A DNA stretch of 64,000 nt, taken from assembly GCA_014800685.1 (NCBI GenBank), contig JAAVFQ010000020.1:1-64000 (forward strand), given 5' to 3'. Below, piece by piece: positions 1 to 64,000 of the stretch (positions are counted from its first letter, which is position 1; each line of letters starts with the position of its first letter). Source of the DNA: Bacteroidales bacterium. Lineage in GTDB: Bacteria > Bacteroidota > Bacteroidia > Bacteroidales > Muribaculaceae. Position numbers and translations under genes: made by a program. The notes beneath the pieces were generated by a model, which did not search any database, had not been told where the DNA came from, and worked only from the letters and a program-made list of their open reading frames with translations.

Positions 1-112
1 CAAGTATCTCCGTCACCTCACGCTCACCGAGGCCAACCAGACTGTAGCCGCCGAGCCCGGCATCTACATCGTCAAGGCAGGCAACGCTATGGTGAAAGTG
101 CTCGTGAAGTAA
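1..112 (+). CDS. C-terminal end of a large secreted protein (partial)
   Basis: Only the last 36 codons are in the window, read in frame from base 2 to TAA at 110-112. They encode a tail ending ...PGIYIVKAGNAMVKVLVK. It closely resembles the last residues of the two giant secreted proteins at 42098-46879 (ending GVFIVKSGDKIAKVVVK) and 47389-52128 (ending GIYAVRIGKADYKVIVK). The pattern is that of a C-terminal beta-sandwich sorting domain of the type IX secretion kind. The protein is therefore inferred to be a third member of that family, but its main body lies outside the window. Confidence 0.7.
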   Translation, partial: KYLRHLTLTEANQTVAAEPGIYIVKAGNAMVKVLVK

Positions 113-123
113 GAAAACCCAAA

Positions 124-188
124 AGGCGGCCATCCGCCTGAACCCTGAATAAGCGAGGGTGTGTCAAGAATTGTCTTGACGCACCCTC
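124..188 (+). terminator. Two hairpins after the partial secreted-protein gene
   Basis: A short hairpin (AGGCGG 124-129, CCGCCT 134-139) follows the stop codon. A second, larger one pairs GAGGGTGTGTCAAG (155-168) with CTTGACGCACCCTC (175-188), with one mismatch. The second belongs to the GAGGGTGTGTC hairpin family found after many genes in this window. It shares its right extension (TTAGTTTTGTAAGAA) with the copy near 3308-3360. It probably ends transcription of the gene at 1-112 and of the converging glycosyltransferase gene. Confidence 0.6.
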
Positions 189-336
189 TTAGTTTTGTAA
201 GAAACGACCCAAAGGCAGTTGTTGCAGTAATTCCCCACACTGCGATTTTCCAGCACAGCCCTGACGGAAGCCATTACGAAACCGGGTATAACGTTTCGTA
301 ACGGTTGTCTATGGGTATTATTCAGATGCAGAAATG

Positions 337-1410
337 TCAGGAAAGGAGCCGGAGAATGGCGCGGCGGCCATGAAGCCATGTAAGGCGCTCGGAATGAGTC
401 TTGAAAGCCCCCCGTCCGAGTTTCTCACGCAATTCCGCCTCTGAGGCCATGCGGTGAAGAGCCTCGCCGAGAGGAGCGGCATTAGCCGGAGGGACAAGTA
501 GCGAATTGTATTCGTGACGCAGATATTCCGTCTGCGCACCATTATTTGTGGCAACCATCGGGCGCCCGGCAGCCAGGAAATAGAGTGACGGCCAGCCGAA
601 CGATTCGGGAGAGACTGAGGGCATAACGCCGAAATGACACTCTTTCAGATGAATCCATGGGTCGGAATCATCCTTCTTCCAGTCTATCATCTCCATCACG
701 TTGCGTGCCTGAGCTCTCCGGCGGAGAGAATCCACATAGTCGGGATTGCCGGAGCCGCAGATACGCAGGCGGCTGCGCGTTTCTCTCAGCCGATAGAGAG
801 CATCTATAAGAATCTCTATGCCTTTGCCGGGTGCGAGTTCTCCGAGATAGAGCGCAGTGACGGGCCCTTTTTGGGTGAATGGCAGAGGAGCCGCCGGGTC
901 GGAGTCAAGAGTCGGGAAAATCACATGGAGTCTGTCGGGAGGGAAAGGATATTCGCTCTTCCAGGCCGAGAGAAAACGGTCTCGCGCCATTTGGGAGACG
1001 AAAATCTGAGCATCCAGATTGCGATAGACACGGCGCAGGAGTATGGAGTCATAGCCTCGTCGGGTCTTATGTCTGGTATGAATCACCCGGATATCCTTTC
1101 TGCCTGACACTTTGCGCGCCAGCAGAGCTGTGAAAGCGTCGCGGTATCTGTGCACATGAATCACCGTGCCCCGCGGCTCATTCTTAAGAGTACGGCTGAG
1201 CACCCAAGCCGAGGGGAAATCGAAATAACCTCTCAGGGGGGCATGGCGCAGAGGGATACCGGCTGAACGAAAGAGAGAGTCTACGTTAGAGGCGTCGCGC
1301 GTAAAGACGAGCATCTCCACTCCGCCGGACGCAAAGCCTTTTGCAAGGTTGAGGGCATATCTGACGGAGTCATCGCGCGTGGATGCTGAGACTATCTCTA
1401 TGATTTTCAT
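337..1410 (-). CDS. GT4-family glycosyltransferase
   Basis: A 357-residue GT-B glycosyltransferase starting MKIIEIVSASTRDD. An upstream TTG-initiated extension to 1515 is possible but would run through a strong hairpin, so the ATG at 1408-1410 was chosen. The N-terminal half has a typical acceptor-side Rossmann fold. The C-terminal half has the GT4 donor site: YLGELAPGKGIEILIDAL, then PSVSPESFGWPSLYFLAAGRP. In the E-x7-E signature the first Glu is present but the second is Tyr. It probably transfers a sugar from an NDP-sugar in cell-surface glycan synthesis; the substrate cannot be told. It stands alone between terminators. Confidence 0.8.
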   Translation of the reverse strand: MKIIEIVSASTRDDSVRYALNLAKGFASGGVEMLVFTRDASNVDSLFRSAGIPLRHAPLRGYFDFPSAWVLSRTLKNEPRGTVIHVHRYRDAFTALLARKVSGRKDIRVIHTRHKTRRGYDSILLRRVYRNLDAQIFVSQMARDRFLSAWKSEYPFPPDRLHVIFPTLDSDPAAPLPFTQKGPVTALYLGELAPGKGIEILIDALYRLRETRSRLRICGSGNPDYVDSLRRRAQARNVMEMIDWKKDDSDPWIHLKECHFGVMPSVSPESFGWPSLYFLAAGRPMVATNNGAQTEYLRHEYNSLLVPPANAAPLGEALHRMASEAELREKLGRGAFKTHSERLTWLHGRRAILRLLS

Positions 1411-1437
1411 AGTAAGCTTTAAAGGGAGAAAGTCAAA

Positions 1438-1494
1438 GCGGAGAGACGCCTCCCCGACATTATCTCCAATGCCGGCGTGGGAACGTCTCTCCGC
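1438..1494 (-). terminator. Strong hairpin between the Ald-like and glycosyltransferase genes
   Basis: A perfect 11-bp stem pairs GCGGAGAGACG (1438-1448) with CGTCTCTCCGC (1484-1494). Between the arms a second small stem forms (CATT/AATG). It starts 18 bases after the stop of the minus-strand gene at 1512-2606 and lies 28 bases before the start of the next gene. On the minus strand it is followed by a T/C-rich run. It probably terminates or processes the upstream transcript. Confidence 0.6.
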
Positions 1495-1511
1495 GGGTAT
1501 GGGTGGAAATA

Positions 1512-2606
1512 TCAATTTGTGGCTGCGAGAAGCACCTGGATGTCAACGCTGGGCATACCGAGGAAGGAGCCTATCAGCTTGTCCACGAGTTTGCCATCGA
1601 AAGTGACGATGCCGGCTTGCAGACCGGGGGTGGTGGCGATCATATTCTCCACGCCCCCCTTGATGGCCATTTCATCAAAGAAGTTAACGAGGACATTGCT
1701 CACCCCCATAGCCACGGTGCGGGGCACTGAGATAGAGGGCGAAGTCTCGTTGAAATCCAGCACATAGACGTTATCCTTCATCGCTACGGAGAGATTCTTC
1801 GGGATAGTGAAGGGACGGGTGCAGTTATCCACGAGAATCACGTCGGCCGTCTTCACCTTATTAAGAAGCACGCGAGGATGGATAGAGATAGTAGACACCT
1901 TATCGCCACACATCTCTTTAAGGGCCTGAAGCATGGAGACGTCATTATCCATCACAGTGACAGAGGCGCCGGCGGCGATACCCGCGCGGGCAGCGGCAGT
2001 CACGCGATTGCCATTTCCGATGATGAGAATTTCGCAGGGATTAATTCCGGCCACTCCCGCCAGGAGAACGCCCTTGCCGCCTCCGAGGAATGAGAGCGCT
2101 TCTTCTGCATACATGATGGAGGCACGACCATCTATTTCATCGATAATGTTGGCGATAATAGGCTCATCATTATGGCTTATGATATTGTCAAGCCCGGCGA
2201 GGGTGACTCTCTTCTCAAGAAGCGCATTGATGACGTTATGCTCGAAGAGCGGATGATTAATCATGCAGAGGAGCATAGCGCCCTTCTTCATCAGCAGAAT
2301 GTCGGAAGAGGTAAGAGGCTGATATGACAGCACTACGTCTGCCTGAAGAGCCTCCGTGCGAGAGACTATACGGACGTTATAGTCAGCGTAAGCCTCATCG
2401 GAGAAAGATATATTGATGGCCGCTTCACTTTCCATCACGATATTGAAGCCGGCAGCTGTGAGGATGCCACAGGCTTCGGGAGTAAGGAGAAAGCGCGTTT
2501 CATCGGAATCTTCATAATTACCAAGAAGACCCAGAGTTATGGAGGATGCACCCTCCTCTGTGAGGACGGGGAGTTCTTGCGGTTGTAGATTTTCGTTGGT
2601 GTGCAT
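1512..2606 (-). CDS. Alanine dehydrogenase/PNT-family protein, active site degenerate
   Basis: A 364-residue protein with the two-domain fold of alanine dehydrogenase and transhydrogenase alpha subunits. The N-terminal substrate domain keeps the Arg of the E-x-R-x-x-LTP motif (TRFLLTPE, residue 38). Where the catalytic Lys would sit (canonical V-K-x-E-P) the sequence is VVLSYQPL, with no lysine. The usual catalytic-His segment reads AMLLCMINHP. The nucleotide site is IIGNGNRVTAAARAGIAAGA (residues 195-214), a GxG with a weak third Gly. Family membership is clear, but loss of the lysine suggests it is not a standard L-alanine dehydrogenase; it may bind NAD without deaminating alanine. Confidence 0.7.
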   Translation of the reverse strand: MHTNENLQPQELPVLTEEGASSITLGLLGNYEDSDETRFLLTPEACGILTAAGFNIVMESEAAINISFSDEAYADYNVRIVSRTEALQADVVLSYQPLTSSDILLMKKGAMLLCMINHPLFEHNVINALLEKRVTLAGLDNIISHNDEPIIANIIDEIDGRASIMYAEEALSFLGGGKGVLLAGVAGINPCEILIIGNGNRVTAAARAGIAAGASVTVMDNDVSMLQALKEMCGDKVSTISIHPRVLLNKVKTADVILVDNCTRPFTIPKNLSVAMKDNVYVLDFNETSPSISVPRTVAMGVSNVLVNFFDEMAIKGGVENMIATTPGLQAGIVTFDGKLVDKLIGSFLGMPSVDIQVLLAATN

Positions 2607-2778
2607 AGTGGGGTATTAAGTAGTTTCGAAAATTATGCAATTTCAAGAGCGCCGGGAGGAAGAGCGGACGAAGTCAGCGGTTAGAGTCCGTGGCGCTTTA
2701 ATTAAATCAACGGCAGATGAATGTCGCTGCGATGGATGAAAAATTTATAGCACGCGCTAACAGTGCGTGTTTTTTCTA
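2607..2778. other. Structured intergenic DNA upstream of the Ald-like gene
   Basis: This 460-bp gap holds no convincing gene before the promoter at 2973. Next to the Ald-like start, AGCGCC (2648-2653) pairs with GGCGCT (2692-2697), enclosing CGGAC (2665-2669) with GTCCG (2686-2690). On the minus strand this would be a folded leader of the Ald-like mRNA. Further out, GCACGC (2750-2755) pairs with GCGTGT (2765-2770), and six T (2770-2775) overlap the end of that arm. This looks like an intrinsic terminator on the plus strand, but I see no plus-strand gene for it to end. Confidence 0.35.
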
Positions 2779-2972
2779 AAGGTCATATTAATGAGCCAAA
2801 GACTACCGCTCTGTAAGCACTTGTCTTTTAGAGGAATCTTTATCGTTGCAGCTCAGCAATATAGCCACGCATCTCAACGTATTTCCGAGAATTCATATCC
2901 GAAATAATATCTATATTCCGGCACGATAATTTCTCTGAGATGCTTATTTCGATTCAAAATTAATAAATTTTT

Positions 2973-3003
2973 TTTGGTGTACCAAAAAAAAATAGTAATT
3001 TTG
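2973..3003 (+). promoter_or_regulatory. Bacteroidota sigma-type promoter for the small lipoprotein
   Basis: TTTG at 2973-2976 is followed after 19 nt by TAATTTTG at 2996-3003, an exact match to the Bacteroidota -33/-7 consensus. Transcription would start near 3010, giving a leader of about 57 nt before the ATG at 3067. Confidence 0.75.
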
Positions 3004-3066
3004 CAGGTGGAAAGGATTGGAACATCCAAAATCTGAAAGCTAACTTTTTAAATATAAACAGAAAAA

Positions 3067-3279
3067 ATGAAAAAGATCGTTTTATCTCTCGCAGTGCTCG
3101 CAAGCGTAGCACTCGTTTCTTGCGGCGACAAGAAGGCTGAAGCAGCAGCTGATTCAGATTCAGTAATGATTGAAGACACAATCGTAGCAGCTGAGGTTGC
3201 TACTGATTCTGACACTGTAGTTGCAGTTCAGGAGACCGTAACCGAGACTCCCGCTCCCGCCGCTGACTCTGCTAAATAA
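3067..3279 (+). CDS. Small acidic lipoprotein of unknown function
   Basis: A 70-residue protein with a textbook lipoprotein signal: MKK, a hydrophobic stretch, and the lipobox LVSC with the acylated Cys at residue 20. The mature part is short, acidic and rich in Ala, Asp, Glu, Thr and Val (repeated DSDS and TDSDT), so it is probably disordered and tethered to a membrane. It has its own strong promoter and is followed by a hairpin, so it is a stand-alone transcript. No function can be assigned. Its low complexity and good expression signals resemble small abundant surface lipoproteins, but that is inference. Confidence 0.8.
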   Translation: MKKIVLSLAVLASVALVSCGDKKAEAAADSDSVMIEDTIVAAEVATDSDTVVAVQETVTETPAPAADSAK

Positions 3280-3307
3280 TAAGGCACTGCACACGACGAA
3301 AAGTTAG

Positions 3308-3344
3308 AGGGGGTGTGTCAAAATGAAAATTTTGGCACACTCCC
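3308..3344 (+). terminator. GTGTGTC-family hairpin terminator
   Basis: AGGGGGTGTG pairs with CACACTCCCT across a loop that itself pairs AAAAT with ATTTT. It lies 28 bases after the lipoprotein stop. It shares its right extension, TTAGTTTTTGTAAGAA, with the copy at 155-203, so more than the stem is conserved. Confidence 0.65.
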
Positions 3345-3512
3345 TTAGTTTTTGTAAGAATATGACAGTTGCAATGCGCTGAGGCTGAAGGGAGCATACT
3401 CTCGTATGTGACCGAACCCGAATGGGGTAAGCAACACCGCAGATGGCCGATTATAGCACACTGACCATTATATCTGTCCACCTGAGATTTCGTACACATC
3501 TTAACAAAAAGA

Positions 3513-3553
3513 GTGTGCGTGCCGGCCAACTACGCTTTGGCTCGCACGCACAC
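3513..3553. terminator. Bidirectional hairpin terminator
   Basis: A 10-bp stem pairs GTGTGCGTGC (3513-3522) with GCACGCACAC (3544-3553); CCAA and TTGG pair inside the loop. T-rich sequence follows on the plus strand, and A-rich sequence precedes it, giving T on the minus strand. It sits just past the mltD-like stop on the minus strand and probably ends the par-mltD operon. The rest of the 3280-3589 gap holds nothing I recognise. Confidence 0.7.
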
Positions 3554-3589
3554 TTTTACTATTTTATCGCTGTGAGGGGAACGATGTCT

Positions 3590-5614
3590 TTACTTTTTCT
3601 TCTTGCTTTTAGAGCTTGAATTCTTGGAAGTCGATGACTTGGAAGAGGATTTGGTCTCCTTCTTCTTGGAGGGGATAGTGAGCGACTTGCCGGCGCGGAT
3701 GTTATCATTCTTCATGCCGTTGGCCTTCTTAATCTCATCTACCGACACTCCATACTTCTTGGCTATGACCGTAAGGTTCTCACCATCCTTAATGGCATGT
3801 TCATTCTTCTTAGCCTTAGAGCTCTGTGCAGTCTGCTCTGTCTTCTTGGAGTTCTTCTTGGAAGAGGCCTGCGCGGTCTGGTCAGTCTTCTTGGAGTTCC
3901 TCTTGGAAGTAGTCTGAGCCGTCTGCTCGTTCTTCTTAGAGTTTGACTTGGAAGAGGTCTTGGAAGATGCCTGAGCGGTCTGCTCATTCCTGGCAGTATT
4001 TTTCTTTGAAGAGGTGCGCGATGAGTTATTACTGTTGGCGGCAGTATTTGAGTTAGTCTCGCGCGTGCGGGCCTTGGCTGTGGTCTGGGCCGAAGAGTTG
4101 TTGCGCGAAGACACAGATTCTGAATTATTGCGTGCAGTCTGGGTGCGTGCCGGAGTGCTCTTCTGAGCCACTTTCTGCTCCGCAACCTGCTTGGTGGTGG
4201 AAATCTTCAGATCCTGACCCACGCGGACAGCTTCACGCCGCAGGTTGTTCTGCATTTTTATCTCACTCTTGGTGACGCCATACATTGTGGCAATGTCAGC
4301 AAGAGTCTCACCCTCCTGCACTTTATGGCTGTAGACGCGCTTATTACCGTTCTGCGAGGTCTGCGTGCGCGCGGCTTCTCTCTTAGCCTCCTTCTGCACC
4401 TGAGCTATCTCCTCTGCCAGCTCGTCATCGGCTTCATTGGGGACTACATCCACACGGGTAGCCGCGAGATCGCTATCGGCAAAACGAGTGTCGTCACCAA
4501 GAGCTGAGGCGCCGACGCCCGGCTCAGCCACTACCCTTCGCGCGTATCTGTCGGCATCATAACGCTTGATGTCGTTCTCGCTCATGAGATAGGCATGTAT
4601 CTGCTGCGTGGGAAGAATCAGCATATAGGGCTTTTTCTGAGAACCGGGAATGAGGTCGTTGCGGAACTGAGGATTGAGAATGCGCAGCTCATCCATGGGG
4701 ATGTCGAGCACCTTGGAAATCTGATTGAAATGCACGCGGCTGTCCACTGCGACGGTATCGGTGACGAGAGGCTTAGTGGCGAGAACCGGAGAGATGTTGT
4801 GCTCCGGATAATAGTTCATCACGTAGGTAGCGGCGATAAACATGGGCACATATCCTCGCGTCTCAGCCGGGAGATATGGATAAATAGTCCAGAAATCCTT
4901 CTTGGAGGAGTCGCCACCCGCGCGGCGGAGAGCCTTATTGACGTTGCCCGGTCCACAGTTATAAGCGGCGATGACAAGGCTCCAGTCGCCGTATGTGGCA
5001 TACAGGTCCTTGAGGAAAGCGGCGGCGGCGCGCGAAGACTGATAGGGGTCGCGGCGCTCATCCACAAGGGAATTTACCTCCAGGTTATACCCTTTGGCGG
5101 CCGAGAGCATAAATTGCCATAGTCCGGTAGCTCCCATTTTGGAGACAGCGTTAGGATTGAGTCCTGACTCAATGACGGGGAGATATTTTAGCTCAAGCGG
5201 CAGACCCTCCTCTTCGAGAGCCTGCTCGAAGATGGGCATATAATAATGCGACAGACCGAGCATGGCGGCCACTCCGGCGCGACCACGCTTAGTATAGCGG
5301 TCTATGTAGGAGCGGACTATCTGATTGAAGGGCAAATCTATTGCCGTGGGCAGCGAGGCGAGACGCTCCATGATGACGGCGTCCGAGGTGTTGGGGTCAG
5401 AGGCAGTCTTATAGCGATTGTCGGTGGCAGTATAGTTTTTCATATACCACCCTTCGAGGAGCTTCTGGGTGTCCTGCTCGTACGTTTCGGGATAGACGAT
5501 GGCATGGTCCGTGATGGAATGCTTCACGTCCATGACATTAGTGGTCTTGGCCATCGAAGGGATAGCCGCGGCCAGTGTCATAGCGGAGAGAAAAAGTAGT
5601 CGGCGTAGTTTCAT
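3590..5614 (-). CDS. mltD: Membrane-bound lytic murein transglycosylase with two LysM domains
   Basis: A 674-residue exported protein (signal peptide about 1-22, ending PSMA). An SLT lysozyme-like domain spans about 120-235. It has the catalytic Glu149 in LPVIESGLNP, followed by the family motifs GATGLWQFM and IAAYNCGPGNV. LysM domains lie at about 428-472 and 605-648 and bind peptidoglycan. Between them is a long Ser/Thr/Asn/Lys linker with near-perfect 15-residue repeats (core NSKKTxQTAQ) at about 545-600, and the protein ends in a Lys/Ser tail. It should cleave the MurNAc-GlcNAc bond to form 1,6-anhydro ends in the periplasm. It is the last gene of the parA-parB-DUF5683 operon, an arrangement common in Bacteroidota. 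Confidence 0.9.
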   Translation of the reverse strand: MKLRRLLFLSAMTLAAAIPSMAKTTNVMDVKHSITDHAIVYPETYEQDTQKLLEGWYMKNYTATDNRYKTASDPNTSDAVIMERLASLPTAIDLPFNQIVRSYIDRYTKRGRAGVAAMLGLSHYYMPIFEQALEEEGLPLELKYLPVIESGLNPNAVSKMGATGLWQFMLSAAKGYNLEVNSLVDERRDPYQSSRAAAAFLKDLYATYGDWSLVIAAYNCGPGNVNKALRRAGGDSSKKDFWTIYPYLPAETRGYVPMFIAATYVMNYYPEHNISPVLATKPLVTDTVAVDSRVHFNQISKVLDIPMDELRILNPQFRNDLIPGSQKKPYMLILPTQQIHAYLMSENDIKRYDADRYARRVVAEPGVGASALGDDTRFADSDLAATRVDVVPNEADDELAEEIAQVQKEAKREAARTQTSQNGNKRVYSHKVQEGETLADIATMYGVTKSEIKMQNNLRREAVRVGQDLKISTTKQVAEQKVAQKSTPARTQTARNNSESVSSRNNSSAQTTAKARTRETNSNTAANSNNSSRTSSKKNTARNEQTAQASSKTSSKSNSKKNEQTAQTTSKRNSKKTDQTAQASSKKNSKKTEQTAQSSKAKKNEHAIKDGENLTVIAKKYGVSVDEIKKANGMKNDNIRAGKSLTIPSKKKETKSSSKSSTSKNSSSKSKKKK

Positions 5615-5626
5615 AATTTACTCAAC

Positions 5627-6466
5627 TTAAAATGTTAAGGCCCATGTGAGACCTGCTGCGGGACGCCGGGCTCCCTTATCGAGGATGAGGGAGGGAGCCA
5701 CGTCCATAGAGAGAGAGGGTGATATGTCAAAGTGGGCCATTGAGGCATCCACGTAGGCATCAAGCATACAAAGGAGATAGAGACCTACGCAGAAGATGAT
5801 GCATAGGTCACGATTGCGACGATAATAGTCCCGGCGGGAGCGGAGGGTGCTTTCGAGCCAGGATTTATCCACATCGCTCTCCGCGGTAGTGGGTGGGAAG
5901 AAGTCCATATAGCTTGCCGAGGAGGGGTCGTCATCAAGCAAATCGCGATACCCCTTGGTATAGTCCTGATACTGATTGTTATTCCAGCTGGTGGCATAGC
6001 CGAGGCCCATAAATCCGCCTACTATAATCGGGAGCTTCCAGTATCTTCTGTTATATATCTGCCCCAGGCCGGGAAAGAGGGCCGAGAGCCAGACGGCTCT
6101 TTCGGGAGAGGGATTGAATATGCGTTTTCCGTCAAGGCCGTATGGAGAATTCGGGTCTTGATAGACGGTAAGCACGGAGTCGGTGTCAGCTTCGGGCACC
6201 TTGACGGCCACCCCGGCGTCAAGATAGACTTCATCATCGGGGCTTAGAGGCTCCCTGTCCTGACTCTCCAAGGGCTGAGCCGCCGACATGGCATCCTCGA
6301 AGGGGGATGGAGAGAGTCGTTGCTGCTCAGAACCGGCATGCAGAGCAGACACCAGATCGAAGGGGAAGAGCATGAGCAGGCATAGAAACAGTATGACCGG
6401 GCGGCAGTCGTCATTGCAGACGAGCCTCCCGACGGCCTTTGTCACTATGGATGCGGGTCTCTTCAT
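5627..6466 (-). CDS. DUF5683 membrane protein
   Basis: A 279-residue protein with the DUF5683 signature: PSPERAVWLSALFPGLGQ, then IYNRRYWKLPIIVGGFMGLG, and a later segment with RDLCIIFCVGLYLLCMLDAY that ends in VDA. There is an N-terminal hydrophobic segment (about 20-40), two central transmembrane helices, and a periplasmic or outer region ending in MDVAPSLILD. Its biochemical role is unknown. It lies between parB (9-bp gap) and the murein transglycosylase (12-bp gap), so it is co-transcribed with both. This position is conserved in Bacteroidota and suggests an envelope role coupled to growth or division. Confidence 0.85.
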   Translation of the reverse strand: MKRPASIVTKAVGRLVCNDDCRPVILFLCLLMLFPFDLVSALHAGSEQQRLSPSPFEDAMSAAQPLESQDREPLSPDDEVYLDAGVAVKVPEADTDSVLTVYQDPNSPYGLDGKRIFNPSPERAVWLSALFPGLGQIYNRRYWKLPIIVGGFMGLGYATSWNNNQYQDYTKGYRDLLDDDPSSASYMDFFPPTTAESDVDKSWLESTLRSRRDYYRRNRDLCIIFCVGLYLLCMLDAYVDASMAHFDISPSLSMDVAPSLILDKGARRPAAGLTWALTF

Positions 6467-6475
6467 TTAAGGTGC

Positions 6476-7360
6476 TTATTTGAGTTTCTCAAAGAGCGAG
6501 ACGAGCTTCATGAGCTCATCATCGTCAGCGAAGCGGAGAGTGATGGAGCCATGACCATCCTCTGCACGAGAGAATTTCACCGGAGTCGGGAAATAATTGG
6601 AGAGCTCCTTGCGGAATGAGTCATAAAGCTCTGACGAGGCTCCGGCAGTCTTATTGGCCTTCTTCGGCTTCTCGCCACGCTTCAGAGCCTCCTGCCACTC
6701 CTTTGCAAGCTCCTCTACCCTTCTCACGGAGAGCCCCTCTTTTACGCAAACGTTATAGAGTTTAAGCTGCTGCTTGGGGTCGTCAACGGAAAGGATGGCC
6801 TTGGCATGTCCCATGTCCAGTTTGCGGTCGCGCAGTCCGAGCTGAATTTCGGCCGGGAGCCGAAGCAGGCGGAGATGATTTGAGATGGTAGCGCGTTTTT
6901 TCCCGAGACGCTCCGAGAGACGCTCCTGAGTGAGATTATACGTATCTATGAGCTTGCGGAAGGCCAGAGCCACTTCAATGGCATTGAGGTCTTCGCGCTG
7001 GATGTTCTCTATGAGCGCCATCTCCGTTGTCTCGGAGTCAGAGGCCGTGCGCACGTATGCCGGGACTGTGGCGAGGCCGGCTTTTCTGGCGGCTCTCCAG
7101 CGGCGTTCGCCGGCGATTATCTGATACTTGCCGCCATCGGCAGCACGCAGCGAGAGGGGCTGGACTATGCCGAGCTCACGGATGGAGACGGCGAGTTCGT
7201 CGAGCGACTCCTCATCGAAAGTAGTGCGTGGCTGTTCGGGGTTAGGCTGGATAAGGTCAATGCTGATTTCCCGAATGGCAGAGCCGCCATCGGTCTGCAC
7301 GTCGCCGAAGGATATCAGCGAGTCAAGGCCTCGCCCCAATGCGTTTCTTTTAGGATTCAT
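6476..7360 (-). CDS. parB: Chromosome partitioning protein ParB
   Basis: A 294-residue ParB/Spo0J. The N-terminal domain has the CTP-binding segment with IIAGERRWRAARKAGL and the upstream NPEQPRTTFD box. The central helix-turn-helix reads TQERLSERLGKKRATISNHL and binds parS. A Lys-rich linker follows, then a C-terminal dimerisation domain with KFSRAEDGHGSITLRFA. It works with ParA at 7384-8175, just upstream with a 23-bp gap. I looked for a parS-like TGTTTCACGTGAAACA site and found none here, so the centromere site probably lies elsewhere. Confidence 0.95.
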   Translation of the reverse strand: MNPKRNALGRGLDSLISFGDVQTDGGSAIREISIDLIQPNPEQPRTTFDEESLDELAVSIRELGIVQPLSLRAADGGKYQIIAGERRWRAARKAGLATVPAYVRTASDSETTEMALIENIQREDLNAIEVALAFRKLIDTYNLTQERLSERLGKKRATISNHLRLLRLPAEIQLGLRDRKLDMGHAKAILSVDDPKQQLKLYNVCVKEGLSVRRVEELAKEWQEALKRGEKPKKANKTAGASSELYDSFRKELSNYFPTPVKFSRAEDGHGSITLRFADDDELMKLVSLFEKLK

Positions 7361-7383
7361 GGCTATATGCTGTTAGGCCGCAA

Positions 7384-8175
7384 TCACACCGAGGGGTGCT
7401 GGCGTCTTTTCTTCTTGTTTTTGGAAATAAGCTCTCTGGAGAGCTGCGAATATGCTATCGAGCCACGGCTGTCAGGGTCATATAGAATGACGGGAAGCCC
7501 ATGGCTTGGCGACTCGGAGAGCTTGATGTTGCGGGGGATAACGGTAGAGAACACCATTGCTCCGAAATGCCCTTTAAGCTCTTCGAAAATCTGATTGGCA
7601 AGACGCAGGCGTGCGTCATACATTGTCAGCAGGAAGCCCTCGATGTCGAGTTCCGGGCGCAAGCGGCTTTTGATGATGCGAATGGTATTAAGGAGCTGCG
7701 AGATACCCTCAAGAGCGAAATACTCAGCCTGCACGGGAATTATCACGGAGTCGGCGGCAGTGAGCGCATTGACGGTGATAATGCCCAGCGAGGGGGAACA
7801 GTCTATGAGGATAAAGTCGTAATCCTCTTTGAGGGGATGAAGCACGTTGGCGAGCGTGCGTTCTCTGTCGGGGCGGTTCATCAGTTCGAGCTCGGCACCG
7901 ACGAGGTCTATTCGAGAGCAAATTAGACTCAGACCCTCCACACAGGTGTCCTTGACAGCCTGCGCGGCAGGATATCCGTCCACCATACATTCATAGATGG
8001 ATGCATTGGCTTCGCGGGGGTCTATGCCAAGACCTGACGTGGCATTGGCCTGCGGGTCGGCGTCTACAAGAAGCACACGCTTGCCGTCAAGCGCCAGGCA
8101 GGCTCCGAGATTGAATGCCGTAGTGGTCTTGCCCACGCCACCCTTCTGATTGGCTATCGCTATTATTTTACCCAT
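7384..8175 (-). CDS. parA: Chromosome partitioning ATPase ParA (Soj)
   Basis: A 263-residue deviant-Walker ParA ATPase. Walker A is KGGVGKTTTAFNLGACLA near residue 11, with the signature Lys of ParA proteins. VLLVDADPQANATSGLG (A' motif) and FILIDCSPSLGIITVNAL (Walker B) follow. It binds DNA as an ATP dimer and moves ParB-parS complexes. It is the first gene of the run parA-parB-DUF5683-mltD, all on the minus strand with gaps of 9-23 bp. The putative promoter lies about 130 bases upstream. Confidence 0.95.
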   Translation of the reverse strand: MGKIIAIANQKGGVGKTTTAFNLGACLALDGKRVLLVDADPQANATSGLGIDPREANASIYECMVDGYPAAQAVKDTCVEGLSLICSRIDLVGAELELMNRPDRERTLANVLHPLKEDYDFILIDCSPSLGIITVNALTAADSVIIPVQAEYFALEGISQLLNTIRIIKSRLRPELDIEGFLLTMYDARLRLANQIFEELKGHFGAMVFSTVIPRNIKLSESPSHGLPVILYDPDSRGSIAYSQLSRELISKNKKKRRQHPSV

Positions 8176-8303
8176 TATGGTTTGAATTCTTTATCATTAG
8201 GAGGCTGCCGGCTCCGCAAGGAGTGAGAAGCAACCATGCAGGGAAGCCCCTTCGTGCGCGAGAGTCTGCGACGTAATCAGGGGATATTCTCTGAAAGAAA
8301 GTG

Positions 8304-8335
8304 CAAATTAACTATTTTTTAGTGAGATGACACAA
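8304..8335 (-). promoter_or_regulatory. Candidate promoter of the par operon
   Basis: On the minus strand TTG (8333-8335) is followed after 21 nt by TTAATTTG (8304-8311), one mismatch from TAnnTTTG. It would give a leader of about 120 nt before parA. The 8176-8396 gap shows no gene. Confidence 0.4.
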
Positions 8336-8396
8336 TTTTTTATCTTAAATTCTCTTAAAATATTTTCCACGCAACCATATTATGCTGACTATCTGA

Positions 8397-9779
8397 TTAT
8401 TGCATTTCGGTCGTCTGTGGAGCAATTTCGCGTTCGGCCCTCGCCACGGTCCGCTTGAAGGAGAGATAAAGGAAGACGGCTGCAGAGAAGAGGGCTATCG
8501 GGAAACTATAATATACCCCCACATTTCGCCAGCCGAACCCTTTGGCGAAAAGCAGCAGCAAGGGCACTCCTATCACTACGTAGGAGAGGGTGGAAATCCA
8601 GAGAAGCGGCTGCACATGGCTCGTGCCGCGCAGGGCATTGGAGTAAGTGAGCTGAACGGCATCGCCATACTGATAGAGCACCAATGGCACGATAAGAAGC
8701 ACCGCGGCCGAAACCACCTCTTCATTAGGGGTGAAAAGGCATATAATGTGGCGGCCGCCGAAGATGAATATCAGCGAGGCGAGGGTGCCCAAGACGAGGT
8801 TGAGACGCAGACCGGCTACGCTGATACGCCGGATGCCGGTGAAGTCGCCGGTGCCCATATAGTTGGCTACGCGGATTGAGGTGGCCACTCCGAAGCTGAT
8901 GAATGTCATGAAGCCAAGCTGAGCCATGGTGTTGACCACCTGATATGAGGCGAGCTGAATGGTGCCGAACCATCCGGAGACCACGGCCCCGAAGGCCCAT
9001 AGAAAACATTCCACTCCATTCTGCACCATAATAGGATAGGAAGTGACCCAGACTTTTCGCATAAGGGAGAGGAGCTTACCGGAGGTTCTGAGGCCTTCAT
9101 GATAGACTGAATAGCGGCGTCCGAAGCATACTATCCGCATGATGACCGCCGCGGCAAGGGTGCGCGAGACAAGGGTGGAGATGCCAGCTCCTGTCAGTCC
9201 GAGCTCCGGGCAGCCCCAGTGGCCATATATGAGCAGCCAGTTGCCGAATATGTTGAGGACGTTGGCGCCGAGCATAACCCACATGGGAAGGGCCGTGTCG
9301 GTCACTCCGGAGGCCGTCTGCTGGCAGCAGTTATATAGAGCCATCGGCACGATGCCTGCAAGCACAAGAAGATAGTAGGGACGCACGAGAGGCATAAGCT
9401 CTGCCGGCTGTCCGAGTCTGTCCACGAAGAAGAAGAGTACCCCCATGATAATGGTCATGAGAAGGGCCATGACAATATTGACGCACAGCGAGGCGCGAAG
9501 CATTCTTCCTGTGCCGAAATTATCCTTTCGCCCGAAGAGAGCGCCCACGAGCGGAGTCACTCCGGATGCAAATCCGATGAGCATCACGACGGGCACCATG
9601 AAGAAGTTGTTGACAAAGGCTGCCGCGGCCAATTCGCGGGTACCATAATCGCCTACCATCATGGTATCGGCGAAACTGACTACTATGATACCTATCTGAG
9701 CCACAAGCACCGGAGCGCCGAGGCGCAGCAGGCTCTTATATTCCTCTTTATATCCTGTGAAAAATTTCTTGAACCACAT
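8397..9779 (-). CDS. MATE-family multidrug efflux transporter
   Basis: A 460-residue polytopic protein with twelve predicted helices in two halves. It carries MATE features: the N-terminal APVLVAQIGIIVVSFADTMM segment, the LAAAAFVNNFF stretch and GFASGVTPLVGALFGRKD; the second half repeats the pattern (VVNTMAQLGFMTFISFGVAT, then NYMGTGDF). It sits in the inner membrane and should export drugs or metabolites using a Na+ or H+ gradient; substrates cannot be predicted. It is monocistronic: an excellent promoter lies directly before the ATG and parA has its own gap. The mRNA is expected to have almost no leader. Confidence 0.9.
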   Translation of the reverse strand: MWFKKFFTGYKEEYKSLLRLGAPVLVAQIGIIVVSFADTMMVGDYGTRELAAAAFVNNFFMVPVVMLIGFASGVTPLVGALFGRKDNFGTGRMLRASLCVNIVMALLMTIIMGVLFFFVDRLGQPAELMPLVRPYYLLVLAGIVPMALYNCCQQTASGVTDTALPMWVMLGANVLNIFGNWLLIYGHWGCPELGLTGAGISTLVSRTLAAAVIMRIVCFGRRYSVYHEGLRTSGKLLSLMRKVWVTSYPIMVQNGVECFLWAFGAVVSGWFGTIQLASYQVVNTMAQLGFMTFISFGVATSIRVANYMGTGDFTGIRRISVAGLRLNLVLGTLASLIFIFGGRHIICLFTPNEEVVSAAVLLIVPLVLYQYGDAVQLTYSNALRGTSHVQPLLWISTLSYVVIGVPLLLLFAKGFGWRNVGVYYSFPIALFSAAVFLYLSFKRTVARAEREIAPQTTEMQ

Positions 9780-9784
9780 CTCTG

Positions 9785-9815
9785 CAAAATTACGAAAAAT
9801 CCCTGACCCGGCAAA
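9785..9815 (-). promoter_or_regulatory. Promoter of the MATE gene, near-leaderless
   Basis: On the minus strand TTTG (9812-9815) plus 19 nt plus TAATTTTG (9785-9792) is an exact consensus match. The ATG begins at 9779, only 5 nt past the -7 box. Transcription should start at or within a base or two of the start codon, or translation starts further in. Confidence 0.7.
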
Positions 9816-9855
9816 ATGCCGCCTGCCTCATTCCCTTCTCGCAGAGAAAAAGAAA

Positions 9856-9891
9856 AAGTGTGTGCCGGAATTTTCATTTCGACACACACTT
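9856..9891 (-). terminator. Hairpin terminator after the aldolase gene
   Basis: AAGTGTGTG (9856-9864) pairs with CACACACTT (9883-9891); the loop carries GGAATTTTCATTTC, which resembles other loops of the GTGTGTC hairpin family. On the minus strand it is followed by T-rich sequence. It ends the fba transcript, whose stop is at 9921. Confidence 0.7.
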
Positions 9892-9920
9892 CCTCATCTT
9901 GATTTTATATTATTCGCTTA

Positions 9921-10922
9921 TCATTCAGCTTTGCCTTCACTGCCAAGCACAGCGATAATTTTGTGCTTATAGAGCTTCTCCATTTCGTCACGGGCGGGGC
10001 CGAGATATTTTCTGGGGTCGAACTCTTCGGGGTGTTCGGCGAGAGTCTTGCGCACAGCGGCTGTCATAGCCAGACGGGAGTCGGAGTCAATATTGATCTT
10101 GCAGACGTCCATCTTGGCAGCCTTACGAAGCTCGTCTTCGGGGATGCCGATAGCATCGGGGAGCTTACCGCCGTTCTCATCGATAATCTTCACATACTCC
10201 TGAGGCACTGAAGATGAGCCATGGAGCACGATGGGGAAGTCGGGAAGCTTAGCCTCAACTGCCTCAAGCACGTCGAAAGCCAGCGGAGGAGGCACGAGAA
10301 GACCGGTCTTGGGGTCGCGTGTGCACTGTTCGGGCTTGAACTTATATGCGCCGTGAGAGGTGCCGATAGAGATAGCGAGTGAGTCGCAGCCTGTGCGTTT
10401 CACAAACTCGATAACCTCTTCGGGGTCAGTATAAGTGTGGTGATCATGGGCCACTTCATCCTCAACGCCGGCAAGCACGCCGAGCTCACCCTCTACGGTG
10501 ACGTCATATTTGTGGGCATAGTCCACTACCTTTTTGGTCAGCTCCACATTCTCCTCGAAAGGAAGGGCAGAACCATCTATCATGACGGATGAGAATCCGT
10601 TGTCGATGCAATCTTTGCAAAGCTCGAAAGAGTCACCATGATCCAGATGAAGAACGATCTGGGGCTTCTCCCAGCCGAGAGATTTAGCATACTCTACGGC
10701 ACCCTGCGCCATGTAGCGGAGCAGGATGGGATTGGCATAATTGCGGGCACCTTTTGAGACCTGAAGAATAACGGGAGATTTTGTCTCGGCCGCCGCCTTT
10801 ATGATGGCCTGGAGCTGCTCCATATTGTTGAAATTGAAGGCCGGAATGGCATAGCCGCCGTGAACAGCCTTGGCAAACATCTCGCGCGTGTTGACAAGGC
10901 CTAAGGATTTATAATCTACCAT
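9921..10922 (-). CDS. fba: Class II fructose-bisphosphate aldolase
   Basis: A 333-residue zinc-dependent aldolase that cleaves fructose 1,6-bisphosphate to DHAP and glyceraldehyde 3-phosphate in glycolysis. The start MVDYKSLGLVNTREMF at 10922 was chosen; upstream in-frame codons add an unconserved tail. Diagnostic motifs are IPAFNFNNMEQLQA, the metal and catalytic site IVLHLDHGDSFELC, GELGVLAGVEDEV, the zinc-ligand motif SIGTSHGAYKF, VLHGSSSVPQEY and CKINIDSDSRLA. It stands 131 bp after the acyltransferase and ends in a hairpin, so it is probably its own transcription unit. Confidence 0.95.
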   Translation of the reverse strand: MVDYKSLGLVNTREMFAKAVHGGYAIPAFNFNNMEQLQAIIKAAAETKSPVILQVSKGARNYANPILLRYMAQGAVEYAKSLGWEKPQIVLHLDHGDSFELCKDCIDNGFSSVMIDGSALPFEENVELTKKVVDYAHKYDVTVEGELGVLAGVEDEVAHDHHTYTDPEEVIEFVKRTGCDSLAISIGTSHGAYKFKPEQCTRDPKTGLLVPPPLAFDVLEAVEAKLPDFPIVLHGSSSVPQEYVKIIDENGGKLPDAIGIPEDELRKAAKMDVCKINIDSDSRLAMTAAVRKTLAEHPEEFDPRKYLGPARDEMEKLYKHKIIAVLGSEGKAE

Positions 10923-11053
10923 ATTTAGTCGGTTTTGGGAATTAATACTTTCTAAAAATACTCTTTGGAGAGCAGCCGTCAGGACTCCCCCCCTATTAAT
11001 GGAACAATGAGTATGCGAAAATGTTTTTACGAGACTTAAAATCCGCACGGGGC

Positions 11054-11986
11054 TCAGAGATGCGAGAGCCGCCGGGCCGCCTCTTCGGCTCCGTAGCGGG
11101 CCTCAAATCCTTCGCGCGTACGCTTCCAACGGCGGTGAGACCAGAGCCAATAGGGGGGCGCGCTCTCTATCTGCTCCTCAAGGTGGTGGAAAAAGGCGTC
11201 AGTGACGGTGAATGGAGCCACTGAGGCGGCATCTTCCGCTATCGGGACGAAGCGCAGGCTGTAGACTCCTCTTTTCAGCCTTGAGAGATGCACATAAAAG
11301 CAGTCGGCATGCACCATACGGGATATTCTCTCGGCTCCGGTGAAGACCGGAGTGTCATGATTGAGAAAGTCCACCCATCTGTGTATGCTGCCATATCCGG
11401 GCACTTGGTCGGCGATATAACCTACTACCGAGGGCTTGCCGGAACGATACCACCCGGCTATGGTGCGCAGCGTGTCTTCCATCGTTATGCTTACGGCTCC
11501 ATAGCGACTGCGGAGCTTGAGGAAAACTCTGTCGGCAATAGAGGATTCCAGAGGATGATATATCTGGCCGCATACGGCCGAGGGGTCGATGTGAAGAGGG
11601 AGGGAGCTTACCCACTCCCAGTTGCAATAATGGCCGAGGAAGAGGGAGACACTGCGGCCCCCCTTTACCGATGAGTTGACGGCCTCGATGTTTTCGACTA
11701 CGAGTCGCTCTTTTATTTCTTCGTCGCTCAACGAGGCGAGCTTAACGGTCTCGACAAAATAGTCTGAAAGGAAGCGATAGAATTCCCGCGAGATTCTGCT
11801 TATCTCGCGGGGTGTGCGGTCGGGAAAGGAAGACCGGAGGTTTCGCTTCACCACTCCACGGCGATATCTCACTACCGTATGCATCAGCCATGCCACGACA
11901 TCGGAGAAGATGTAAAGCAGACGCAGGGGAAGCAGTGAAATACCTTTCACTACCCCCCAGGCCATGATATATACGAGTCGTTTCAT
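11054..11986 (-). CDS. LpxL/HtrB-like lysophospholipid acyltransferase
   Basis: A 310-residue inner-membrane acyltransferase. An N-terminal hydrophobic anchor (about 5-40) is followed by a basic patch RYRRGVVKRNLRSSFPDRT and the catalytic H-x4-E motif in LFLGHYCNWEWVSSL. Later blocks IADQVPGYGSIHRWVDFLN and PPYWLWSHRRWKRTREGF are typical of the lipid A secondary acyltransferase family. It probably adds an acyl chain to lipid A or another lipid acceptor. It follows a small secreted protein by 36 bp in the run ispB-like, rnhB, secreted protein, acyltransferase. Confidence 0.85.
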   Translation of the reverse strand: MKRLVYIMAWGVVKGISLLPLRLLYIFSDVVAWLMHTVVRYRRGVVKRNLRSSFPDRTPREISRISREFYRFLSDYFVETVKLASLSDEEIKERLVVENIEAVNSSVKGGRSVSLFLGHYCNWEWVSSLPLHIDPSAVCGQIYHPLESSIADRVFLKLRSRYGAVSITMEDTLRTIAGWYRSGKPSVVGYIADQVPGYGSIHRWVDFLNHDTPVFTGAERISRMVHADCFYVHLSRLKRGVYSLRFVPIAEDAASVAPFTVTDAFFHHLEEQIESAPPYWLWSHRRWKRTREGFEARYGAEEAARRLSHL

Positions 11987-12022
11987 TTTTTGAAGCTGAC
12001 GAAGCAGGGATAATCGAATTGC

Positions 12023-12421
12023 TTAGAGGTCGTCGGTCTTTACTACGAACGACTTCCCGTCGGGGAAGGATATCAGGATTTTCACCGGTATGGGAACCAG
12101 CGCGCGGAGTTCATTTATCTCGGCGCCGAAGAGTTCCTTCCTATCCTCGCGGGAGAGTTTGCTGAATTCTGAGATAAGCTCGCCGGAGGTAGTGCCGAGC
12201 ACAGAGGGGTCAAGGCTGAATACGCACTGAAAGACAGAGCCGCCGTTGGCGAGTTCCACTTTCTGTAATTTCATGCCGTTGCCGACACTCTGGGGGAGCT
12301 GCTGATTGAAGGCTTTCACAAATTCCGGAATATCCTGGCGGGAAAGCTGCTGGGCATGGGAGGTCTGTGAGCCCACGAGCAGACAGACGGCCAAAAGAAT
12401 GATAGAAAATAGTTTTTTCAT
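12023..12421 (-). CDS. Small secreted protein of unknown function
   Basis: A 132-residue protein, starting MKKLFSIILLAVCLLVG, with a signal peptide cleaved near SHAQ. A longer reading frame exists upstream, but it overlaps rnhB and would bury the signal peptide, so this start was preferred. The mature domain (about 108 residues) has alternating strands, for example VELANGGSVFQCVFSLDPS and IPVKILISFPDGKSFVVKTD, and looks like a small periplasmic fold. No enzyme motif is visible. It lies between rnhB and the acyltransferase in one operon. Confidence 0.75.
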   Translation of the reverse strand: MKKLFSIILLAVCLLVGSQTSHAQQLSRQDIPEFVKAFNQQLPQSVGNGMKLQKVELANGGSVFQCVFSLDPSVLGTTSGELISEFSKLSREDRKELFGAEINELRALVPIPVKILISFPDGKSFVVKTDDL

Positions 12422-12462
12422 AATTCTGGGGTATGAGGTTAATAATATGGATAGGCAACTGC

Positions 12463-13056
12463 TCAGAAAAGAGTTGGCTGCATGCATGGAGCATAGGAAC
12501 GGCGATGTTGCGGGGTCAGTCCGCATTTCAAGAGAGCTTCGCGATGCTGACGGGTGGGATAGCCTTTATTCTTTTCCCATCCATAGCCCGGATATTCGTC
12601 AGCGAGTTTGCGCATCAGCTCATCTCTATGGGTCTTGGCGAGGATGGAGGCAGCCGCTATCGACATAAATTTTCCATCACCCTTCACCACCGTGCTATAG
12701 GGTATGTCGCCGTATGGGTGAAATTTATTGCCGTCTACTATGATATGCTCAGGCCTCAGGATAAGATTGTCGAGAGCGCGGTGCATTCCGGTGATAGAGG
12801 CATTCAGTATATTTATTTTATCTATCTCTTCGGGGCTTACGAAGACTACGCTCCAGCTTATCGCCTCCCTCTCTATAATGGTGCGGAGCCTCTCGCGCAT
12901 CTTTTCTGAAAGGCGCTTGCTGTCATCGAGCTCCTCACACACGAAGCCCTCCGGCAGAATGACTGCCGCGCAGGCCACCGGACCGGCGAGACATCCGCGT
13001 CCGGCTTCATCACATCCGGCTTCCACAATGCCGGGGAGCATGAATGGCGCAAGCAT
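12463..13056 (-). CDS. rnhB: Ribonuclease HII
   Basis: A 197-residue RNase HII that removes ribonucleotides and RNA primers from RNA-DNA hybrids. The start MLAPFMLPG precedes the active-site motif EAGCDEAGRGCLAGP (catalytic Asp-Glu). A second acidic site lies in HIIVDGNKFHPYG, and the conserved block FMSIAAASILAKTHRDELM follows; the C-terminal KNKGYPTRQHREALLKCG is also standard. It begins 7 bp after the polyprenyl synthase stop and is clearly co-transcribed with it. Confidence 0.95.
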   Translation of the reverse strand: MLAPFMLPGIVEAGCDEAGRGCLAGPVACAAVILPEGFVCEELDDSKRLSEKMRERLRTIIEREAISWSVVFVSPEEIDKINILNASITGMHRALDNLILRPEHIIVDGNKFHPYGDIPYSTVVKGDGKFMSIAAASILAKTHRDELMRKLADEYPGYGWEKNKGYPTRQHREALLKCGLTPQHRRSYAPCMQPTLF

Positions 13057-13063
13057 ATCCCAC

Positions 13064-14038
13064 TCAATTTTTACGACTTATTATAAAGTCAAATATCTCC
13101 CGGAAACACTCTTTCCACTCTGTGTCGGGATAAACTTGCAGCAGAGATTCTGACTCCTGCTGCATACGGCGCATTGTCTCGAAGGCATAGTCCACACCAC
13201 CCTGACGGATGGCGAAGTCGATAAGCTGATGTATCTCTTCATCCGTGAGATTGCCTCTCACAAGGAGCGCTTTCATCTTCTCGCTCTCCTGCTCCGGGGC
13301 GTTATTGAGCGCATATATCAGAGGGAGCGTCACCTTACCTTCGCGCAGGTCATTGCCAGTGGGCTTTCCTATGCTTGGGTCATTATAATAGTCGAAGATG
13401 TCATCCTTTATCTGGAAGCAGAGGCCAAGCACTTCCGCATACTCCACAAGAGGAGCTGCCTCCCGTTCGCTTACGCCGGCCGTAGCTGCCCCCGTGCGCA
13501 CGCAACTGCGGAAGAGAGAAGCCGTCTTTTGCCGGATCATATTGATATAGCTGGGCTCGTCAAAACGGTTTTCGCGCACATTGCAGATCTGGTCTATTTC
13601 GCCCAGCGAGAGCTCCTTGCCCAAATCCGACACGGCCTGAATGATGGAGATGCGGTCTGTGCGGATGGCCGCCGCGAGCGCATTGGAGACAAAGAAGTCA
13701 CCCACGAGGACGGCGATATGGTTGCCCCACGTGAAGTTGATGGTAGGACGCCCGCGACGCAAAGGCGTTTCATCCACAACGTCGTCATGAATCAGAGAGG
13801 CGTTATGGAGCATTTCAAGAGCCGCGCCGGCATGAAGGGTATGCTCATTGCAGCCATTGAAGAGCTTGGCGGCAAGTATCACCATAATCGGGCGTATCTG
13901 CTTGCCCTTCGTGCGGAGATATGACGATACCACTTGCTGCATCATGTCATTTTCTGTATGAAGAGAGGCTGAGATGATGCCGTTCATCCCGTCAAGTTCC
14001 GGTCTGAGCCGGGAAACGATGTTATCGAAATTCTCCAT
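13064..14038 (-). CDS. Trans-long-chain polyprenyl diphosphate synthase
   Basis: A 324-residue all-helical polyprenyl synthetase. The first aspartate-rich motif is HDDVVDETPLRRGRPT; the second is FQIKDDIFDYYNDPSIGKPT. Lys and Arg of the IPP site are in TKGKQIRPIMV. It condenses IPP units onto an allylic diphosphate; given the organism, a long-chain product for menaquinone side chains is likely (IspB/octaprenyl type). It is the first gene of the run that continues with rnhB. The -7 box TAATTTTG lies about 40 bases upstream. Confidence 0.9.
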   Translation of the reverse strand: MENFDNIVSRLRPELDGMNGIISASLHTENDMMQQVVSSYLRTKGKQIRPIMVILAAKLFNGCNEHTLHAGAALEMLHNASLIHDDVVDETPLRRGRPTINFTWGNHIAVLVGDFFVSNALAAAIRTDRISIIQAVSDLGKELSLGEIDQICNVRENRFDEPSYINMIRQKTASLFRSCVRTGAATAGVSEREAAPLVEYAEVLGLCFQIKDDIFDYYNDPSIGKPTGNDLREGKVTLPLIYALNNAPEQESEKMKALLVRGNLTDEEIHQLIDFAIRQGGVDYAFETMRRMQQESESLLQVYPDTEWKECFREIFDFIISRKN

Positions 14039-14076
14039 AGAATCAATTCAGCATTTGCGCACTACTAAAATAAGGA

Positions 14077-14109
14077 CAAAATTACAAAAAATTTCCTCCA
14101 CCATGGCAA
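14077..14109 (-). promoter_or_regulatory. Candidate promoter of the polyprenyl synthase operon
   Basis: On the minus strand TAATTTTG (14077-14084) is a perfect -7 box. The nearest TTG (14107-14109) is 22 nt away, slightly long. It gives a leader of about 32 nt. Confidence 0.4.
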
Positions 14110-14150
14110 TAGAATGAAGGAAATTTATTAATTTAGCGGAAAATAAATTA

Positions 14151-16904
14151 ATGATGGAAGAGAAAAGACTATTCCTTCTGGATGCTTATGCGCTGATATT
14201 CAGGGCTTACTACGCTCTAATCAAAATGCCGAGACAGACACAGTCCGGCTTCAACACTTCGGCGATATTCGGTTTTGTCAATACGCTGGAAGAGCTTTTG
14301 CGCAAAGAGCACCCCTCCCACATAGCTGTCTGCTTCGACCCTCCCGGCCCTACTTTCCGTCATGAGGAGTATGAAGCCTATAAAGGTGAGCGCGAGGCTA
14401 CTCCGGAAGACATTCGCCTCTCTATTCCTATCATTAAGGAGATTATCGCCGCCTACCGCATTCCGATTCTCGAGGTGCCCGGCTTTGAAGCGGACGACGT
14501 TATCGGCACTATGGCCAAGCGTGCGGCTGCCGAGGGGTTCACAGTCTACATGATGACCCCCGACAAGGATTTCGGACAGCTTGTCTCTCCCCGCGTGCTC
14601 CAATATAAGCCTGCCTATCGCGGTCAGGATTTTGAACTTCGAGGCGAAAAGGAGGTCTGCGAGCGATACGGGCTCTCGGATACTTCCCAGGTCATTGACC
14701 TTCTCGCGCTGATGGGTGATAAGATTGACAACATACCGGGATGTCCGGGAGTTGGCGAAAAGACCGCCATACGCCTTATTACGGATTATGGCTCTGTGGA
14801 GAATCTCCTGCGCAACACCGATTCCCTCAAGGGGGCGCTCAAGAAGAAGATTGAAGAGAACGCCGAGCAGATTATCTTCTCCAAGCATCTGGCTACCATT
14901 CGCACGGATGTCCCTATGGAGACTGCGCCGGAAGAGCTCCGCATCCATAAGGCTGACCGCGAACATCTCTTTATGCTCTTCAATCAGCTGGAATTCCGCT
15001 CTCTGGCCGACAGAGTAAAACGGCGCCTTGATGCCGATGAGGGAAAATCGGAAAGTGCCTCTCAGCCCTCCCTCTTTGACATTCCGGACTCCGAGCCTGC
15101 CCCCTCCCCCTTCGATGAGGAGAGGGCTGACTATCGTCTGGTGACAACCCCCTCGCTCCTTTCAGAAATGCAGGCCGCTCTGGAAGGAAAAACCCAATGC
15201 GGCGTGATGCTAATGGCCGAGGGGCAGGATGATGTGAGCGCCGCATATCTGGGATGTGCGGTTGCCGATGCCGAAAATTCCGCATGGTTCGTGCCGGCCA
15301 CATTTGAAGAGGGCACTGCCGCGATTCTCGACCTTCTCGCCCGCCCAGATATCACCAAGGTCTGCGTTGATGCTAAAAGAGCCTACGTGCAGGCCGCTCT
15401 GCGGCGTGAGGATGCCGCCGACTCTTTGGCCAACTACTACGACGTGCGTCTGGCTCACTATCTGCTTCAGCCTGAAATGAGGCACGACCTTCCCGAACTT
15501 GCACTTACTTATCTCGGCCTCACTCTCCCGGAAGCCCCCGCCGATCCCTCCGGCAAAAAGAAGAGTGCATCAATGCGCTCACTTCCCCTCGATGTTCTCT
15601 CTCGCTATGCCTGTTCTCTATCCGACATAGCCTTGCGTCTGCGCACTCCTCTCGACGAGGCTTTGCGCCATGAAGAGCTTGAAAAGCTACTTGCCGACCT
15701 TGAGCTTCCGCTGGTGAGGGTGCTCGCCGAGATGGAAATCACCGGCGTGCGCATTGATGTCGCCGCCCTGGACGCGGCGGCCTCCGAGATGACTGAAAAG
15801 CTGCGGGAGACTGAACAGGAAATTTTCCGGCTTGCCGGCACGGAATTCAACATCGGCTCACCGGCTAAAGTCGGAGAGGTGCTTTTTGACATCCTTGACC
15901 TGGAGCCAAAGCCTAAAAAGACCAAGACCGGACAATACTCCACTTCCGAAGAGGTGCTGGAGAAGGTGAGCGGAAAACATCCCGCCGTGGGGCTCATCCT
16001 CGAATACAGAAAGCTCAAAAAACTTCTCAATACATATCTCACGGCTCTTCCCGCTTCTATAAATCCGGCCACCGGCAAGATACACACCCTTTACAATCAG
16101 ACGGTGACCGCCACGGGAAGAATCTCCTCCTCTAACCCTAATCTCCAGAATATCCCGGTGCGCGACGAAGCCGGCCGGGAGATACGCAGAGCCTTCATCG
16201 CCGACCCCGGCCATCTCTTCCTCTCGGCTGACTACTCTCAGATAGAGCTTCGCCTGGTGGCTGATTTCGCCAATGACGAAACGATGCTCGATGCCTTTGC
16301 CCACGACAAGGACATTCATGCCATCACGGCGGCCAAAATATATCATAAGCCTCTCGAAGAGGTGACGCCCAATGAGCGGCGCGCTGCCAAAACAGCCAAC
16401 TTCGGCATCCTTTACGGAATATCCGCTTTCGGACTGAGCAACCGTCTGTCTGTGCCGCGAGCCGAGGCGAAAGCCCTTATAGATAATTATTTCTCTACTT
16501 TCCCCTCCATTCACGGATATATGACGCGGTCTATAGAAAAGGCTCGTGAAGAGGGATACGTTGTCACCCGCATGGGAAGGAAACGCCGGCTCCCTGACAT
16601 CAACAGTAAGAATCCGGTGGTGCGTGGATATGCAGAGCGAAATGCCATAAACGCCCCGATACAGGGTTCGGCCGCCGACATCATAAAGAAGGCGATGGTA
16701 GACATCGATGCAGAAATCCGCAGGCGCGGACTGCGCTCGAAGATGATAATGCAAGTGCATGATGAGCTTAACTTCGACGTCTATCCCGAAGAGCTTGAAG
16801 ATATGCGCACCCTCGTCACCACCCTCATGGAGAATGCTTATAACGGACACGTGAGACTGACAGCCTCATGCGGCGTGGCCACCAACTGGCTTGATGCTCA
16901 TTGA
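14151..16904 (+). CDS. polA: DNA polymerase I, proofreading domain degenerate
   Basis: A 917-residue family A polymerase. The 5'-nuclease domain (about 5-290) has CFDPPGPTFRHEEYEAYKG and GFEADDVIGTMAKRA, plus MTPDKDFGQLV. The polymerase domain (about 505-917) has motif A SADYSQIELRLVADF near 693, motif B RRAAKTANFGILYGIS and motif C QVHDELNFD. Between them the 3'-5' exonuclease fold is present, but its catalytic acids are gone: the usual F-D-x-E-T is GVMLMAEGQ near 351, the K-Y-D region is VDAKRAYVQ, and YxxxD is YACSL near 486. It should fill gaps and remove primers without proofreading. Confidence 0.95.
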   Translation: MMEEKRLFLLDAYALIFRAYYALIKMPRQTQSGFNTSAIFGFVNTLEELLRKEHPSHIAVCFDPPGPTFRHEEYEAYKGEREATPEDIRLSIPIIKEIIAAYRIPILEVPGFEADDVIGTMAKRAAAEGFTVYMMTPDKDFGQLVSPRVLQYKPAYRGQDFELRGEKEVCERYGLSDTSQVIDLLALMGDKIDNIPGCPGVGEKTAIRLITDYGSVENLLRNTDSLKGALKKKIEENAEQIIFSKHLATIRTDVPMETAPEELRIHKADREHLFMLFNQLEFRSLADRVKRRLDADEGKSESASQPSLFDIPDSEPAPSPFDEERADYRLVTTPSLLSEMQAALEGKTQCGVMLMAEGQDDVSAAYLGCAVADAENSAWFVPATFEEGTAAILDLLARPDITKVCVDAKRAYVQAALRREDAADSLANYYDVRLAHYLLQPEMRHDLPELALTYLGLTLPEAPADPSGKKKSASMRSLPLDVLSRYACSLSDIALRLRTPLDEALRHEELEKLLADLELPLVRVLAEMEITGVRIDVAALDAAASEMTEKLRETEQEIFRLAGTEFNIGSPAKVGEVLFDILDLEPKPKKTKTGQYSTSEEVLEKVSGKHPAVGLILEYRKLKKLLNTYLTALPASINPATGKIHTLYNQTVTATGRISSSNPNLQNIPVRDEAGREIRRAFIADPGHLFLSADYSQIELRLVADFANDETMLDAFAHDKDIHAITAAKIYHKPLEEVTPNERRAAKTANFGILYGISAFGLSNRLSVPRAEAKALIDNYFSTFPSIHGYMTRSIEKAREEGYVVTRMGRKRRLPDINSKNPVVRGYAERNAINAPIQGSAADIIKKAMVDIDAEIRRRGLRSKMIMQVHDELNFDVYPEELEDMRTLVTTLMENAYNGHVRLTASCGVATNWLDAH

Positions 16905-16947
16905 TAATAAATATCCGGAATTTTGCAGCCTTCCGACACATTTTTTA

Positions 16948-16978
16948 TTGGGAATTTCACTGCCATGAAATAAATTTG
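16948..16978 (+). promoter_or_regulatory. Promoter of the coiled-coil protein gene
   Basis: TTG (16948-16950), 20 nt, TAAATTTG (16971-16978). A second box TAATTTTG (16979-16986) abuts it with TTTC 20 nt upstream. Either gives an mRNA with a leader of 6 nt or less before the ATG at 16991. Confidence 0.55.
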
Positions 16979-16990
16979 TAATTTTGCAGC

Positions 16991-17932
16991 ATGAATCAGA
17001 ATCAGAAAATAGTTATCTTCGGTGGCAGCGCAGTTGTCGCTCTGCTCATCGCCCTGATGGTATTCCTAATTATCAAGGACTCTAACGGAGGGCCCGCCGA
17101 CGACGATAAGATAAGAGCCCTCGAGATGACGCAGGACTCTCTGAGGCTCGCCAATGACCAGCTTGTGCTCTCCAACGAGTTCGATCAGCTCAACGCGGAG
17201 TTTTCTCAATATGAAGGCCAGCAGAAATATCTGAAGAATGACTCTCTCGTAAAGCAATATAACGAGAGCCGCGAACGCATACGCCAGCTCCTTGACGAAC
17301 TTGACCGTGAGAAGAAGAGCAATAAGGCCAATAACGCCCGCAATCAGGAACGCATACGCCAGCTGGAGGCTGAGATAGGCACCCTCAAGGGGATCGTGAA
17401 GCACTATCTGGAGGAAATAAAACGTCTCGGAGAGGAGAACGAGGGCCTGCGCACCGAACTCGCCCAGGCCAACGAGCGAAACTCCACTCTGGCCACCCAG
17501 GCCTCAGAGGCCCAGGCCAGCAACGAGCGTCTCTCTCAGACCGTAAAGCTTGCCCGTAAACTCAACATTACCGCCCTGACGCTTCGAGCCTATAACAAGA
17601 AAGACAAGCCGGAGAAAAAGGTGAACAAGGCGGCCAAATTTGGCGTCAGCTTCAGCGTTTCGCCTAACAATACCGCTTCTGCCGGCATGAAGGATATATA
17701 TGTCAGAGTACTCACTCCGGAGGGAACTCTTCTCGGAGGGGGATCCTCATTCTCATACGACGGAAGCACCCTGCAAGCCTCTGCATCGCGCAAAATAGAA
17801 TACGCCAACGATGAAGTAGCCGTAAGCATCTTTGTGCCCGTCACTGCCACCCTCACTGCCGGGGACTACCGCGTAGAGGTGTTCTGCGACGGCTATCGAC
17901 TCGGCTCCCGATCATTCACCCTCGAGAAGTAA
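16991..17932 (+). CDS. Membrane-anchored coiled-coil protein
   Basis: A 313-residue protein. A transmembrane helix (about 8-28, VVALLIALMVFLII) is followed by a long coiled coil (about 45-185, charged heptads such as IRQLLDELDREKKSN). A C-terminal globular domain (about 190-313) contains KAAKFGVSFSVSPNNTASAG and ends in a beta-rich segment YRVEVFCDGYRLGSRSFTLEK. The topology fits an inner-membrane protein with a periplasmic stalk and head. The function is unknown. It is followed by the zinc-ribbon DUF805 gene 44 bp later, probably in one transcript. Confidence 0.75.
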   Translation: MNQNQKIVIFGGSAVVALLIALMVFLIIKDSNGGPADDDKIRALEMTQDSLRLANDQLVLSNEFDQLNAEFSQYEGQQKYLKNDSLVKQYNESRERIRQLLDELDREKKSNKANNARNQERIRQLEAEIGTLKGIVKHYLEEIKRLGEENEGLRTELAQANERNSTLATQASEAQASNERLSQTVKLARKLNITALTLRAYNKKDKPEKKVNKAAKFGVSFSVSPNNTASAGMKDIYVRVLTPEGTLLGGGSSFSYDGSTLQASASRKIEYANDEVAVSIFVPVTATLTAGDYRVEVFCDGYRLGSRSFTLEK

Positions 17933-17976
17933 ATCCGAAAAGTCTGACCTAACTCTAATACCAAAATATTCCAGCC

Positions 17977-18873
17977 ATGAATAATTGCCCCTTTTGCGGC
18001 GGCCAACTCGCCCCGGGCGCCAGAAAATGCCGACACTGCGGCGAATGGGTTGTCCCGCAGCAATATCGCACATCGCAGCCTCCCAGACAAGGGTATGCTC
18101 CGGATGAATATAACTATACTCAAGACTCGACCGGACAGCCGACCCCTCCGGCCAACAATTATCCCGGAGGATTCTTTGACACATACTTCATCAAGGCTTT
18201 TTTCGGTCGCTATGCCGACTTCTCCGGCTATCTGGGCCGACGGGACTTCTGGCTCTCGCTGCTTGCCGCGTTCATAATCACCTTGGGGCTGACAGGTCTC
18301 GTTTTCGCCATCAACTGGTTTCTTGTGCCATTGGCACAGACCATCATCTGGTATTGCGTATCAATACTATGGGGAGCCCTCCTTCTTGTCCCCTTCCTCG
18401 CGCTCTCTTCAAAGCGACTCCGGGATGCCGGACTCTCCCCCCTATGGAATTTCATAATCCTTCTCCCCTTTATCGGGCCGCTCGTGCTCCTTTTCCTCTG
18501 GCTCCAGCCTGAGCAGAGACATCACAGGATGCTTCCTGTAATAGTGACAGGCATCGACGTGGTGCTCGGACTCCTCTGCATTGCCATACTTATACTCGGC
18601 ATGCTGATGGCCGCAGGCTCATTTGGACAGTTCGGATCTAACAATTCTACTTATTCCGACACATTAGGCGATTCTGTCAACGAAGAGGAGCTCTTCCTGC
18701 GCGACACCATAGTCACACGCGAAACAGGAGATGAAGAGCAGCCCGCCGAGGCCTCCGCACCCGTTCAGACGCCGCGTGACACTACTTCGAGTCATCTCCC
18801 GGCCTCTGAGATAGTACCCGTCGAATCCACTCCGGCGTCGGCTCCGGCTGTAGACTCCTCCCGCTATATATAA
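17977..18873 (+). CDS. Zinc-ribbon DUF805 membrane protein
   Basis: A 298-residue protein. Residues 1-27 form a zinc ribbon with two Cys pairs (CPFCGG and CRHCGEW). A Pro/Gln/Asn-rich linker leads to a DUF805 domain (about 70-215) with three to four transmembrane helices; diagnostic parts are YLGRRDFWLSLLAAF, SSKRLRDAGLSPLWNFI and LLFLWLQPEQRHHRMLP. The tail is Ser/Thr/Pro/Glu-rich and probably disordered. DUF805 proteins are small inner-membrane proteins of unknown function. The gene ends before a 10-bp hairpin. Confidence 0.85.
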   Translation: MNNCPFCGGQLAPGARKCRHCGEWVVPQQYRTSQPPRQGYAPDEYNYTQDSTGQPTPPANNYPGGFFDTYFIKAFFGRYADFSGYLGRRDFWLSLLAAFIITLGLTGLVFAINWFLVPLAQTIIWYCVSILWGALLLVPFLALSSKRLRDAGLSPLWNFIILLPFIGPLVLLFLWLQPEQRHHRMLPVIVTGIDVVLGLLCIAILILGMLMAAGSFGQFGSNNSTYSDTLGDSVNEEELFLRDTIVTRETGDEEQPAEASAPVQTPRDTTSSHLPASEIVPVESTPASAPAVDSSRYI

Positions 18874-18908
18874 AAAAAGACCCGTATAAAAACCCTATAA
18901 AAAAGAGC

Positions 18909-18942
18909 TGCCGCTGACATCTGCATAAAGACGTCAGCGGCA
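18909..18942. terminator. Bidirectional terminator between the DUF805 gene and nadK
   Basis: A 10-bp perfect stem pairs TGCCGCTGAC (18909-18918) with GTCAGCGGCA (18933-18942). A-rich sequence lies on the left and T-rich on the right. It lies between converging genes and probably serves both. Confidence 0.75.
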
Positions 18943-18980
18943 ATTTCAGATATATTTCAACGGCTAATTGTCTGAGAACG

Positions 18981-19874
18981 TCAACGGCTGCCCCAATGAA
19001 GTTTATGACGCAGCGTGGCCGAGAAATTATCTCCCGGCCTGCGGAGTGTCACTATCTGAAAATCAGCTTCACTGATGAGCAGCTTCCCTCCGCACTCACT
19101 CACGAATGAGCGCCCGTCAAGGCTTATTCGATAGCGGGGAGAGCGAGAGGAGACACAACATTCTATCCTTGACCTGCCCGACACTACTATCGGGCAGAGC
19201 GTCAGCGTATGGGGGGCACTGGGCGTGAGGATGACGCAATCAAGCGTGGGCTGCAAAATCGGTCCTCCGAGCGAAAGATTATATGCCGTCGAGCCCGTGG
19301 GAGTGCTGATAATTAGTCCGTCGGCAAGATAATCCACAAGGAAGTCGCCATCTACGGCAGTGTGTATGTTTATCATGGAGGAGGTATCTTCCTTAGTGAT
19401 AGCCACCTCATTAAGAGCGTATGGCCAGAAGCTGTCGGGCATCTCCACCCCCTGCAGCCTCAGAAGGGCTCGTCTTTCCGTGCGGAGCCTCCCGGCCATC
19501 AGCTCGTCAAGAAGGATGGAAGTGTCATCGGCCGACGAGCTGGCAAGATATCCCAGATGCCCGGTATTGACCCCGAGAATCGGTATTTCGCGGCGTCCGC
19601 ACCATTGAGCAGCCCGGAGGAACGCGCCATCGCCGCCGATGCTGATGATAAGGGCCGTATCCGGCGCAGGCTCCTCTAAATCAATAACCTCGCAGGGGAG
19701 CGGGACTTCCGCCTCCTTCAGATAAGAGCCGAAACTGCGTTCAACTCCTACGCGCAGACCGCGTGCGGCAAGCGAGTCCAGGAAGTTTACGATACGCCCC
19801 AGATAGGCCCCTTGATTGAAATTGCCACAAAGAGCTACGAGGCTTCCGTGGTCGAGTTGCAGCGTAGATGTCAT
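18981..19874 (-). CDS. nadK: NAD kinase
   Basis: A 297-residue NAD kinase that makes NADP+ from NAD+ and ATP. The signature glycine-rich site is ISIGGDGAFLRAAQWCG with the downstream GVNTGHLGYLA. The substrate Asn-Glu lies in YALNEVAITKEDTSSMI, and the diphosphate-binding GLIISTPTGSTAYNLSLGGP follows. It starts at 19874, 46 bp after the CBS-domain gene, which is probably co-transcribed. Only NADPH-dependent pathways in the window are linked to it by biochemistry; no direct regulation is visible. Confidence 0.95.
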   Translation of the reverse strand: MTSTLQLDHGSLVALCGNFNQGAYLGRIVNFLDSLAARGLRVGVERSFGSYLKEAEVPLPCEVIDLEEPAPDTALIISIGGDGAFLRAAQWCGRREIPILGVNTGHLGYLASSSADDTSILLDELMAGRLRTERRALLRLQGVEMPDSFWPYALNEVAITKEDTSSMINIHTAVDGDFLVDYLADGLIISTPTGSTAYNLSLGGPILQPTLDCVILTPSAPHTLTLCPIVVSGRSRIECCVSSRSPRYRISLDGRSFVSECGGKLLISEADFQIVTLRRPGDNFSATLRHKLHWGSR

Positions 19875-19920
19875 CTTCAGTCGGTGTTCGAAAATTTATA
19901 GCGGAATATGGGTGCAGAGT

Positions 19921-20424
19921 TCAGACATTAAGATAGACTTGCAGAGCCGAGAGCCTCTCTTCAGACACTTCAGCAGCCGCAAAAGAGGAACCGGCGGCCT
20001 CCACCACCTCAAATCCATATCTCTCAAGGCTACGGATAGCAGGCGTAGGGTCAGACTGACGCACACGCAGCGTGACTCTCATACGGTCGTCACTGCCCGG
20101 GCGAGAAATCAGGTTGACCAGATGCGCATCCGCATCCTCCACGGCCCGCGCTATCAGCGAGGCTGAATATTCATGGGGAGCACACTCTATCTCGATAATC
20201 GAACAATCATCTCTGGCCGGAAGCATTCTGCCGAGACCATTCATGAGCGAAGTCTCGTCGATTACTCCAAGCAGATTGCTGTCATCGCGCACGGCGAGAC
20301 GGCGGTCAGGAGCCTCCAGAAGCATCGGAAGCACCTCAAGCAACGGCGTCTCCGCCGCCACATAACGACTCGGAAGGTCGCAGCGCTTGAACTGTGTCAG
20401 CGATATTACGTCTCTTGCTTTCAT
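19921..20424 (-). CDS. CBS-domain protein
   Basis: A 167-residue protein starting MKARDVISLTQFKRCDL; GGAGAAAGG lies upstream as ribosome-binding site. The N-terminal half is a CBS pair (YVAAETPLLEVLPMLLEAPD and RLAVRDDSNLLGVIDETSL), a usual nucleotide-binding sensor fold. The second half (MRVTLRVRQSDPTPAIRSLE) resembles an ACT-like ferredoxin-fold. It is just upstream of nadK and divergent from pdxJ. It may sense adenine nucleotides near the NAD(P)/PLP genes, but this is inference from context. Confidence 0.75.
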   Translation of the reverse strand: MKARDVISLTQFKRCDLPSRYVAAETPLLEVLPMLLEAPDRRLAVRDDSNLLGVIDETSLMNGLGRMLPARDDCSIIEIECAPHEYSASLIARAVEDADAHLVNLISRPGSDDRMRVTLRVRQSDPTPAIRSLERYGFEVVEAAGSSFAAAEVSEERLSALQVYLNV

Positions 20425-20490
20425 ATCTTTTCCTTTCTCCGGGCAAGCTGAGCAGGCCCGGCTATAAATAATTCTTTTTGGGGGCAATTC

Positions 20491-20521
20491 TTGCAGGTAT
20501 GAGCATTTTTTGCTACTTTTG
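20491..20521 (+). promoter_or_regulatory. Promoter of pdxJ
   Basis: TTG (20491-20493), 20 nt, TACTTTTG (20514-20521), an exact -7 match. The leader would be about 130 nt before the ATG at 20659, and no folded element was obvious in it. Confidence 0.7.
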
Positions 20522-20658
20522 CAGTCCTGAAGTCTTTCGCTCCGCATGGCGCTCTTTATGTTATAACGTCAGGGAGGGGACATACGTTGCCCTACAGGAT
20601 GCAAATTTACAAAAATTGTGCCAGACTTACTTAAGAAAGCTCAAAAAACCCACTCACG

Positions 20659-21372
20659 ATGACCAGACTAAGCGTCAATATCAATAAAGTGGCCACGCTC
20701 CGAAATGCCCGTGGCGAAAATGTCCCCGACGTGCTTGCCTTCGCAGCAGACTGCGAACTCTTCGGCGCGCAGGGCATCACTGTGCATCCTCGCCCCGATG
20801 AGAGGCACATAACACGCCGCGATGCCCGCCAGCTCAAAGAAATCGTCACCACCGAATATAACATTGAGGGATTTCCGGATCCGGAATTCATGAAGCTTGT
20901 CTGCGACATCCGTCCTACGCAATGCACTCTCGTCCCGGACGCCCCCTCGCAGCTCACCTCCTCATCCGGATGGGACGTAATAAGCCACAGAGAATTTCTT
21001 GCCGACATCGTGGGGAGACTGCGCGAAAACGGCATCCGCTCATCTATCTTTGTCGCCGCAGAGATAGCTCAGATAGAGGCAGCAGCCGAAGTGGGCGCCG
21101 ACCGAATAGAGCTCTACACCAAACCCTACGCCGACAATTATCCCTCTGACCCCAATGAGGCTGTCCGGCCCTTTATCATAGGTTCAATAGCAGCCCACGA
21201 TGCAGGGCTCGGCGTCAACGCAGGCCATGACCTCTCGCTCAGAAACCTGCATTTCTTCCACGAGGCTCTCCCCTATCTCGATGAAGTCAGCATAGGCCAT
21301 GCCCTGATTTCCGACGCTCTCTTTCTCGGTCTGCACGATACCATCAGCGCTTATCTCCAGTGTCTCCGATAA
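20659..21372 (+). CDS. pdxJ: Pyridoxine 5'-phosphate synthase
   Basis: A 237-residue TIM-barrel PdxJ, which condenses 1-deoxy-D-xylulose 5-phosphate and 3-amino-2-oxopropyl phosphate to pyridoxine 5'-phosphate (vitamin B6). Conserved blocks are [53 protein letters not shown] (with FVAAE here) and [12 protein letters not shown], with the phosphate loop near [13 protein letters not shown]. The length is standard. It is followed 75 bp later by the exbB operon. Confidence 0.95.
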
Positions 21373-21447
21373 GTCACATTAAGCACAATATTTTTTCTCA
21401 CTAATTCAGAATTTATTCACACCCTTCACATCCTCAATCCCACCGAT

Positions 21448-22086
21448 ATGGAAACCACCACCCCCGACACGCTGTCTCTCTGGAGTCTTACCATTGATGG
21501 CGGATACATAATGATACCTCTGGCCCTGCTCCTTCTCGTGAGCATCTACATCTTCATAGAGAGATGCATAGTCATCGGACGCGCATCGCGCGATGACGAC
21601 TCTTTCATGAAGAAAATCCGGGACCTTATCCACGAGGGTGACTTCGAGAGCGCTGAAAACCTCTGCCGGAAGACCGACACTCCCTATTCCCGCCTCATCA
21701 AAAAAGGGATAAGCCGAATCGGACGCCCTATGAATGACGTGCTCGTGGCCATAGAGAACACCGGCAACATTGAGGTGGCAGCTCTCGGCCGTGGCTTATC
21801 CTGGCTCTCCACTACTGCCGCCGGCGCTCCCATGCTCGGATTTCTCGGCACGGTGGTGGGAATGATTCAGGCATTCTTCTCGCTCGCAAAGGCGGGCACG
21901 GGAGCCAACATCACGCTCCTCTCCGGCGGCATTTATCAGGCGCTCGTGACCACGGTAGCCGGCCTCATCGTCGGCATCATAGCCCTCTTCGCCTATAACT
22001 ATCTCACCTCGCGCATCAATCGCGTGATGAACTCCATGGAGGCCAAGACTATGGAATTCATGGACCTCCTCAACGAGCCCGCTTAA
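21448..22086 (+). CDS. exbB: ExbB/TolQ-family proton channel protein
   Basis: A 212-residue MotA/TolQ/ExbB protein. TM1 (about 22-40) is followed by a cytoplasmic helix bundle, then TM2 (TTAAGAPMLGFLGTVVGMIQ) and TM3 (GGIYQALVTTVAGLIVGIIA), with the conserved Pro and Thr residues in both. With ExbD and a TonB-like partner it couples the proton gradient to outer-membrane transporters. It starts the three-gene operon exbB-exbD-tonB-like; exbD follows at 12 bp. Confidence 0.9.
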   Translation: METTTPDTLSLWSLTIDGGYIMIPLALLLLVSIYIFIERCIVIGRASRDDDSFMKKIRDLIHEGDFESAENLCRKTDTPYSRLIKKGISRIGRPMNDVLVAIENTGNIEVAALGRGLSWLSTTAAGAPMLGFLGTVVGMIQAFFSLAKAGTGANITLLSGGIYQALVTTVAGLIVGIIALFAYNYLTSRINRVMNSMEAKTMEFMDLLNEPA

Positions 22087-22098
22087 TACCCTCCCGCT

Positions 22099-22590
22099 AT
22101 GGCACTCAAACGTCAGTTTCCGACTCTCGCCACTTTCTCCATGTCGTCGATGACGGATGTCATCTTCCTGCTCCTCATCTTCTTCATGGTCACCTCCACC
22201 ATTATTTTCCCTACGGCACTTGAAGTCAACCTACCGCAGAGCAGCAATCAGACCGACATGAAGCCCGTCACTGAAGTCTGTCTGGACTCGCTGGGCAATA
22301 TCTCTATCATCGCTGACCGCAATGACTCCACGAGCCTCGACCCCGTGCCTGTCAATCTCACAGATCTGGCCGGACGCCTTATCGCTCTCCAGCAAGACTC
22401 TCTGCGGGCCATAGCCCTCTATGCCGACCGGGGCGTAAGATATGAAAAAGTGGTGGAGATCCTTGACATTGCAGCCAAGAATAATCTGAAAATGGTGCTC
22501 GCCACCAAGGCACCGCAGGGAGGTAATTCCGTAGAAAAAGAGAATATCAACGAAACTGCCACTCACACACCCGTCAGCAACTTCGACTGA
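22099..22590 (+). CDS. exbD: ExbD/TolR-family biopolymer transport protein
   Basis: A 163-residue ExbD. Its single N-terminal helix follows SMTDVIFLLLIFFMVTS, which carries the proton-carrying Asp (SMTDV). The periplasmic domain has the TVxLPQS-like VNLPQSSNQT and a closing segment with VVEILDIAAKNNLKMVLATK. It forms the motor with ExbB. The C-terminal extension after APQG is Asn/Thr-rich and probably disordered. Confidence 0.9.
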   Translation: MALKRQFPTLATFSMSSMTDVIFLLLIFFMVTSTIIFPTALEVNLPQSSNQTDMKPVTEVCLDSLGNISIIADRNDSTSLDPVPVNLTDLAGRLIALQQDSLRAIALYADRGVRYEKVVEILDIAAKNNLKMVLATKAPQGGNSVEKENINETATHTPVSNFD

Positions 22591-22607
22591 CAGAACCCTT
22601 ACCTGAC

Positions 22608-23360
22608 GTGCACAAAAGAAACTCCGACCGACTCATCGCGGCTATCGCCACTGCTATCCTTGCCGCCATTATCCTTCTGACGCTCTTCTTCACAGGGCTT
22701 TCGTGGGATAAGGAGGTCCTTGCGCTCAATTCCATCCCGGAAGTGGCGCCCGAAGAGGAGGTCTTTCTGGAGCCTGAGCTGCTGGAGGAGCCGGGCGAGG
22801 AAATAGAGGAGAAGCAGGAAGAGCTAGAGGCCGCCGCTGACCGCGGAGAGCCCGACCCCGCTCCGGAACTCAATCGGGTCAAAGAGGTGGCCGGAGAGAA
22901 TCCGGAACCCGCTCCGAAAGTGGAAAAACAGGTGACCACTACAAAACCCTCTCCAGTGAAGGCCACTGAGCCGCCGAAGACAGATAAGGAGCCTAAACGC
23001 GCTACCGACCCGCTTGCCGGCAAATTCTCTTCACGCAACGGCTCTAAAGATGGCCGGATCAATGGCAACGGGGCAGCCAAGACCGGAACTGCTCAGACAC
23101 AGGGGAGCGTGCGCGGACGCAAATTCAAAGGCGCTGCGGCTCTCACCGCTGAAGTAAATCAGAAAATCGTAGTGCGCGTCTCGGTAACGGTGGATGCTGA
23201 GGGGCGCGTCAAAGCTGCCTCAATCAGCGATGGTGGAGCCGCCGACTCAAAATTGAGGAACAAGATTCTCGCTAACGCCAAGACCGCCCGCTGGGAAGCA
23301 AAGCCGGGCGCCCCGGATGCTTCCGGAATCCTCACATATACTATTACGCCCAAACTTTAG
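22608..23360 (+). CDS. TonB/TolA-like energy transducer
   Basis: A 250-residue protein starting at a GTG, 17 bp after exbD. TM helix at about 10-29, then an acidic Glu/Pro linker (about 40-150) spanning the periplasm. The C-terminal 70 residues (VVRVSVTVDAEGRVKAASIS to GILTYTITPKL) form a TonB C-terminal domain that would touch TonB boxes of outer-membrane receptors. The ExbB/ExbD operon context supports TonB function. The C-terminal domain is compact and could also be TolA-like, so I give no gene symbol. Confidence 0.85.
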   Translation: MHKRNSDRLIAAIATAILAAIILLTLFFTGLSWDKEVLALNSIPEVAPEEEVFLEPELLEEPGEEIEEKQEELEAAADRGEPDPAPELNRVKEVAGENPEPAPKVEKQVTTTKPSPVKATEPPKTDKEPKRATDPLAGKFSSRNGSKDGRINGNGAAKTGTAQTQGSVRGRKFKGAAALTAEVNQKIVVRVSVTVDAEGRVKAASISDGGAADSKLRNKILANAKTARWEAKPGAPDASGILTYTITPKL

Positions 23361-23396
23361 CCCAAAAGGACAAGTTTTATAGTACAAGAGATTTCT

Positions 23397-23440
23397 TCTC
23401 ACATATATCGTTTAATTTTTAGAACTTACTTAGAACTTAC
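23397..23440. repeat. 44-bp repeat, copy 1
   Basis: Bases 23397-23440 match 39518-39561 with a single mismatch (A versus C at the 25th base). The unit holds ATATATCGTTTAATTTTT followed by a tandem GAACTTACTTA. Here it lies between the TonB-like stop and the terminator hairpin at 23452-23487, with no coding role. Confidence 0.75.
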
Positions 23441-23451
23441 TTATCAAAAAA

Positions 23452-23487
23452 AGCGACGCATCCGGAAGAATCCGAATATGCGTCGCT
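23452..23487. terminator. Bidirectional terminator between the tonB-like gene and miaB
   Basis: A 10-bp stem pairs AGCGACGCAT (23452-23461) with ATGCGTCGCT (23478-23487). It is preceded by seven A, so minus-strand transcripts of miaB meet it with a T run. Confidence 0.7.
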
Positions 23488-23513
23488 GCACTATTTTCAG
23501 CCCCGTAGGGCGG

Positions 23514-24875
23514 TTATATCCTTTCTCCGAGAAGCGTGGCCGAACTGGCCGAGACTACGCGCACGCGAATGAAGTCGCCCGGGCGTTCCTCTCCGTGAGG
23601 ATAGACCACTACCTTATTTTGGGACGTCCTCCCATACCAGTCGCTCGCCGAGCGCTTGCTTCGCCCCTCTACGAGCACTTCAAACTCCTTCCCTACGTCT
23701 CGCAGGTTGCTCTCCCGAGACAACTCGTTCTGCAAGGCAATGAGCCTGTTGAGGCGCTCTATCTTCACCTCCTCCGGCACGTTGTCCGGAAGATGCTCAG
23801 AGGCGAAGGTGCCGGGACGCTCAGAATATTTAAACATGAAAGCGCTGTCAAATCCGGCTTCGCGGAAAAGGCTCAACGTCTGCTCAAAATCCTCCTCGCT
23901 CTCACCATGGAAACCGGTAAAGGCATCTGTGGAGAGGCCGGCGTCAGGGAGTATCCGGCGTATGGCAGCCACTCTGTCAAGATACCATTGCCGGGTATAC
24001 TTGCGGTTCATAGCCTTGAGCACACTGTCGCTGCCGCTCTGCACGGGCAGGTGAATGTGGCGGGCTATGTTGGGATGTGCCGCTATCGTCTCCAGCGTAG
24101 CGTCGCTCATATCCTTAGGGTGAGACGTGGTGAAACGCACACGCATATCCGGAGCAGCCTCCGCCACCAGGGCAAGGAGAGCCGGGAAGTCAGTGACGTT
24201 GCCATCCTCATCTCGGAAATTATAGCTGTTTACGTTCTGTCCGAGCAGCGTGACTTCACGAAAACCGCGACGACGAAGATCGGCCAGCTCCGCAAGGATG
24301 CTTCGAGGCTCACGGCTTCTCTCGCGGCCCCTGGTGTAAGGCACTATGCAATAGCTGCAGAAATTATTGCATCCGCGCATAATGGATATGAAGCCGCTGA
24401 TGCGTCCTCCCAGCCGGTGAGGTATCACATCGCGATAAGTTTCAGTAGTGGAAAGCTCGATATTCATCCCGGTCAGACCCTTTTCGGCCGCTCCCACGAG
24501 ATTGGGGAGGTCAAGATAGGCATCCGGGCCGGCCACCACATTCACTCCATGCTCCTTGATAAGAGCATCGCGCACACGCTCAGCCATGCATCCTATTACG
24601 CCTATGATGCGCGGCGCCCCCTCCTTACGGCGACGGGCATTCCAGAAGGCCAGGCGACCATATATCTTCTGCTCTGCATTGTCGCGTATGGAGCAGGTAT
24701 TAAGAAAGACAGCATCGGGAGCCTGCGCATCCTCATCTTCCGGAATGGTCTCATATCCGGCAAGCTGAAGAATAGAGGCCACCACTTCCGAGTCGGCTAC
24801 ATTCATCTGGCAGCCGTATGTCTCTATAAGCGCCCTCTTTGCAGGGCTCTTCTCGTTTGCATTATTTTCAGTCAT
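23514..24875 (-). CDS. miaB: tRNA-2-methylthio-N6-dimethylallyladenosine synthase
   Basis: A 453-residue MiaB that adds a methylthio group to position 37 of tRNAs reading UNN codons. The N-terminal UPF0004 domain carries ETYGCQMNVADSEVV and an iron-sulfur Cys set, including FLNTCSIRDNAE and GVIGCMAERV. The radical-SAM motif is MRGCNNFCSYCIVPYTRGRE, and the C-terminal TRAM domain has EFEVLVEGRSKRS. The order of domains and the length are standard. It runs opposite to the TonB operon and diverges from the CoA-transferase gene. Confidence 0.95.
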   Translation of the reverse strand: MTENNANEKSPAKRALIETYGCQMNVADSEVVASILQLAGYETIPEDEDAQAPDAVFLNTCSIRDNAEQKIYGRLAFWNARRRKEGAPRIIGVIGCMAERVRDALIKEHGVNVVAGPDAYLDLPNLVGAAEKGLTGMNIELSTTETYRDVIPHRLGGRISGFISIMRGCNNFCSYCIVPYTRGRERSREPRSILAELADLRRRGFREVTLLGQNVNSYNFRDEDGNVTDFPALLALVAEAAPDMRVRFTTSHPKDMSDATLETIAAHPNIARHIHLPVQSGSDSVLKAMNRKYTRQWYLDRVAAIRRILPDAGLSTDAFTGFHGESEEDFEQTLSLFREAGFDSAFMFKYSERPGTFASEHLPDNVPEEVKIERLNRLIALQNELSRESNLRDVGKEFEVLVEGRSKRSASDWYGRTSQNKVVVYPHGEERPGDFIRVRVVSASSATLLGERI

Positions 24876-25060
24876 AATTCTCAGGAAGGGCAGAAAGCCC
24901 CGTTCAGACTACAAAGATACAAAAAAATCCGTCAAACCCAGCCACACTCGGCGCTAAAAGTCCCGATACGCCGCTACATTTTCAGCCCCGCGGACGCGAG
25001 CCCGGGCTGCCGACATTAAATTTTTCCTCAAAAAATAGAACTTATCTCACAAATTTTAAC

Positions 25061-25068
25061 TAAATTTG
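25061..25068 (+). promoter_or_regulatory. Candidate -7 box of the CoA-transferase gene
   Basis: TAAATTTG matches the -7 consensus. The expected TTG 19-21 nt upstream is missing, so the promoter is only partly supported. The start ATG is at 25102. Confidence 0.4.
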
Positions 25069-25101
25069 CACAAAATTACCATTAAAATCTAATTGACGAA
25101 A

Positions 25102-26601
25102 ATGAGCATCCCTTTTATTACCGCTGAAGAAGCCGCTGCGTACATCAAGAACGGCGACAATGTAGGCTTCTCAGGCTTTACCGCTTCCGGTACTCCGAAG
25201 GTCGTAACTCAGGCCTTGGCAAAACGTGCCCGCGAACTCCATGAAAAAGGCGAGCCTTTCAAAATCAATCTCTTCACCGGAGCTTCTACCAACGACCATG
25301 TAGACGGTGAACTCGCAAGAGCCAACGCTATCAACATCCGCACCCCATATCAGGGTCATCCCGATGCACGCAAACTCTCCAACAACGGAGGTATGCACTA
25401 TTTCGATACTCACCTCAGCCACGTTTCCCAGGATCTCCGCTACGGCTTCTATGGTGATATCGACATCGCCGTAATCGAGGTGACTGAAATGAGCCCCAAC
25501 GGCGAAGTGATCCTCGGAGCCGGCCTCGGCATGACTCCCACTCTCGCCCAGATGGCTAAGAAGGTCATAATCGAATACTCTTCTTACTATCAGACCAGCT
25601 TCCGCGGATTCCACGACAACTATCTTCTCCTTGACCCTCCCCACCGTCGTGAGATACCCATCTATAAGCCCTCAGACCGCATCGGCAGCACCGTGCTCAA
25701 AATAGATCCCGAGAAAATCATCGGCATCGTGCCCTCCAATGCCTCTGAGAGCATCAAGCCCTTCACCAAGCCCGACGAAATCACTCAGAAGATAGGCGAC
25801 AACGTATGCCACTTCCTCGCAGAGCAGCTTCGTCTCGGAAAGATCCCCAAGGAATTCCTCCCCATCCAGTCCGGTGTGGGCAATGTGGCCAACGCCGTGC
25901 TCTACGGTCTCGGTGAGAACCCCGACATCCCTCGCTTCGAGATGTATACAGAGGTGATTCAGGATGCCGTCATGCACCTTATGGAGGATGGCAAATGTAG
26001 CTTCGCATCTACCTGCGCCCTCACCTTCTCCGATGAAGCCATGACTCACTTCATGGAAAACATCGACTTCTTCCGCGACAAAATCCTCATGCGTCCCGGC
26101 GAAATTTCCAACCATCCCGAAGTAGTGCGTCGCCTCGGCCTCATCGCCATGAACACCGCACTTGAGTTTGACATCTTCGGTAATGTCAACTCTACTCACG
26201 TCATGGGCTCCAAGATGATGAACGGTATTGGCGGCTCTGCCGACTTCAGCCGTAACGCCTACCTCTCTATCTTCTCCTGCCCCTCCATTCAGAAAGGTGG
26301 CAAAATCTCCGCTGTGGTACCCTTCTGCTCTCACATCGACCACTCCGAGCACTCAGTCAAGATTCTCGTCACCGAGCAGGGCGTAGCCGACCTTCGCGGC
26401 AAAGATCCTCTACAGCGCGCCGAGACCATCATCGAAAACTGCGCCCACCCCATGTACAAGCAGCTTCTCTGGGACTATGTGCATCTTGCTCAGAAAAATG
26501 GCGGACACATACCCCTCAACCTCAAAGCCGCTTTCGCTATGCATGAAGCATTCCTTGATGCCGGCGACATGAGCCAGGTTGACTTCGGCAAATTCGCCTG
26601 A
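25102..26601 (+). CDS. Acetyl-CoA hydrolase/succinate:acetate CoA-transferase
   Basis: A 499-residue Cat1/AarC-type class I CoA-transferase starting MSIPFITAEEAAAYI; a TTG nine bases upstream is in frame but unlikely. The catalytic Glu lies in FEMYTEVIQDAVMHL (about residue 284), where the usual glutamyl-CoA thioester forms. Other motifs are GFSGFTASGTPK, GAGLGMTPTLAQ and GGSADFSRNAYLSIF. It should move CoA between acetyl-CoA and succinate (or propionate), a step of succinate and propionate fermentation in Bacteroidales. The wobble positions are strongly C-biased, consistent with high expression. Confidence 0.9.
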   Translation: MSIPFITAEEAAAYIKNGDNVGFSGFTASGTPKVVTQALAKRARELHEKGEPFKINLFTGASTNDHVDGELARANAINIRTPYQGHPDARKLSNNGGMHYFDTHLSHVSQDLRYGFYGDIDIAVIEVTEMSPNGEVILGAGLGMTPTLAQMAKKVIIEYSSYYQTSFRGFHDNYLLLDPPHRREIPIYKPSDRIGSTVLKIDPEKIIGIVPSNASESIKPFTKPDEITQKIGDNVCHFLAEQLRLGKIPKEFLPIQSGVGNVANAVLYGLGENPDIPRFEMYTEVIQDAVMHLMEDGKCSFASTCALTFSDEAMTHFMENIDFFRDKILMRPGEISNHPEVVRRLGLIAMNTALEFDIFGNVNSTHVMGSKMMNGIGGSADFSRNAYLSIFSCPSIQKGGKISAVVPFCSHIDHSEHSVKILVTEQGVADLRGKDPLQRAETIIENCAHPMYKQLLWDYVHLAQKNGGHIPLNLKAAFAMHEAFLDAGDMSQVDFGKFA

Positions 26602-26642
26602 TTAAAAACATCTACGCCATAAAAGCGATATTACACCTTATC

Positions 26643-26751
26643 AGAGGGTGTGTCAAAATTTTCAAATTTTGGCGCACCCTCTATTATTCTATTATATAGA
26701 CTTTTCTCAAATGCAAGACTCCTAACCAGACTCATCGGTGCCTCCGATAAT
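26643..26751 (+). repeat. Direct repeat A flanking the AT-rich island, with terminator hairpin
   Basis: The hairpin at 26643-26682 (AGAGGGTGTG with GCGCACCCTCT) ends the CoA-transferase transcript. Homology with 28532-28636 then continues beyond it: both copies have a run rich in AT, a CTTTTC block, an AGAC block and ACTCATCGGTGCCT near their ends. These matches make the two copies diverged relatives over about 105 bases, not just similar hairpins. Confidence 0.65.
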
Positions 26752-26978
26752 AGATACGTGATCAAACTAAAATAGCATAAAAAAAACAACACCGGACTAT
26801 TTTATAACACTATACACTTATAGCGCTCACTTACCACCCCTCATCAAACCGACTTAATCAGCACTACATTTCCCCATTCTGATGTCCTTTAAATATATTG
26901 AACACCATACATACAGACATATTTCTTTTTTCACACAATAACATTCGGACAGTAATCTCAAATTTTCACAAAAACAAA

Positions 26979-27009
26979 TTGCAAGTTACAATTTATTTTA
27001 TTAATTTTG
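26979..27009 (+). promoter_or_regulatory. Promoter of the truncated C25-like gene
   Basis: TTG (26979-26981), 20 nt, TAATTTTG (27002-27009), an exact match. The leader is about 20 nt. The rest of 26752-27036 is AT-rich and shows nothing else I recognise. Confidence 0.65.
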
Positions 27010-27036
27010 CATTACAAACTAACTCTATCGAAAAAA

Positions 27037-27333
27037 ATGCCCCATCAATACCATAATTTAAAAAGTCAGCCTGCAAGAAATTTTATAATTTTTTTAGCTA
27101 CAATCTCATTTTGCTTCAACTACGCTATTGCAGACCCAATAATCGTAGAAAACGCCTCTTGCAAAATTCCGAAACGAAGTGTCTCCATTGTTGAAAATTC
27201 TATTAATATTAATTATAAATTTTCAGAATTTATCAAAAACACAATTCCCGGTCATCCTGACTCCCTCTTTTATTCTCTACCGGGCTTTGGTTTTTGCAAT
27301 GAAGTGGACAAGCCGAAGGTCCCAATTATTTAG
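27037..27333 (+). pseudogene. Truncated secreted protein, C25-peptidase propeptide-like
   Basis: Ninety-eight codons starting MPHQYHNLKSQPARN, with a signal peptide that ends near NYAIADP. The rest has strands ENSININYKFSEF and the motif YSLPGFGFCNEVDKPKVPII. That resembles the G-x-G...GKP-x-LP segment of gingipain-type propeptides, after which a full peptidase would continue for several hundred residues. Here an in-frame TAG stops it at 27331-27333, a second stop follows 12 codons later, and no protease domain is found. It is either a broken gene or a short secreted protein; the first seems likelier. The base composition is much richer in AT than its neighbours. Confidence 0.5.
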
Positions 27334-27439
27334 TCAGATATGCTTATATCTTCCTTCGCGAAGCCGTGAAATTATTCCCAAAATCACCTCGATTTTTATG
27401 TTCGTTTACTTAATTAATTAAATATTTTTCAATTATCCG

Positions 27440-28501
27440 ATGTACAAAAACACTTTAACGAAACTGTTAATCTTATTGACAGTAATTATAGGAGTCGCCC
27501 AGAACGCGAATGCCGATGCTCCGTTTCAATACTCAGTAATTGAGATAAATGGGATAAAATGGGAATTGTATGATGGAGGAGTGCCTATTGGTGCTAAAGA
27601 AACGTCTTTCAGATATATGGTTATCAAGGATGAGGCCCACAAAGATGTTGAGCGCGTCGTTATACCGGACACTATCAAAGGATACTATGAGGTTGCAGCC
27701 CAAGAAAGCCTTCGCGACCTTTACAATTATCAATGTGAAATATCGGGAGTGGTAGACGTGATTGGACCTGAAGCCTTTTCCTGTTCCAGGCTTAAAGAAA
27801 TCACCCTTCCTTCTCCTTTAAAAAGAATTGAGTCCAGAGCATTCTTTCGTTCTTCCGTGCAGGACATAGAGATACCTGCAGGGGTGAAAGAAATAGGACA
27901 AGAAGCGTTCGCCCACAGCGGTTTGGTCAATATAAAAATAAACGAGGGTACTGAGAAATTGGGATGGGGATGTTTCGAAAAGTGTCCCAACTTAAGAAAA
28001 ATTGATTTACCATCTACGCTAAAAGAATTCAGCGGGAGAACATTTCACAAAGGATGGTTTGAGGCCTCACTGATATGTAGAGCCATAACACCCCCCGTAG
28101 CAGATCCATCAGATTTTGGTTTTTTAGAGGAGTATGGAGACATGACAGATAGTTATGCTCCGGGCGGCTGTGTAGGGAGAATCTACGTACCGGCAGAATC
28201 TGTGGAAGCCTATAAATCTGCCCCCGGATGGGAATATGTCGCATATATGATATACCCTATAGAAGACACAGGAGACACAGAAGATGTAGTCGAAATTTCT
28301 GAAGGAGAGAATTTCCCTTATACTATATCAGGCAACAATCTTTACATCAGATGCCACGCCGGGGACTCGCTCAGCATCTTTGATGCCAATGGAATGTTGA
28401 TAGATCACCGTCAATTCTCCGTCCCACAGACTTTCACATTCTCTGGAGAAGGTGTCAGAATCGTTACTCTTAACGGAAAAAGTATAAGAGTAATACTCTG
28501 A
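27440..28501 (+). CDS. BspA-like leucine-rich-repeat secreted protein
   Basis: A 353-residue exported protein (signal peptide about 1-26, ending NANADAP). It has LRR_5 (BspA-type) repeats between about 95 and 215: VDVIGPEAFSCSRLKEITLP, then ESRAFFRSSVQDIEIP, then EIGQEAFAHSGLVNIKI. A later block with YVPAESVEAYKSAPGWEY is typical of BspA-family C-terminal repeats. The end (SLSIFDANGMLIDHRQF to IVTLNGKSIRVIL) resembles a T9SS-type sorting tail. It is likely a surface adhesin-like protein. It lies in the AT-rich island downstream of the truncated gene. Confidence 0.8.
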   Translation: MYKNTLTKLLILLTVIIGVAQNANADAPFQYSVIEINGIKWELYDGGVPIGAKETSFRYMVIKDEAHKDVERVVIPDTIKGYYEVAAQESLRDLYNYQCEISGVVDVIGPEAFSCSRLKEITLPSPLKRIESRAFFRSSVQDIEIPAGVKEIGQEAFAHSGLVNIKINEGTEKLGWGCFEKCPNLRKIDLPSTLKEFSGRTFHKGWFEASLICRAITPPVADPSDFGFLEEYGDMTDSYAPGGCVGRIYVPAESVEAYKSAPGWEYVAYMIYPIEDTGDTEDVVEISEGENFPYTISGNNLYIRCHAGDSLSIFDANGMLIDHRQFSVPQTFTFSGEGVRIVTLNGKSIRVIL

Positions 28502-28531
28502 CCGCTCTCATAAAAAATTTATCCTATAGCT

Positions 28532-28636
28532 ATGGGTGCGTCAAAATTTTCAAATTTTGGCGCACCCTCTAAGGTTATATAAACCTTTTCCATAACCAAG
28601 ACGCCAAACCTGACTCATCGGTGCCTGCCGATAGTG
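28532..28636 (+). repeat. Direct repeat B flanking the AT-rich island, with terminator hairpin
   Basis: GGGTGCG (28534-28540) pairs with CGCACCC (28561-28567) and the loop pairs CAAAATTT with AAATTTTG. Beyond it lies sequence related to 26683-26751, including ACTCATCGGTGCCT. It ends the LRR transcript and marks the right edge of the AT-rich island. The remaining gap to 28783 shows no other feature I trust. Confidence 0.65.
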
Positions 28637-28783
28637 ATTTGAATACTTACACGCAGGTCACCCTTATTTAGAGTATGTTTACTTTTAAGACACTGACCCC
28701 CGGAGCATGAGGATGGCTTTTGCAATTACTTAAGATTCTTTCACAATAATTTCAGGTTCTGATGCGTTATAGAGTTACAAGGC

Positions 28784-29347
28784 ATGGGCTTTACGTTCCA
28801 TGACAAGGAAAAATCCGTAAAGATGAGTATATTTCTTATAATATTGAGTTGTCTGCTTTGGGGCGCCTCTTTCGTGGCCCTCTTCAAAAGGCTTTTGCTC
28901 GCGCCGGGGCTCTCCTATCTGGCTCTTGTGGTGCTGAGTATGGCGCAGAAGGATGGCAATCCTCTTCTGCCGGTCAATAATGTCATACTCATCTCATGGC
29001 TTGCCATAACGGTCATTGTCATGCTGCTGACCCTTATGCAGCCGCCGGAAGTGCGCTCCTCCACTCGCGGCATGGGCTATCTGGCCATCGGCGCTTTCGC
29101 CGGACTTGCCGTGGGGCTGTTGGGATTCTCGGTAGCTGAGTCTGTCTCCATGCGCTACAGCATAATGGTCGTGGCCACGGCAGCCGGCACATTCCTCGGC
29201 TATCTGATGTATCACAACACTCCGTCGGGGCGTAATAACAGTGCCGGATTTTTATCCTATCTGCTGGCCAAGGGTTTCCCTACGGCCATTACTATCATGC
29301 AGGCCGGAGTGCCCCTCGTGCTTCTGCTTGCCATCTATGCCAACTAA
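28784..29347 (+). CDS. Polytopic membrane protein of unknown function
   Basis: A 187-residue protein with about five hydrophobic helices (for example FLIILSCLLWGASFVALF, VILISWLAITVIVMLLTLM and VPLVLLLAIYA). An internal ATG at 28823 (MSIFLIILSC) would remove 13 hydrophilic residues and may be the true start. I do not recognise the family. It precedes the DUF4919 gene by 23 bp, so the two are probably co-transcribed. Confidence 0.65.
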   Translation: MGFTFHDKEKSVKMSIFLIILSCLLWGASFVALFKRLLLAPGLSYLALVVLSMAQKDGNPLLPVNNVILISWLAITVIVMLLTLMQPPEVRSSTRGMGYLAIGAFAGLAVGLLGFSVAESVSMRYSIMVVATAAGTFLGYLMYHNTPSGRNNSAGFLSYLLAKGFPTAITIMQAGVPLVLLLAIYAN

Positions 29348-29370
29348 GCTCCGCCTAAAATAATACTGAA

Positions 29371-30213
29371 ATGAGCCTCCACTATATAAAGAAATATCGC
29401 CTGCCTCTGCTGCTGATCCTCGCTCTAATCGGCTGGGGAGCATCGGTGGCACAGTCGCGTTCTGCGAAGAGGGATGATTCACGCAGAAAAATCAAAGTAG
29501 AGAAGCCTGATCTTGAGGCTATCGAAGATGAAACTCTGAATCCCGACTCCAAGTTCTATTTCCCGAAACTGCTGGCGAAATATAACCGCAACGACACGGT
29601 GATGACCCCTGAGGAGTACAGATATTTCTATCTCGGCTATATGTTTCAGGAGGATTACGACCCCTATCGCGTATCACCCTATTCCACGGTGACTGACGAT
29701 CTGCGCCTTAAAGCCACCCACACGAAAGAGGAGATAGACACCATCCGCAAATATGCCGAACTCTCGCTTGCCGACAATCCCTTTGACCTGCGCCAGATGT
29801 CATTTCTGGTTCACGTGCTGAAGGAGAAGAACAAAGGGATGAGCGCCAAGATATGGGAATATCGTCTGGAGCATCTCTTAGGAGCAATAAAGTCTACGGG
29901 CACCGGGGAGGATATGGACAATGCATGGTATGTCATCTACCCCGCTCATGAGTATGACATGGTGTCGCTGCTGGGATATAATGCCATCGATGTGGAGTAT
30001 CCCGCCGAGGGTTTTGACCGTCTTATCGTGGAGCCTGACAGGTCGGCCGCTAAAAAGCCCCGAGACAATCCCAAGGGATTCTACTTCAATGTCACTATGC
30101 CGGGAGAACAATATGAGCTCAAACATCCGGAAGACAACACGGCTACCGATCCGGACAGCGTAGGCACTCTCCCGCCGACCGATGTGGATCCCGATGATGT
30201 CCCGGCAGAATAA
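29371..30213 (+). CDS. DUF4919 secreted protein
   Basis: A 280-residue exported protein (signal peptide about 1-29). The DUF4919 pattern is visible: VEKPDLEAIEDETLNPDSKF, then YFPKLLAKYNRNDTVMTPEE, then YRYFYLGYMFQEDYDPYRVS. The C-terminal third has IYPAHEYDMVSLLGYNAIDV and NPKGFYFNV. The Pro/Asp-rich end is probably disordered. Its function is unknown. A typical family member has about 200-230 residues, so this one carries an extension. Confidence 0.8.
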   Translation: MSLHYIKKYRLPLLLILALIGWGASVAQSRSAKRDDSRRKIKVEKPDLEAIEDETLNPDSKFYFPKLLAKYNRNDTVMTPEEYRYFYLGYMFQEDYDPYRVSPYSTVTDDLRLKATHTKEEIDTIRKYAELSLADNPFDLRQMSFLVHVLKEKNKGMSAKIWEYRLEHLLGAIKSTGTGEDMDNAWYVIYPAHEYDMVSLLGYNAIDVEYPAEGFDRLIVEPDRSAAKKPRDNPKGFYFNVTMPGEQYELKHPEDNTATDPDSVGTLPPTDVDPDDVPAE

Positions 30214-30326
30214 GTTGGTCTTTTTTCATCTCTCTCATAAAAAAATCACCGGTAAGCAGGATATAAGATTGTGTTTGAATTTAAATGAAGCACTCTCCAA
30301 GCGCTTACAAAAAAAATAAATTAACT

Positions 30327-30899
30327 ATGGCAAAAGAAACTATTGATACCGGAAAATTTGTAGCATTCATCTATAAAGTAACCGACGCAAAGACCGGCGA
30401 CGTCCTTTTTGAAGCGACCGCCGAAGCGCCTGACACTCTCGTATATGGCGTGACCCCCGGAGTGATCCCCGGACTCATCGCGGCTCTCAAAGGCCTCGGT
30501 AAGGGCGACAAGTTCTCTTCTGAACTCTCACCCGCAGCTGCCTTCGGCGACCGAATCGAGCAGAATGTCATAAAGCTTGACAAGACCGTTTTCAATCCCG
30601 AAGGGAAGCTCCCCTCTGAGGTGAAGACCGGCGCCAAGCTCCCCATGATGACAGAGGATGGTTTTCAGGTCATCGGCACAGTGCTTAAGATTGAGGATGA
30701 TGGCGTGACCATGGACTTCAATCACCCCTTTGCCGGAAAGACCGTAAACATCGAGGGCGAAGTGGTGGAAGTGCGCGATGCCACTCCCGAAGAGCTCAAT
30801 CCGCACCATGGTTGCGGATGTGGTTGCGGACATGACCATGGCGGATGCGAAGGTGGCTGCAATGACGGCGGATGCCAGGATGGCGGATGCTGCCACTGA
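30327..30899 (+). CDS. SlyD-like FKBP-type peptidyl-prolyl isomerase
   Basis: A 190-residue protein starting MAKETIDTGKFVAFIYKV; the upstream 14-codon extension lacks conservation, so this start was chosen. It has a two-domain SlyD layout: an FKBP domain (VTPGVIPGLIAALKGLGKGD, then FGDRIEQNVIKL) with an inserted flap. The tail is very rich in His, Cys and Gly (HHGCGCGCGHDHGGCEGG and more) and resembles the metal-binding C-terminus of SlyD. It should catalyse prolyl isomerisation in the cytoplasm and bind nickel or other metals. Confidence 0.9.
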   Translation: MAKETIDTGKFVAFIYKVTDAKTGDVLFEATAEAPDTLVYGVTPGVIPGLIAALKGLGKGDKFSSELSPAAAFGDRIEQNVIKLDKTVFNPEGKLPSEVKTGAKLPMMTEDGFQVIGTVLKIEDDGVTMDFNHPFAGKTVNIEGEVVEVRDATPEELNPHHGCGCGCGHDHGGCEGGCNDGGCQDGGCCH

Positions 30900-30919
30900 T
30901 AAGAATCTGAATAATTCAC

Positions 30920-30958
30920 GAGAGGATGTGTCGGAATGAAAATTCCGGCGCACCCTCT
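30920..30958 (+). terminator. GTGTGTC-family hairpin terminator
   Basis: GAGAGGATGTG pairs with CGCACCCTCTT with one or two mismatches, and the loop pairs GGAAT with ATTCC. It is followed by TTTCCTTTTG. It ends the FKBP transcript. Confidence 0.65.
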
Positions 30959-30995
30959 TTCCTTTTGCTCTTCACTCTATACTGACTATATTCTG

Positions 30996-32252
30996 ATGAC
31001 CACTCTGAAATCTCACATCCTCCACCTCCTCATCGCCTTAATACTCCTTCCGGCTACTGCTATGCAAGCCTCATCACCATCTGAGGACTTCACTACCGCG
31101 TTCGCTGACAGCACTCTAAGGGTTGACCTTATTATGTCCGGGGGGGGAGGCATCGAGGCCGCCATATCGCTGCAGGGACTAAAGAAGTGGGATGGATGGG
31201 CCGGCCGACGCCATTTTCTCAACAAACTCCCGGCTCCCGGCAACGGCACTATTGAGGTCATTGATCCTCTCTCGGCTGACACTCTTTATCGCAACTCTTT
31301 CTCTACACTCTTTCAGGAATGGCTCTCAACCGATGAGGCAACTGACACTCAGCGGGCTTTCGAGAATACGCTACTTCTACCGCTGCCTCAGCGCGAAGCT
31401 GAAATCAGAGTGACTCTCTATGATGCGCGCCACTCTCAAATGGCCTCCGGAGCCTTCCGTTATAATCCGGGCGATCCCCTACTGCCTACAGTCAGGGCTC
31501 CACACTACGAGCCGACCTATATCCACAGAAGTGGCAATCCTGACCAAGCCATTGACATCCTCTTCATTCCTGAGGGCTACACGGCTGCCGAGGCTGACAA
31601 GTTCATGGAGGACGCACGCCGCATTTCCTCTGAGATATTGAGCTACGAGCCATACCGCACATATCGCGACCGCTTCAATATTTCTGCTGTCATGATACCC
31701 TCCGCTGAGAGTGGCGTGTCACTCCCCCACAAAGGAGTATGGCGAGACTCGGCTTTCGGGGCTCATTTCTATACGTTCGGCATCAAGAAATACCTCTCCT
31801 CGCCCAATATGCGGCGACTCCACGATGCTATCGACGCTCTCCCCTACGAGCATATTGTGCTCCTCGCAAATACTGATGAATACGGGGGGGCCGGCATCTA
31901 CAATAATTATCTGATGACGGCTGCCGGCAACGAGCTCTCACTGCCCGTCTCCGTGCACGAATTCGGACATAGCTTCGGAGCTTTGGCCGATGAGTATTTC
32001 TACCCCGGAAAGGAGACAGACCAGTACCCTCTCGACGTAGAGCCCTGGGAGGCTAATATCACTACAAACCACGGGGCCTCCCCGAAATGGGAAGGCCCGC
32101 AATATGAAGGGGGAGGATATAGAGTCAAAGGGATTTTCAGGCCCTCGGAAACCTGCAGAATGCGAGACAACGACTATCCGGAATTCTGTCCTGTATGCAG
32201 CAGCGCTATCGAGAAGATTATTCTTTTCTATACCGCCCCCCCGGCAGAGTAA
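30996..32252 (+). CDS. M64-family secreted metallopeptidase (IgA-peptidase-like)
   Basis: A 418-residue exported protein (signal peptide about 1-24, from MTTLKSHILHLLIAL). The upstream start at 30936 would read through the hairpin, so ATG 30996 was chosen. The N-terminal beta-sandwich M64_N domain is followed by the catalytic domain with the zinc motif VSVHEFGHSFGALADEYF (HExGH, with a downstream Asp). The further ligand region TCRMRDNDYPEFCPVCSSAI has Cys pairs. The family includes gut Bacteroidales peptidases; host IgA cleavage is known only for some members and cannot be assumed here. Confidence 0.85.
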   Translation: MTTLKSHILHLLIALILLPATAMQASSPSEDFTTAFADSTLRVDLIMSGGGGIEAAISLQGLKKWDGWAGRRHFLNKLPAPGNGTIEVIDPLSADTLYRNSFSTLFQEWLSTDEATDTQRAFENTLLLPLPQREAEIRVTLYDARHSQMASGAFRYNPGDPLLPTVRAPHYEPTYIHRSGNPDQAIDILFIPEGYTAAEADKFMEDARRISSEILSYEPYRTYRDRFNISAVMIPSAESGVSLPHKGVWRDSAFGAHFYTFGIKKYLSSPNMRRLHDAIDALPYEHIVLLANTDEYGGAGIYNNYLMTAAGNELSLPVSVHEFGHSFGALADEYFYPGKETDQYPLDVEPWEANITTNHGASPKWEGPQYEGGGYRVKGIFRPSETCRMRDNDYPEFCPVCSSAIEKIILFYTAPPAE

Positions 32253-32274
32253 ATATCGAGGGAACGGGGTCTGA

Positions 32275-33495
32275 TCACTCTTCAATGCTCGCACGCTGCT
32301 CGGGAGTGAGAGGATAGTTGGCTCTCACCACAGGCCGCATCACAAATCTCTGCAGCAGATAGGCTATCACGAAATATACGCCTGCCTGAATCCACATGGC
32401 CTTATACTCCACGCTTACCTGCTGAAGATCGGCGCCATTGGCATTCATCCTTATGAAGCCCTCTACGCCCCACGTAGCGGGGACGCAGTCGCCCACATAC
32501 TGCCAGAAGGGCGGCATTGCAAAACGCGGCCATGTGAGCCCTGAGAGGAAGAGAAATATCAATGAGGTCACCACCCAGATCACAAAGATGCTTTCACGCT
32601 CAAGCACTATGGTCTGAAGACAATACCCCAGGCAGATGCTCCCTATCACCATCGGCAAGAGGAAGGCAAGAATCTGAAGAGTATTGCCGGCCATGGGAAA
32701 CGAGAACATCATCGGCACATAATGCACAAGGAAGAGCATCGGCACTATCATGATGGTCATGAAGCTGAGCATCTGTCCCAGCATGGTCATAAATACCGAG
32801 GGCTCTTCATTAAATGAAATATACCCGGTGATATATGATGGTTCACGCTTGGCGCCCCCGGCCATACCTATCGCCAGCACTATGCACTGCTGGAGGATGA
32901 GAATCAGCACTCCGGGCATCACGAAAGAGTCGAAGCCCCCGGTGATGTCGCCCATAGAGATGTTCTGCACCTTCATGGGGTCGTTAACGGAGACCGCCAC
33001 CGGCAAATCAGTCTGCAGATCGCGCTTCTGAATCTCAGCCCCCATTTCCTGCGAGACATTTGTGGCGGCCATCAGGAAACCTTTATACCGGAGCATAAGC
33101 GTCATGTCTGTATATAGCACTACGTCGGCGCCATCAAGCCTTCCGAGGTCTTTCTGAAAATTCTCCGGAATTTCGAGTATGGCGAAGCAGTCGCGCCCGG
33201 CAAGAGCTCGTCTGGCCTCAGGCATATCGTCGGCATAACCCTTCACCCATACCTCCTGCGTAGCGTCCATCCGTCTCACAAACTCACGCGAGAGCTGAGT
33301 GCGGTCATGGTCTACGATGACGAGCGGGACATCCCGCACCAGCTCCGGATTGTATATCAACGAATATATGATGGGATAGGCAATCGGGAGCAGAATAAAG
33401 AAAACCAAGAGCCCCTGATCCTTGAAAATGACGCGAAATTCGCGCACATAGACCCGAAAAAGCTGTCCGAGCAGCGAGGATATCTTTCTTTTCAT
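32275..33495 (-). CDS. ABC-2 type exporter permease (second of two)
   Basis: A 406-residue inner-membrane protein: one N-terminal helix, a large periplasmic domain (about 45-190), then five helices. It matches the YhhJ/RbbA-type ABC-2 permease pattern, with LLPIAYPIIYSLIYNPELV, IVDHDRTQLSREFVRRMDAT and AIGMAGGAKREPSYIT. It lies 13 bp after the sister permease at 33509. The pair, the membrane fusion protein and TolC form an exporter, but no ATPase gene is present here. Confidence 0.85.
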   Translation of the reverse strand: MKRKISSLLGQLFRVYVREFRVIFKDQGLLVFFILLPIAYPIIYSLIYNPELVRDVPLVIVDHDRTQLSREFVRRMDATQEVWVKGYADDMPEARRALAGRDCFAILEIPENFQKDLGRLDGADVVLYTDMTLMLRYKGFLMAATNVSQEMGAEIQKRDLQTDLPVAVSVNDPMKVQNISMGDITGGFDSFVMPGVLILILQQCIVLAIGMAGGAKREPSYITGYISFNEEPSVFMTMLGQMLSFMTIMIVPMLFLVHYVPMMFSFPMAGNTLQILAFLLPMVIGSICLGYCLQTIVLERESIFVIWVVTSLIFLFLSGLTWPRFAMPPFWQYVGDCVPATWGVEGFIRMNANGADLQQVSVEYKAMWIQAGVYFVIAYLLQRFVMRPVVRANYPLTPEQRASIEE

Positions 33496-33508
33496 TTCTC
33501 AGCTGTTT

Positions 33509-34699
33509 TCATGGCACATATACCTGCTTTTTCATTGCGCTTTTGAGTCTCCAGAGCATTGTGAAGGGGAGAAGCATAAAGACGCAATAGGCCGCATACC
33601 ACACTCTGGCGTAGTAGATGTCAAGACCATTGAGGGCCTGCGCACTGTAGATAAGAAAATTATAACGCACCGGCAACACCCATGAGAAAATGCTCAACGC
33701 TCCATACATGCTCTGCTCCGGGAAGGAGAATGCCGCCAGCGAGAATGACAGTATGCCGATTAGCGCTGATATCGAGAGCCCCAGGCGAAGATTGGGCAGC
33801 ACGCAGAAGAAGAAAAGGCCGAGACCCTGACTGGCCAGAACGAACATCAGCTGGCTGAGCGTGATCCATCCCCAGGAGCCATTCATGGGATAGCCGTTCC
33901 ATCTGAAAAGCCATGACTCCATGAAGACAGCCACCACCCACCATAAAAGCGTCTGAGGCAGCAGCTTCGTGAAGAGATAGACAAGCACCGACCCGTCACA
34001 CCGCTCAAGCAGCTCCCTGGATCGTCCATATTTGATGTCCTGGCCGAGAGAGAAGACCGTCATCAGCAGAATCATCAGCTGGAGCGCGCCGGGGATAAAG
34101 GAGTTGCAGAGATAGATGGCATAGTTGAGTTCCGGATTATGAATCGGCCGCGTCTGCACTCCTATGGGATTGAGCAGGGGAGCCAGATTGTAGGAAGCCA
34201 GCCCGGCCCCCTCTATTTTCTCCACGGCCACACCTGCCTTTGCATAAAGGGCTGTCGTCTTGAAGGTCTTGAAGAGAAGCGAGGCCGGCACGTAATAGGT
34301 CATGTTGGTATAAAACGTTATGACGGGACTTCTTCCTGCCATCAGGTCGGCCTGAAAATTCTCCGGTATCAGGAAAAAGCCATATATGCGTCCGCTCTGC
34401 ATCTCATGGCGCGCTTCGGTGTAGGAATTGCATGACTCGGTAATGTGGACCATCTGCATCCCGGAGAGATTCTGGGAGATACCTCTCGAAAGCGATGTGC
34501 CGTCGCGGTCTACGATGGCGGCCGGGATTCTCGTGGGAAGTCCAGAAGACATCAGGGAGGTGAGAAAGAAGAACATGAAAAGGGGGAGCGCCAGAAAGCC
34601 TACCCAATAGATAGGTCTTCTGAGCATCCGCAGGCAATTCTCTTTTATGAGAGCCCGGAGCCCCGACTTACGGCCGTTATCCTTAGAGCCTGCCATCAC
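33509..34699 (-). CDS. ABC-2 type exporter permease (first of two)
   Basis: A 396-residue permease with the same layout as its neighbour: N-terminal helix, a periplasmic domain with AAIVDRDGTSLSRGIS, then five helices ending in VFMLLPFTMLWRLKSAMK. Its start overlaps the end of the HlyD gene by 4 bp (ATGA), so translation is coupled. The paired permeases probably form a heterodimer. Confidence 0.85.
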   Translation of the reverse strand: MMAGSKDNGRKSGLRALIKENCLRMLRRPIYWVGFLALPLFMFFFLTSLMSSGLPTRIPAAIVDRDGTSLSRGISQNLSGMQMVHITESCNSYTEARHEMQSGRIYGFFLIPENFQADLMAGRSPVITFYTNMTYYVPASLLFKTFKTTALYAKAGVAVEKIEGAGLASYNLAPLLNPIGVQTRPIHNPELNYAIYLCNSFIPGALQLMILLMTVFSLGQDIKYGRSRELLERCDGSVLVYLFTKLLPQTLLWWVVAVFMESWLFRWNGYPMNGSWGWITLSQLMFVLASQGLGLFFFCVLPNLRLGLSISALIGILSFSLAAFSFPEQSMYGALSIFSWVLPVRYNFLIYSAQALNGLDIYYARVWYAAYCVFMLLPFTMLWRLKSAMKKQVYVP

Positions 34700-35727
34700 T
34701 GTTTGAGCACTACTGACATACCGGGACGGAAGTTCTCTATCGGCTTCTTGGGGCGGGCTTTCACCTGGAATGTGCGGGCATCGAAATCGCCGGTGGCTTT
34801 GGTGGCCTGCCAGTTGGCGTATGTGCCGAGATCCATGATATAGAAGACCGTCATCTCGGTATTGAGGTCAAGGGCCGGGATATACACCTTTAGAGTAGTC
34901 CCCTCCTTGATATTCTTGAGCTCAGTCTCACGCACATTGAAGACAGCCCAGTGGTCATCCTTCTGCAGACTCATTATGGGCGAACCGAGCGAGACGAGCT
35001 CACTCACGTTAGGATAAATCACCGTGATGACGCCATCGCAGGGAGCCACGAGATACTGGTCTTCCAGCACTGCGCCTACCTCTTTCACACCGGCCTTAGA
35101 GGCTCTCACCATAGCGGCGGCCGCCTCCTTATCCTCCTTTTGAGCGCCTGCGCGTGCGAGTTCATATTGCGATTTGGCGGCATCGCGAGCAGCCACTGCA
35201 GCATCATAAGCCGCCTTAGCCTCGTCACGCTTCTGCTCGGTGACCACCCCCTCCTTGAAGAGATTGTCAAGACGCTCGTAGGTCTTGCCGGTAATGCCGA
35301 CAGCCGCCTCAGCCTGCTTCATGAGCTCGTAGGCTGTCTGTATTATTTCTATGCGCGTGCCGGCATCCACTTTCTTATCGGCCGCCGAAGCCACATCCTG
35401 CATCGCAGTAGCCTGCTCCATACGCGCATCGACAAGCGAGGAATGAATCCTCACAAGCGTGTCGCCGGCCTGCACTCTCTGGCCCTCTTCTACATAGATG
35501 TCAGCCACGCGCCCGGGGAGCTTGCCTGAAATGCGTATTTCTGTCGCCTCGCCCTGACCCTGAATCGTGTCGGGACCCTGCTTGATGAAGAGAAAGCCTA
35601 CCAGCGCCATTGCGGTGAGGATAACCACAATTACTACGATGGTCAGTACAAGGAGTTTGTCCTTAGCGGAAACGTTGAGCTGCTTGAGGGCCTGCTCATC
35701 GGGACGGATTTCTGTTTCTGATGCCAT
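34696..35727 (-). CDS. HlyD-like membrane fusion protein
   Basis: A 343-residue periplasmic adaptor. A single N-terminal helix (about 25-50, KLLVLTIVVIVVILTAMALV) is followed by a biotinyl-lipoyl domain (GRVADIYVEEGQRVQAGDTL), an alpha-hairpin of about 100 residues that would reach TolC, and a beta-barrel with DGVITVIYPNVSELVSLGSP. It bridges the inner-membrane permeases to the outer-membrane channel. The 155-bp gap upstream holds a hairpin at the tolC stop. Confidence 0.9.
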   Translation of the reverse strand: MASETEIRPDEQALKQLNVSAKDKLLVLTIVVIVVILTAMALVGFLFIKQGPDTIQGQGEATEIRISGKLPGRVADIYVEEGQRVQAGDTLVRIHSSLVDARMEQATAMQDVASAADKKVDAGTRIEIIQTAYELMKQAEAAVGITGKTYERLDNLFKEGVVTEQKRDEAKAAYDAAVAARDAAKSQYELARAGAQKEDKEAAAAMVRASKAGVKEVGAVLEDQYLVAPCDGVITVIYPNVSELVSLGSPIMSLQKDDHWAVFNVRETELKNIKEGTTLKVYIPALDLNTEMTVFYIMDLGTYANWQATKATGDFDARTFQVKARPKKPIENFRPGMSVVLKQ

Positions 35728-35862
35728 ATTGATTTTCGGAAGTAGTTCTTAAAAATAAACGATTTCAAATTTCGGGGGTTCTAAAATTTATGGCTTATGA
35801 GTCTACCGGAGATTGCACCGAACCAAACATCAATGGCAATAACCTCATAAACTCATAACCTT

Positions 35863-35884
35863 GAAGTTGAGCAGGCTCAACTTC
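35863..35884 (-). terminator. Perfect 10-bp inverted repeat at the tolC stop codon
   Basis: GAAGTTGAGC (35863-35872), two bases, GCTCAACTTC (35875-35884). The minus-strand copy overlaps the tolC stop. No T run follows on the minus strand, so it may act as an RNA end or processing site instead of a classical terminator. Confidence 0.45.
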
Positions 35885-37319
35885 AGTAAGCAAGCGTGCC
35901 AAGCACTTTGGAGAGATAGACAGTGGTGAGATGGATGCCTATTTCAGCATCTATTTTCTCGGAATGAGCCGCTCTCCAGGCCGTCTGTGCAGCCAGCACA
36001 TCGTCGGCGGTCATCACTCCCTCACGGAAGGCCAGCTGAGCCTGACGCAGATTCTCATCGGCTTTCTCGAGATTGCGGAGCGTCATGTTATATGTCTTGT
36101 AGGCCTCATCGTAGGAATAGCGGGCCTGACTCACCTGGAGCTGAACTTTCTCCTCTGCGTCTTCCAGCAACATCCGCTGACGCAGAGTGGCCGAGCGAGC
36201 CGACTTCAGCTGATTATAGTTGCCTCCCCAATGCCATAGCGGCACCGTCAGCGTAGCCCCTACGCTGAAACCGCCACCGAATCTCTTATCAAAACCATTG
36301 ATTACGTTGGGATTTGAAAATGACCATGCTCCTACGAGAGCTACCTTCGGAAGCATGGTGGAGAGGGCAAGCTTCTCTTTCTGCTCAAAGAGGGAGATGC
36401 CGTGGCGCAGGGCGGTCAGATCCTGACGACGCGCATATACATCCTCCATTTTTACGTCTACGGCCGGAGCGATGCGGCTGTCTCTTCCCAGCCCCTCATC
36501 CTGCAGCTCCATCGGTGTATTGACAGGGAGTCCGCAGAGCTGAGCGAGCGCCATGCGGGAGAGAGAAAGGCCGTTGTCCACTTTCGTTAGCGCCACGTTG
36601 GCCTCATTTAAACTCACGGCTACGGTCAGAACGTCGCTTTTGGTGGCCATTCCCTCTTTTTGCAGCGACTGCACATTACTATACAGTGAATCCACCAGAC
36701 TGACGAAGCTTTCGGCCAGACGCTTCTTTTCCCTGAGCGAGATAACCTGCCAGTAGGCGCCGTCCACGGCGAATATCACATCCTGAGCCGCCGAGTTTCG
36801 CACGGTGCGTGCCAGCTCTTCCGCATATTTTGTAATCTCGTTGAGAGCCTTTATCTGCCCGCCCATGAATATCGGCTGGGTGAGCGTGAAGGCGCCCGCA
36901 AAGACGTTGCGGGTGTCAAACTCCATCGCCTCTTTAGGGATAACGGCCACATCAGTAAACACCGGCAGGCCGGTTTCGGGATTTATCACCGGCTTCATAT
37001 TCTGATCAAGCATTACGTTGTAGACGTATTGCTGCGTCAGCGGGTCGAATGTCATGGTGGGCAGATGAGCATCTTCGCCCAAAAGCGAAATTTTATGCTG
37101 ATTATACATATACCCCCCCGTAAAGTCTATGCCGGGGAGATAAGCTGCTCTTGCCGCCTTTCGGTCATATCCTGCTCCGGTAATTGCCTCATCCGCTATC
37201 CGGAGCGCCTTATTATTGCGCAATGCCATATTCCGACAGGAGTCAAGGGTCACCGGAGCGCCGGTGGCCGCCATTGTCGTCGCGAGTGCTATTGTCGCAA
37301 GAAGTAAACTCTTATTCAC
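35883..37319 (-). CDS. TolC-family outer-membrane efflux protein
   Basis: A 478-residue exported protein (signal peptide about 1-20, MNKSLLLATIALATTMAA). It has the long-helix repeats of TolC/OEP with LDSCRNMALRNNKALRIADE, then SLNEANVALTKVDNGLSLSR, and beta-strand hallmarks GGFSVGATLTVPLWHWGGNY. The C-terminal half repeats the first. It forms the outer channel of the exporter encoded by the next three genes. Confidence 0.9.
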   Translation of the reverse strand: MNKSLLLATIALATTMAATGAPVTLDSCRNMALRNNKALRIADEAITGAGYDRKAARAAYLPGIDFTGGYMYNQHKISLLGEDAHLPTMTFDPLTQQYVYNVMLDQNMKPVINPETGLPVFTDVAVIPKEAMEFDTRNVFAGAFTLTQPIFMGGQIKALNEITKYAEELARTVRNSAAQDVIFAVDGAYWQVISLREKKRLAESFVSLVDSLYSNVQSLQKEGMATKSDVLTVAVSLNEANVALTKVDNGLSLSRMALAQLCGLPVNTPMELQDEGLGRDSRIAPAVDVKMEDVYARRQDLTALRHGISLFEQKEKLALSTMLPKVALVGAWSFSNPNVINGFDKRFGGGFSVGATLTVPLWHWGGNYNQLKSARSATLRQRMLLEDAEEKVQLQVSQARYSYDEAYKTYNMTLRNLEKADENLRQAQLAFREGVMTADDVLAAQTAWRAAHSEKIDAEIGIHLTTVYLSKVLGTLAY

Positions 37320-37421
37320 GTCTCTTTCTTGAGTAAGGTTCTGTGTTCAGTAGATAAAGTAATAGGGATTGTCGGGAGAAAGTGATGCTGAGTAATAATA
37401 CAATTACGACCCCGCATTTGT

Positions 37422-39518
37422 TCACTCCTCTCCGGGTTTTTCTCCCTGTTGCGGACCCTGAGTGGCGGGCGTGCCCTCCTTCTTGTGGATGGAGGGATAG
37501 GCCACGCGCGAATGATAGATGGTAGCCAGCCTCTTCTTGAATGTGTTCTTTATCGTCTCGATATCCTTCAGGGATATGGGCGACTCTCTGAAGCGTCCAT
37601 CTCTCACCAGTGTATCTATGATATTGTCCACCAGCGAATCAATCGACTCCTGGGAATAATCCTTGAGCGAACGGGAGGCGGCCTCCACGCAGTCGGCCAT
37701 CATGAGTATGGCTGTTTCCTTGGAGCGCGGGTCGGGTCCCGGATAGGTGAAGGGCTCAGGGTCCACATAGTTGTCGCCCGCATTATTGACGGCAGTGTTG
37801 TAGAAATATTTCGCCACTCCGCGTCCATGATGCTCAGAGATGAAGTCTCTTATCACCTGTGGCAATTTTTCGGCACGGGCCATAGCCAGGCCGTCCGTGA
37901 CGTGCGAGATAATCTTGCGGGCCGAGGTCTCAGGGTCAAGGCCGGCGTGCGGATTGACGCCGTGCTGATTCTCCGTAAAGAAGATAGGGCTCTTCATCTT
38001 GCCGATGTCATGATAGAGAGCTCCCGTGCGCACAAGCTGCGTATTGGCATGAATGGCACGGGCGGCCTCGGAAGCCAGCGTGGATACCTGCATTGAATGT
38101 TGGAAAGTGCCGGGAGCCTCTTCCGCCAGCCTCCGGAGAAGCTTATTGTTGATATCTGAGAGCTCCACGAGAGTCACTGTCGACGTAAACCCGAAAGTTC
38201 TCTCTATCACCACGATAAGGATATAGGCAAAGGAGAGTAGCACGGAGTTGATGGCGAACGACCCTATCACGCGCCAGGAGAAGTTGGAGAGATCGCCATC
38301 GAAAATAAGGCAGAATGCAAAATAACATACGCAATATCCGAAGAAGGCTATAATCGCCGTGCGCAGGAGCTGAGAGCGACGGCTGAGCTGACGGATGGAG
38401 AAGGTGGCCAGAAGCCCTACCACCAGTTCCATGAAGATGAAGGAGAAGGGGAAGGTGGCCACAAGCGCGGATATGAATATCGTGGTGAGTAGCGCGAAGA
38501 TAGCCGTGCGCGAATCGAAGAATATCAATGTGATTACGGGCACCGCTGCAAAGGGCACAAGGTAAAGTCCGTGTGAGAAATGCTCAAACATCAGCACCGC
38601 GAATATGGCGAAGAGTGTGATGAAGGTCATCAGGAAGGTCATCTTGCGCAGAGAGGAGAAGAAGGTGCGGCGATAGAGGGAGAGGTAGCAATAGAGTATA
38701 ATGAAAAGCACCAGAATGTAGATTCCCTGCCCGACTTCGAAATAGGTGCTCGGCCCATCGTCACCTTTTTGCCTGGCGAGGAGTTCCTGATAGGTGTTGA
38801 GATTTGTAAAAATCTGTGGAGTAACAATCTCTCCGCGGTCTACTATGCGCTGTCCGCTCTTGATAATGCCCTGCGCGCCGGTGATGTTGAGATATTCCTG
38901 CTCGCGATATTTGGTGTCGGCCGCCGTGTCGAGCACCACGTTGGGAATCAGGCATGAGTTAAGCGCCTTGGAGAGCGCAGGGTCAAGCGATGAGCCCTTC
39001 TCCACACGATAGAGCGAGTCTATATATTTGTAAGCGGCTGCCTGCGACATCATCGTGGAGGCGTCTACGGTCACCACATTGGTCTCGGCGAGCGCCGAGG
39101 TGTCTTGCGCTATGCGAAGTCTTTTCTGCTTCTGCTCGTTAAGAAGCTCATAGATATTCTGGTCTACAAGTCCGCGCTCATACACCTCTGTCAGCAACCC
39201 CTTCAGCGAGGCGCCACCCTCGAAGGCAGCTCCTACTGTGCCGATACGTTCCAGACTCTTCTCTACCACCTGTGGCTTCCGCTTGGCGAAGGGCACGAAA
39301 TGATGGTTGACCGAATCTCGAAGCGAGGTCAGAGATGCCGAGTCGCGCAATATCGGCATATCGAAGGGAGCAGTCAGCAGAGGATACTTCCACGGCTGAT
39401 TCAGCTCGTATGTGAAACTCTGATGGTCAGCCTTCGGAAGGATGAGAAGAATAACCGTCAGCGAAACGGCGATAAGGGCCGCACGCAGAAGATTTATTTT
39501 TGAAAACAGTTCTTTCAT
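37422..39518 (-). CDS. 7TM-HD c-di-AMP phosphodiesterase-like protein
   Basis: A 698-residue membrane protein. An N-terminal helix precedes an extracellular 7TMR-HDED domain (about 60-260), then seven transmembrane helices (about 270-460). The cytoplasmic HD domain has YHDIGKMKSPIFFTENQHGV, then ISHVTDGLAMARAEKLPQV and FISEHHGRGVAKYFY. This is the PgpH/YqfF class that hydrolyses c-di-AMP. The activity is expected from the family but not proven for this organism. It directly follows relA with a 63-bp gap that contains the 44-bp repeat. Confidence 0.85.
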   Translation of the reverse strand: MKELFSKINLLRAALIAVSLTVILLILPKADHQSFTYELNQPWKYPLLTAPFDMPILRDSASLTSLRDSVNHHFVPFAKRKPQVVEKSLERIGTVGAAFEGGASLKGLLTEVYERGLVDQNIYELLNEQKQKRLRIAQDTSALAETNVVTVDASTMMSQAAAYKYIDSLYRVEKGSSLDPALSKALNSCLIPNVVLDTAADTKYREQEYLNITGAQGIIKSGQRIVDRGEIVTPQIFTNLNTYQELLARQKGDDGPSTYFEVGQGIYILVLFIILYCYLSLYRRTFFSSLRKMTFLMTFITLFAIFAVLMFEHFSHGLYLVPFAAVPVITLIFFDSRTAIFALLTTIFISALVATFPFSFIFMELVVGLLATFSIRQLSRRSQLLRTAIIAFFGYCVCYFAFCLIFDGDLSNFSWRVIGSFAINSVLLSFAYILIVVIERTFGFTSTVTLVELSDINNKLLRRLAEEAPGTFQHSMQVSTLASEAARAIHANTQLVRTGALYHDIGKMKSPIFFTENQHGVNPHAGLDPETSARKIISHVTDGLAMARAEKLPQVIRDFISEHHGRGVAKYFYNTAVNNAGDNYVDPEPFTYPGPDPRSKETAILMMADCVEAASRSLKDYSQESIDSLVDNIIDTLVRDGRFRESPISLKDIETIKNTFKKRLATIYHSRVAYPSIHKKEGTPATQGPQQGEKPGEE

Positions 39519-39561
39519 CTCACATATATCGTTTAATTTTTCGAACTTACTTAGAACTTAC
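39518..39561. repeat. 44-bp repeat, copy 2
   Basis: One mismatch against 23397-23440. It ends directly at the 7TM-HD start codon (minus strand) and could carry that gene's promoter or leader. The unit contains a tandem GAACTTACTTA and TATATCGTTTAATTTTT. Confidence 0.75.
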
Positions 39562-39581
39562 AAGCGAAGAAAATTAAAGAG

Positions 39582-41891
39582 TCAAGATATTCGCTTGGCG
39601 CTCTTGACGCCTTTTATTTTTCTAAGTGTCCGGCAGATATTAGTCACCGTGTCGGCATCAGCCACATGAAGATTCAGTAGACAGTGAAACACTTCATGCC
39701 GTGCCTCTATCTCCAGACCACGGATGTTGATATTCATTTTACTGCTGAGCGTGACCACTACCTCTTCGAGCAGTCCGTGGCGGTCGATGCCGTCTACCGC
39801 TATCCTCACCTCAAAATTGTCGGCCTTTCCGCACCAGCGCGTAGCCACCAGGTGTGGGCCGTAAGTCGTCTTGAGGCGCATGGCATTCGGGCAGCTCACC
39901 TTATGCAGTATCACATTCTCCTCATCATCCACAAAGCCGAGCACGTCATCGCCGGGGATGGGCGAGCAGCAATCATCTATGCGATAGTTCGGTTTTTCAG
40001 GATGCAGCTCGTATATTTCATTCCGGCTGACGGGCGCCCTGCGGGGGAGCGTGCCTGATTTTTTGGATGCAAAGGGATTCAGCAGACGCATCAGCGAGGA
40101 TAGGCGTGTCTTTTTCGGTCCCTTTAAGTCCTTACCTGTAAAATTAATCTCTTCGCCGGCGAGCATCTCGAAAAGCTCCTCGCGCGAGGAGAGATTATAG
40201 GTGCGGAGTATGTTGCGGATGCCATTCTCATCCGGTTCGCGGCCCTCCTTGGCCATAAGGTCATTGAAAATCTCCTCCCCCCTCTTGCGCATAAGCTGAC
40301 GGTCTTTCCGGAGCACTGCGCGTATGCGGTTCTGTGCCTTGGCCGTATGGCAATATTCCAGCCATTCGGGCTGTGGCAGCTGCGAATCTGACGTTATTAT
40401 CTCCACCTGGTCGCCGCTTCCGAGCTGATGAGAGAGCGGCACGAGCCGGTGATTGATCTTTCCGGCCACACAGTGCAGTCCTAACTGCGAATGGATGGAG
40501 AATGCCAGATCAAGCACCGTGGCGCCCATAGGAAGAGTCTTCAGGTCGCCTTTCGGTGTGAAGACGTATATCTCCGACGAGAAGAGATTGAGCTTTATCG
40601 TGTCGAGGAAATCAATGGCGTTAGGCTCCGGATTGGCAAGGATGTCCTTAATGGTATTCATCCAGTTGTCAAGCTCGGCATCCACGTTCTGCTCTCCTGT
40701 CTTGTATTTCCAGTGAGCGGCATAGCCGAGTTCGGCTATGTCATCCATCTTTTTGGAGCGTATCTGCACCTCTATCCATCGCCCCTCCGGCCCCATGGCC
40801 GTCAGATGAAGCGCGCGATATCCGTTAGCTTTCGGCGTGGATGTCCAGTCGCGCAGACGGTCGGGATGCACACGATGGCCGTCGGTGAAAAAGGTATATA
40901 TCTGCCAGCATCGTATCTTCTCCTGAGCGTCGTCCTCATTCTCGAATATCACCCTGACGGCATAGATGTCATATATCTCTTCGAAGGGTATCCCCTTCTT
41001 CTCCATCTTTTTGAAGATGGAATAGGCACTCTTCACTCTGGCTTTGATAGTGTAGCGAAAACCGGCCTCATCCAGTTTGCGACGAACGGGCTTGACAAAC
41101 TCCTCCACTATACGGGCACGATGCTCCTCTGTCTCTGTCAGCTTCGACATTATGTCCGCATACTGGGCCGGATGCTCGTAGCGGAAAGCGAGGTCTTCCA
41201 GCTCCAGCTTAATCTTGAAGAGACCCAGACGATGAGCCAGAGGGGCATAGACATAAAGGGTCTCCCCTGCTATCTTATACTGCTTTTCCGGCCTCAGAGA
41301 GCCCAGAGTGCGCATATTGTGCAGACGGTCGGCCATCTTTATGAGCACCACTCGCACGTCTGTGCTCATCGAAAGAAGAAGCTTGCGGAAATTCTCAGCC
41401 TGAATAGAGGCTTTATCGCCGAAGATGCCACCAGATATTTTGGTCAGCCCCTCTACGATATCGGCCACTTTTGAGCCGAAATGGCTCTCTATATCCTCCT
41501 TCGTATAGTCTGAATCCTCTATTACGTCGTGCAGCAGCGCGGCGCAGATTGACGTAGAACCTAACCCAAGCTCTGACACCACGATTTTCGCCACCGCGAT
41601 AGGATGAAGGATATAGGGCTCGCCGCTCCGGCGCCGCACGCCGGCATGCGCTTTCTTTGCGAAACGGTAGGCCTTCTCTATTATATCCACCTTCTTGCGG
41701 TGGTTGGAGCTGACATACGTCCGGAGCACATCGCGAAAGGCTGCCTCCACATAGCGGTCTTCCTCCTCCGGAGAGCCCGGCACGAAAGGAGGAATAGACG
41801 CAGGTGCCGGCACGTATGGCATCAGCACTGAGGGAGACTGAGCAGGCTTTGCGCCCGCCGCTTCATTGTTAATGGTTGCCTCGCGATTCAT
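39582..41891 (-). CDS. RelA/SpoT bifunctional (p)ppGpp synthetase/hydrolase
   Basis: A 769-residue long RSH protein. The HD hydrolase domain (about 60-200) has ALLHDVIEDSDYTKEDIESH and IKMADRLHNMRTLGSL. The synthetase domain (about 245-365) has STPKANGYRALHLTAMGPEG and VQIRSKKMDDIAE. TGS (about 405-470, FTPKGDLKTLPMGATVLDLA) and a C-terminal ACT domain (about 690-765) follow. The intact HD motif argues for both activities. In many Bacteroidota this gene is next to the par-mltD block; here it is about 34 kb away. Confidence 0.95.
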   Translation of the reverse strand: MNREATINNEAAGAKPAQSPSVLMPYVPAPASIPPFVPGSPEEEDRYVEAAFRDVLRTYVSSNHRKKVDIIEKAYRFAKKAHAGVRRRSGEPYILHPIAVAKIVVSELGLGSTSICAALLHDVIEDSDYTKEDIESHFGSKVADIVEGLTKISGGIFGDKASIQAENFRKLLLSMSTDVRVVLIKMADRLHNMRTLGSLRPEKQYKIAGETLYVYAPLAHRLGLFKIKLELEDLAFRYEHPAQYADIMSKLTETEEHRARIVEEFVKPVRRKLDEAGFRYTIKARVKSAYSIFKKMEKKGIPFEEIYDIYAVRVIFENEDDAQEKIRCWQIYTFFTDGHRVHPDRLRDWTSTPKANGYRALHLTAMGPEGRWIEVQIRSKKMDDIAELGYAAHWKYKTGEQNVDAELDNWMNTIKDILANPEPNAIDFLDTIKLNLFSSEIYVFTPKGDLKTLPMGATVLDLAFSIHSQLGLHCVAGKINHRLVPLSHQLGSGDQVEIITSDSQLPQPEWLEYCHTAKAQNRIRAVLRKDRQLMRKRGEEIFNDLMAKEGREPDENGIRNILRTYNLSSREELFEMLAGEEINFTGKDLKGPKKTRLSSLMRLLNPFASKKSGTLPRRAPVSRNEIYELHPEKPNYRIDDCCSPIPGDDVLGFVDDEENVILHKVSCPNAMRLKTTYGPHLVATRWCGKADNFEVRIAVDGIDRHGLLEEVVVTLSSKMNINIRGLEIEARHEVFHCLLNLHVADADTVTNICRTLRKIKGVKSAKRIS

Positions 41892-41966
41892 GACGCAAAG
41901 TTAATAAATAATTAATGAAATACAAACTAATCAAGCCTCAATCATACTCGCAGCCTTGCATCTGAC

Positions 41967-42009
41967 AAGCCCCCGGCGCCACAAGTACTGCCTTGAGAGC
42001 CGGGGGCTT
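41967..42009 (-). terminator. Strong 11-bp hairpin upstream of relA
   Basis: AAGCCCCCGGC (41967-41977) pairs perfectly with GCCGGGGGCTT (41999-42009). It lies just past the terminator of the giant gene and before relA. It may be a backup terminator, or a folded part of the relA leader. Confidence 0.6.
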
Positions 42010-42022
42010 ACCCAAAAAGGAA

Positions 42023-42061
42023 GGAGGGTGCGCCAAAATTTATCCTTTTGGCACACCCTCC
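42023..42061 (-). terminator. GTGTGTC-family terminator of the giant gene
   Basis: GGAGGGTGCGCCAAAA (from 42023) pairs with TTTTGGCACACCCTCC (to 42061), one mismatch. On the minus strand a T-rich stretch follows. It lies 36 bases after the stop of the giant protein gene. Confidence 0.75.
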
Positions 42062-42097
42062 GTGGTGTTTATGTAGTATGATTATCTATGCCAATGC

Positions 42098-45000
42098 TTA
42101 TTTAACCACTACCTTGGCTATCTTGTCACCGCTCTTGACGATGAAGACTCCGGCATCAGCAGGAATGCTCTGACGAGAATCGGTGATAGTAAGCTGGCGC
42201 ACGCACTTGCCGTCGGCTGTGAAGACTGCTACTTCGCGTCCGCTGAGACCGTTTACTATGATCTCGCCGTGACCACCATGAACGCCGTTGAGAGCATCCA
42301 CGTTGTCTACTCCGAGCGCATAGATATTGAGGCCTGTGCCGCGGGGTGAAGTGAACTCTTTGCCATCCTCACGGCGAACTACAGTGTGCACATAGTAGGA
42401 AGCATTGTTGTCGCCGAGTGCAGCGTCAGATACGCTTCTGTCTGCAGTGTGCCATGCCACGTTTTCGTATGAGCCCTTGAGGTCACCGCTGGTAGCGCGA
42501 CGATATACGTCGTAGCCTACGATCTCCCACTGCTTGGGAGTAGCGCGAGTGAAGGAGATGTCGTCAATCATAGCGTTGAACTGACCCCAGCTGCGATATA
42601 CGAACGCGAAATACTTGGCATCTTTGGGGAGGGTGAATGAGCACTCTTCCCAAACGTCAGTACCGCTCTTAGAGAAGGGACGGAGACGCTTCCATTCGCC
42701 GCAGGTCCATTCGTTGCCATTCTGAACGATTTCATTGCCGATCTCGCGAGAACCGGTAGAATACCAGATTTCTACAGTTTCGGTATACTGGCTGTCGCCT
42801 GTACAGAACTGGAAGGTGACGTCGGTGCCGCCTACCACCTCGGGTGAGATGAGCCAGTCGGCAGACTGAGTGGGATCTTCCACGCCTTCGATGAATGCAC
42901 ATGAGCGTGCCATGATGCAGTTCTTACCGCTGATCGGAGTGTAGCGCTCTGCGCCGAGGATGCCTACCTTGGTAGGATCGAACACCTGCCATCCGCAAGC
43001 CTTGTCGCTGTCGGGCCAGTTAGCACCTTCGATAGCGAAGGGTGTCTTCTCATCCATATCGACGTTGATCCAGTCGCCGATGTTACCGGTGATTTCGAAA
43101 GGAGTCTCAAACTCGAAGCTTTCGAGGTCGCCATATTCAGTATCGGGCTCATCCCAAGTGATGGTCGGAGTGTCGTGAGCATCATTCCAGGAGCCATACA
43201 TGTTGGTCACCAGAGGAAGCTGATTGTCGCGCAGTGCCACTGTGCATTCTCTGTGGTTGTTCATTTCCACCTGATCCTCCTCATCCTCGATATCTGCAGT
43301 CACCTTGAGCTCTTTATATTTCAGATACTCAGGCTTGATTTCGATAGGCATGCTGAAGGTGTAGTTGCCGGCGGGAGTAAGACGACGCACGGGAACGTCC
43401 ATGCGGCCAAGCTGGTCGCCATTGTCGCCGAAGTAGCGCACTACGAGAGTGGTACGGCCTGCTTCGAGACCGGAGTTGTTGACGATGATAGAATAAGTGG
43501 GTGTCTCACCTGCCCATGCTGATGCAGGACCGGACACACCGGTGATGCGGAAGTCATGGTCTACGTCCTGGTAGATGCGATAGTTGTCAAGGAGGCAGTA
43601 AGAATAGTCGCCGCCTGTGAGCTGACAACGCACGTAGAGCTGAACCCAGGGGCAGTTCTGGTAAGCTTCGGGAAGCACTTCATTCCAGTCTACCCAGTGG
43701 CTGTCACCGAGCTCTGAAGGACGGTCGGGATTGATGGTGAAGAGAAGCTCTTCCTGAGACTGACCGTAGCGACGACCGTAGATATACATAGTCGCTGCGT
43801 CGAAGTAATCCCAGTAGCGGATGCCGATACGGGTTTCATTGATACCGGTAGTAGTCACCTTGGGAGCACGGAGCTCACCCCAGCGGCTGCCGGCTGAAAG
43901 GGCTGTACAGATGAAGGCGCCGCCATTGAGGGCCGGGTCGCCGATGCCGAGACCTACACCGCTGCTGAGATGGCTGAAGGGACAATTGTCGAAGCCGTCT
44001 GTAGCCTTAAATCTCCAGGGGCCGGTGCTGAAGCTGGTTGATGTCGTGGGTGAGAATTCCTCTACCATGGGCACCTCATAGAGTGCGCCGAGGAACTCAT
44101 TGGCAAATTCGCTTCTTACTGAGCTACCCATTTCTGTCACAGCCACAGGGCCTACATAGTAAGACTGCTGCTTGCTTGTGTCGTAGGGAGTGAAGTCGAA
44201 GGTATTGCTGTGGGTTTCGCCTACCTTGCTGAGCGTAGCGCCGCTGAGGGTGCTTACTTCATAGAGGACGGTGTTGGGGTTGACCCATCCGCCGTTTACG
44301 CCGATGGTGACGGGATCCCAAGTGAGGTGAAGGGTCTTATTGTCGGCGCTTGCCTCGCCACGGATGTTCTGAGGCGCGAGCGGGGTGTCGATACCGAGAT
44401 AAGCACGATAGTTGCGCTTAACGGTTCTCTCACCTTTATAATAGGTGGTGACGTTGAAGAAGTTGAAACCGTCGGCATTAGAGTTCACCTTGAGCGAAAC
44501 CTTATCGCCGGGCTTGCCGCTTGCTTCAGCTGAGTCGCCGTTTTCACATTCAGCCTTGATGGTGATGTCGCCGGTGTCAGCTGCGAGGTCTGAGCCATCG
44601 ATAGCCTTGGTGGGCACGGTGCATTCGATAACTGCTGCGAGCTCGCCATCGGGACAGGGAGTGACAGTCACGTTTTCAGCTGCGCCGGGAGACTTGGAGG
44701 ATACGTTTTCAAGGCTGTTGACCTCGAAGTTCCAGAGCTTGATACCGCGGGAGTTGTTATAAGCAGCCTCGCCGGTGTAGAAGCCGATATAGTAGTCTCC
44801 GGCCTCGGGCACTGCGAAGAGTGCGTCGATGGTGAGAGGATTGTTCACTACGGCTGCCTCACGCTCTATGATGAGTTCGGTCATTGAAGCGGGATTAGCC
44901 TCCTTGCCGATGTAGACCTTCACGTTACACTGATTCTTCTCGCTTGTGGTGTAGAAGTTGGAGTAAGTGAACGCGAGCGAATAGAGATGCTCCTTGGAGG

Positions 45001-46879
45001 GGAAGCTCATCTTGGGGAGGAAGAGCCAGTTGTCGGGAGTGTCGGTATACTGCGATACGAAGAGACCCATTGCAGGCACCGCGCCGTCTACGAAGTTGAA
45101 GTCGTAGTTGCTTCTGCCGATATAGGTGCTGAAGAGGTTGGCCTGGTCAGCGGTGGGCACGAAAGTCTGGGGAAGTGCAAGTGCGCTACCGAGGACTTCT
45201 GAGATGGCCCTGCTGGGCTCTGAGGTCATGCCATTGGCAGTGGCTGTTACGGTGATAGCATAGCGGGTGAGGTCGCCGGGATTTTCAAAGGTGTATTTGC
45301 ACTCCTTGAGGGGCTCGGCATTCTGCTTCTTGCCATCGAGATATACGTCATATTCAAGGGCCTCTACATCCACATATCCTGCGTGGTAGCCCATTGCGCC
45401 GGGAGCGGTCCAGGTGAGAAGATCCTTGTCATACTTGACATTGGTGACAGCGAGAGGGTTGTCATTGCCAATCCAGCGTACGAGACGAGTTTCGGGGCCC
45501 TTCACGGTGCTTCCGTTAGCGAGCTTGAATTCAGGCACGATGGAGAATGAGTGGTTGCCCTGAGTGGTAGTGAAGGGCAGTGACACTTTCTGGCCGGGGG
45601 TGCATACCTGAGATGAAAGGAGCTCGTCGTCAAGATAAGCGCTCATGGTGAGCACCTCATTGTTGATAGCCGAGCCGTCATATACCTCTGCTGAAGCGGT
45701 GAATACAAATTCGCCGCTGAGAGAAGATTTCTCATGCTTGATTTCATCAATGACAGCCTGTGAGGGAGCGTTATCCTCTGCGTAAGACTCTATACAGTCG
45801 AGAGAAGCATAGTAGCCGAGGGGATTGAGCGACTCGCCGGCATAGCACTCCATATCCTCAACGTCCATGAATACGAGGTCCATGGAGTTGGAAGCCTGAT
45901 TCTGATATACGGAGACAAATGCACGGTCCTTGGGGCTGTAGGTGAGGGGCTGAGAATATCCCTGCTCGGGGATAAACTTGAACTCATCCTGAGAGATGTC
46001 GGTAGAGAACTGCTTCACTTCCACGAGTGTGGGAGAGAACTCCTGAGGCACGATATACATCTTGCCGCTTGACTTGATGGTATAAAGCTCGCCGTCATTG
46101 GGGTTGTAGCAGAGGCTGGCCGCCATGCCGGGCACGCGGGTGGACTCGAGGTTGCCGAGATATTCCTTCCTGGGGGTTGCACCGGTGAGGTCAATCTCGT
46201 AGAGCTCGGAAGTGGTGCCGGTGGCAAGGTTCATGCCGAGTCCGTAGAACTTCTTCTTCTCGGGATTGTAGGTAAGCGCATAGTAGAATCCGGAGATGTC
46301 TCCTGCGCCCCATTCGATATTATCGAGCTGCTGGCCTGACTCAAGGTCGATGCGACGCCAGTAGGAAGCGAGCTCGTTGGTGACCATGTTCTGAGTATAG
46401 GCCGGTATGTATACGATACCGTCTACGATGCAGGTGGTCAGATAGTTGTAGTCTTCACCAAGGCTATACTCCACACCTCTGTAAATCTGAGAGAAACGGC
46501 CGGTGGCAAGATCCACTTCGCCAAACATGGCGGCGTTGAGCCCGGCAGCCATGGAGTGAGAGGGCACGAGCGCATAGGCTTTACCCCTGGGAGCCTCAGC
46601 CGAACGGGTGGCGAGGTGATTGATAGCTTTGGGTGCTGATTTTGTAGGAATTTCCATCTGACCGGAGGGGCCGATGAGGCTTTCCGTCGTCAGACGCATA
46701 CGCTGATTGAGGCGCTGCAGATTCAGAATCTGCCGGCGATTTTCCACCTTTACCTTATTGGGAGCATAAGTAGCGCCGGGAAGCTCCTGACGCTTGTACT
46801 CATTCTCCGCCGTAAGGGGGAGCGCCACAGCTGCGACCGCGAGAGCGGTGGCAGACCATTGCAATAACATTCGTTTCAT
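42098..46879 (-). CDS. Giant secreted multidomain protein, T9SS-like tail
   Basis: A 1593-residue protein (signal peptide about 1-24, ALPLTAENEYKRQE). The N-terminal third is a repeat region with beta-propeller-like strands (GKMYIVPQEFSPTL and similar). The middle holds FN3-like blocks with GNDNPLAVTNVKYDKDLLTW and GAPG-type loops. A choice-of-anchor/MAM-like domain lies near 1370-1470 (SKSGTDVWEECSFTLPKDAK, YFAFVYRS). The C-terminal 70 residues end in GVFIVKSGDKIAKVVVK, a type IX sorting tail. It is paralogous to 47389-52128 and divergent from it. Its role is unknown; surface adhesion or polymer binding are guesses. Confidence 0.8.
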   Translation of the reverse strand: MKRMLLQWSATALAVAAVALPLTAENEYKRQELPGATYAPNKVKVENRRQILNLQRLNQRMRLTTESLIGPSGQMEIPTKSAPKAINHLATRSAEAPRGKAYALVPSHSMAAGLNAAMFGEVDLATGRFSQIYRGVEYSLGEDYNYLTTCIVDGIVYIPAYTQNMVTNELASYWRRIDLESGQQLDNIEWGAGDISGFYYALTYNPEKKKFYGLGMNLATGTTSELYEIDLTGATPRKEYLGNLESTRVPGMAASLCYNPNDGELYTIKSSGKMYIVPQEFSPTLVEVKQFSTDISQDEFKFIPEQGYSQPLTYSPKDRAFVSVYQNQASNSMDLVFMDVEDMECYAGESLNPLGYYASLDCIESYAEDNAPSQAVIDEIKHEKSSLSGEFVFTASAEVYDGSAINNEVLTMSAYLDDELLSSQVCTPGQKVSLPFTTTQGNHSFSIVPEFKLANGSTVKGPETRLVRWIGNDNPLAVTNVKYDKDLLTWTAPGAMGYHAGYVDVEALEYDVYLDGKKQNAEPLKECKYTFENPGDLTRYAITVTATANGMTSEPSRAISEVLGSALALPQTFVPTADQANLFSTYIGRSNYDFNFVDGAVPAMGLFVSQYTDTPDNWLFLPKMSFPSKEHLYSLAFTYSNFYTTSEKNQCNVKVYIGKEANPASMTELIIEREAAVVNNPLTIDALFAVPEAGDYYIGFYTGEAAYNNSRGIKLWNFEVNSLENVSSKSPGAAENVTVTPCPDGELAAVIECTVPTKAIDGSDLAADTGDITIKAECENGDSAEASGKPGDKVSLKVNSNADGFNFFNVTTYYKGERTVKRNYRAYLGIDTPLAPQNIRGEASADNKTLHLTWDPVTIGVNGGWVNPNTVLYEVSTLSGATLSKVGETHSNTFDFTPYDTSKQQSYYVGPVAVTEMGSSVRSEFANEFLGALYEVPMVEEFSPTTSTSFSTGPWRFKATDGFDNCPFSHLSSGVGLGIGDPALNGGAFICTALSAGSRWGELRAPKVTTTGINETRIGIRYWDYFDAATMYIYGRRYGQSQEELLFTINPDRPSELGDSHWVDWNEVLPEAYQNCPWVQLYVRCQLTGGDYSYCLLDNYRIYQDVDHDFRITGVSGPASAWAGETPTYSIIVNNSGLEAGRTTLVVRYFGDNGDQLGRMDVPVRRLTPAGNYTFSMPIEIKPEYLKYKELKVTADIEDEEDQVEMNNHRECTVALRDNQLPLVTNMYGSWNDAHDTPTITWDEPDTEYGDLESFEFETPFEITGNIGDWINVDMDEKTPFAIEGANWPDSDKACGWQVFDPTKVGILGAERYTPISGKNCIMARSCAFIEGVEDPTQSADWLISPEVVGGTDVTFQFCTGDSQYTETVEIWYSTGSREIGNEIVQNGNEWTCGEWKRLRPFSKSGTDVWEECSFTLPKDAKYFAFVYRSWGQFNAMIDDISFTRATPKQWEIVGYDVYRRATSGDLKGSYENVAWHTADRSVSDAALGDNNASYYVHTVVRREDGKEFTSPRGTGLNIYALGVDNVDALNGVHGGHGEIIVNGLSGREVAVFTADGKCVRQLTITDSRQSIPADAGVFIVKSGDKIAKVVVK

Positions 46880-47213
46880 ACTTATATATTAGGTATTGTT
46901 AGTGTCGTCATAGGCACATCAAGATGCTCAAAGAGACTCTTTCTGCTCTCTTCATCTTTTATGTGGCTTGAATAATGGGTGTCCTTAGAGCAGGCTCTCG
47001 GCTATATTGAGTTAATTTGTGAAAATGCTATCTTAAAATCCCTTTTCACACGTCTAAATCCTTAAGAGCGGTTTGTTCTAAAAACGTTGCAAGTTACCAA
47101 AAAATTTTAATCCACACAAGAAATTTCACGCCCGATTAACACACTTTAACGTTTCGCCGACCAATCACGTTTTAGACAATTTCCCTCTTTTTTAAAATTA
47201 TTACCCAATTTTT
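46880..47213. other. Intergenic region between the two giant paralogs
   Basis: AT-rich DNA with no gene. On the minus strand a weak promoter candidate (TTG, 20 nt, TAACTTGC near 47095) would give a leader of about 210 nt for the gene at 42098-46879. I saw no hairpin of note. Confidence 0.4.
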
Positions 47214-47245
47214 TTTGATAATCAGGAATATTTTTACTAACTTCG
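47214..47245 (+). promoter_or_regulatory. Promoter of the second giant gene
   Basis: TTTG (47214-47217), 20 nt, TAACTTCG (47238-47245), one mismatch from the -7 consensus. The leader would be about 137 nt. Confidence 0.55.
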
Positions 47246-47388
47246 CGTCAAAACCCAGACCAACATTTACAACAAAAGTCTATCAGAACAACCTAAATTT
47301 CAAGTATAGCATAAATCATTTATCGAAATACAGACATTTGTTTATCACAAACAATATTTTTTATAACATACAAATTAACTACAAATCC

Positions 47389-50300
47389 ATGACAAGCAAA
47401 ATCCTGACACTGGGCCTTGCCGCCCTTATCGGATGCTCCGCTCTTTTACCGGCGGATGCCGTGGCCAAAAAGCACCAGAGAGTGCTCGGCGACGGCTCTC
47501 TACCCATGGTGAAGGGCGTTGACAAAAATTCCCCGATGGCTCGGCATCGAGCCGAACGCGGCACCAGACAGCTTAACAGTCTGCATGCCGAACGCTCCGG
47601 TCTCCTCGACCTGCGTCGCTACAAACCTATGAAGGAGCGCGCTGCCTCCACTCGCTCTATGACCAATCCCCGCGGTCATTTCATCGGCGCTGTGGGCTCT
47701 TACGCCGCTATGGAGTATTTCAACCAGGCCTTCCTCGGCACTATCGATGCCAAAACCGGCCACGTGGAAAGCCTCTTCACTTCCGGCGCTCTGCTCAATG
47801 GCAACGACTATGACATCCAGGGTGGATTCGTGCGAAACGGTATCTATTACACCTGTCTGCTCGAAGGTGACGACCAGGTGGTGTGGGCCCGCTTCGACAT
47901 CGAAACCGGAAGCCAGCTCCCTCCCATCAGATTTGACTCTTCGGCTTTCGCTTATGCCTATTCCATGACCTACAATGAGGCTGAAGACCTCGTCTATTGC
48001 CTCTCTATCGACCTCACGAGCGGCGCCGACAATATGCTGGTGGTCTTCAATCCCGCAGGCAACTTCGACCTCGTCTCGGCCGTCAACCTCAACACCTCTA
48101 ACTTCGTAGCCGGCATTGCCTATAACCCTAAAGACCAGCAGGTATATGCCTTTGACGACTCCGGACGCATCTCCATAGTGGAGAGTGGCAAGCCCACTCT
48201 TATCGAGGCCGGCGAATTCCTCGGCGATGATGTGCCCATCGATAGCGGCGTGGCTACTCAGGTCTGCTATAGCCCTCTGGATGAATGCTTCGCCATGGTG
48301 GTCCGCGACCCGGTGAGAAAAATCATCCGTCTGGGCTTCTTCTCTGATGAAGACAACGAAGAGGCCGGCCTCTCAGCCTGGGAGATTATGGATGGTCCCG
48401 AACTTGGCAGCGCCCAGTATGTCACCCCCTATTTCATCTCTCTTGACTGCACTGACCCCTTCGCCGATAACGATGCCACAGAGATTCCCGCCGTTCCTAC
48501 CATCAACTTCGAGAAGAACGCACTCTCCGGCACCATAACTGTCACTGTCCCCTCCTACTACTATAGCGGCGCCTCTATCCCCGCTACCGAGAAGGTGAAA
48601 ATGACAGTCAATATCGATGACAAAGAGGCTCTCGCCGGAGACTTCGCTCCCGGCTCCGTGCAGACCATCAATTCCACTCTCGCTCAGGGCGAACACGTGA
48701 TGACCATCTCCTGCCTCACAAATGGCGAGAAGAGCCCCGTGAGAACCATTAATTTCTATGTGGGCAACGACAACCCGAAGGCTGTCACCAACCTCAACCT
48801 TGATGGCAACACTCTCACCTGGACCGCTCCCGGCGACAAGGGTGTGCACAATGGCTACGTAGACACGGCTGCTCTCACCTACGACGTCCTTATCGGCGGC
48901 AAGAAGCAGAATAGCGAGCCTATCACTGCCACTACCTATACTTTTGAAGTGCCCGCCGACCTCCAGTACACCACAATCGAGGTTATCGCTTCTGCCAACG
49001 GCGTAAGCTCTGCCGCCACCTCTACCGTACAGGTTATCGGACGCGCTCTTGACCTCCCCGTGATGCTTGAGCCCACCGTCGAGGAGTCTGACCTCTTCCA
49101 GATCATCAACGCTCCCGGCCACGACTCAATGTTCTTCCTTGATCAGGACCAGGGCTTCAACATGTTCCGCTGCTACGTAGGCTCGGCCGATACCGCCGAC
49201 AACTGGCTCTTCCTCCCCGTAGCTCACTTCCCCACCGTAGACCACCTCTACAATTTCGCCTTCACTTACGCCAATGGTATGTATGAGGGTAAAGAGCGTC
49301 TTGACATCTATCTGACCAAGAAGGTGACCACCGAGACTTCCGGCATGGTCAACATCATGCATCAGACCAGCCTTGACTCTCCCGACCCCAAATACTTCTC
49401 GCTCAACTTCGGTATCCCTGAAGCCGGCGACTGGTATATCGCTTTCCATTGCACCAGCCACGGTGAAAGCGGCGGTGGCGTCTCTCTCTGGGACTTCGCC
49501 ATCAATGGTCTCACCGGCTCTTCCGACGTGCCCGGCGACCCCCAGAACGTGACCTTCACTCCCGCTCCTCTCGGCGCTCTCAGCACCAAGATTGACATCA
49601 CTGCGCCTGTGAAGAATATCATCGGCAAGGATCTCGATGCCTCTTCCGACATCACCTTCACCGTGAAGTGCGGCGAAAACACCGTAACTGCTACCGCTAA
49701 GCCCGGACAGGTGGCTTCTACTGAAATCGCTGTCCCCTCCAACGGCTATGCCACATTCGAGATTACTCCCTCCAACAGCAAGGGTAGCGGTCTGGCTCGC
49801 GATTATCGCCACTATGTAGGACTCGACCGTCCTCTCTGCCCCACTAACATCAAGTGTGAGCCTCTGGACGACAACATGAACGTCAACATCACCTGGGACC
49901 GTCCCGGCAACGTCGGCGAGAATGGCGGATACGTGGATGCCGATGCTCTTGATTATCGCGTCTACAATGTCACCGGCGCCGCTTACCAGCAGCTTGGTGT
50001 CACCAAAGACCTCAACTACAAATTCACCGCTGCCGAGAAGCAGGAAATCTATAACCTCGGCCCTGCTGCCTTCAATGAGGTGGGCGAGTCCAGATTCTCT
50101 CAGTTTGTCAATGACATCCTCGGCAAGCCTTATCTGCTCCCGATGGTAGAGGAGTTCGGCAACAATGCCTTCAGCTACGAGCCCTTCTATCTCAACCTCA
50201 CCCCTCCCTTCGAGAACTGTGCTATCCAGCCTATCACCTCCGTTCTCTCACCCTCTTACGAGCACGGATGTACCACTGACTGCGAAGATGGTGCCATCAT

Positions 50301-52128
50301 CGTCTACAACACAAGCCGTCACAACTGCCAGGGCGAACTCGTTCTCCCCAAATTCAGCACTAAGAGCGTGGAGGATGCTACCTTCTCACTCCGCATGATT
50401 GACTTCAAAGATGCTCCCGAAGTAGAACTCTGGGGACGCTGCGCAGGCAACAATGACCTCAAGCTCTTCGGCAAGTTCACTCTCAATCATCCCGCCAAGG
50501 GAGAATGGGTAGACGCTGAAGTGGTCATCCCCGCTGAATATCTCGACAAGGGCTGGGTGCAGTGCGTACTTCGCTTCAACCTGACCACCGCAGCTGCCGA
50601 GTATGCCTTCATCGACGGCTACTCAGTGTCACAGAACATTGACACCGACCTCGGCATCAAGAGCGTCTCAGGCGCAAGCACAGTCTACACCGGCGAGCAG
50701 TATTCCTACTCTATCAATATGGTAAATGGCGGTAAGGAACTTCTCCGCGTAGGCCAGGGCTCTCTTGAGATCTCACTTCTCGACAAGGATGGCAACCGCC
50801 TCACCTATCAGAAGATGTCTACTCCCCGTATCCTCCCCGTCACCGACATCTTCTTCAACTACGACGTTCATGTGCTGGAGAACTATGCCGCAGTCTCTCC
50901 CCTCACCCTCGAAGTGAAGGCATACGTGGATGGCGACGAAGTGGAATGGAACAATAACGCTTCTGTCACTATCAACGTGCGCGACAACGAGGCTCCCGTG
51001 GTGCGCGACCTCACCGCCAAGTGGGATGACGACTACTCAAAAGTAGACCTCTCATGGAGCGAGCCTGACCTCGACCACTCCGGCTATGACGGCTTCGAGC
51101 TCCTTCAGGGCTTTGACAATAGCGACAAGCTCGGTCAGTTTGTCAATGTCGACATGGACAAGAAGATACCTTTCTGCTTCGATGGTCTCCGCTGGGAGGG
51201 CGACAACACCCCGATGGCTTGGCAGGTGATCGACACCGATGAGGTATATCCCTGGAAGAACGACCCGCGTCTGGGCGCTCACGGCGGCCACAAGTATCTT
51301 ATGGCCCGTAACCCTGAGTATGACCTCAATACCGACGAGAACAAGACTCAGGCTGCCGACTGGCTCATTTCTCCCGAAGTGGTGCCCGGCTCAGAGCTCA
51401 CTTTCTGGTATGGCACTATCGACTCTTCTCTCACCGAGTATATCGAACTCTGGGTGTCTTCTACCGATGACACTCTCGGCGATGAGATTGTAAAGGCAAG
51501 CGAGGAGACAAGCGTAGGCGCTACTTGCGGTTCATTCCGCTATGTACGCACCTTCTCCAAGTCAGGAGAAGACGCATGGGAGGAAGTGAAAGTAACGCTT
51601 CCGGCCGATGCCAAGTATTTCGCTCTCGTATATCGTTCTATCGACGGCTTCGGCGTAATGCTTGACGACCTCACATTTGACCAGGCCAAGACTGTCCGCT
51701 CCGAACTCGACCACTATGCTATCTGGTCTCTCACCAACAATGACTGGAAGACCTGGGCATGCGTAGCCGATGATCTCCACACTACTAACTTTACCGACAC
51801 CAAGGCAAGCAAGGATGTCACCAACACTTACTACGTGATAACCTACGTGAAGAGTGGCGATTCCTTCGTTGGCGGTCCGAAGTCTAATCCTGCTAAGGTG
51901 TATGGCCTCGGTGCTGAAAGCATTGACAATGCACAGCGCGGTGTGAGCGGCGACAAGGGTCAGATCATCATCCGCGGATATGAGGGCAACGTAGCCCGCA
52001 TCTTCATGGCTGACGGACGCCTCGTGCGTGAGACTACTCTGACCTCAGAGTCTCAGAACATCAGCCTCGCTCCCGGCATCTACGCCGTGAGAATCGGCAA
52101 GGCAGACTATAAGGTTATCGTGAAGTAA
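47389..52128 (+). CDS. Giant secreted multidomain protein, T9SS-like tail (paralog)
   Basis: A 1579-residue protein from ATG 47389. The upstream frame to 47215 lacks a plausible start and would cross the promoter. Its signal segment TLGLAALIGCSALLPADAVA could be cleaved after DAVA, or act as a lipobox (LIGC). Domain order matches the minus-strand paralog: propeller-like region, FN3-like blocks (GNDNPKAVTNLNLDGNTLTW, then GYVDTAALTYDVLIGGKKQN), the anchor domain (FSKSGEDAWEEVKVTLPADA) and tail GIYAVRIGKADYKVIVK. The strong C-ending codon bias suggests high expression. Confidence 0.8.
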   Translation: MTSKILTLGLAALIGCSALLPADAVAKKHQRVLGDGSLPMVKGVDKNSPMARHRAERGTRQLNSLHAERSGLLDLRRYKPMKERAASTRSMTNPRGHFIGAVGSYAAMEYFNQAFLGTIDAKTGHVESLFTSGALLNGNDYDIQGGFVRNGIYYTCLLEGDDQVVWARFDIETGSQLPPIRFDSSAFAYAYSMTYNEAEDLVYCLSIDLTSGADNMLVVFNPAGNFDLVSAVNLNTSNFVAGIAYNPKDQQVYAFDDSGRISIVESGKPTLIEAGEFLGDDVPIDSGVATQVCYSPLDECFAMVVRDPVRKIIRLGFFSDEDNEEAGLSAWEIMDGPELGSAQYVTPYFISLDCTDPFADNDATEIPAVPTINFEKNALSGTITVTVPSYYYSGASIPATEKVKMTVNIDDKEALAGDFAPGSVQTINSTLAQGEHVMTISCLTNGEKSPVRTINFYVGNDNPKAVTNLNLDGNTLTWTAPGDKGVHNGYVDTAALTYDVLIGGKKQNSEPITATTYTFEVPADLQYTTIEVIASANGVSSAATSTVQVIGRALDLPVMLEPTVEESDLFQIINAPGHDSMFFLDQDQGFNMFRCYVGSADTADNWLFLPVAHFPTVDHLYNFAFTYANGMYEGKERLDIYLTKKVTTETSGMVNIMHQTSLDSPDPKYFSLNFGIPEAGDWYIAFHCTSHGESGGGVSLWDFAINGLTGSSDVPGDPQNVTFTPAPLGALSTKIDITAPVKNIIGKDLDASSDITFTVKCGENTVTATAKPGQVASTEIAVPSNGYATFEITPSNSKGSGLARDYRHYVGLDRPLCPTNIKCEPLDDNMNVNITWDRPGNVGENGGYVDADALDYRVYNVTGAAYQQLGVTKDLNYKFTAAEKQEIYNLGPAAFNEVGESRFSQFVNDILGKPYLLPMVEEFGNNAFSYEPFYLNLTPPFENCAIQPITSVLSPSYEHGCTTDCEDGAIIVYNTSRHNCQGELVLPKFSTKSVEDATFSLRMIDFKDAPEVELWGRCAGNNDLKLFGKFTLNHPAKGEWVDAEVVIPAEYLDKGWVQCVLRFNLTTAAAEYAFIDGYSVSQNIDTDLGIKSVSGASTVYTGEQYSYSINMVNGGKELLRVGQGSLEISLLDKDGNRLTYQKMSTPRILPVTDIFFNYDVHVLENYAAVSPLTLEVKAYVDGDEVEWNNNASVTINVRDNEAPVVRDLTAKWDDDYSKVDLSWSEPDLDHSGYDGFELLQGFDNSDKLGQFVNVDMDKKIPFCFDGLRWEGDNTPMAWQVIDTDEVYPWKNDPRLGAHGGHKYLMARNPEYDLNTDENKTQAADWLISPEVVPGSELTFWYGTIDSSLTEYIELWVSSTDDTLGDEIVKASEETSVGATCGSFRYVRTFSKSGEDAWEEVKVTLPADAKYFALVYRSIDGFGVMLDDLTFDQAKTVRSELDHYAIWSLTNNDWKTWACVADDLHTTNFTDTKASKDVTNTYYVITYVKSGDSFVGGPKSNPAKVYGLGAESIDNAQRGVSGDKGQIIIRGYEGNVARIFMADGRLVRETTLTSESQNISLAPGIYAVRIGKADYKVIVK

Positions 52129-52160
52129 GCATAACCTTTCTGACTTACATATATATTAAG

Positions 52161-52194
52161 GGAGGCCGCCCGGAATGATTCCGGAGCGGCCTCC
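52161..52194 (+). terminator. Strong terminator of the second giant gene
   Basis: GGAGGCCGC (52161-52169) pairs with GCGGCCTCC (52186-52194). Inside, CCGGAA pairs with TTCCGG around TGA. It is followed by TCTTTATATT, about 30 bases after the stop codon. Confidence 0.85.
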
Positions 52195-52263
52195 TCTTTA
52201 TATTATGGCGACGGTATCTTTATATTATGGCGCCGGGTATAGATTGAGTCTGAGCATAGAGTC

Positions 52264-52536
52264 TCAGCGGCGTCTGCGCGCTATCAGACTTTTCAGCCCC
52301 TTTGCTCCGAGCACGGCAAGCCCGGAATATTGCGTGGCCTTGGCAAGCCCGAAAAAGAGCACCCACAGCCCGCTCTTCATGCCGATGGATATAGGCAGGG
52401 CCATCTGCGCAAAGGAGATGATATAGCAGAGAGCACAGCAGACCAGAAGCATAATACCGGTGCGATAAGAGAGGTGTGAAAGCCGGACTTTAATGTTGCG
52501 GATAATCGCTGCGAAACGTTTGCGAAAATCAATCAT
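52264..52536 (-). CDS. Small membrane protein of unknown function
   Basis: Ninety residues from MIDFRKRFAAIIRNIKV, with a basic N-terminus, two hydrophobic segments (IMLLVCCALCYIISFA and LWVLFFGLAKATQYSGLAVL) and a basic tail LIARRRR. The longer frame to 52563 has a weaker start. It lies directly downstream of lrp and may share its transcript. No family is recognised. The absence of conserved motifs leaves some chance that it is not expressed. Confidence 0.55.
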   Translation of the reverse strand: MIDFRKRFAAIIRNIKVRLSHLSYRTGIMLLVCCALCYIISFAQMALPISIGMKSGLWVLFFGLAKATQYSGLAVLGAKGLKSLIARRRR

Positions 52537-52592
52537 GAGGCTGTAAGCGAAAGGTTTTCTCACACTATTTTAAAGATAGAGGGGAGGGAGTA

Positions 52593-53060
52593 TTAGAGAT
52601 TCAGGGGAAGAGCGGATGTGCGTTTCACTTCGGCCATGACGAAGGTAGAGGTCACGGATCCGATAGATTTGATTCGGCCGAGCACCTCGATGACAAATTC
52701 GCGGTAGTACTGCATGTTGGGAGCATAGATTTTCAGCAGGTAGTCAAACGCCCCGGCCATACTGTAACATTCGGCCACTTCGGGGATATCCTTCACCACA
52801 TTCATGAAGTCGATTGCCGCGTCGGTGCTGTGAGAGACGAGCTTGACATTGCAGAAGACAGAGAAGCCGAGATTAAGCATATCGGGATTGAGCACGGCCA
52901 CATATCCCTTTATGACGCCGTCTTTCTCGAGCCGCTTAATGCGCTCATAGACAGGAGTGGTGGAAAGGTTTACTTCGGCGGCTATTTCCTTAGTGGTCTT
53001 CTGGGAATTCTGCTGGAGTATCTGGAGAATTTTAAGGTCGATTGCATCTAAATGTGCCAT
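52593..53060 (-). CDS. Lrp/AsnC-family transcriptional regulator
   Basis: A 155-residue regulator. The N-terminal winged helix-turn-helix is DAIDLKILQILQQNSQKTTK, with EVNLSTTPVYERIKRLEKDG as recognition part. The C-terminal RAM domain (about 70-150) has the strand pattern GYVAVLNPDMLNLGFSVFCN and a small-molecule binding region near PEVAECYSMAGAFDYLLKIY. Such proteins respond to amino acids and often autoregulate. Its promoter is back-to-back with an orphan promoter at 53162-53193. It may control that transcript and the reductase operon; this is inference. Confidence 0.9.
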   Translation of the reverse strand: MAHLDAIDLKILQILQQNSQKTTKEIAAEVNLSTTPVYERIKRLEKDGVIKGYVAVLNPDMLNLGFSVFCNVKLVSHSTDAAIDFMNVVKDIPEVAECYSMAGAFDYLLKIYAPNMQYYREFVIEVLGRIKSIGSVTSTFVMAEVKRTSALPLNL

Positions 53061-53126
53061 AGAAAAAAAATCTTATAAGTACTGATTTAAGCACTCTTCT
53101 GAGAGAGCGCATTCTCTTTCACGGCA

Positions 53127-53157
53127 CAAAATTAGCAAAAATATCCAAACTTACAAA
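53127..53157 (-). promoter_or_regulatory. Promoter of lrp
   Basis: On the minus strand TTTG (53154-53157), 19 nt, TAATTTTG (53127-53134), an exact match. The leader is about 60 nt. Confidence 0.75.
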
Positions 53158-53161
53158 ATTG

Positions 53162-53193
53162 TTTGGAAAAAACACCCGCTTATATTAATTTTG
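53162..53193 (+). promoter_or_regulatory. Orphan promoter of a structured transcript
   Basis: TTTG (53162-53165), 20 nt, TAATTTTG (53186-53193), an exact match. Its -33 element is 4 bp from that of lrp, so the two promoters share one compact divergent region. No conserved ORF lies downstream on the plus strand. Confidence 0.7.
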
Positions 53194-53199
53194 CATTAT

Positions 53200-53381
53200 C
53201 GAACAAGGAGAATTGCCGGAGACCTTCGGGTCTCTTCAGGTTAGATTCTCTTAACGCCATTATTCATCTGACATTTGCAGGTAAAAAGCAACCCGACCTA
53301 CAAATAACAGAATGATGTTATCATAATTTAAATGAGTGTGAACCTACCGGAGGCCGATCGTGAGATTAGTCTCCTTTTTTT
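53200..53381 (+). ncRNA. Candidate structured small RNA next to lrp
   Basis: Transcription from the orphan promoter would begin near 53200. The RNA has GAGACC-TTCG-GGTCTC (53219-53234), a very stable tetraloop hairpin, inside a longer stem AGGAGAAT/ATTCTCTT (53206-53213 with 53245-53252). Near the end GAGA-TTAG-TCTC (53362-53373) is followed by C and seven T (53375-53381), a plausible terminator. The 5' AAGGAGA (53205-53211) can instead pair with TCTCCTT (53370-53376), so two folds compete. The plus-strand frame at 53332-54243 is antisense to the SDR gene and not credible. Confidence 0.4.
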
Positions 53382-53463
53382 CATATACACCCGGCTACCG
53401 CTATTCTATAACCCGGCGTCATACTATTGCGTGGGCTCCGGACAGCATCTTCCGCCTCCGGCT

Positions 53464-54264
53464 CTACCGTCTGATATTCTTATCGAGCAGTTCGGTCTTG
53501 ACAAGCATTCGCACGGGAGTAGGCATCACACCCACGAAGAGAATCGAGAGGCGATTGAGCCATCCGTTGATATACTGCTGTTTGCCCCTGAAGAGTCTTT
53601 TCAGCGCCTGACGGGTGAATTTTTCGGGTGTCTGCAGGGCATGAATTTTCAGCGCCAGCTTCTGCAGATTAGTGGGAAGGCCGAAGAGGTCTGTGGCAAT
53701 GCCTCCTGGACAAGCCACCATTACATTGACATTGCGGGGCCTCATCTCATAGTGGAGAGCGCGAGAAAATACGCGTATGTAGGCTTTTGTGGCTGCATAC
53801 ATGGCCAGTCCGGGCATAGGCATCCAGCAGGACATAGAAGACATGTTCAGGATCCACCCTCCGCCGCCGGCGGCAAAACGGCGCGCAAATGTACGGCTCA
53901 GATGAGTCACGGCACTGACGTGCAAATCTATGAAGGCATCGATTTTGCGTTCGGAAGTCTCCGTGATAAGGTCAAAGGAGAAAATGCCGGCGTTATTGAT
54001 AAGAATCTCCGGTCGAAGCTGATGAGCATCCAGATATATTTCTATTGCCTTGACAGCCTCGCGCTCCGTGAGGTCAAGGCAAAGGGTATAGGTGCGCACC
54101 GGGAAGGCCTTCTCTATCTCGGCGCCCGCCATTTTGAGCTCACCATTCTGATTGCTTATCATGACCAAGTCACAACCATTGGCGGCCAGCCGTGTGCAGA
54201 ATTCTTTTCCTATGCCGGAAGAGGCACCGGTGACTATAGCTAATTTCCCCTTTATCTTCTTCAT
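53464..54264 (-). CDS. SDR-family hydroxysteroid-type dehydrogenase
   Basis: A 266-residue classical short-chain dehydrogenase. Cofactor motif TGASSGIG at 12-19, NNAG at 90-93, catalytic Ser143 (ILNMSSMS), Tyr156 and Lys160 (MYAATK). It resembles the 17-beta/3-beta-hydroxysteroid dehydrogenase 12-like branch. It is last in the operon behind the OYE and the 5-alpha-reductase homologue. The expected reaction is NAD(P)-dependent oxidoreduction of a steroid or bile-acid hydroxyl; 3-beta is the guess from context. The 109-bp gap to the OYE holds an inverted repeat. Confidence 0.8.
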   Translation of the reverse strand: MKKIKGKLAIVTGASSGIGKEFCTRLAANGCDLVMISNQNGELKMAGAEIEKAFPVRTYTLCLDLTEREAVKAIEIYLDAHQLRPEILINNAGIFSFDLITETSERKIDAFIDLHVSAVTHLSRTFARRFAAGGGGWILNMSSMSCWMPMPGLAMYAATKAYIRVFSRALHYEMRPRNVNVMVACPGGIATDLFGLPTNLQKLALKIHALQTPEKFTRQALKRLFRGKQQYINGWLNRLSILFVGVMPTPVRMLVKTELLDKNIRR

Positions 54265-54373
54265 CTTATTCCTTCTGGTAAGTGAGAAAAATTAATAATT
54301 CAGACTACACCGGGCAACCGGTGAAAAAACTTTACTGACGTCCTGCGCATCCGCCCGTGCAGAGAATAAAATT

Positions 54374-55597
54374 CTATCCTTTGGCCTTTATCTCCTCTAT
54401 TTCGCGGAGAATGCGGGGCGGGAGGTTGTCCAGATGCTTATGGCAAGCCATCTCTCTGGAATACATACGGGCTATGCAGTAGTTGACATGGTCACATCCG
54501 CATCTCTGCTCGCCGGCACGCATCCTGTTGACAAAATCGGGCTCATTAAGCAGCGCGCGCCCCATCTGCACAAAATCGAAGCCCTCATCGAGCACTCTGT
54601 CGGCGTTGCTACGGCTCACCACACCCCCCACATAAACGAGTTTGCACTTCAGAGCCTCACGAAATCTCAGTGCATCCTCAAGAAAATAGAGTTCGCGGAA
54701 TGGCACCGTGGGAATCATGAAGCGTCCGGCCAGCCTTACGCCATATTTGAGCCATAATTGCTTCATATAGTAGGTCATGCTATAGATGGGCATTTCGCCG
54801 CGCATCACATACATTGGCGCTTTGCTTACGAATCCTCCGGAGAGCACGAGGGCATGCGCCCCGAGGCGTTCGAGTTCGCGCGCCACAGTGAGGCAGTCGT
54901 CTATCTCAAGCCCCCCCTTGAAGCCATCGCGCATATTGGTCTTGACGAGCACTCCCATGTCTGAGCCGGCAGCCTTCATCACCTCTTCCATACACATCTG
55001 CATGAAGAGCATACGATTTTCCAGGGGACCGCCGAAGCGGTCGCGGCGACGGTTGGTATATGGTGAGAGGAACTGCGATATCAGATAGCCATGGCCTGCA
55101 TGAACCTCCACGCAGTCAAACCCGGCATCCCTTGCCGTGCGCACAGCCTCTCCAAAGGCTACAGCCAATCCCTTCAGCTCATCCTCACGCAGGCCACGCG
55201 CCCACGTGGGTGAATAGAGATTAAATCCCGTAGAGGCACCGACGGGAGTACCCCCTGCCGTAGAGCGGTGAGTCATATTGCCACAGTGTCCTATCTGGAT
55301 AGAGGCTTTTGCTCCGGCGGCATGAATGCCGTCGGTAATCTCGCGCAAAGAGGGGACAATTTCCGGTCTGAGCCAAAGCTGGGTATCGAACGAGAGAGCG
55401 GAGCGGCAGATGCCGGCGTAGGCCAGCGTGGTCATGCCCACTCCGCCGCGCGCCACGCTGAGATGATAATCGCGCAGCATGGGCGTGGGGCCATTGTCTT
55501 TTCCCATACCCTCGAAGGCTGCCGAACGGATAGTTCGGTTGCGGAGCGTCACCGGACCTATATTATCGGGAGTGAAGAGTAGCGATTCTTTGCTCAT
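54374..55597 (-). CDS. Old Yellow Enzyme-family flavin oxidoreductase
   Basis: A 407-residue single-domain OYE that binds FMN in a TIM barrel. The substrate site EVHAGHGYLISQFLSPYTNR has His166, His169 and Tyr171; the family signature TNRRRDRFGG follows at 181-190. Unlike BaiCD-type 2,4-dienoyl reductases it lacks the second FAD domain. The Cys set of the iron-sulfur motif is altered: C366, C368, C374, C385, with Val371 where a Cys is usual. In this operon it is the candidate 5-beta-reductase for 3-oxo-delta4 steroids. Confidence 0.8.
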   Translation of the reverse strand: MSKESLLFTPDNIGPVTLRNRTIRSAAFEGMGKDNGPTPMLRDYHLSVARGGVGMTTLAYAGICRSALSFDTQLWLRPEIVPSLREITDGIHAAGAKASIQIGHCGNMTHRSTAGGTPVGASTGFNLYSPTWARGLREDELKGLAVAFGEAVRTARDAGFDCVEVHAGHGYLISQFLSPYTNRRRDRFGGPLENRMLFMQMCMEEVMKAAGSDMGVLVKTNMRDGFKGGLEIDDCLTVARELERLGAHALVLSGGFVSKAPMYVMRGEMPIYSMTYYMKQLWLKYGVRLAGRFMIPTVPFRELYFLEDALRFREALKCKLVYVGGVVSRSNADRVLDEGFDFVQMGRALLNEPDFVNRMRAGEQRCGCDHVNYCIARMYSREMACHKHLDNLPPRILREIEEIKAKG

Positions 55598-55669
55598 AGC
55601 TGAATATATTTCAAGAAAGGATTGAAATTTAATATATTCTGTTTAGGGGGATGCAGGATTGCTTAAGTT

Positions 55670-56461
55670 TCAGTATAGAAAGGGGATGATAGCCTTGCGG
55701 CGAAGCGATTTATACTCGTCGCCAAACTCTCCGAGATACCTTTTATGAACCGAGCGGGCACGCGGGCCGAGATTGGCGAAAGTCCAGAGGGCGAAGACCA
55801 GACCGGCTGCCGACCATGAGAGGATGGCAAAGCCAACCCATTCCGTCAGCTCGCCGAGATAGTTGGCGCAGGAGACGTAGCGGAACATTCCGCCGCGAGG
55901 TATGTAGTGGCCTGAGTCGCCTGGTTTGCGCAGATGACGAATGATATAGTCCGAACGGAGATTAATCCACATCCCGCAGAGAAAGATGAGAGTGCCGAGG
56001 ATGAAGAGGGGCGAGGCGAGCCAAGAGGGAGAATACATATCGGGCGGCGCGATATAGAAGAGCCACGCCCCGAGAAGATAGGCGTTGATAACGTTGAAGA
56101 TCAGCCCCATGAGGATAATGGCCCAGGGCATCTTGTTGCGTCCTTTTATCAGAAGCGGAAAGATAAATGAGCGCTGGAAATAGTGAAGCAAATAGAGCGA
56201 CGCCATCACCGCGGGAGCGGTCTGAGCGGCCCGGGGGGAGGTGAGCCATAGCAGAAGCATGGCGAAGAAGGCCGGAGCCTCCATCACAATCCATCCGGGG
56301 CGATTGGGCATAGAGGGGCCCCAGGAGGAGGAATAGTTTATGCCGTATGGGGCATTGAGCCTTTGCAGGGCTATGAAGACGATAACTGCAAGGACAGCCA
56401 TCACCCCGAGGACGGCATAATAGAAATCGGGTGTAAAAATAACATTCATCAGTAAGGGCAC
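55670..56461 (-). CDS. Steroid 5-alpha-reductase homologue
   Basis: A 263-residue polytopic protein (GTG start; ATG four codons in). It matches human SRD5A enzymes in several blocks: HYFQRSFIFPLL (human HYFHRTF), IPRGGMFRYVSCANYLGELT and EWVGFAILSWSAAG, ending FGDEYKSLRRKAIIPFLY. Counterparts of the SRD5A2 catalytic Glu57 and Tyr91 are Glu61 (MEAPAF) and Tyr94. It should reduce the delta4 double bond of 3-oxo steroids or bile acids to the 5-alpha form with NADPH, in the inner membrane. It is first in the operon with the OYE (72-bp gap) and SDR. Confidence 0.85.
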   Translation of the reverse strand: MPLLMNVIFTPDFYYAVLGVMAVLAVIVFIALQRLNAPYGINYSSSWGPSMPNRPGWIVMEAPAFFAMLLLWLTSPRAAQTAPAVMASLYLLHYFQRSFIFPLLIKGRNKMPWAIILMGLIFNVINAYLLGAWLFYIAPPDMYSPSWLASPLFILGTLIFLCGMWINLRSDYIIRHLRKPGDSGHYIPRGGMFRYVSCANYLGELTEWVGFAILSWSAAGLVFALWTFANLGPRARSVHKRYLGEFGDEYKSLRRKAIIPFLY

Positions 56462-56488
56462 TGCGCGCTAAATGACGCATTGCGACAA

Positions 56489-56519
56489 CAAAGGTAATGA
56501 TTTTTTCCGGCCTGTGAAA
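56489..56519 (-). promoter_or_regulatory. Candidate promoter of the reductase operon
   Basis: On the minus strand TACCTTTG (56489-56496) is a perfect -7 box; 20 nt upstream is TTT (56517-56519) without the usual G. The leader to the GTG start at 56461 would be about 20 nt. Confidence 0.45.
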
Positions 56520-56547
56520 ATCCTCGGGTAGGAAAATGGGTTGGGGT

Positions 56548-56586
56548 CTAAAACGAAGAAAGGGGCGCACCTCTCGGTGAGTCCCC
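56548..56586 (-). terminator. Hairpin terminator upstream of the reductase operon
   Basis: On the minus strand GGGG (56583-56586) and CCCC (56562-56565) enclose CACC-GAGA-GGTG (56568-56579), followed by TTTCTTCGTTTT. It ends a transcript that comes from further upstream. It may be alternative to a second stem described at 56573-56604. Confidence 0.6.
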
Positions 56587-56760
56587 TGCCTTACGGCTAC
56601 CGAGACATGGCAGTCTGCGGCGTGGCCGTCGATTTAATTTTTAACCCAAAATTTAGACAATAATAAGTAAAGCTTTCTCTTGTCGCCGATGGGCTGTGGG
56701 CGTGACTGGGTCACACTTCGGCACATCCTGCGATTCGGTCTGCTATGATTTCACTTTTTC
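56573..56760 (-). other. Structured intergenic region upstream of the reductase operon
   Basis: A stem CTCGGT/ACCGAG (56573-56578 with 56599-56604) encloses GCC-GTAA-GGC on the minus strand, a GNRA-type loop. It overlaps the terminator hairpin, so only one can form. Further along, GCCGA (56685-56689) pairs with TCGGC (56718-56722) and encloses GTGAC-TGG-GTCAC (56702-56714). No ORF covers it. The rest of the gap to 57027 is AT-rich with no feature I trust. It could be an attenuator or a non-coding RNA. Confidence 0.35.
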
Positions 56761-57027
56761 TCTATGAGGCGGTGGCAATTAATTTTACTGGAATAGAGTT
56801 TTCACCGCACTCTTTTCGCGTATTATGAGTGTGAACACCGGAAAGCCATTTGCAATACTCTCTTGCGCCACAGTTCTCTTTCGCGTCGGGTGATTATAAA
56901 ACGCCGGTTGCGGGGGAATATTATCTGTTTTATGTTAAAAAAGATTTTTTAGCTTGACAAAAGTGTAAAAAAGTCTATTCAACCATATACTTATCTATCC
57001 AACCCTATAATTAACGGTCTGACAGCC

Positions 57028-58239
57028 TCACGCCACGGATTTTTTCCGCATCAGCTTGTCGGTTATAGCGCAGACGCAAGAGTCCGACCATACATTTTCT
57101 GATGTTTCCACCATGTCTATTATAGTATAGATAGGGAGAATAACGCCCATTATACTAATGTCGGCACCGATGCCCGACATCAGCGAAAGAGTCAGGAAAT
57201 AGCATCCCATAGGGACTCCGGCATTTCCCACGGCAGAAATCACCGAGATGAGGAGCCAGACGAGCATTGTGCCCACAGAAAGTGGCATACCGTTATTCTG
57301 CATCACATAGAGGGAGGTGCAGAGAATGAAGGCTGCACATCCGTTCATATTGACCGTAGTGCAGAGCGGAAGCACGAAGCGCGAAATTTTCTTGTTGACG
57401 CCAAGACGCTTTTCAGCATTCTCCATAGTGACGGGAAGTGTAGCGGCCGAGCTCTTTGTGAAGAAAGCCATGACCACTGCAGGAATCATTCCGGAGAATG
57501 TGCGCACGGGATTGAGTCGGGCGAGCAGCAGAAAGAGAGGAAGAACCACAAACATCTGCAGCAGATTGCCCGAAATGATGACAGCCGTATATTTGCCGAG
57601 AGAATCGGCCATTACCCCCGCGCCGGCCTCGGCGATTAGTTGAGCTGCAAAGGCCATGATGCCCAGCGGAAGAATGGCTATCAGCCAGCGGATGAGCGTG
57701 AACAGAATCTCCTGCACGCCTGCCAGTCCGCTCACTATTATCTCTTTGGGACGCGACTCCGGCATACGGGAGATGGCTATGCCCACCGCAAAGCAGATGA
57801 TGAGAAGGGCGAGCACGTTCCCCTCCAGCAAGGGGCGCACGAGATTGTCAGGAACGACAGTGAGGATATGGTCGGCGTAAGAAGTGGAAGCCGTCGGAAG
57901 GTCGGCGCTCTTCTCAGCGGCTATGACCGAGGCGGGCAGGTTGCCGGGAGAGATGAGGAGATACATGCCGAGCCCGACAGCGGCCGCCATGAAAGTAGTC
58001 AGCAGCGTATAGGTGATCGCCGTGCGGAATATGCGCCCGAGTTCCTTGCCGCCACCGAGCGAGGCGAGCGTGGTGACCACCGCGACGACTATTGTGGGGA
58101 CGGCAAGCAGGCGGAAAAGGCGCGTGTAGATGGTGGCGATAAAGTTCATTGCCGTATCGATGGCCCCGATATGGAGCAGGCCGAGCACTATGCCGACGAC
58201 AAGCGCTCCCAGCCAGATAAGTATCTGCTTCTTTTTCAT
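57028..58239 (-). CDS. DAACS-family amino-acid:cation symporter with altered substrate site
   Basis: A 403-residue inner-membrane protein of the dicarboxylate/amino acid:cation symporter family. HP1 carries TKSSAATLPVTM. The usual NMDGT motif is NMNGCA (297-302), with Asn299 for the Asp. In the TM8 region D375-x-x-E378-T-x-x-N382-x-x-x-D386 aligns with D394, R397, T398, N401 and D405 of GltPh, and the substrate-carboxylate Arg397 is Glu378. It is unlikely to carry aspartate or glutamate; a neutral or cationic amino acid is more plausible. It sits alone. Confidence 0.85.
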   Translation of the reverse strand: MKKKQILIWLGALVVGIVLGLLHIGAIDTAMNFIATIYTRLFRLLAVPTIVVAVVTTLASLGGGKELGRIFRTAITYTLLTTFMAAAVGLGMYLLISPGNLPASVIAAEKSADLPTASTSYADHILTVVPDNLVRPLLEGNVLALLIICFAVGIAISRMPESRPKEIIVSGLAGVQEILFTLIRWLIAILPLGIMAFAAQLIAEAGAGVMADSLGKYTAVIISGNLLQMFVVLPLFLLLARLNPVRTFSGMIPAVVMAFFTKSSAATLPVTMENAEKRLGVNKKISRFVLPLCTTVNMNGCAAFILCTSLYVMQNNGMPLSVGTMLVWLLISVISAVGNAGVPMGCYFLTLSLMSGIGADISIMGVILPIYTIIDMVETSENVWSDSCVCAITDKLMRKKSVA

Positions 58240-58418
58240 TTCTGCAATATGGATGTTATGTGGATCAGTCAGGGAAGCGGCAGCCAGAAGCTACCGCCCT
58301 CTCCCACTTCTATAACAAAAGAGGAACGATTTTGGCCCGCGATTCGCATTTTTTCTCTTACAGGAGGCCGGCTATTCGCCTGCATACAAGAAAAAGCGAG
58401 ACTGCCGCGGGGATAGAC

Positions 58419-58449
58419 TTGCGGATTTTCAAAAGATTTACTAATTTTG
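58419..58449 (+). promoter_or_regulatory. Promoter of the GT117-type gene
   Basis: TTG (58419-58421), 20 nt, TAATTTTG (58442-58449), an exact match. Downstream at 58461-58479 the leader has the perfect inverted repeat GGCGTTGA-CAC-TCAACGCC, a possible operator or leader hairpin. Confidence 0.7.
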
Positions 58450-58505
58450 CATTTTGATTTGGCGTTGACACTCAACGCCGAGCGTACTCAGCATGCTGTT
58501 TATTT

Positions 58506-61500
58506 ATGATTACTAAAAGATACAACCTAATCAATAATGCCGGTGGATGGCTCGTATTCCTCATAGCCCTGGCCACCTACTGGCTCACCCTTGAGCCTAC
58601 GGCATCCTATTGGGACTGTGGCGAATTTATCATCCAGGCCGACAAACTTGAAGTAGGCCACCCGCCCGGCAACCCTATTTTTATGCTTACGGCGCGATTC
58701 TTTGCGAATTTCGCGCCTGACGCTCAGCACGTATCGCTGATGGTCAACGCCATGTCCGGATTGCTGAGCGCGCTGACCATTCTGCTCCTCTTCTGGACCA
58801 TTTCGCATCTTGTGCGCAGGCTTATAGTGCGCGACAATACCTCCGCAGAGCTCACCCTGCAGCAAATGCTCGTCATCTTCGGCTCTGCGGCCGTAGGCTC
58901 GCTGGCCTACTGCTGGAGCGACACTTTCTGGTTCTCAGCCGTGGAGGGTGAGGTATATGCCTTCTCATCTTTCTGCACTGCGCTGGTGTTCTGGCTGATA
59001 CTGAAATGGGAAACCCGTGCCGACTCGCCACATTCCGACCGCTATCTCATTCTTATCGCCTACATTATCGGCGTCAGCGTAGCCGTCCATCTGCTTAACC
59101 TGCTCTGTATCCCGGCCATTGTCCTCGTCTTCGCCTACCGCAAATACAAGGACATGGACGTGCTGAAATCCCTTATAGCCCTGCTGATATCTTTCGCTAT
59201 CATAGTGCTCGTGCTCTATGGTCTCGTGCCGGGATTCATCAAGGTGGCTCAGCAGTTTGAGCTCAACTTCGTCAACGGCTCCGGGCTCCCCTTCAATAGC
59301 GGCACAATCATTTACACCATAGTGACGCTCTGCGTCTTCGTCTGGGCCCTCTTCTCTCTTACCCGCGCCAAGTCGGCCATGATGATGATTATCTCCTTCC
59401 TGGCAGCCGTCACTCTCTCAGGAATGCTCTTCATAGGACATTCGCTCTGGGTGGGAATATTTCTCACCGCCACTCTGCTGGGCTATCTGCTCCGCGCCGC
59501 CAAGACAAACCGTCTGCCCGTCAGAGTGCTCTCGCTTGTCATGTGGAGCATTGCAGTAATTTTCGTAGGCTATTCCAGCTATGCCCTGATCCTCATACGC
59601 TCCAATGCGCGCACCCCGATGAATCAGAATGCACCGGACAACGTCTTTGACCTCGCATCCTATCTCAACCGTGAGCAATATGGCGAAACTCCGCTGCTCT
59701 ACGGACCGACATTCGATGCCGGAGTGATGCAAAAAATGATAGGGGCCTATACCGACACCATAACGATTCGTGAAGACGGCACCCCGGTCACACTCACCAC
59801 ACCGCAATATCAGTCTATTCAGGAGCCCGGGAAGGCGCTCTACACTAAAGGCGTTCACGGATCTGCCCCCACATCGGCGCTCGGCTTCCTCTCTGACTCC
59901 GAAAATGCCGAGAATGCCCGCCTCGCCGCATCCGGAAAGGACTATTACGCCAAGCGAGATTACGAGCCGGAGGCTAAATACAATTCCGAGCTCCAGATGA
60001 TACTGCCGAGACTCTACAGCTCGATGCACAGGTCGGAATATGCCCGCTGGGTCAATCTTGACACCCTCCCCGAAAATCTCAAGACTCTGACCGCCATTGA
60101 CGCACAGACAGGCGAGAAAATCCCTGAGCTCGACACTCGTCGCCAGCCTGAGATAAATGAGGTGTCAGGCACTATTTATTACCCCCAGAAAATAGGCTAT
60201 AAACCCACGTTCAGCCAGAATCTCGCCTATTTCATCAATTACCAGCTCAACCACATGTATCTCCGCTACTTCATGTGGAACTTCGCCGGCCGCCAGAACG
60301 ACCTTCTCAATCAGCAGCAGGAGCTTGACGCCGGAAACTGGATTTCCGGCATTCCGGCCATTGACAACAGCCGCCTCGGCGACCAGAGTCTGCTCCCCCC
60401 CGAACTCGGAAAAGAGAATAAGGGGCATAACGTCTATTATATGCTCCCCTTGCTCCTGGGCATCATTGGCCTGCTCTGGCAGGCTTTCGCCGGACGCCGG
60501 GGCATAGAGCAGTTCTGGGTCATCTTCTTCCTCTTCTTCATGACCGGCATAGCCATCGTGCTCTATCTGAACCAGACTCCTATGCAGCCCCGCGAACGAG
60601 ACTATGCCTTCGCAGGCTCATTCTATGCCTTCGCCATCTGGATAGGTATGGGAGTGGCCGGCCTCTGGAGAATAATGATGTGGGCGCTGGCCCGACGCCG
60701 CAAGAAGGATGCCGCCATCCCGGCCGACACAACGCCGGCGGAGGCCGCTCGCCACGAAGAGGAATTGCAGCTTTCAGCTTATACTGATGAGCCGGCGGCT
60801 CTCCGGCGCTCTTCACGCATCTGCGCCGCCGTGGCCTGCCTGCTCGGCATTATAGTGCCTCTGCAGATGGTAAGTCAGACCTGGGACGACCATGACCGCT
60901 CAGGCCGCTATGCCGCAAGAGACTATGCCATCAACTATCTCGAAAGCCTTGAGCCTAACGCGATAGTATTCTGCAACGGAGACAACGACACCTTCCCCCT
61001 CTGGTATGTTCAGGAGGTGGAGGGCGTGCGTCCCGACGTGAGAATCATCAACCTCTCCTACCTCAATTCGGCATGGTATACAGACCAGCAGCGAGTGCAG
61101 GCCTACTCGGCAGCTCCCATAGACATTCAGGCCAAACCCTCGGATTATGCCTACGACCGTATCGGAGTGGTGCTTTTCAATCCTCAGGTGCGCACCCCGA
61201 TGCCTCTCAATGAAGCCCTACGTCAGGCATACAGCGGCGAAGCCAAGGTGGGAGATTATCCCTATCCGGCTATCCCCACCTCTATCGTCACCATTCCGGT
61301 AGACAAAAAGGCCGTTGTGGCACGAGGCCTCGTGGCTCCTCAGGATACTGCCCGCCTTGTCAATGAAATAGCCATCGACCTCGCCGGCACCTCGACCTCC
61401 GGACAGCGTGGCTACCTCACCATGAGCGAGGTGATAATGCTCGACATCATAGCCACCAATGCCGCCAAAGGATGGCCCCGGCCGATATATTGGTGTATGA

Positions 61501-62528
61501 CTGTGGGCAATGAGTATTATCTCGGCCTGGACGACTATATGCGCTCTACAGGCATGACTCATCAGCTCGTGCCCACCATGCAGGAGGCTTACGCTCCGCG
61601 CACGGACAGAGCCTACGACGTCATCACCAAGAAATACCGATGGGGTGGAGCCGAAAATGCCCGACCGGGGAGCGCCCCCTACTTCGATGAGACAGCCGGG
61701 CGCATGCTCACTACGGTCAGAAGCTCAATGGCTGACCTCGCCCTTCAGTTTATTGCCGAGGGAGACGAGGCACGCGAGAAGGGTGACCGCTCGCTGGCCC
61801 GGACTGACTATCAACGCGCTCTGGAAGTGATTCGCCTCATGGACCGTATGGTAGGCGAAAACACCATGAAATATCCTCTGAGCATCGCTCTCAACGTGGC
61901 TGAAATATATGGCGAGCTCGGCGAGAAAGATCGCCTCGGACAAGCCTCTCTCAAGGCTGACGCGCGCAAGATTCTCAAGGGGCTGATGGAGCGCTATGCC
62001 ATCTATGTGGCCTATAACCGTGCCATGTCCATGCAGTTTGCCAATCCCAGCTTCACGCTCGAAACCGGATATATCCCCTATCGCTATTATCGCATCGTGG
62101 AGCTCTATGAGCAGTTTGGTGGCAAAGCTTCCGACGCTGAGGCCATCCTGCGCCCCTACGGCATAAAACTCGCTGAACTGCGCAGCAACTATGAGCAGCT
62201 GCTCGGAGCAGGGAGCCTGCCGGCAGGGAATGATGCTGCGGGAGCGGATGTCGTAGATGTCAACGCCTATGCCGACGAGATACTCAAATATGCCGAGATA
62301 GTGGCTCATCTCCAGAGCCTCTCGCCGGCAGACTATGCCGCCACTTCAGAGGAGGAACGAAACATCGACTCGCTCTTCAATGAGATACTCAAATTCTACC
62401 TCGACAATGGCGGAAACGCCGACCGTCTCAACGCCAATGAGAATTACAAGGCGGTAGACCGCGAGCGCTCCAGACGATTGAGCGATCAGTATCTCAAGGC
62501 TCACCCGGAGCAGATGGTGGCCGACTGA
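58506..62528 (+). CDS. DUF2723/GT117-type membrane glycosyltransferase
   Basis: A 1340-residue membrane protein. The DUF2723 N-terminus is clear (ALATYWLTLEPTASYWDCGE, then FIIQADKLEVGHPPGNPIFM), with about twelve helices up to residue 860, interrupted by a soluble loop. The C-terminal 450 residues are soluble and helical, with many Glu/Arg. The family is placed in GT117 and thought to glycosylate proteins or lipids in Bacteroidota; the acceptor here is unknown. It leads a three-gene plus-strand run with a deacetylase (23-bp gap) and an epimerase. Confidence 0.85.
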   Translation: MITKRYNLINNAGGWLVFLIALATYWLTLEPTASYWDCGEFIIQADKLEVGHPPGNPIFMLTARFFANFAPDAQHVSLMVNAMSGLLSALTILLLFWTISHLVRRLIVRDNTSAELTLQQMLVIFGSAAVGSLAYCWSDTFWFSAVEGEVYAFSSFCTALVFWLILKWETRADSPHSDRYLILIAYIIGVSVAVHLLNLLCIPAIVLVFAYRKYKDMDVLKSLIALLISFAIIVLVLYGLVPGFIKVAQQFELNFVNGSGLPFNSGTIIYTIVTLCVFVWALFSLTRAKSAMMMIISFLAAVTLSGMLFIGHSLWVGIFLTATLLGYLLRAAKTNRLPVRVLSLVMWSIAVIFVGYSSYALILIRSNARTPMNQNAPDNVFDLASYLNREQYGETPLLYGPTFDAGVMQKMIGAYTDTITIREDGTPVTLTTPQYQSIQEPGKALYTKGVHGSAPTSALGFLSDSENAENARLAASGKDYYAKRDYEPEAKYNSELQMILPRLYSSMHRSEYARWVNLDTLPENLKTLTAIDAQTGEKIPELDTRRQPEINEVSGTIYYPQKIGYKPTFSQNLAYFINYQLNHMYLRYFMWNFAGRQNDLLNQQQELDAGNWISGIPAIDNSRLGDQSLLPPELGKENKGHNVYYMLPLLLGIIGLLWQAFAGRRGIEQFWVIFFLFFMTGIAIVLYLNQTPMQPRERDYAFAGSFYAFAIWIGMGVAGLWRIMMWALARRRKKDAAIPADTTPAEAARHEEELQLSAYTDEPAALRRSSRICAAVACLLGIIVPLQMVSQTWDDHDRSGRYAARDYAINYLESLEPNAIVFCNGDNDTFPLWYVQEVEGVRPDVRIINLSYLNSAWYTDQQRVQAYSAAPIDIQAKPSDYAYDRIGVVLFNPQVRTPMPLNEALRQAYSGEAKVGDYPYPAIPTSIVTIPVDKKAVVARGLVAPQDTARLVNEIAIDLAGTSTSGQRGYLTMSEVIMLDIIATNAAKGWPRPIYWCMTVGNEYYLGLDDYMRSTGMTHQLVPTMQEAYAPRTDRAYDVITKKYRWGGAENARPGSAPYFDETAGRMLTTVRSSMADLALQFIAEGDEAREKGDRSLARTDYQRALEVIRLMDRMVGENTMKYPLSIALNVAEIYGELGEKDRLGQASLKADARKILKGLMERYAIYVAYNRAMSMQFANPSFTLETGYIPYRYYRIVELYEQFGGKASDAEAILRPYGIKLAELRSNYEQLLGAGSLPAGNDAAGADVVDVNAYADEILKYAEIVAHLQSLSPADYAATSEEERNIDSLFNEILKFYLDNGGNADRLNANENYKAVDRERSRRLSDQYLKAHPEQMVAD

Positions 62529-62551
62529 AGTTGATTCTTAAAGAAGAGTCC

Positions 62552-63160
62552 ATGCTGATAGAACGCCCTCCACGCATCTTCCGCTCGCTCTTCCCCGGGG
62601 CCACTTTCCGTCTCGATACGCCTCACAAGCAGGTGATGCTGACCTTTGACGACGGCCCTATACCGGAGGCTACGCCGGAAATACTCGGCATATTGCGGCA
62701 ATATGGAGTGAAAGCCACCTTCTTTCTCGTCGGCGACAATGTGAGGAAATATCCTCATCTGCTGCAGAAAATAGTTGCCGACGGGCACTCCATAGGCAAC
62801 CACACCATGCATCATCTCCAGGGGCTCCGCACCCCGCTGGAGAAATACATGGCGGACGTGGAGAGCGCCGACACTTTCATCGGGTCGCCCCTCTTCCGGC
62901 CTCCCCACGGGCTACTGACCTCCGCTCAACTCAAACGGCTCGGCGAGCGGCATAAAATAGTGATGTATGACCTCGTGACGCGCGACTACAGCCGCCGGCT
63001 CAACTCCGAAGACGTCTACCGCAATGTCGTCAGGCTGACTCGTCCCGGCTCTATAATAGTCTTTCATGACTCACTGCGCAGCATAGAAAAACTGCGCACA
63101 GCACTGCCCCGATGCCTCGAATGGCTCCGGAGAGAAGGATATGAATGTATAACACTCTGA
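62552..63160 (+). CDS. NodB-type polysaccharide deacetylase
   Basis: A 202-residue deacetylase from MLIERPPRIFRSLF; an upstream TTG adds seven residues and is less likely. The NodB domain has MLTFDDGPIPEATPEIL (catalytic Asp pair), GHSIGNHTMHHLQGL (metal His pair), RPPHGLLTSAQLKRL and a C-terminal IIVFHDSLRSIEKL. It should remove N- or O-acetyl groups from a glycan or peptidoglycan, cytoplasmic or exported by an unclear route, since no signal peptide is seen. It lies between the GT117 gene and the epimerase. Confidence 0.85.
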   Translation: MLIERPPRIFRSLFPGATFRLDTPHKQVMLTFDDGPIPEATPEILGILRQYGVKATFFLVGDNVRKYPHLLQKIVADGHSIGNHTMHHLQGLRTPLEKYMADVESADTFIGSPLFRPPHGLLTSAQLKRLGERHKIVMYDLVTRDYSRRLNSEDVYRNVVRLTRPGSIIVFHDSLRSIEKLRTALPRCLEWLRREGYECITL

Positions 63161-63169
63161 GAGAACAGT

Positions 63170-64000
63170 ATGACAAGGAAAAAGAAAGTTCTCATAGTAG
63201 GTGCCGGCGGATTTGCCGGCGGATTTATAGTGCAGGAGGCTCTGCGTCGCGGGTTTGACGTCTACGCAGGCGTGCGCCGGTCCACCTCACGCAAATATCT
63301 TACCGACCCGGCCATCCATTTCGTAGTCTTTGATTTTGACAATCCCGACTCCCTGCCGGGCACCCTCGTATCGGCACTCCCCGATGGAGAACGCTGGGAC
63401 TATATCGTATATAACCTCGGCGCTACGAAATGCCTGAACTTCATGACCTTCTCCAAAGTCAACTACGGCTATCTGCGCTCCTTCACCGAGGCACTGAGAA
63501 AAAGGGGGCTTGAGCCTGACCGGTTTCTCTTTATCTCCTCCCTCTCGGCGCTCGGTCCAGGCGATGAGAAGGGCTACGCTCCTTTCACCGAATCAAAGAT
63601 ACCCACACCCGACACTCGCTATGGCTCCTCCAAGCTCAAAGCCGAGCTCTGGCTTCAGGAGAGCGGCCTGCGCTATATCATCTTCCGGGCCACAGGTCTT
63701 TACGGGCCTCGAGACCATGACTACTTCCTGATGTTCAAGTCCATATCCAAAGGATTTGACTTCTCGGTAGGATTTCGCCGACAGGTGTTGAGCTTCCTTT
63801 ATGTAGAAGACCTCGCGCGCGCCATTTTTGACGCTCTGGCCAACGCTCCGGCCGGTGAGATATATAACGTGGCAGAGCCTCAGACCTATACCCAGAAAGA
63901 GTTTCGCAGCATGACGGCCAAAGCTCTCGGGAAGCGCTTCGTCATTCCGATGCGAATGCCCCTCTGGGCAGTGAAGGCCGTCTCTGCAGTAGCAGAGAAA
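63170..64000 (+). CDS. NAD-dependent epimerase/dehydratase (3' end cut by window)
   Basis: An open frame of 277 codons that continues beyond the window. The start MTRKKKVLIVGAGGFAGGF carries the Rossmann GxxGxxG. Further on, LFISSLSALGPG and the Tyr-x3-Lys site YGSSKLKAELWLQ follow, then IFRATGLYGPRDHDYFLMF and FLYVEDLARAIFDAL. It is an extended SDR of the sugar-nucleotide epimerase type, though other substrates are possible. It starts 9 bp after the deacetylase and is co-transcribed. Confidence 0.85.
   Translation, partial: MTRKKKVLIVGAGGFAGGFIVQEALRRGFDVYAGVRRSTSRKYLTDPAIHFVVFDFDNPDSLPGTLVSALPDGERWDYIVYNLGATKCLNFMTFSKVNYGYLRSFTEALRKRGLEPDRFLFISSLSALGPGDEKGYAPFTESKIPTPDTRYGSSKLKAELWLQESGLRYIIFRATGLYGPRDHDYFLMFKSISKGFDFSVGFRRQVLSFLYVEDLARAIFDALANAPAGEIYNVAEPQTYTQKEFRSMTAKALGKRFVIPMRMPLWAVKAVSAVAEK

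Follow-up and report, generated by a model that had tools for sequence, protein, structure and literature searches.

Gene organization of the locus

The window, i.e., the whole stretch of 64,000 nucleotides of Muribaculaceae DNA that was analysed, contained three consecutive genes and a promoter element on the minus strand:

53464-54264, minus strand: SDR, a classical short-chain dehydrogenase (266 aa, ATG start) and candidate hydroxysteroid dehydrogenase
54374-55597, minus strand: OYE, an OYE-class FMN ene-reductase carrying a Fe-S-type segment at its C-terminus (407 aa, ATG start) and candidate 5-beta-reductase
55670-56461, minus strand: 5AR, a membrane steroid 5-alpha-reductase homologue (263 aa, GTG start at 56461)
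56489-56496, minus strand: Bacteroidota-type -7 promoter element TACCTTTG, read from the sequence upstream of 5AR

The genes were arranged in the order 5AR, OYE and SDR, with gaps of 72 bp and then 109 bp. The genes, coordinates, strand, order and gaps given by a preceding sequence-only reading were reproduced by the open reading frames and the Pfam matches, and its assignment of the genes to one operon was supported as well. Order and content recurred in many genomes, and the three-gene set was therefore not regarded as a product of chance. An in-frame ATG at 56449 fitted the N-terminus of a relative (L036) better than the GTG at 56461, and the 5AR start is more likely this ATG, which would give a protein of 259 aa. 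Five terminator-like sites (4.2 expected by chance), none of them directly past the SDR, and seven sigma-70-like sites (also 4.2 expected) were found between positions 52500 and 57100.

The 5AR protein

The 5AR protein matched the Pfam family Steroid_dh (PF02544) with an E-value of 1.2e-44 and 152.3 bits against a cut-off of 22.6, and was the only PF02544 match in its genome. An additional weak match to DUF1295 reached 23 bits (cut-off 20.4). The best phmmer matches were PbSRD5A (7c83, 4.6e-57) and human SRD5A2 (7bw1, 2.3e-44). The same two proteins, both steroid 5-alpha-reductases, were the only PDB fold matches at E <0.001 when the AF2 model (mean pLDDT 84.8) was submitted to Foldseek, with TMq of 0.85 and E of 7.9e-16 for 7c83, and 0.77 and 6.5e-13 for 7bw1.

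The proposed location of Glu61 and Tyr94 at the catalytic positions of SRD5A2, which we take to be Glu57 and Tyr91 in SRD5A2 numbering, was borne out by the alignments: Glu61 coincided with the Glu of 'QELP' and Tyr94 with the Tyr of 'HYF/HYL' in both 7bw1 and 7c83. Both residues were invariant in 17 of 17 sequences in one alignment and in all 34 Bacteroidales 5AR rows in another. Hence, the 5AR shares its fold and its catalytic Glu and Tyr with the SRD5A enzymes; it differs in the residue preceding the catalytic Glu, which was Met in the window and in all 34 Bacteroidales rows, and Gln in SRD5A2 and PbSRD5A.

A grouping of the 5AR with fatty-acid or phospholipid reductases, named by the sequence-only reading as the outcome that would speak against it, was not observed in the fold search or in the comparison with one fatty-acid enzyme, the enoyl-CoA reductase art-1. 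The fatty-acid reductase reading was rejected on these grounds; art-1 matched with an E-value of 1e-12 compared with 4.6e-57 for PbSRD5A. This sole fatty-acid enzyme compared was a far outlier relative to the 5AR in both phmmer and a tree. The tree was built from 20 gut-type rows, the window's among them, three solved chains and 14 of the 29 loci of a distant clade; art-1 and SRD5A2 stood in it on long branches that made their placement unsure.

The OYE protein

The OYE protein matched Oxidored_FMN (PF00724; E 5.2e-47, 161.2 bits, cut-off 27). His166, His169 and Tyr171, which correspond to the HxxHxY active-site motif of OYEs, were invariant in 38 of 38 sequences. The Fe-S motif at the C-terminus of TMADH/DCR-type OYEs comprises four cysteines, Cx2Cx2-3Cx11-12C. 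Three of these four were present in the window OYE: Cys368, Cys374 and Cys385 were invariant in all 118 rows kept in the alignment, each longer than 370 aa, and position 371, that of the second Cys, was Val in the window and, by eye, never Cys in the printed rows. Cys105 was also invariant. The Fe-S-type C-terminal segment without one usual cysteine is a new detail on this enzyme.

The OYE could be aligned up to residue 407 with the Fe-S members trimethylamine dehydrogenase (2tmd), 2-naphthoyl-CoA reductase (6qkg) and 2,4-dienoyl-CoA reductase (1ps9), which, like BaiCD, combine an OYE barrel with such a C-terminal segment. In contrast to these proteins and BaiCD, the window OYE, at 407 aa, had no second flavin domain and carried three of the four C-terminal Cys and the invariant Cys105. 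Several PETN-reductase-like OYEs aligned up to residue 388, so the segment up to that point was not exclusive to Fe-S members. By E-value, simple OYEs headed the Foldseek ranking. Membership in BaiCD was rejected at 167.9 bits against a cut-off of 825 for the NCBIfam equivalog NF041087, a model of 642 positions including a second domain absent from the OYE.

The SDR protein

The SDR matched adh_short with an E-value of 4.1e-42. Classical SDRs are recognized by the motifs TGxxxGxG, NNAG and Ser-Tyr-Lys, and their catalytic tetrad includes Asn. In an alignment of 66 rows, covering query residues from <15 to >230, Gly13, Gly17, Gly19, Ser143, Tyr156 and Lys160 were found in every row, Asn90 in 65 and Asn91 in 64. 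The usual tetrad Asn position was occupied by His115 in 66 of 66 rows, unlike in the SDR of the Phocaeicola cluster; this invariant His in place of the catalytic Asn is a new detail on the SDR.

Distribution and gene order in relatives

Among 197 same-family draft genomes of at least 85% completeness, 5AR was detected in 56 and OYE in 57. Both occurred in 56, adjacent in 47 and not adjacent in nine; one genome (G295) had OYE without 5AR, and 140 had neither gene. 5AR and OYE are conserved together as one unit.

The relative loci, the best 80 of at least 587 matches, were named records from one scan of genome contigs. In this set, whose counts are not independent since many contigs were fetched twice (e.g., L064/L118, L071/L126 and L038/L089), OYE followed 5AR on the same strand in 73 loci, and a SDR of the window type followed OYE in 51. 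All three genes in order, with the SDR no more than 300 bp from OYE, were present in 49. No window-type SDR was seen past OYE in 22 of the 73 OYE-bearing loci, in some of them through the contig end. Parabacteroides merdae, Odoribacter laneus and Bacteroides dorei (now placed in the genus Phocaeicola) were not named among these best 80 of at least 587 loci in the one scan.

Among the order-level loci, 19 carried an OYE. The window-type SDR was absent after it in six of the 19; the Phocaeicola type stood there in three (L063, L076 and L079), and neither type in the other three. The SDR types were listed for loci in which the Phocaeicola type scored higher, and tandem SDR pairs may exceed the number listed. 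In Phocaeicola massiliensis (OY726067.1, L164), 5AR, OYE and a SDR were arranged on one strand in the same order as in the window, and the 5AR and OYE were 54.5% and 70% identical to their window counterparts, whereas the third gene encoded another SDR type, with 25.8% identity across 221 residues.

In other Bacteroidales, 29 loci belonged to a distant 5AR clade of 37-44% identity. No OYE was seen within their flanks, which measured about 1.5 kb or less; at loci L002-L030, the sequence on the downstream side of 5AR was limited to 933-1497 bp.

Promoter and surroundings of the operon

The element TACCTTTG was compared with TANNTTTG, which we take to be the -7 consensus in Bacteroidota. The sequence TTTT (56520-56517) was located at the -33 place, 24 bases ahead of TACCTTTG, and 24 bases upstream, with TTTG, was the commonest spacing across the upstream stretches (21 cases). 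After removal of 17 near-duplicates from 128 upstream stretches, TANNTTTG was found ahead of 5AR in 74 of 111, the window's included, compared with an average of 15.1 (sd 3.2, maximum 23) over 100 dinucleotide shuffles. An earlier count with a different cut and window gave 81 of 121 (mononucleotide shuffle mean 11.7). The promoter element is common to most relatives. The count of upstream 8-mers was dominated by the core promoter, and AACTATTT and TTGAGAAA were mildly enriched, each occurring in nine of the 111 stretches against 0.9 and 1.1 expected.

The sequence-only reading had also proposed a unit regulated by a nearby Lrp gene and structured RNAs, and this part was not sustained. The Lrp gene (52593-53060) lies 403 bp downstream of the SDR. 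It was found in two of the 80 relative loci (best 80 of at least 587), 67 of which extended >3.7 kb past 5AR, and in none of the 20 order-level loci. In L082, the closest relative among the matches listed, it adjoined the operon on the opposite strand, and in L103 it was located about 4 kb upstream. Being rare among these best 80 loci, with neither strand nor position kept, Lrp was rejected as the operon regulator.

No Rfam family matched around the operon, and a known riboswitch or RNA family was rejected on this basis. Only 2 of 200 shuffles folded as well as one 101-nt stretch (56540-56640; z -3.24). Neither the whole 551-nt upstream region (z -1.37, 8 of 100 shuffles as good) nor two other pieces folded separately (z -1.25 and -0.14) were unusually structured. 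A blastn search at E 1e-3 among the loci compared recovered only the window's own copies of the 101-nt stretch, so a conserved upstream RNA was rejected; so was a genomic repeat, as 56520-56660 occurred once in the genome. Moreover, the folded stretch ends upstream of the promoter at 56496-56489 and would thus not be part of an mRNA started there.

Proposed function

According to the available excerpts of PMC10382948, gut Bacteroidota that produce isoallo-lithocholic acid (isoallo-LCA) carry a cluster of 5AR, a NADH:flavin oxidoreductase and 3-beta-HSDH, and convert 3-oxo-delta4-LCA; disruption of the 5AR of P. merdae ended the formation of allo-LCA derivatives. Clusters of 5BR, 5AR and 3-beta-HSDH in Bacteroidetes are also mentioned in the excerpts of PMC12697870. 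The window, probably likewise from a gut Bacteroidales, has the same three clustered protein classes as those described for P. merdae, O. laneus and B. dorei in the excerpts of both sources, and the gene-content match suggested earlier was supported by the three Pfam classes and PMC10382948. The likeness is one of gene classes; the window comes from another family, Muribaculaceae, and its SDR subtype may differ from that of the assayed clusters. The claim that such a unit had not been described in this group stands, at most, for Muribaculaceae by name, for which no description was found in the open-licence literature searched; it fails for the cluster itself, described for Bacteroidota in the excerpts seen. 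The window operon is thus a well-supported further example of a known gene set rather than a new system. BaiP and BaiJ of Firmicutes reduce 3-oxo-delta4 bile acids to 5-alpha products, the same reaction as proposed for the window 5AR; however, these are FAD-dependent oxidoreductases, distinct from the membrane-associated 5AR of Bacteroidetes (PMC9645264, abstract).

We proposed that the operon is very probably the form taken in Muribaculaceae by the Bacteroidota operon for steroid A/B-ring isomerisation. In its favour are the sequence and fold matches of the 5AR, the co-inheritance and adjacency of 5AR and OYE, the gene order in relatives including P. massiliensis, the published clusters and a PF02275 gene in the same genome. 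Against it count the Met ahead of the catalytic Glu, the different SDR type of Phocaeicola, the 22 loci with OYE but no window-type SDR after it, the nine genomes with 5AR and OYE apart, and G295. In this scheme, the OYE would convert 3-oxo-5-beta steroids to 3-oxo-delta4 steroids and back, the membrane 5AR would reduce the delta4 bond with NADPH to the 5-alpha ('flat', allo) product, and the SDR would convert the 3-oxo group to a hydroxyl. For bile acids, the predicted route is 3-oxo-LCA to 3-oxo-delta4-LCA, 3-oxo-allo-LCA and (iso)allo-LCA; steroid hormones may be processed in the same way. Substrate, cofactor, direction and 3-beta stereochemistry are those we infer from published relatives. 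The third gene remains a candidate hydroxysteroid dehydrogenase with a putative 3-beta specificity, which is not transferable from Phocaeicola because the window SDR is of another type.

It is possible, though rather less probable, that the same enzymes serve in nature to convert other delta4-3-ketosteroids, whether steroid hormones or sterol derivatives from plants or animals, bile acids being incidental. SRD5A-type enzymes reduce delta4-3-ketosteroids in general, the nearest solved relatives of the 5AR are steroid 5-alpha-reductases, and no feature of the window sequence selects bile acids. Against this stands the PF02275 gene of the same genome (E 2.6e-35), a member of the bile salt hydrolase / acylase family that is compatible with bile acid exposure; PF02275 also matched in 4 of 14 control genomes. 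It is opposed too by the action of Bacteroidota strains on 3-oxo-delta4-LCA, abolished by 5AR disruption in P. merdae (PMC10382948, excerpts).

Reduction of a non-steroid enone of endogenous or dietary origin, be it a fatty-acid, isoprenoid or xenobiotic compound, with the steroid labels derived from family names only, was considered improbable. OYE and SDR families are promiscuous, and the distant 5AR clade lacked OYE within its short flanks; however, the patchy presence in 56 of 197 same-family genomes speaks against a housekeeping lipid role, art-1 is remote, and disruption of one Bacteroidota 5AR led to the loss of allo-LCA derivatives (PMC10382948, excerpts). Control by the adjacent Lrp and structured leader RNAs, to which the neighbouring Lrp gene in the window and L082, the one well-folded stretch and the enriched 8-mers pointed, was considered most improbable of all in view of the scarcity and shifting placement of Lrp and of a fold outside the expected mRNA, with no match in relatives or Rfam and no second genomic copy.

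Within A/B-ring isomerisation, a more specific and rather doubtful proposal is that 5AR and OYE form an obligate two-step 5-beta to 5-alpha isomerase with OYE as the oxidase. The Cys368/374/385 and Cys105 site would hold an unusual Fe-S centre and pass electrons on without a second flavin domain, and each lineage would place SDR types of its own past OYE, in some cases as a tandem pair, to set the 3-hydroxyl stereochemistry. If this were true, the Muribaculaceae 5-alpha product would differ from that of Phocaeicola.

Biological meaning

Muribaculaceae are abundant in mouse guts, and the 56 carriers of 5AR-OYE and the 140 genomes without either gene among the 197 provide a natural comparison for strains shaping the 5-alpha steroid pool in animals. 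In the excerpts of PMC10382948 and PMC12697870, isoallo-LCA is described as an inhibitor of Gram-positive pathogens, and both the compound and its biosynthetic genes are reported as reduced in inflammatory bowel disease. The basic discovery had already been made; the window operon widens the host range of the gene set and adds details of the enzymes, namely the OYE Cys and the SDR His.

Organization of the operon

The sequence-only reading had placed a steroid 5-alpha-reductase homologue (5AR), an FMN-dependent Old Yellow ene-reductase (OYE) and a short-chain dehydrogenase (SDR) on the minus strand, with intergenic gaps of 72 bp (5AR/OYE) and 109 bp (OYE/SDR). This arrangement was confirmed by the open reading frames and Pfam matches:

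55670-56461, minus strand: 5AR (Pfam Steroid_dh, 1.2e-44)
54374-55597, minus strand: OYE (Pfam Oxidored_FMN, 5.2e-47)
53464-54264, minus strand: SDR (Pfam adh_short, 4.1e-42)
57028-58239, minus strand, as the operon: sodium:dicarboxylate symporter-family gene, 566 bp upstream of the operon
52593-53060: Lrp/AsnC regulator gene, 403 bp downstream of the operon
56496-56489, minus strand: promoter element TACCTTTG, with TTTT in the -33 place

The 5AR was the sole match to PF02544 in its own genome at E up to 0.001, and the own-genome paralogues of the OYE and the SDR were remote (best identity 31% and 28%, respectively). On the Lrp side of the operon, an ORF of 1637 aa (47215-52128, plus strand) combined a cleaved-adhesin domain with DUF6383 at its C-terminus, and a 1340-aa TMEM260-like protein O-mannosyl-transferase family protein was encoded at 58506-62528 (plus strand).

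Identity of the enzymes

The closest solved relatives of the 5AR by sequence were PbSRD5A (7c83, 4.6e-57) and human SRD5A2 (7bw1, 2.3e-44), followed after the steroid enzymes by the enoyl-CoA reductase art-1 (1e-12), a fatty-acid enzyme. When an AlphaFold model (mean pLDDT 84.8) was compared with the PDB by Foldseek, only 7c83 (TMq 0.85) and 7bw1 (TMq 0.77) were matched at E under 0.001. Glu61 and Tyr94, previously assigned to catalytic positions, indeed aligned with the catalytic Glu and Tyr of SRD5A enzymes, and both were invariant in a 17-row alignment and in the 34 Bacteroidales rows of a second one. The catalytic Glu was preceded by Met in all 34 Bacteroidales rows, gut-type and distant clades alike, whereas Gln was present in 7c83 and 7bw1. 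The gut-type clade (20 rows, support 99/99) was separated from the distant clade; the exact tree places of art-1 and SRD5A2 were unsure due to their long branches.

In the OYE, one of the four usual cysteines of the C-terminal Fe-S-type segment (residues 368, 371, 374 and 385) was missing across 118 rows, and Cys105, within a GHCGN stretch, was invariant in the same number of rows.

Ser143, Tyr156 and Lys160 of the SDR were invariant in 66/66 homologues of the window's type, as was His115, which occupied the place of the usual catalytic tetrad Asn. The best 60 of 176 solved matches were generic SDRs, hence the stereospecificity could not be read from them.

Conservation of the unit

Among 197 same-family genomes at least 85% complete, sampled from a larger group, the 5AR was found in 56 and the OYE (E up to 1e-90) in 57; all 56 had both, and one genome had the OYE alone. 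In 47 of the 56, the OYE came after the 5AR on the same strand, the matched stretches lying 7-87 bp apart. In the other nine, the OYE was on another contig or strand (seven) or about 4 kb away (two).

Further, the best 80 of 587 5AR matches from a scan of genome contigs were inspected. The OYE lay downstream on the same strand in 73 of these 80 loci (within 300 bp in 71), and a window-type SDR followed it in 51 (within 300 bp in 49). An OYE and no window-type SDR was recorded in 22 loci, some owing to a contig end, and seven loci had no OYE, two of them at contig ends. Of 20 order-level loci, 19 had the OYE and 13 the window-type SDR. No OYE was detected in the short flanks of the 29 loci of the distant 5AR clade. 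Loci L122-L124, L129 and L154 had no OYE within about 6 kb downstream of the 5AR; in L122, the following genes resembled, by eye, a cytidylate-kinase-type protein and MutL.

Phocaeicola massiliensis OY726067.1 carried the three genes in the window's order, with the 5AR 54.5% and the OYE 70% identical, but its third gene (L164:11021-11875) encoded a different SDR type, 25.8% identical over 221 residues. This second type stood after the OYE also in L063, L076 and L079, and behind a window-type SDR in L062, L069, L070 and L078, which suggests a lineage-specific exchange or pairing of dehydrogenases.

Upstream region and proposed regulation

The motif TANNTTTG, of the Bacteroidota promoter consensus type, was found upstream of the 5AR in 74 of 111 stretches, versus a mean of 15.1 (sd 3.2, maximum 23) across 100 dinucleotide shuffles. 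Of its 87 occurrences, 73 were located from -70 to +30 relative to the base that corresponds to window residue 1; the commonest spacing placed TTTG 24 bases before it (21 cases). Together with TACCTTTG in the window, these sequence patterns support a core promoter of the Bacteroidota type that would head the operon, where a promoter had been proposed earlier. CAAAAGTA (10/111 versus 0.5 in shuffles) was the same element on the opposite strand. The 8-mers AACTATTT and TTGAGAAA were also enriched (9/111 each versus 0.9 and 1.1); in a minority of loci they might belong to an operator.

The Lrp gene and structured RNAs had been proposed to make the operon a regulated unit; neither was supported. 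An Lrp gene was near the operon in only two of the best 80 of 587 loci and, in L082, was convergent with it. Beside Lrp in L082, a protein judged by eye to resemble the 1637-aa adhesin-domain ORF was noted. A 101-nt stretch (56540-56640, minus strand) had a compact two-hairpin fold (z -3.24, 2/200 shuffles as good) trailed by a U-rich sequence. It was located upstream of the promoter element, was single-copy, and had no match in relatives, Rfam or the rest of the genome; it may act as a terminator or encode a small RNA.

Relation to published clusters

According to PMC10382948, which describes a cluster of 5AR, NADH:flavin oxidoreductase and 3-beta-HSDH, 3-oxo-delta4-LCA is turned into isoallo-LCA by P. 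merdae, O. laneus and B. dorei strains, and P. merdae with a disrupted 5AR yielded no allo-LCA derivatives. Such clusters were also mentioned for Bacteroidetes in PMC12697870. The indirect pathway and the Firmicutes BaiP/BaiJ, which differ from the Bacteroidota 5AR, were described in PMC9645264. Two Odoribacter isolates were named among exceptions in the 2018 text of PMC6069880, and parts of the pathway were restated in PMC12692668, PMC11539388 and PMC12292970. The sections available from PMC9750977 named Muribaculaceae for bile salt hydrolase only. No paper on a 5AR-OYE-SDR operon in Muribaculaceae was found among the open-licence papers covered by the search, which is weak evidence of absence.

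The operon and the gene identities put forward by the sequence-only reading were confirmed, and its regulatory speculation was not supported. The steroid/bile-acid type of the operon, as a further example of a known cluster, was well supported, its substrate and stereochemistry being predicted. Three features are of moderate interest: genomes of a single family differ in the presence or absence of the pair, the Fe-S segment of its OYE is reshaped, and the SDR types behind the OYE are apparently exchanged.
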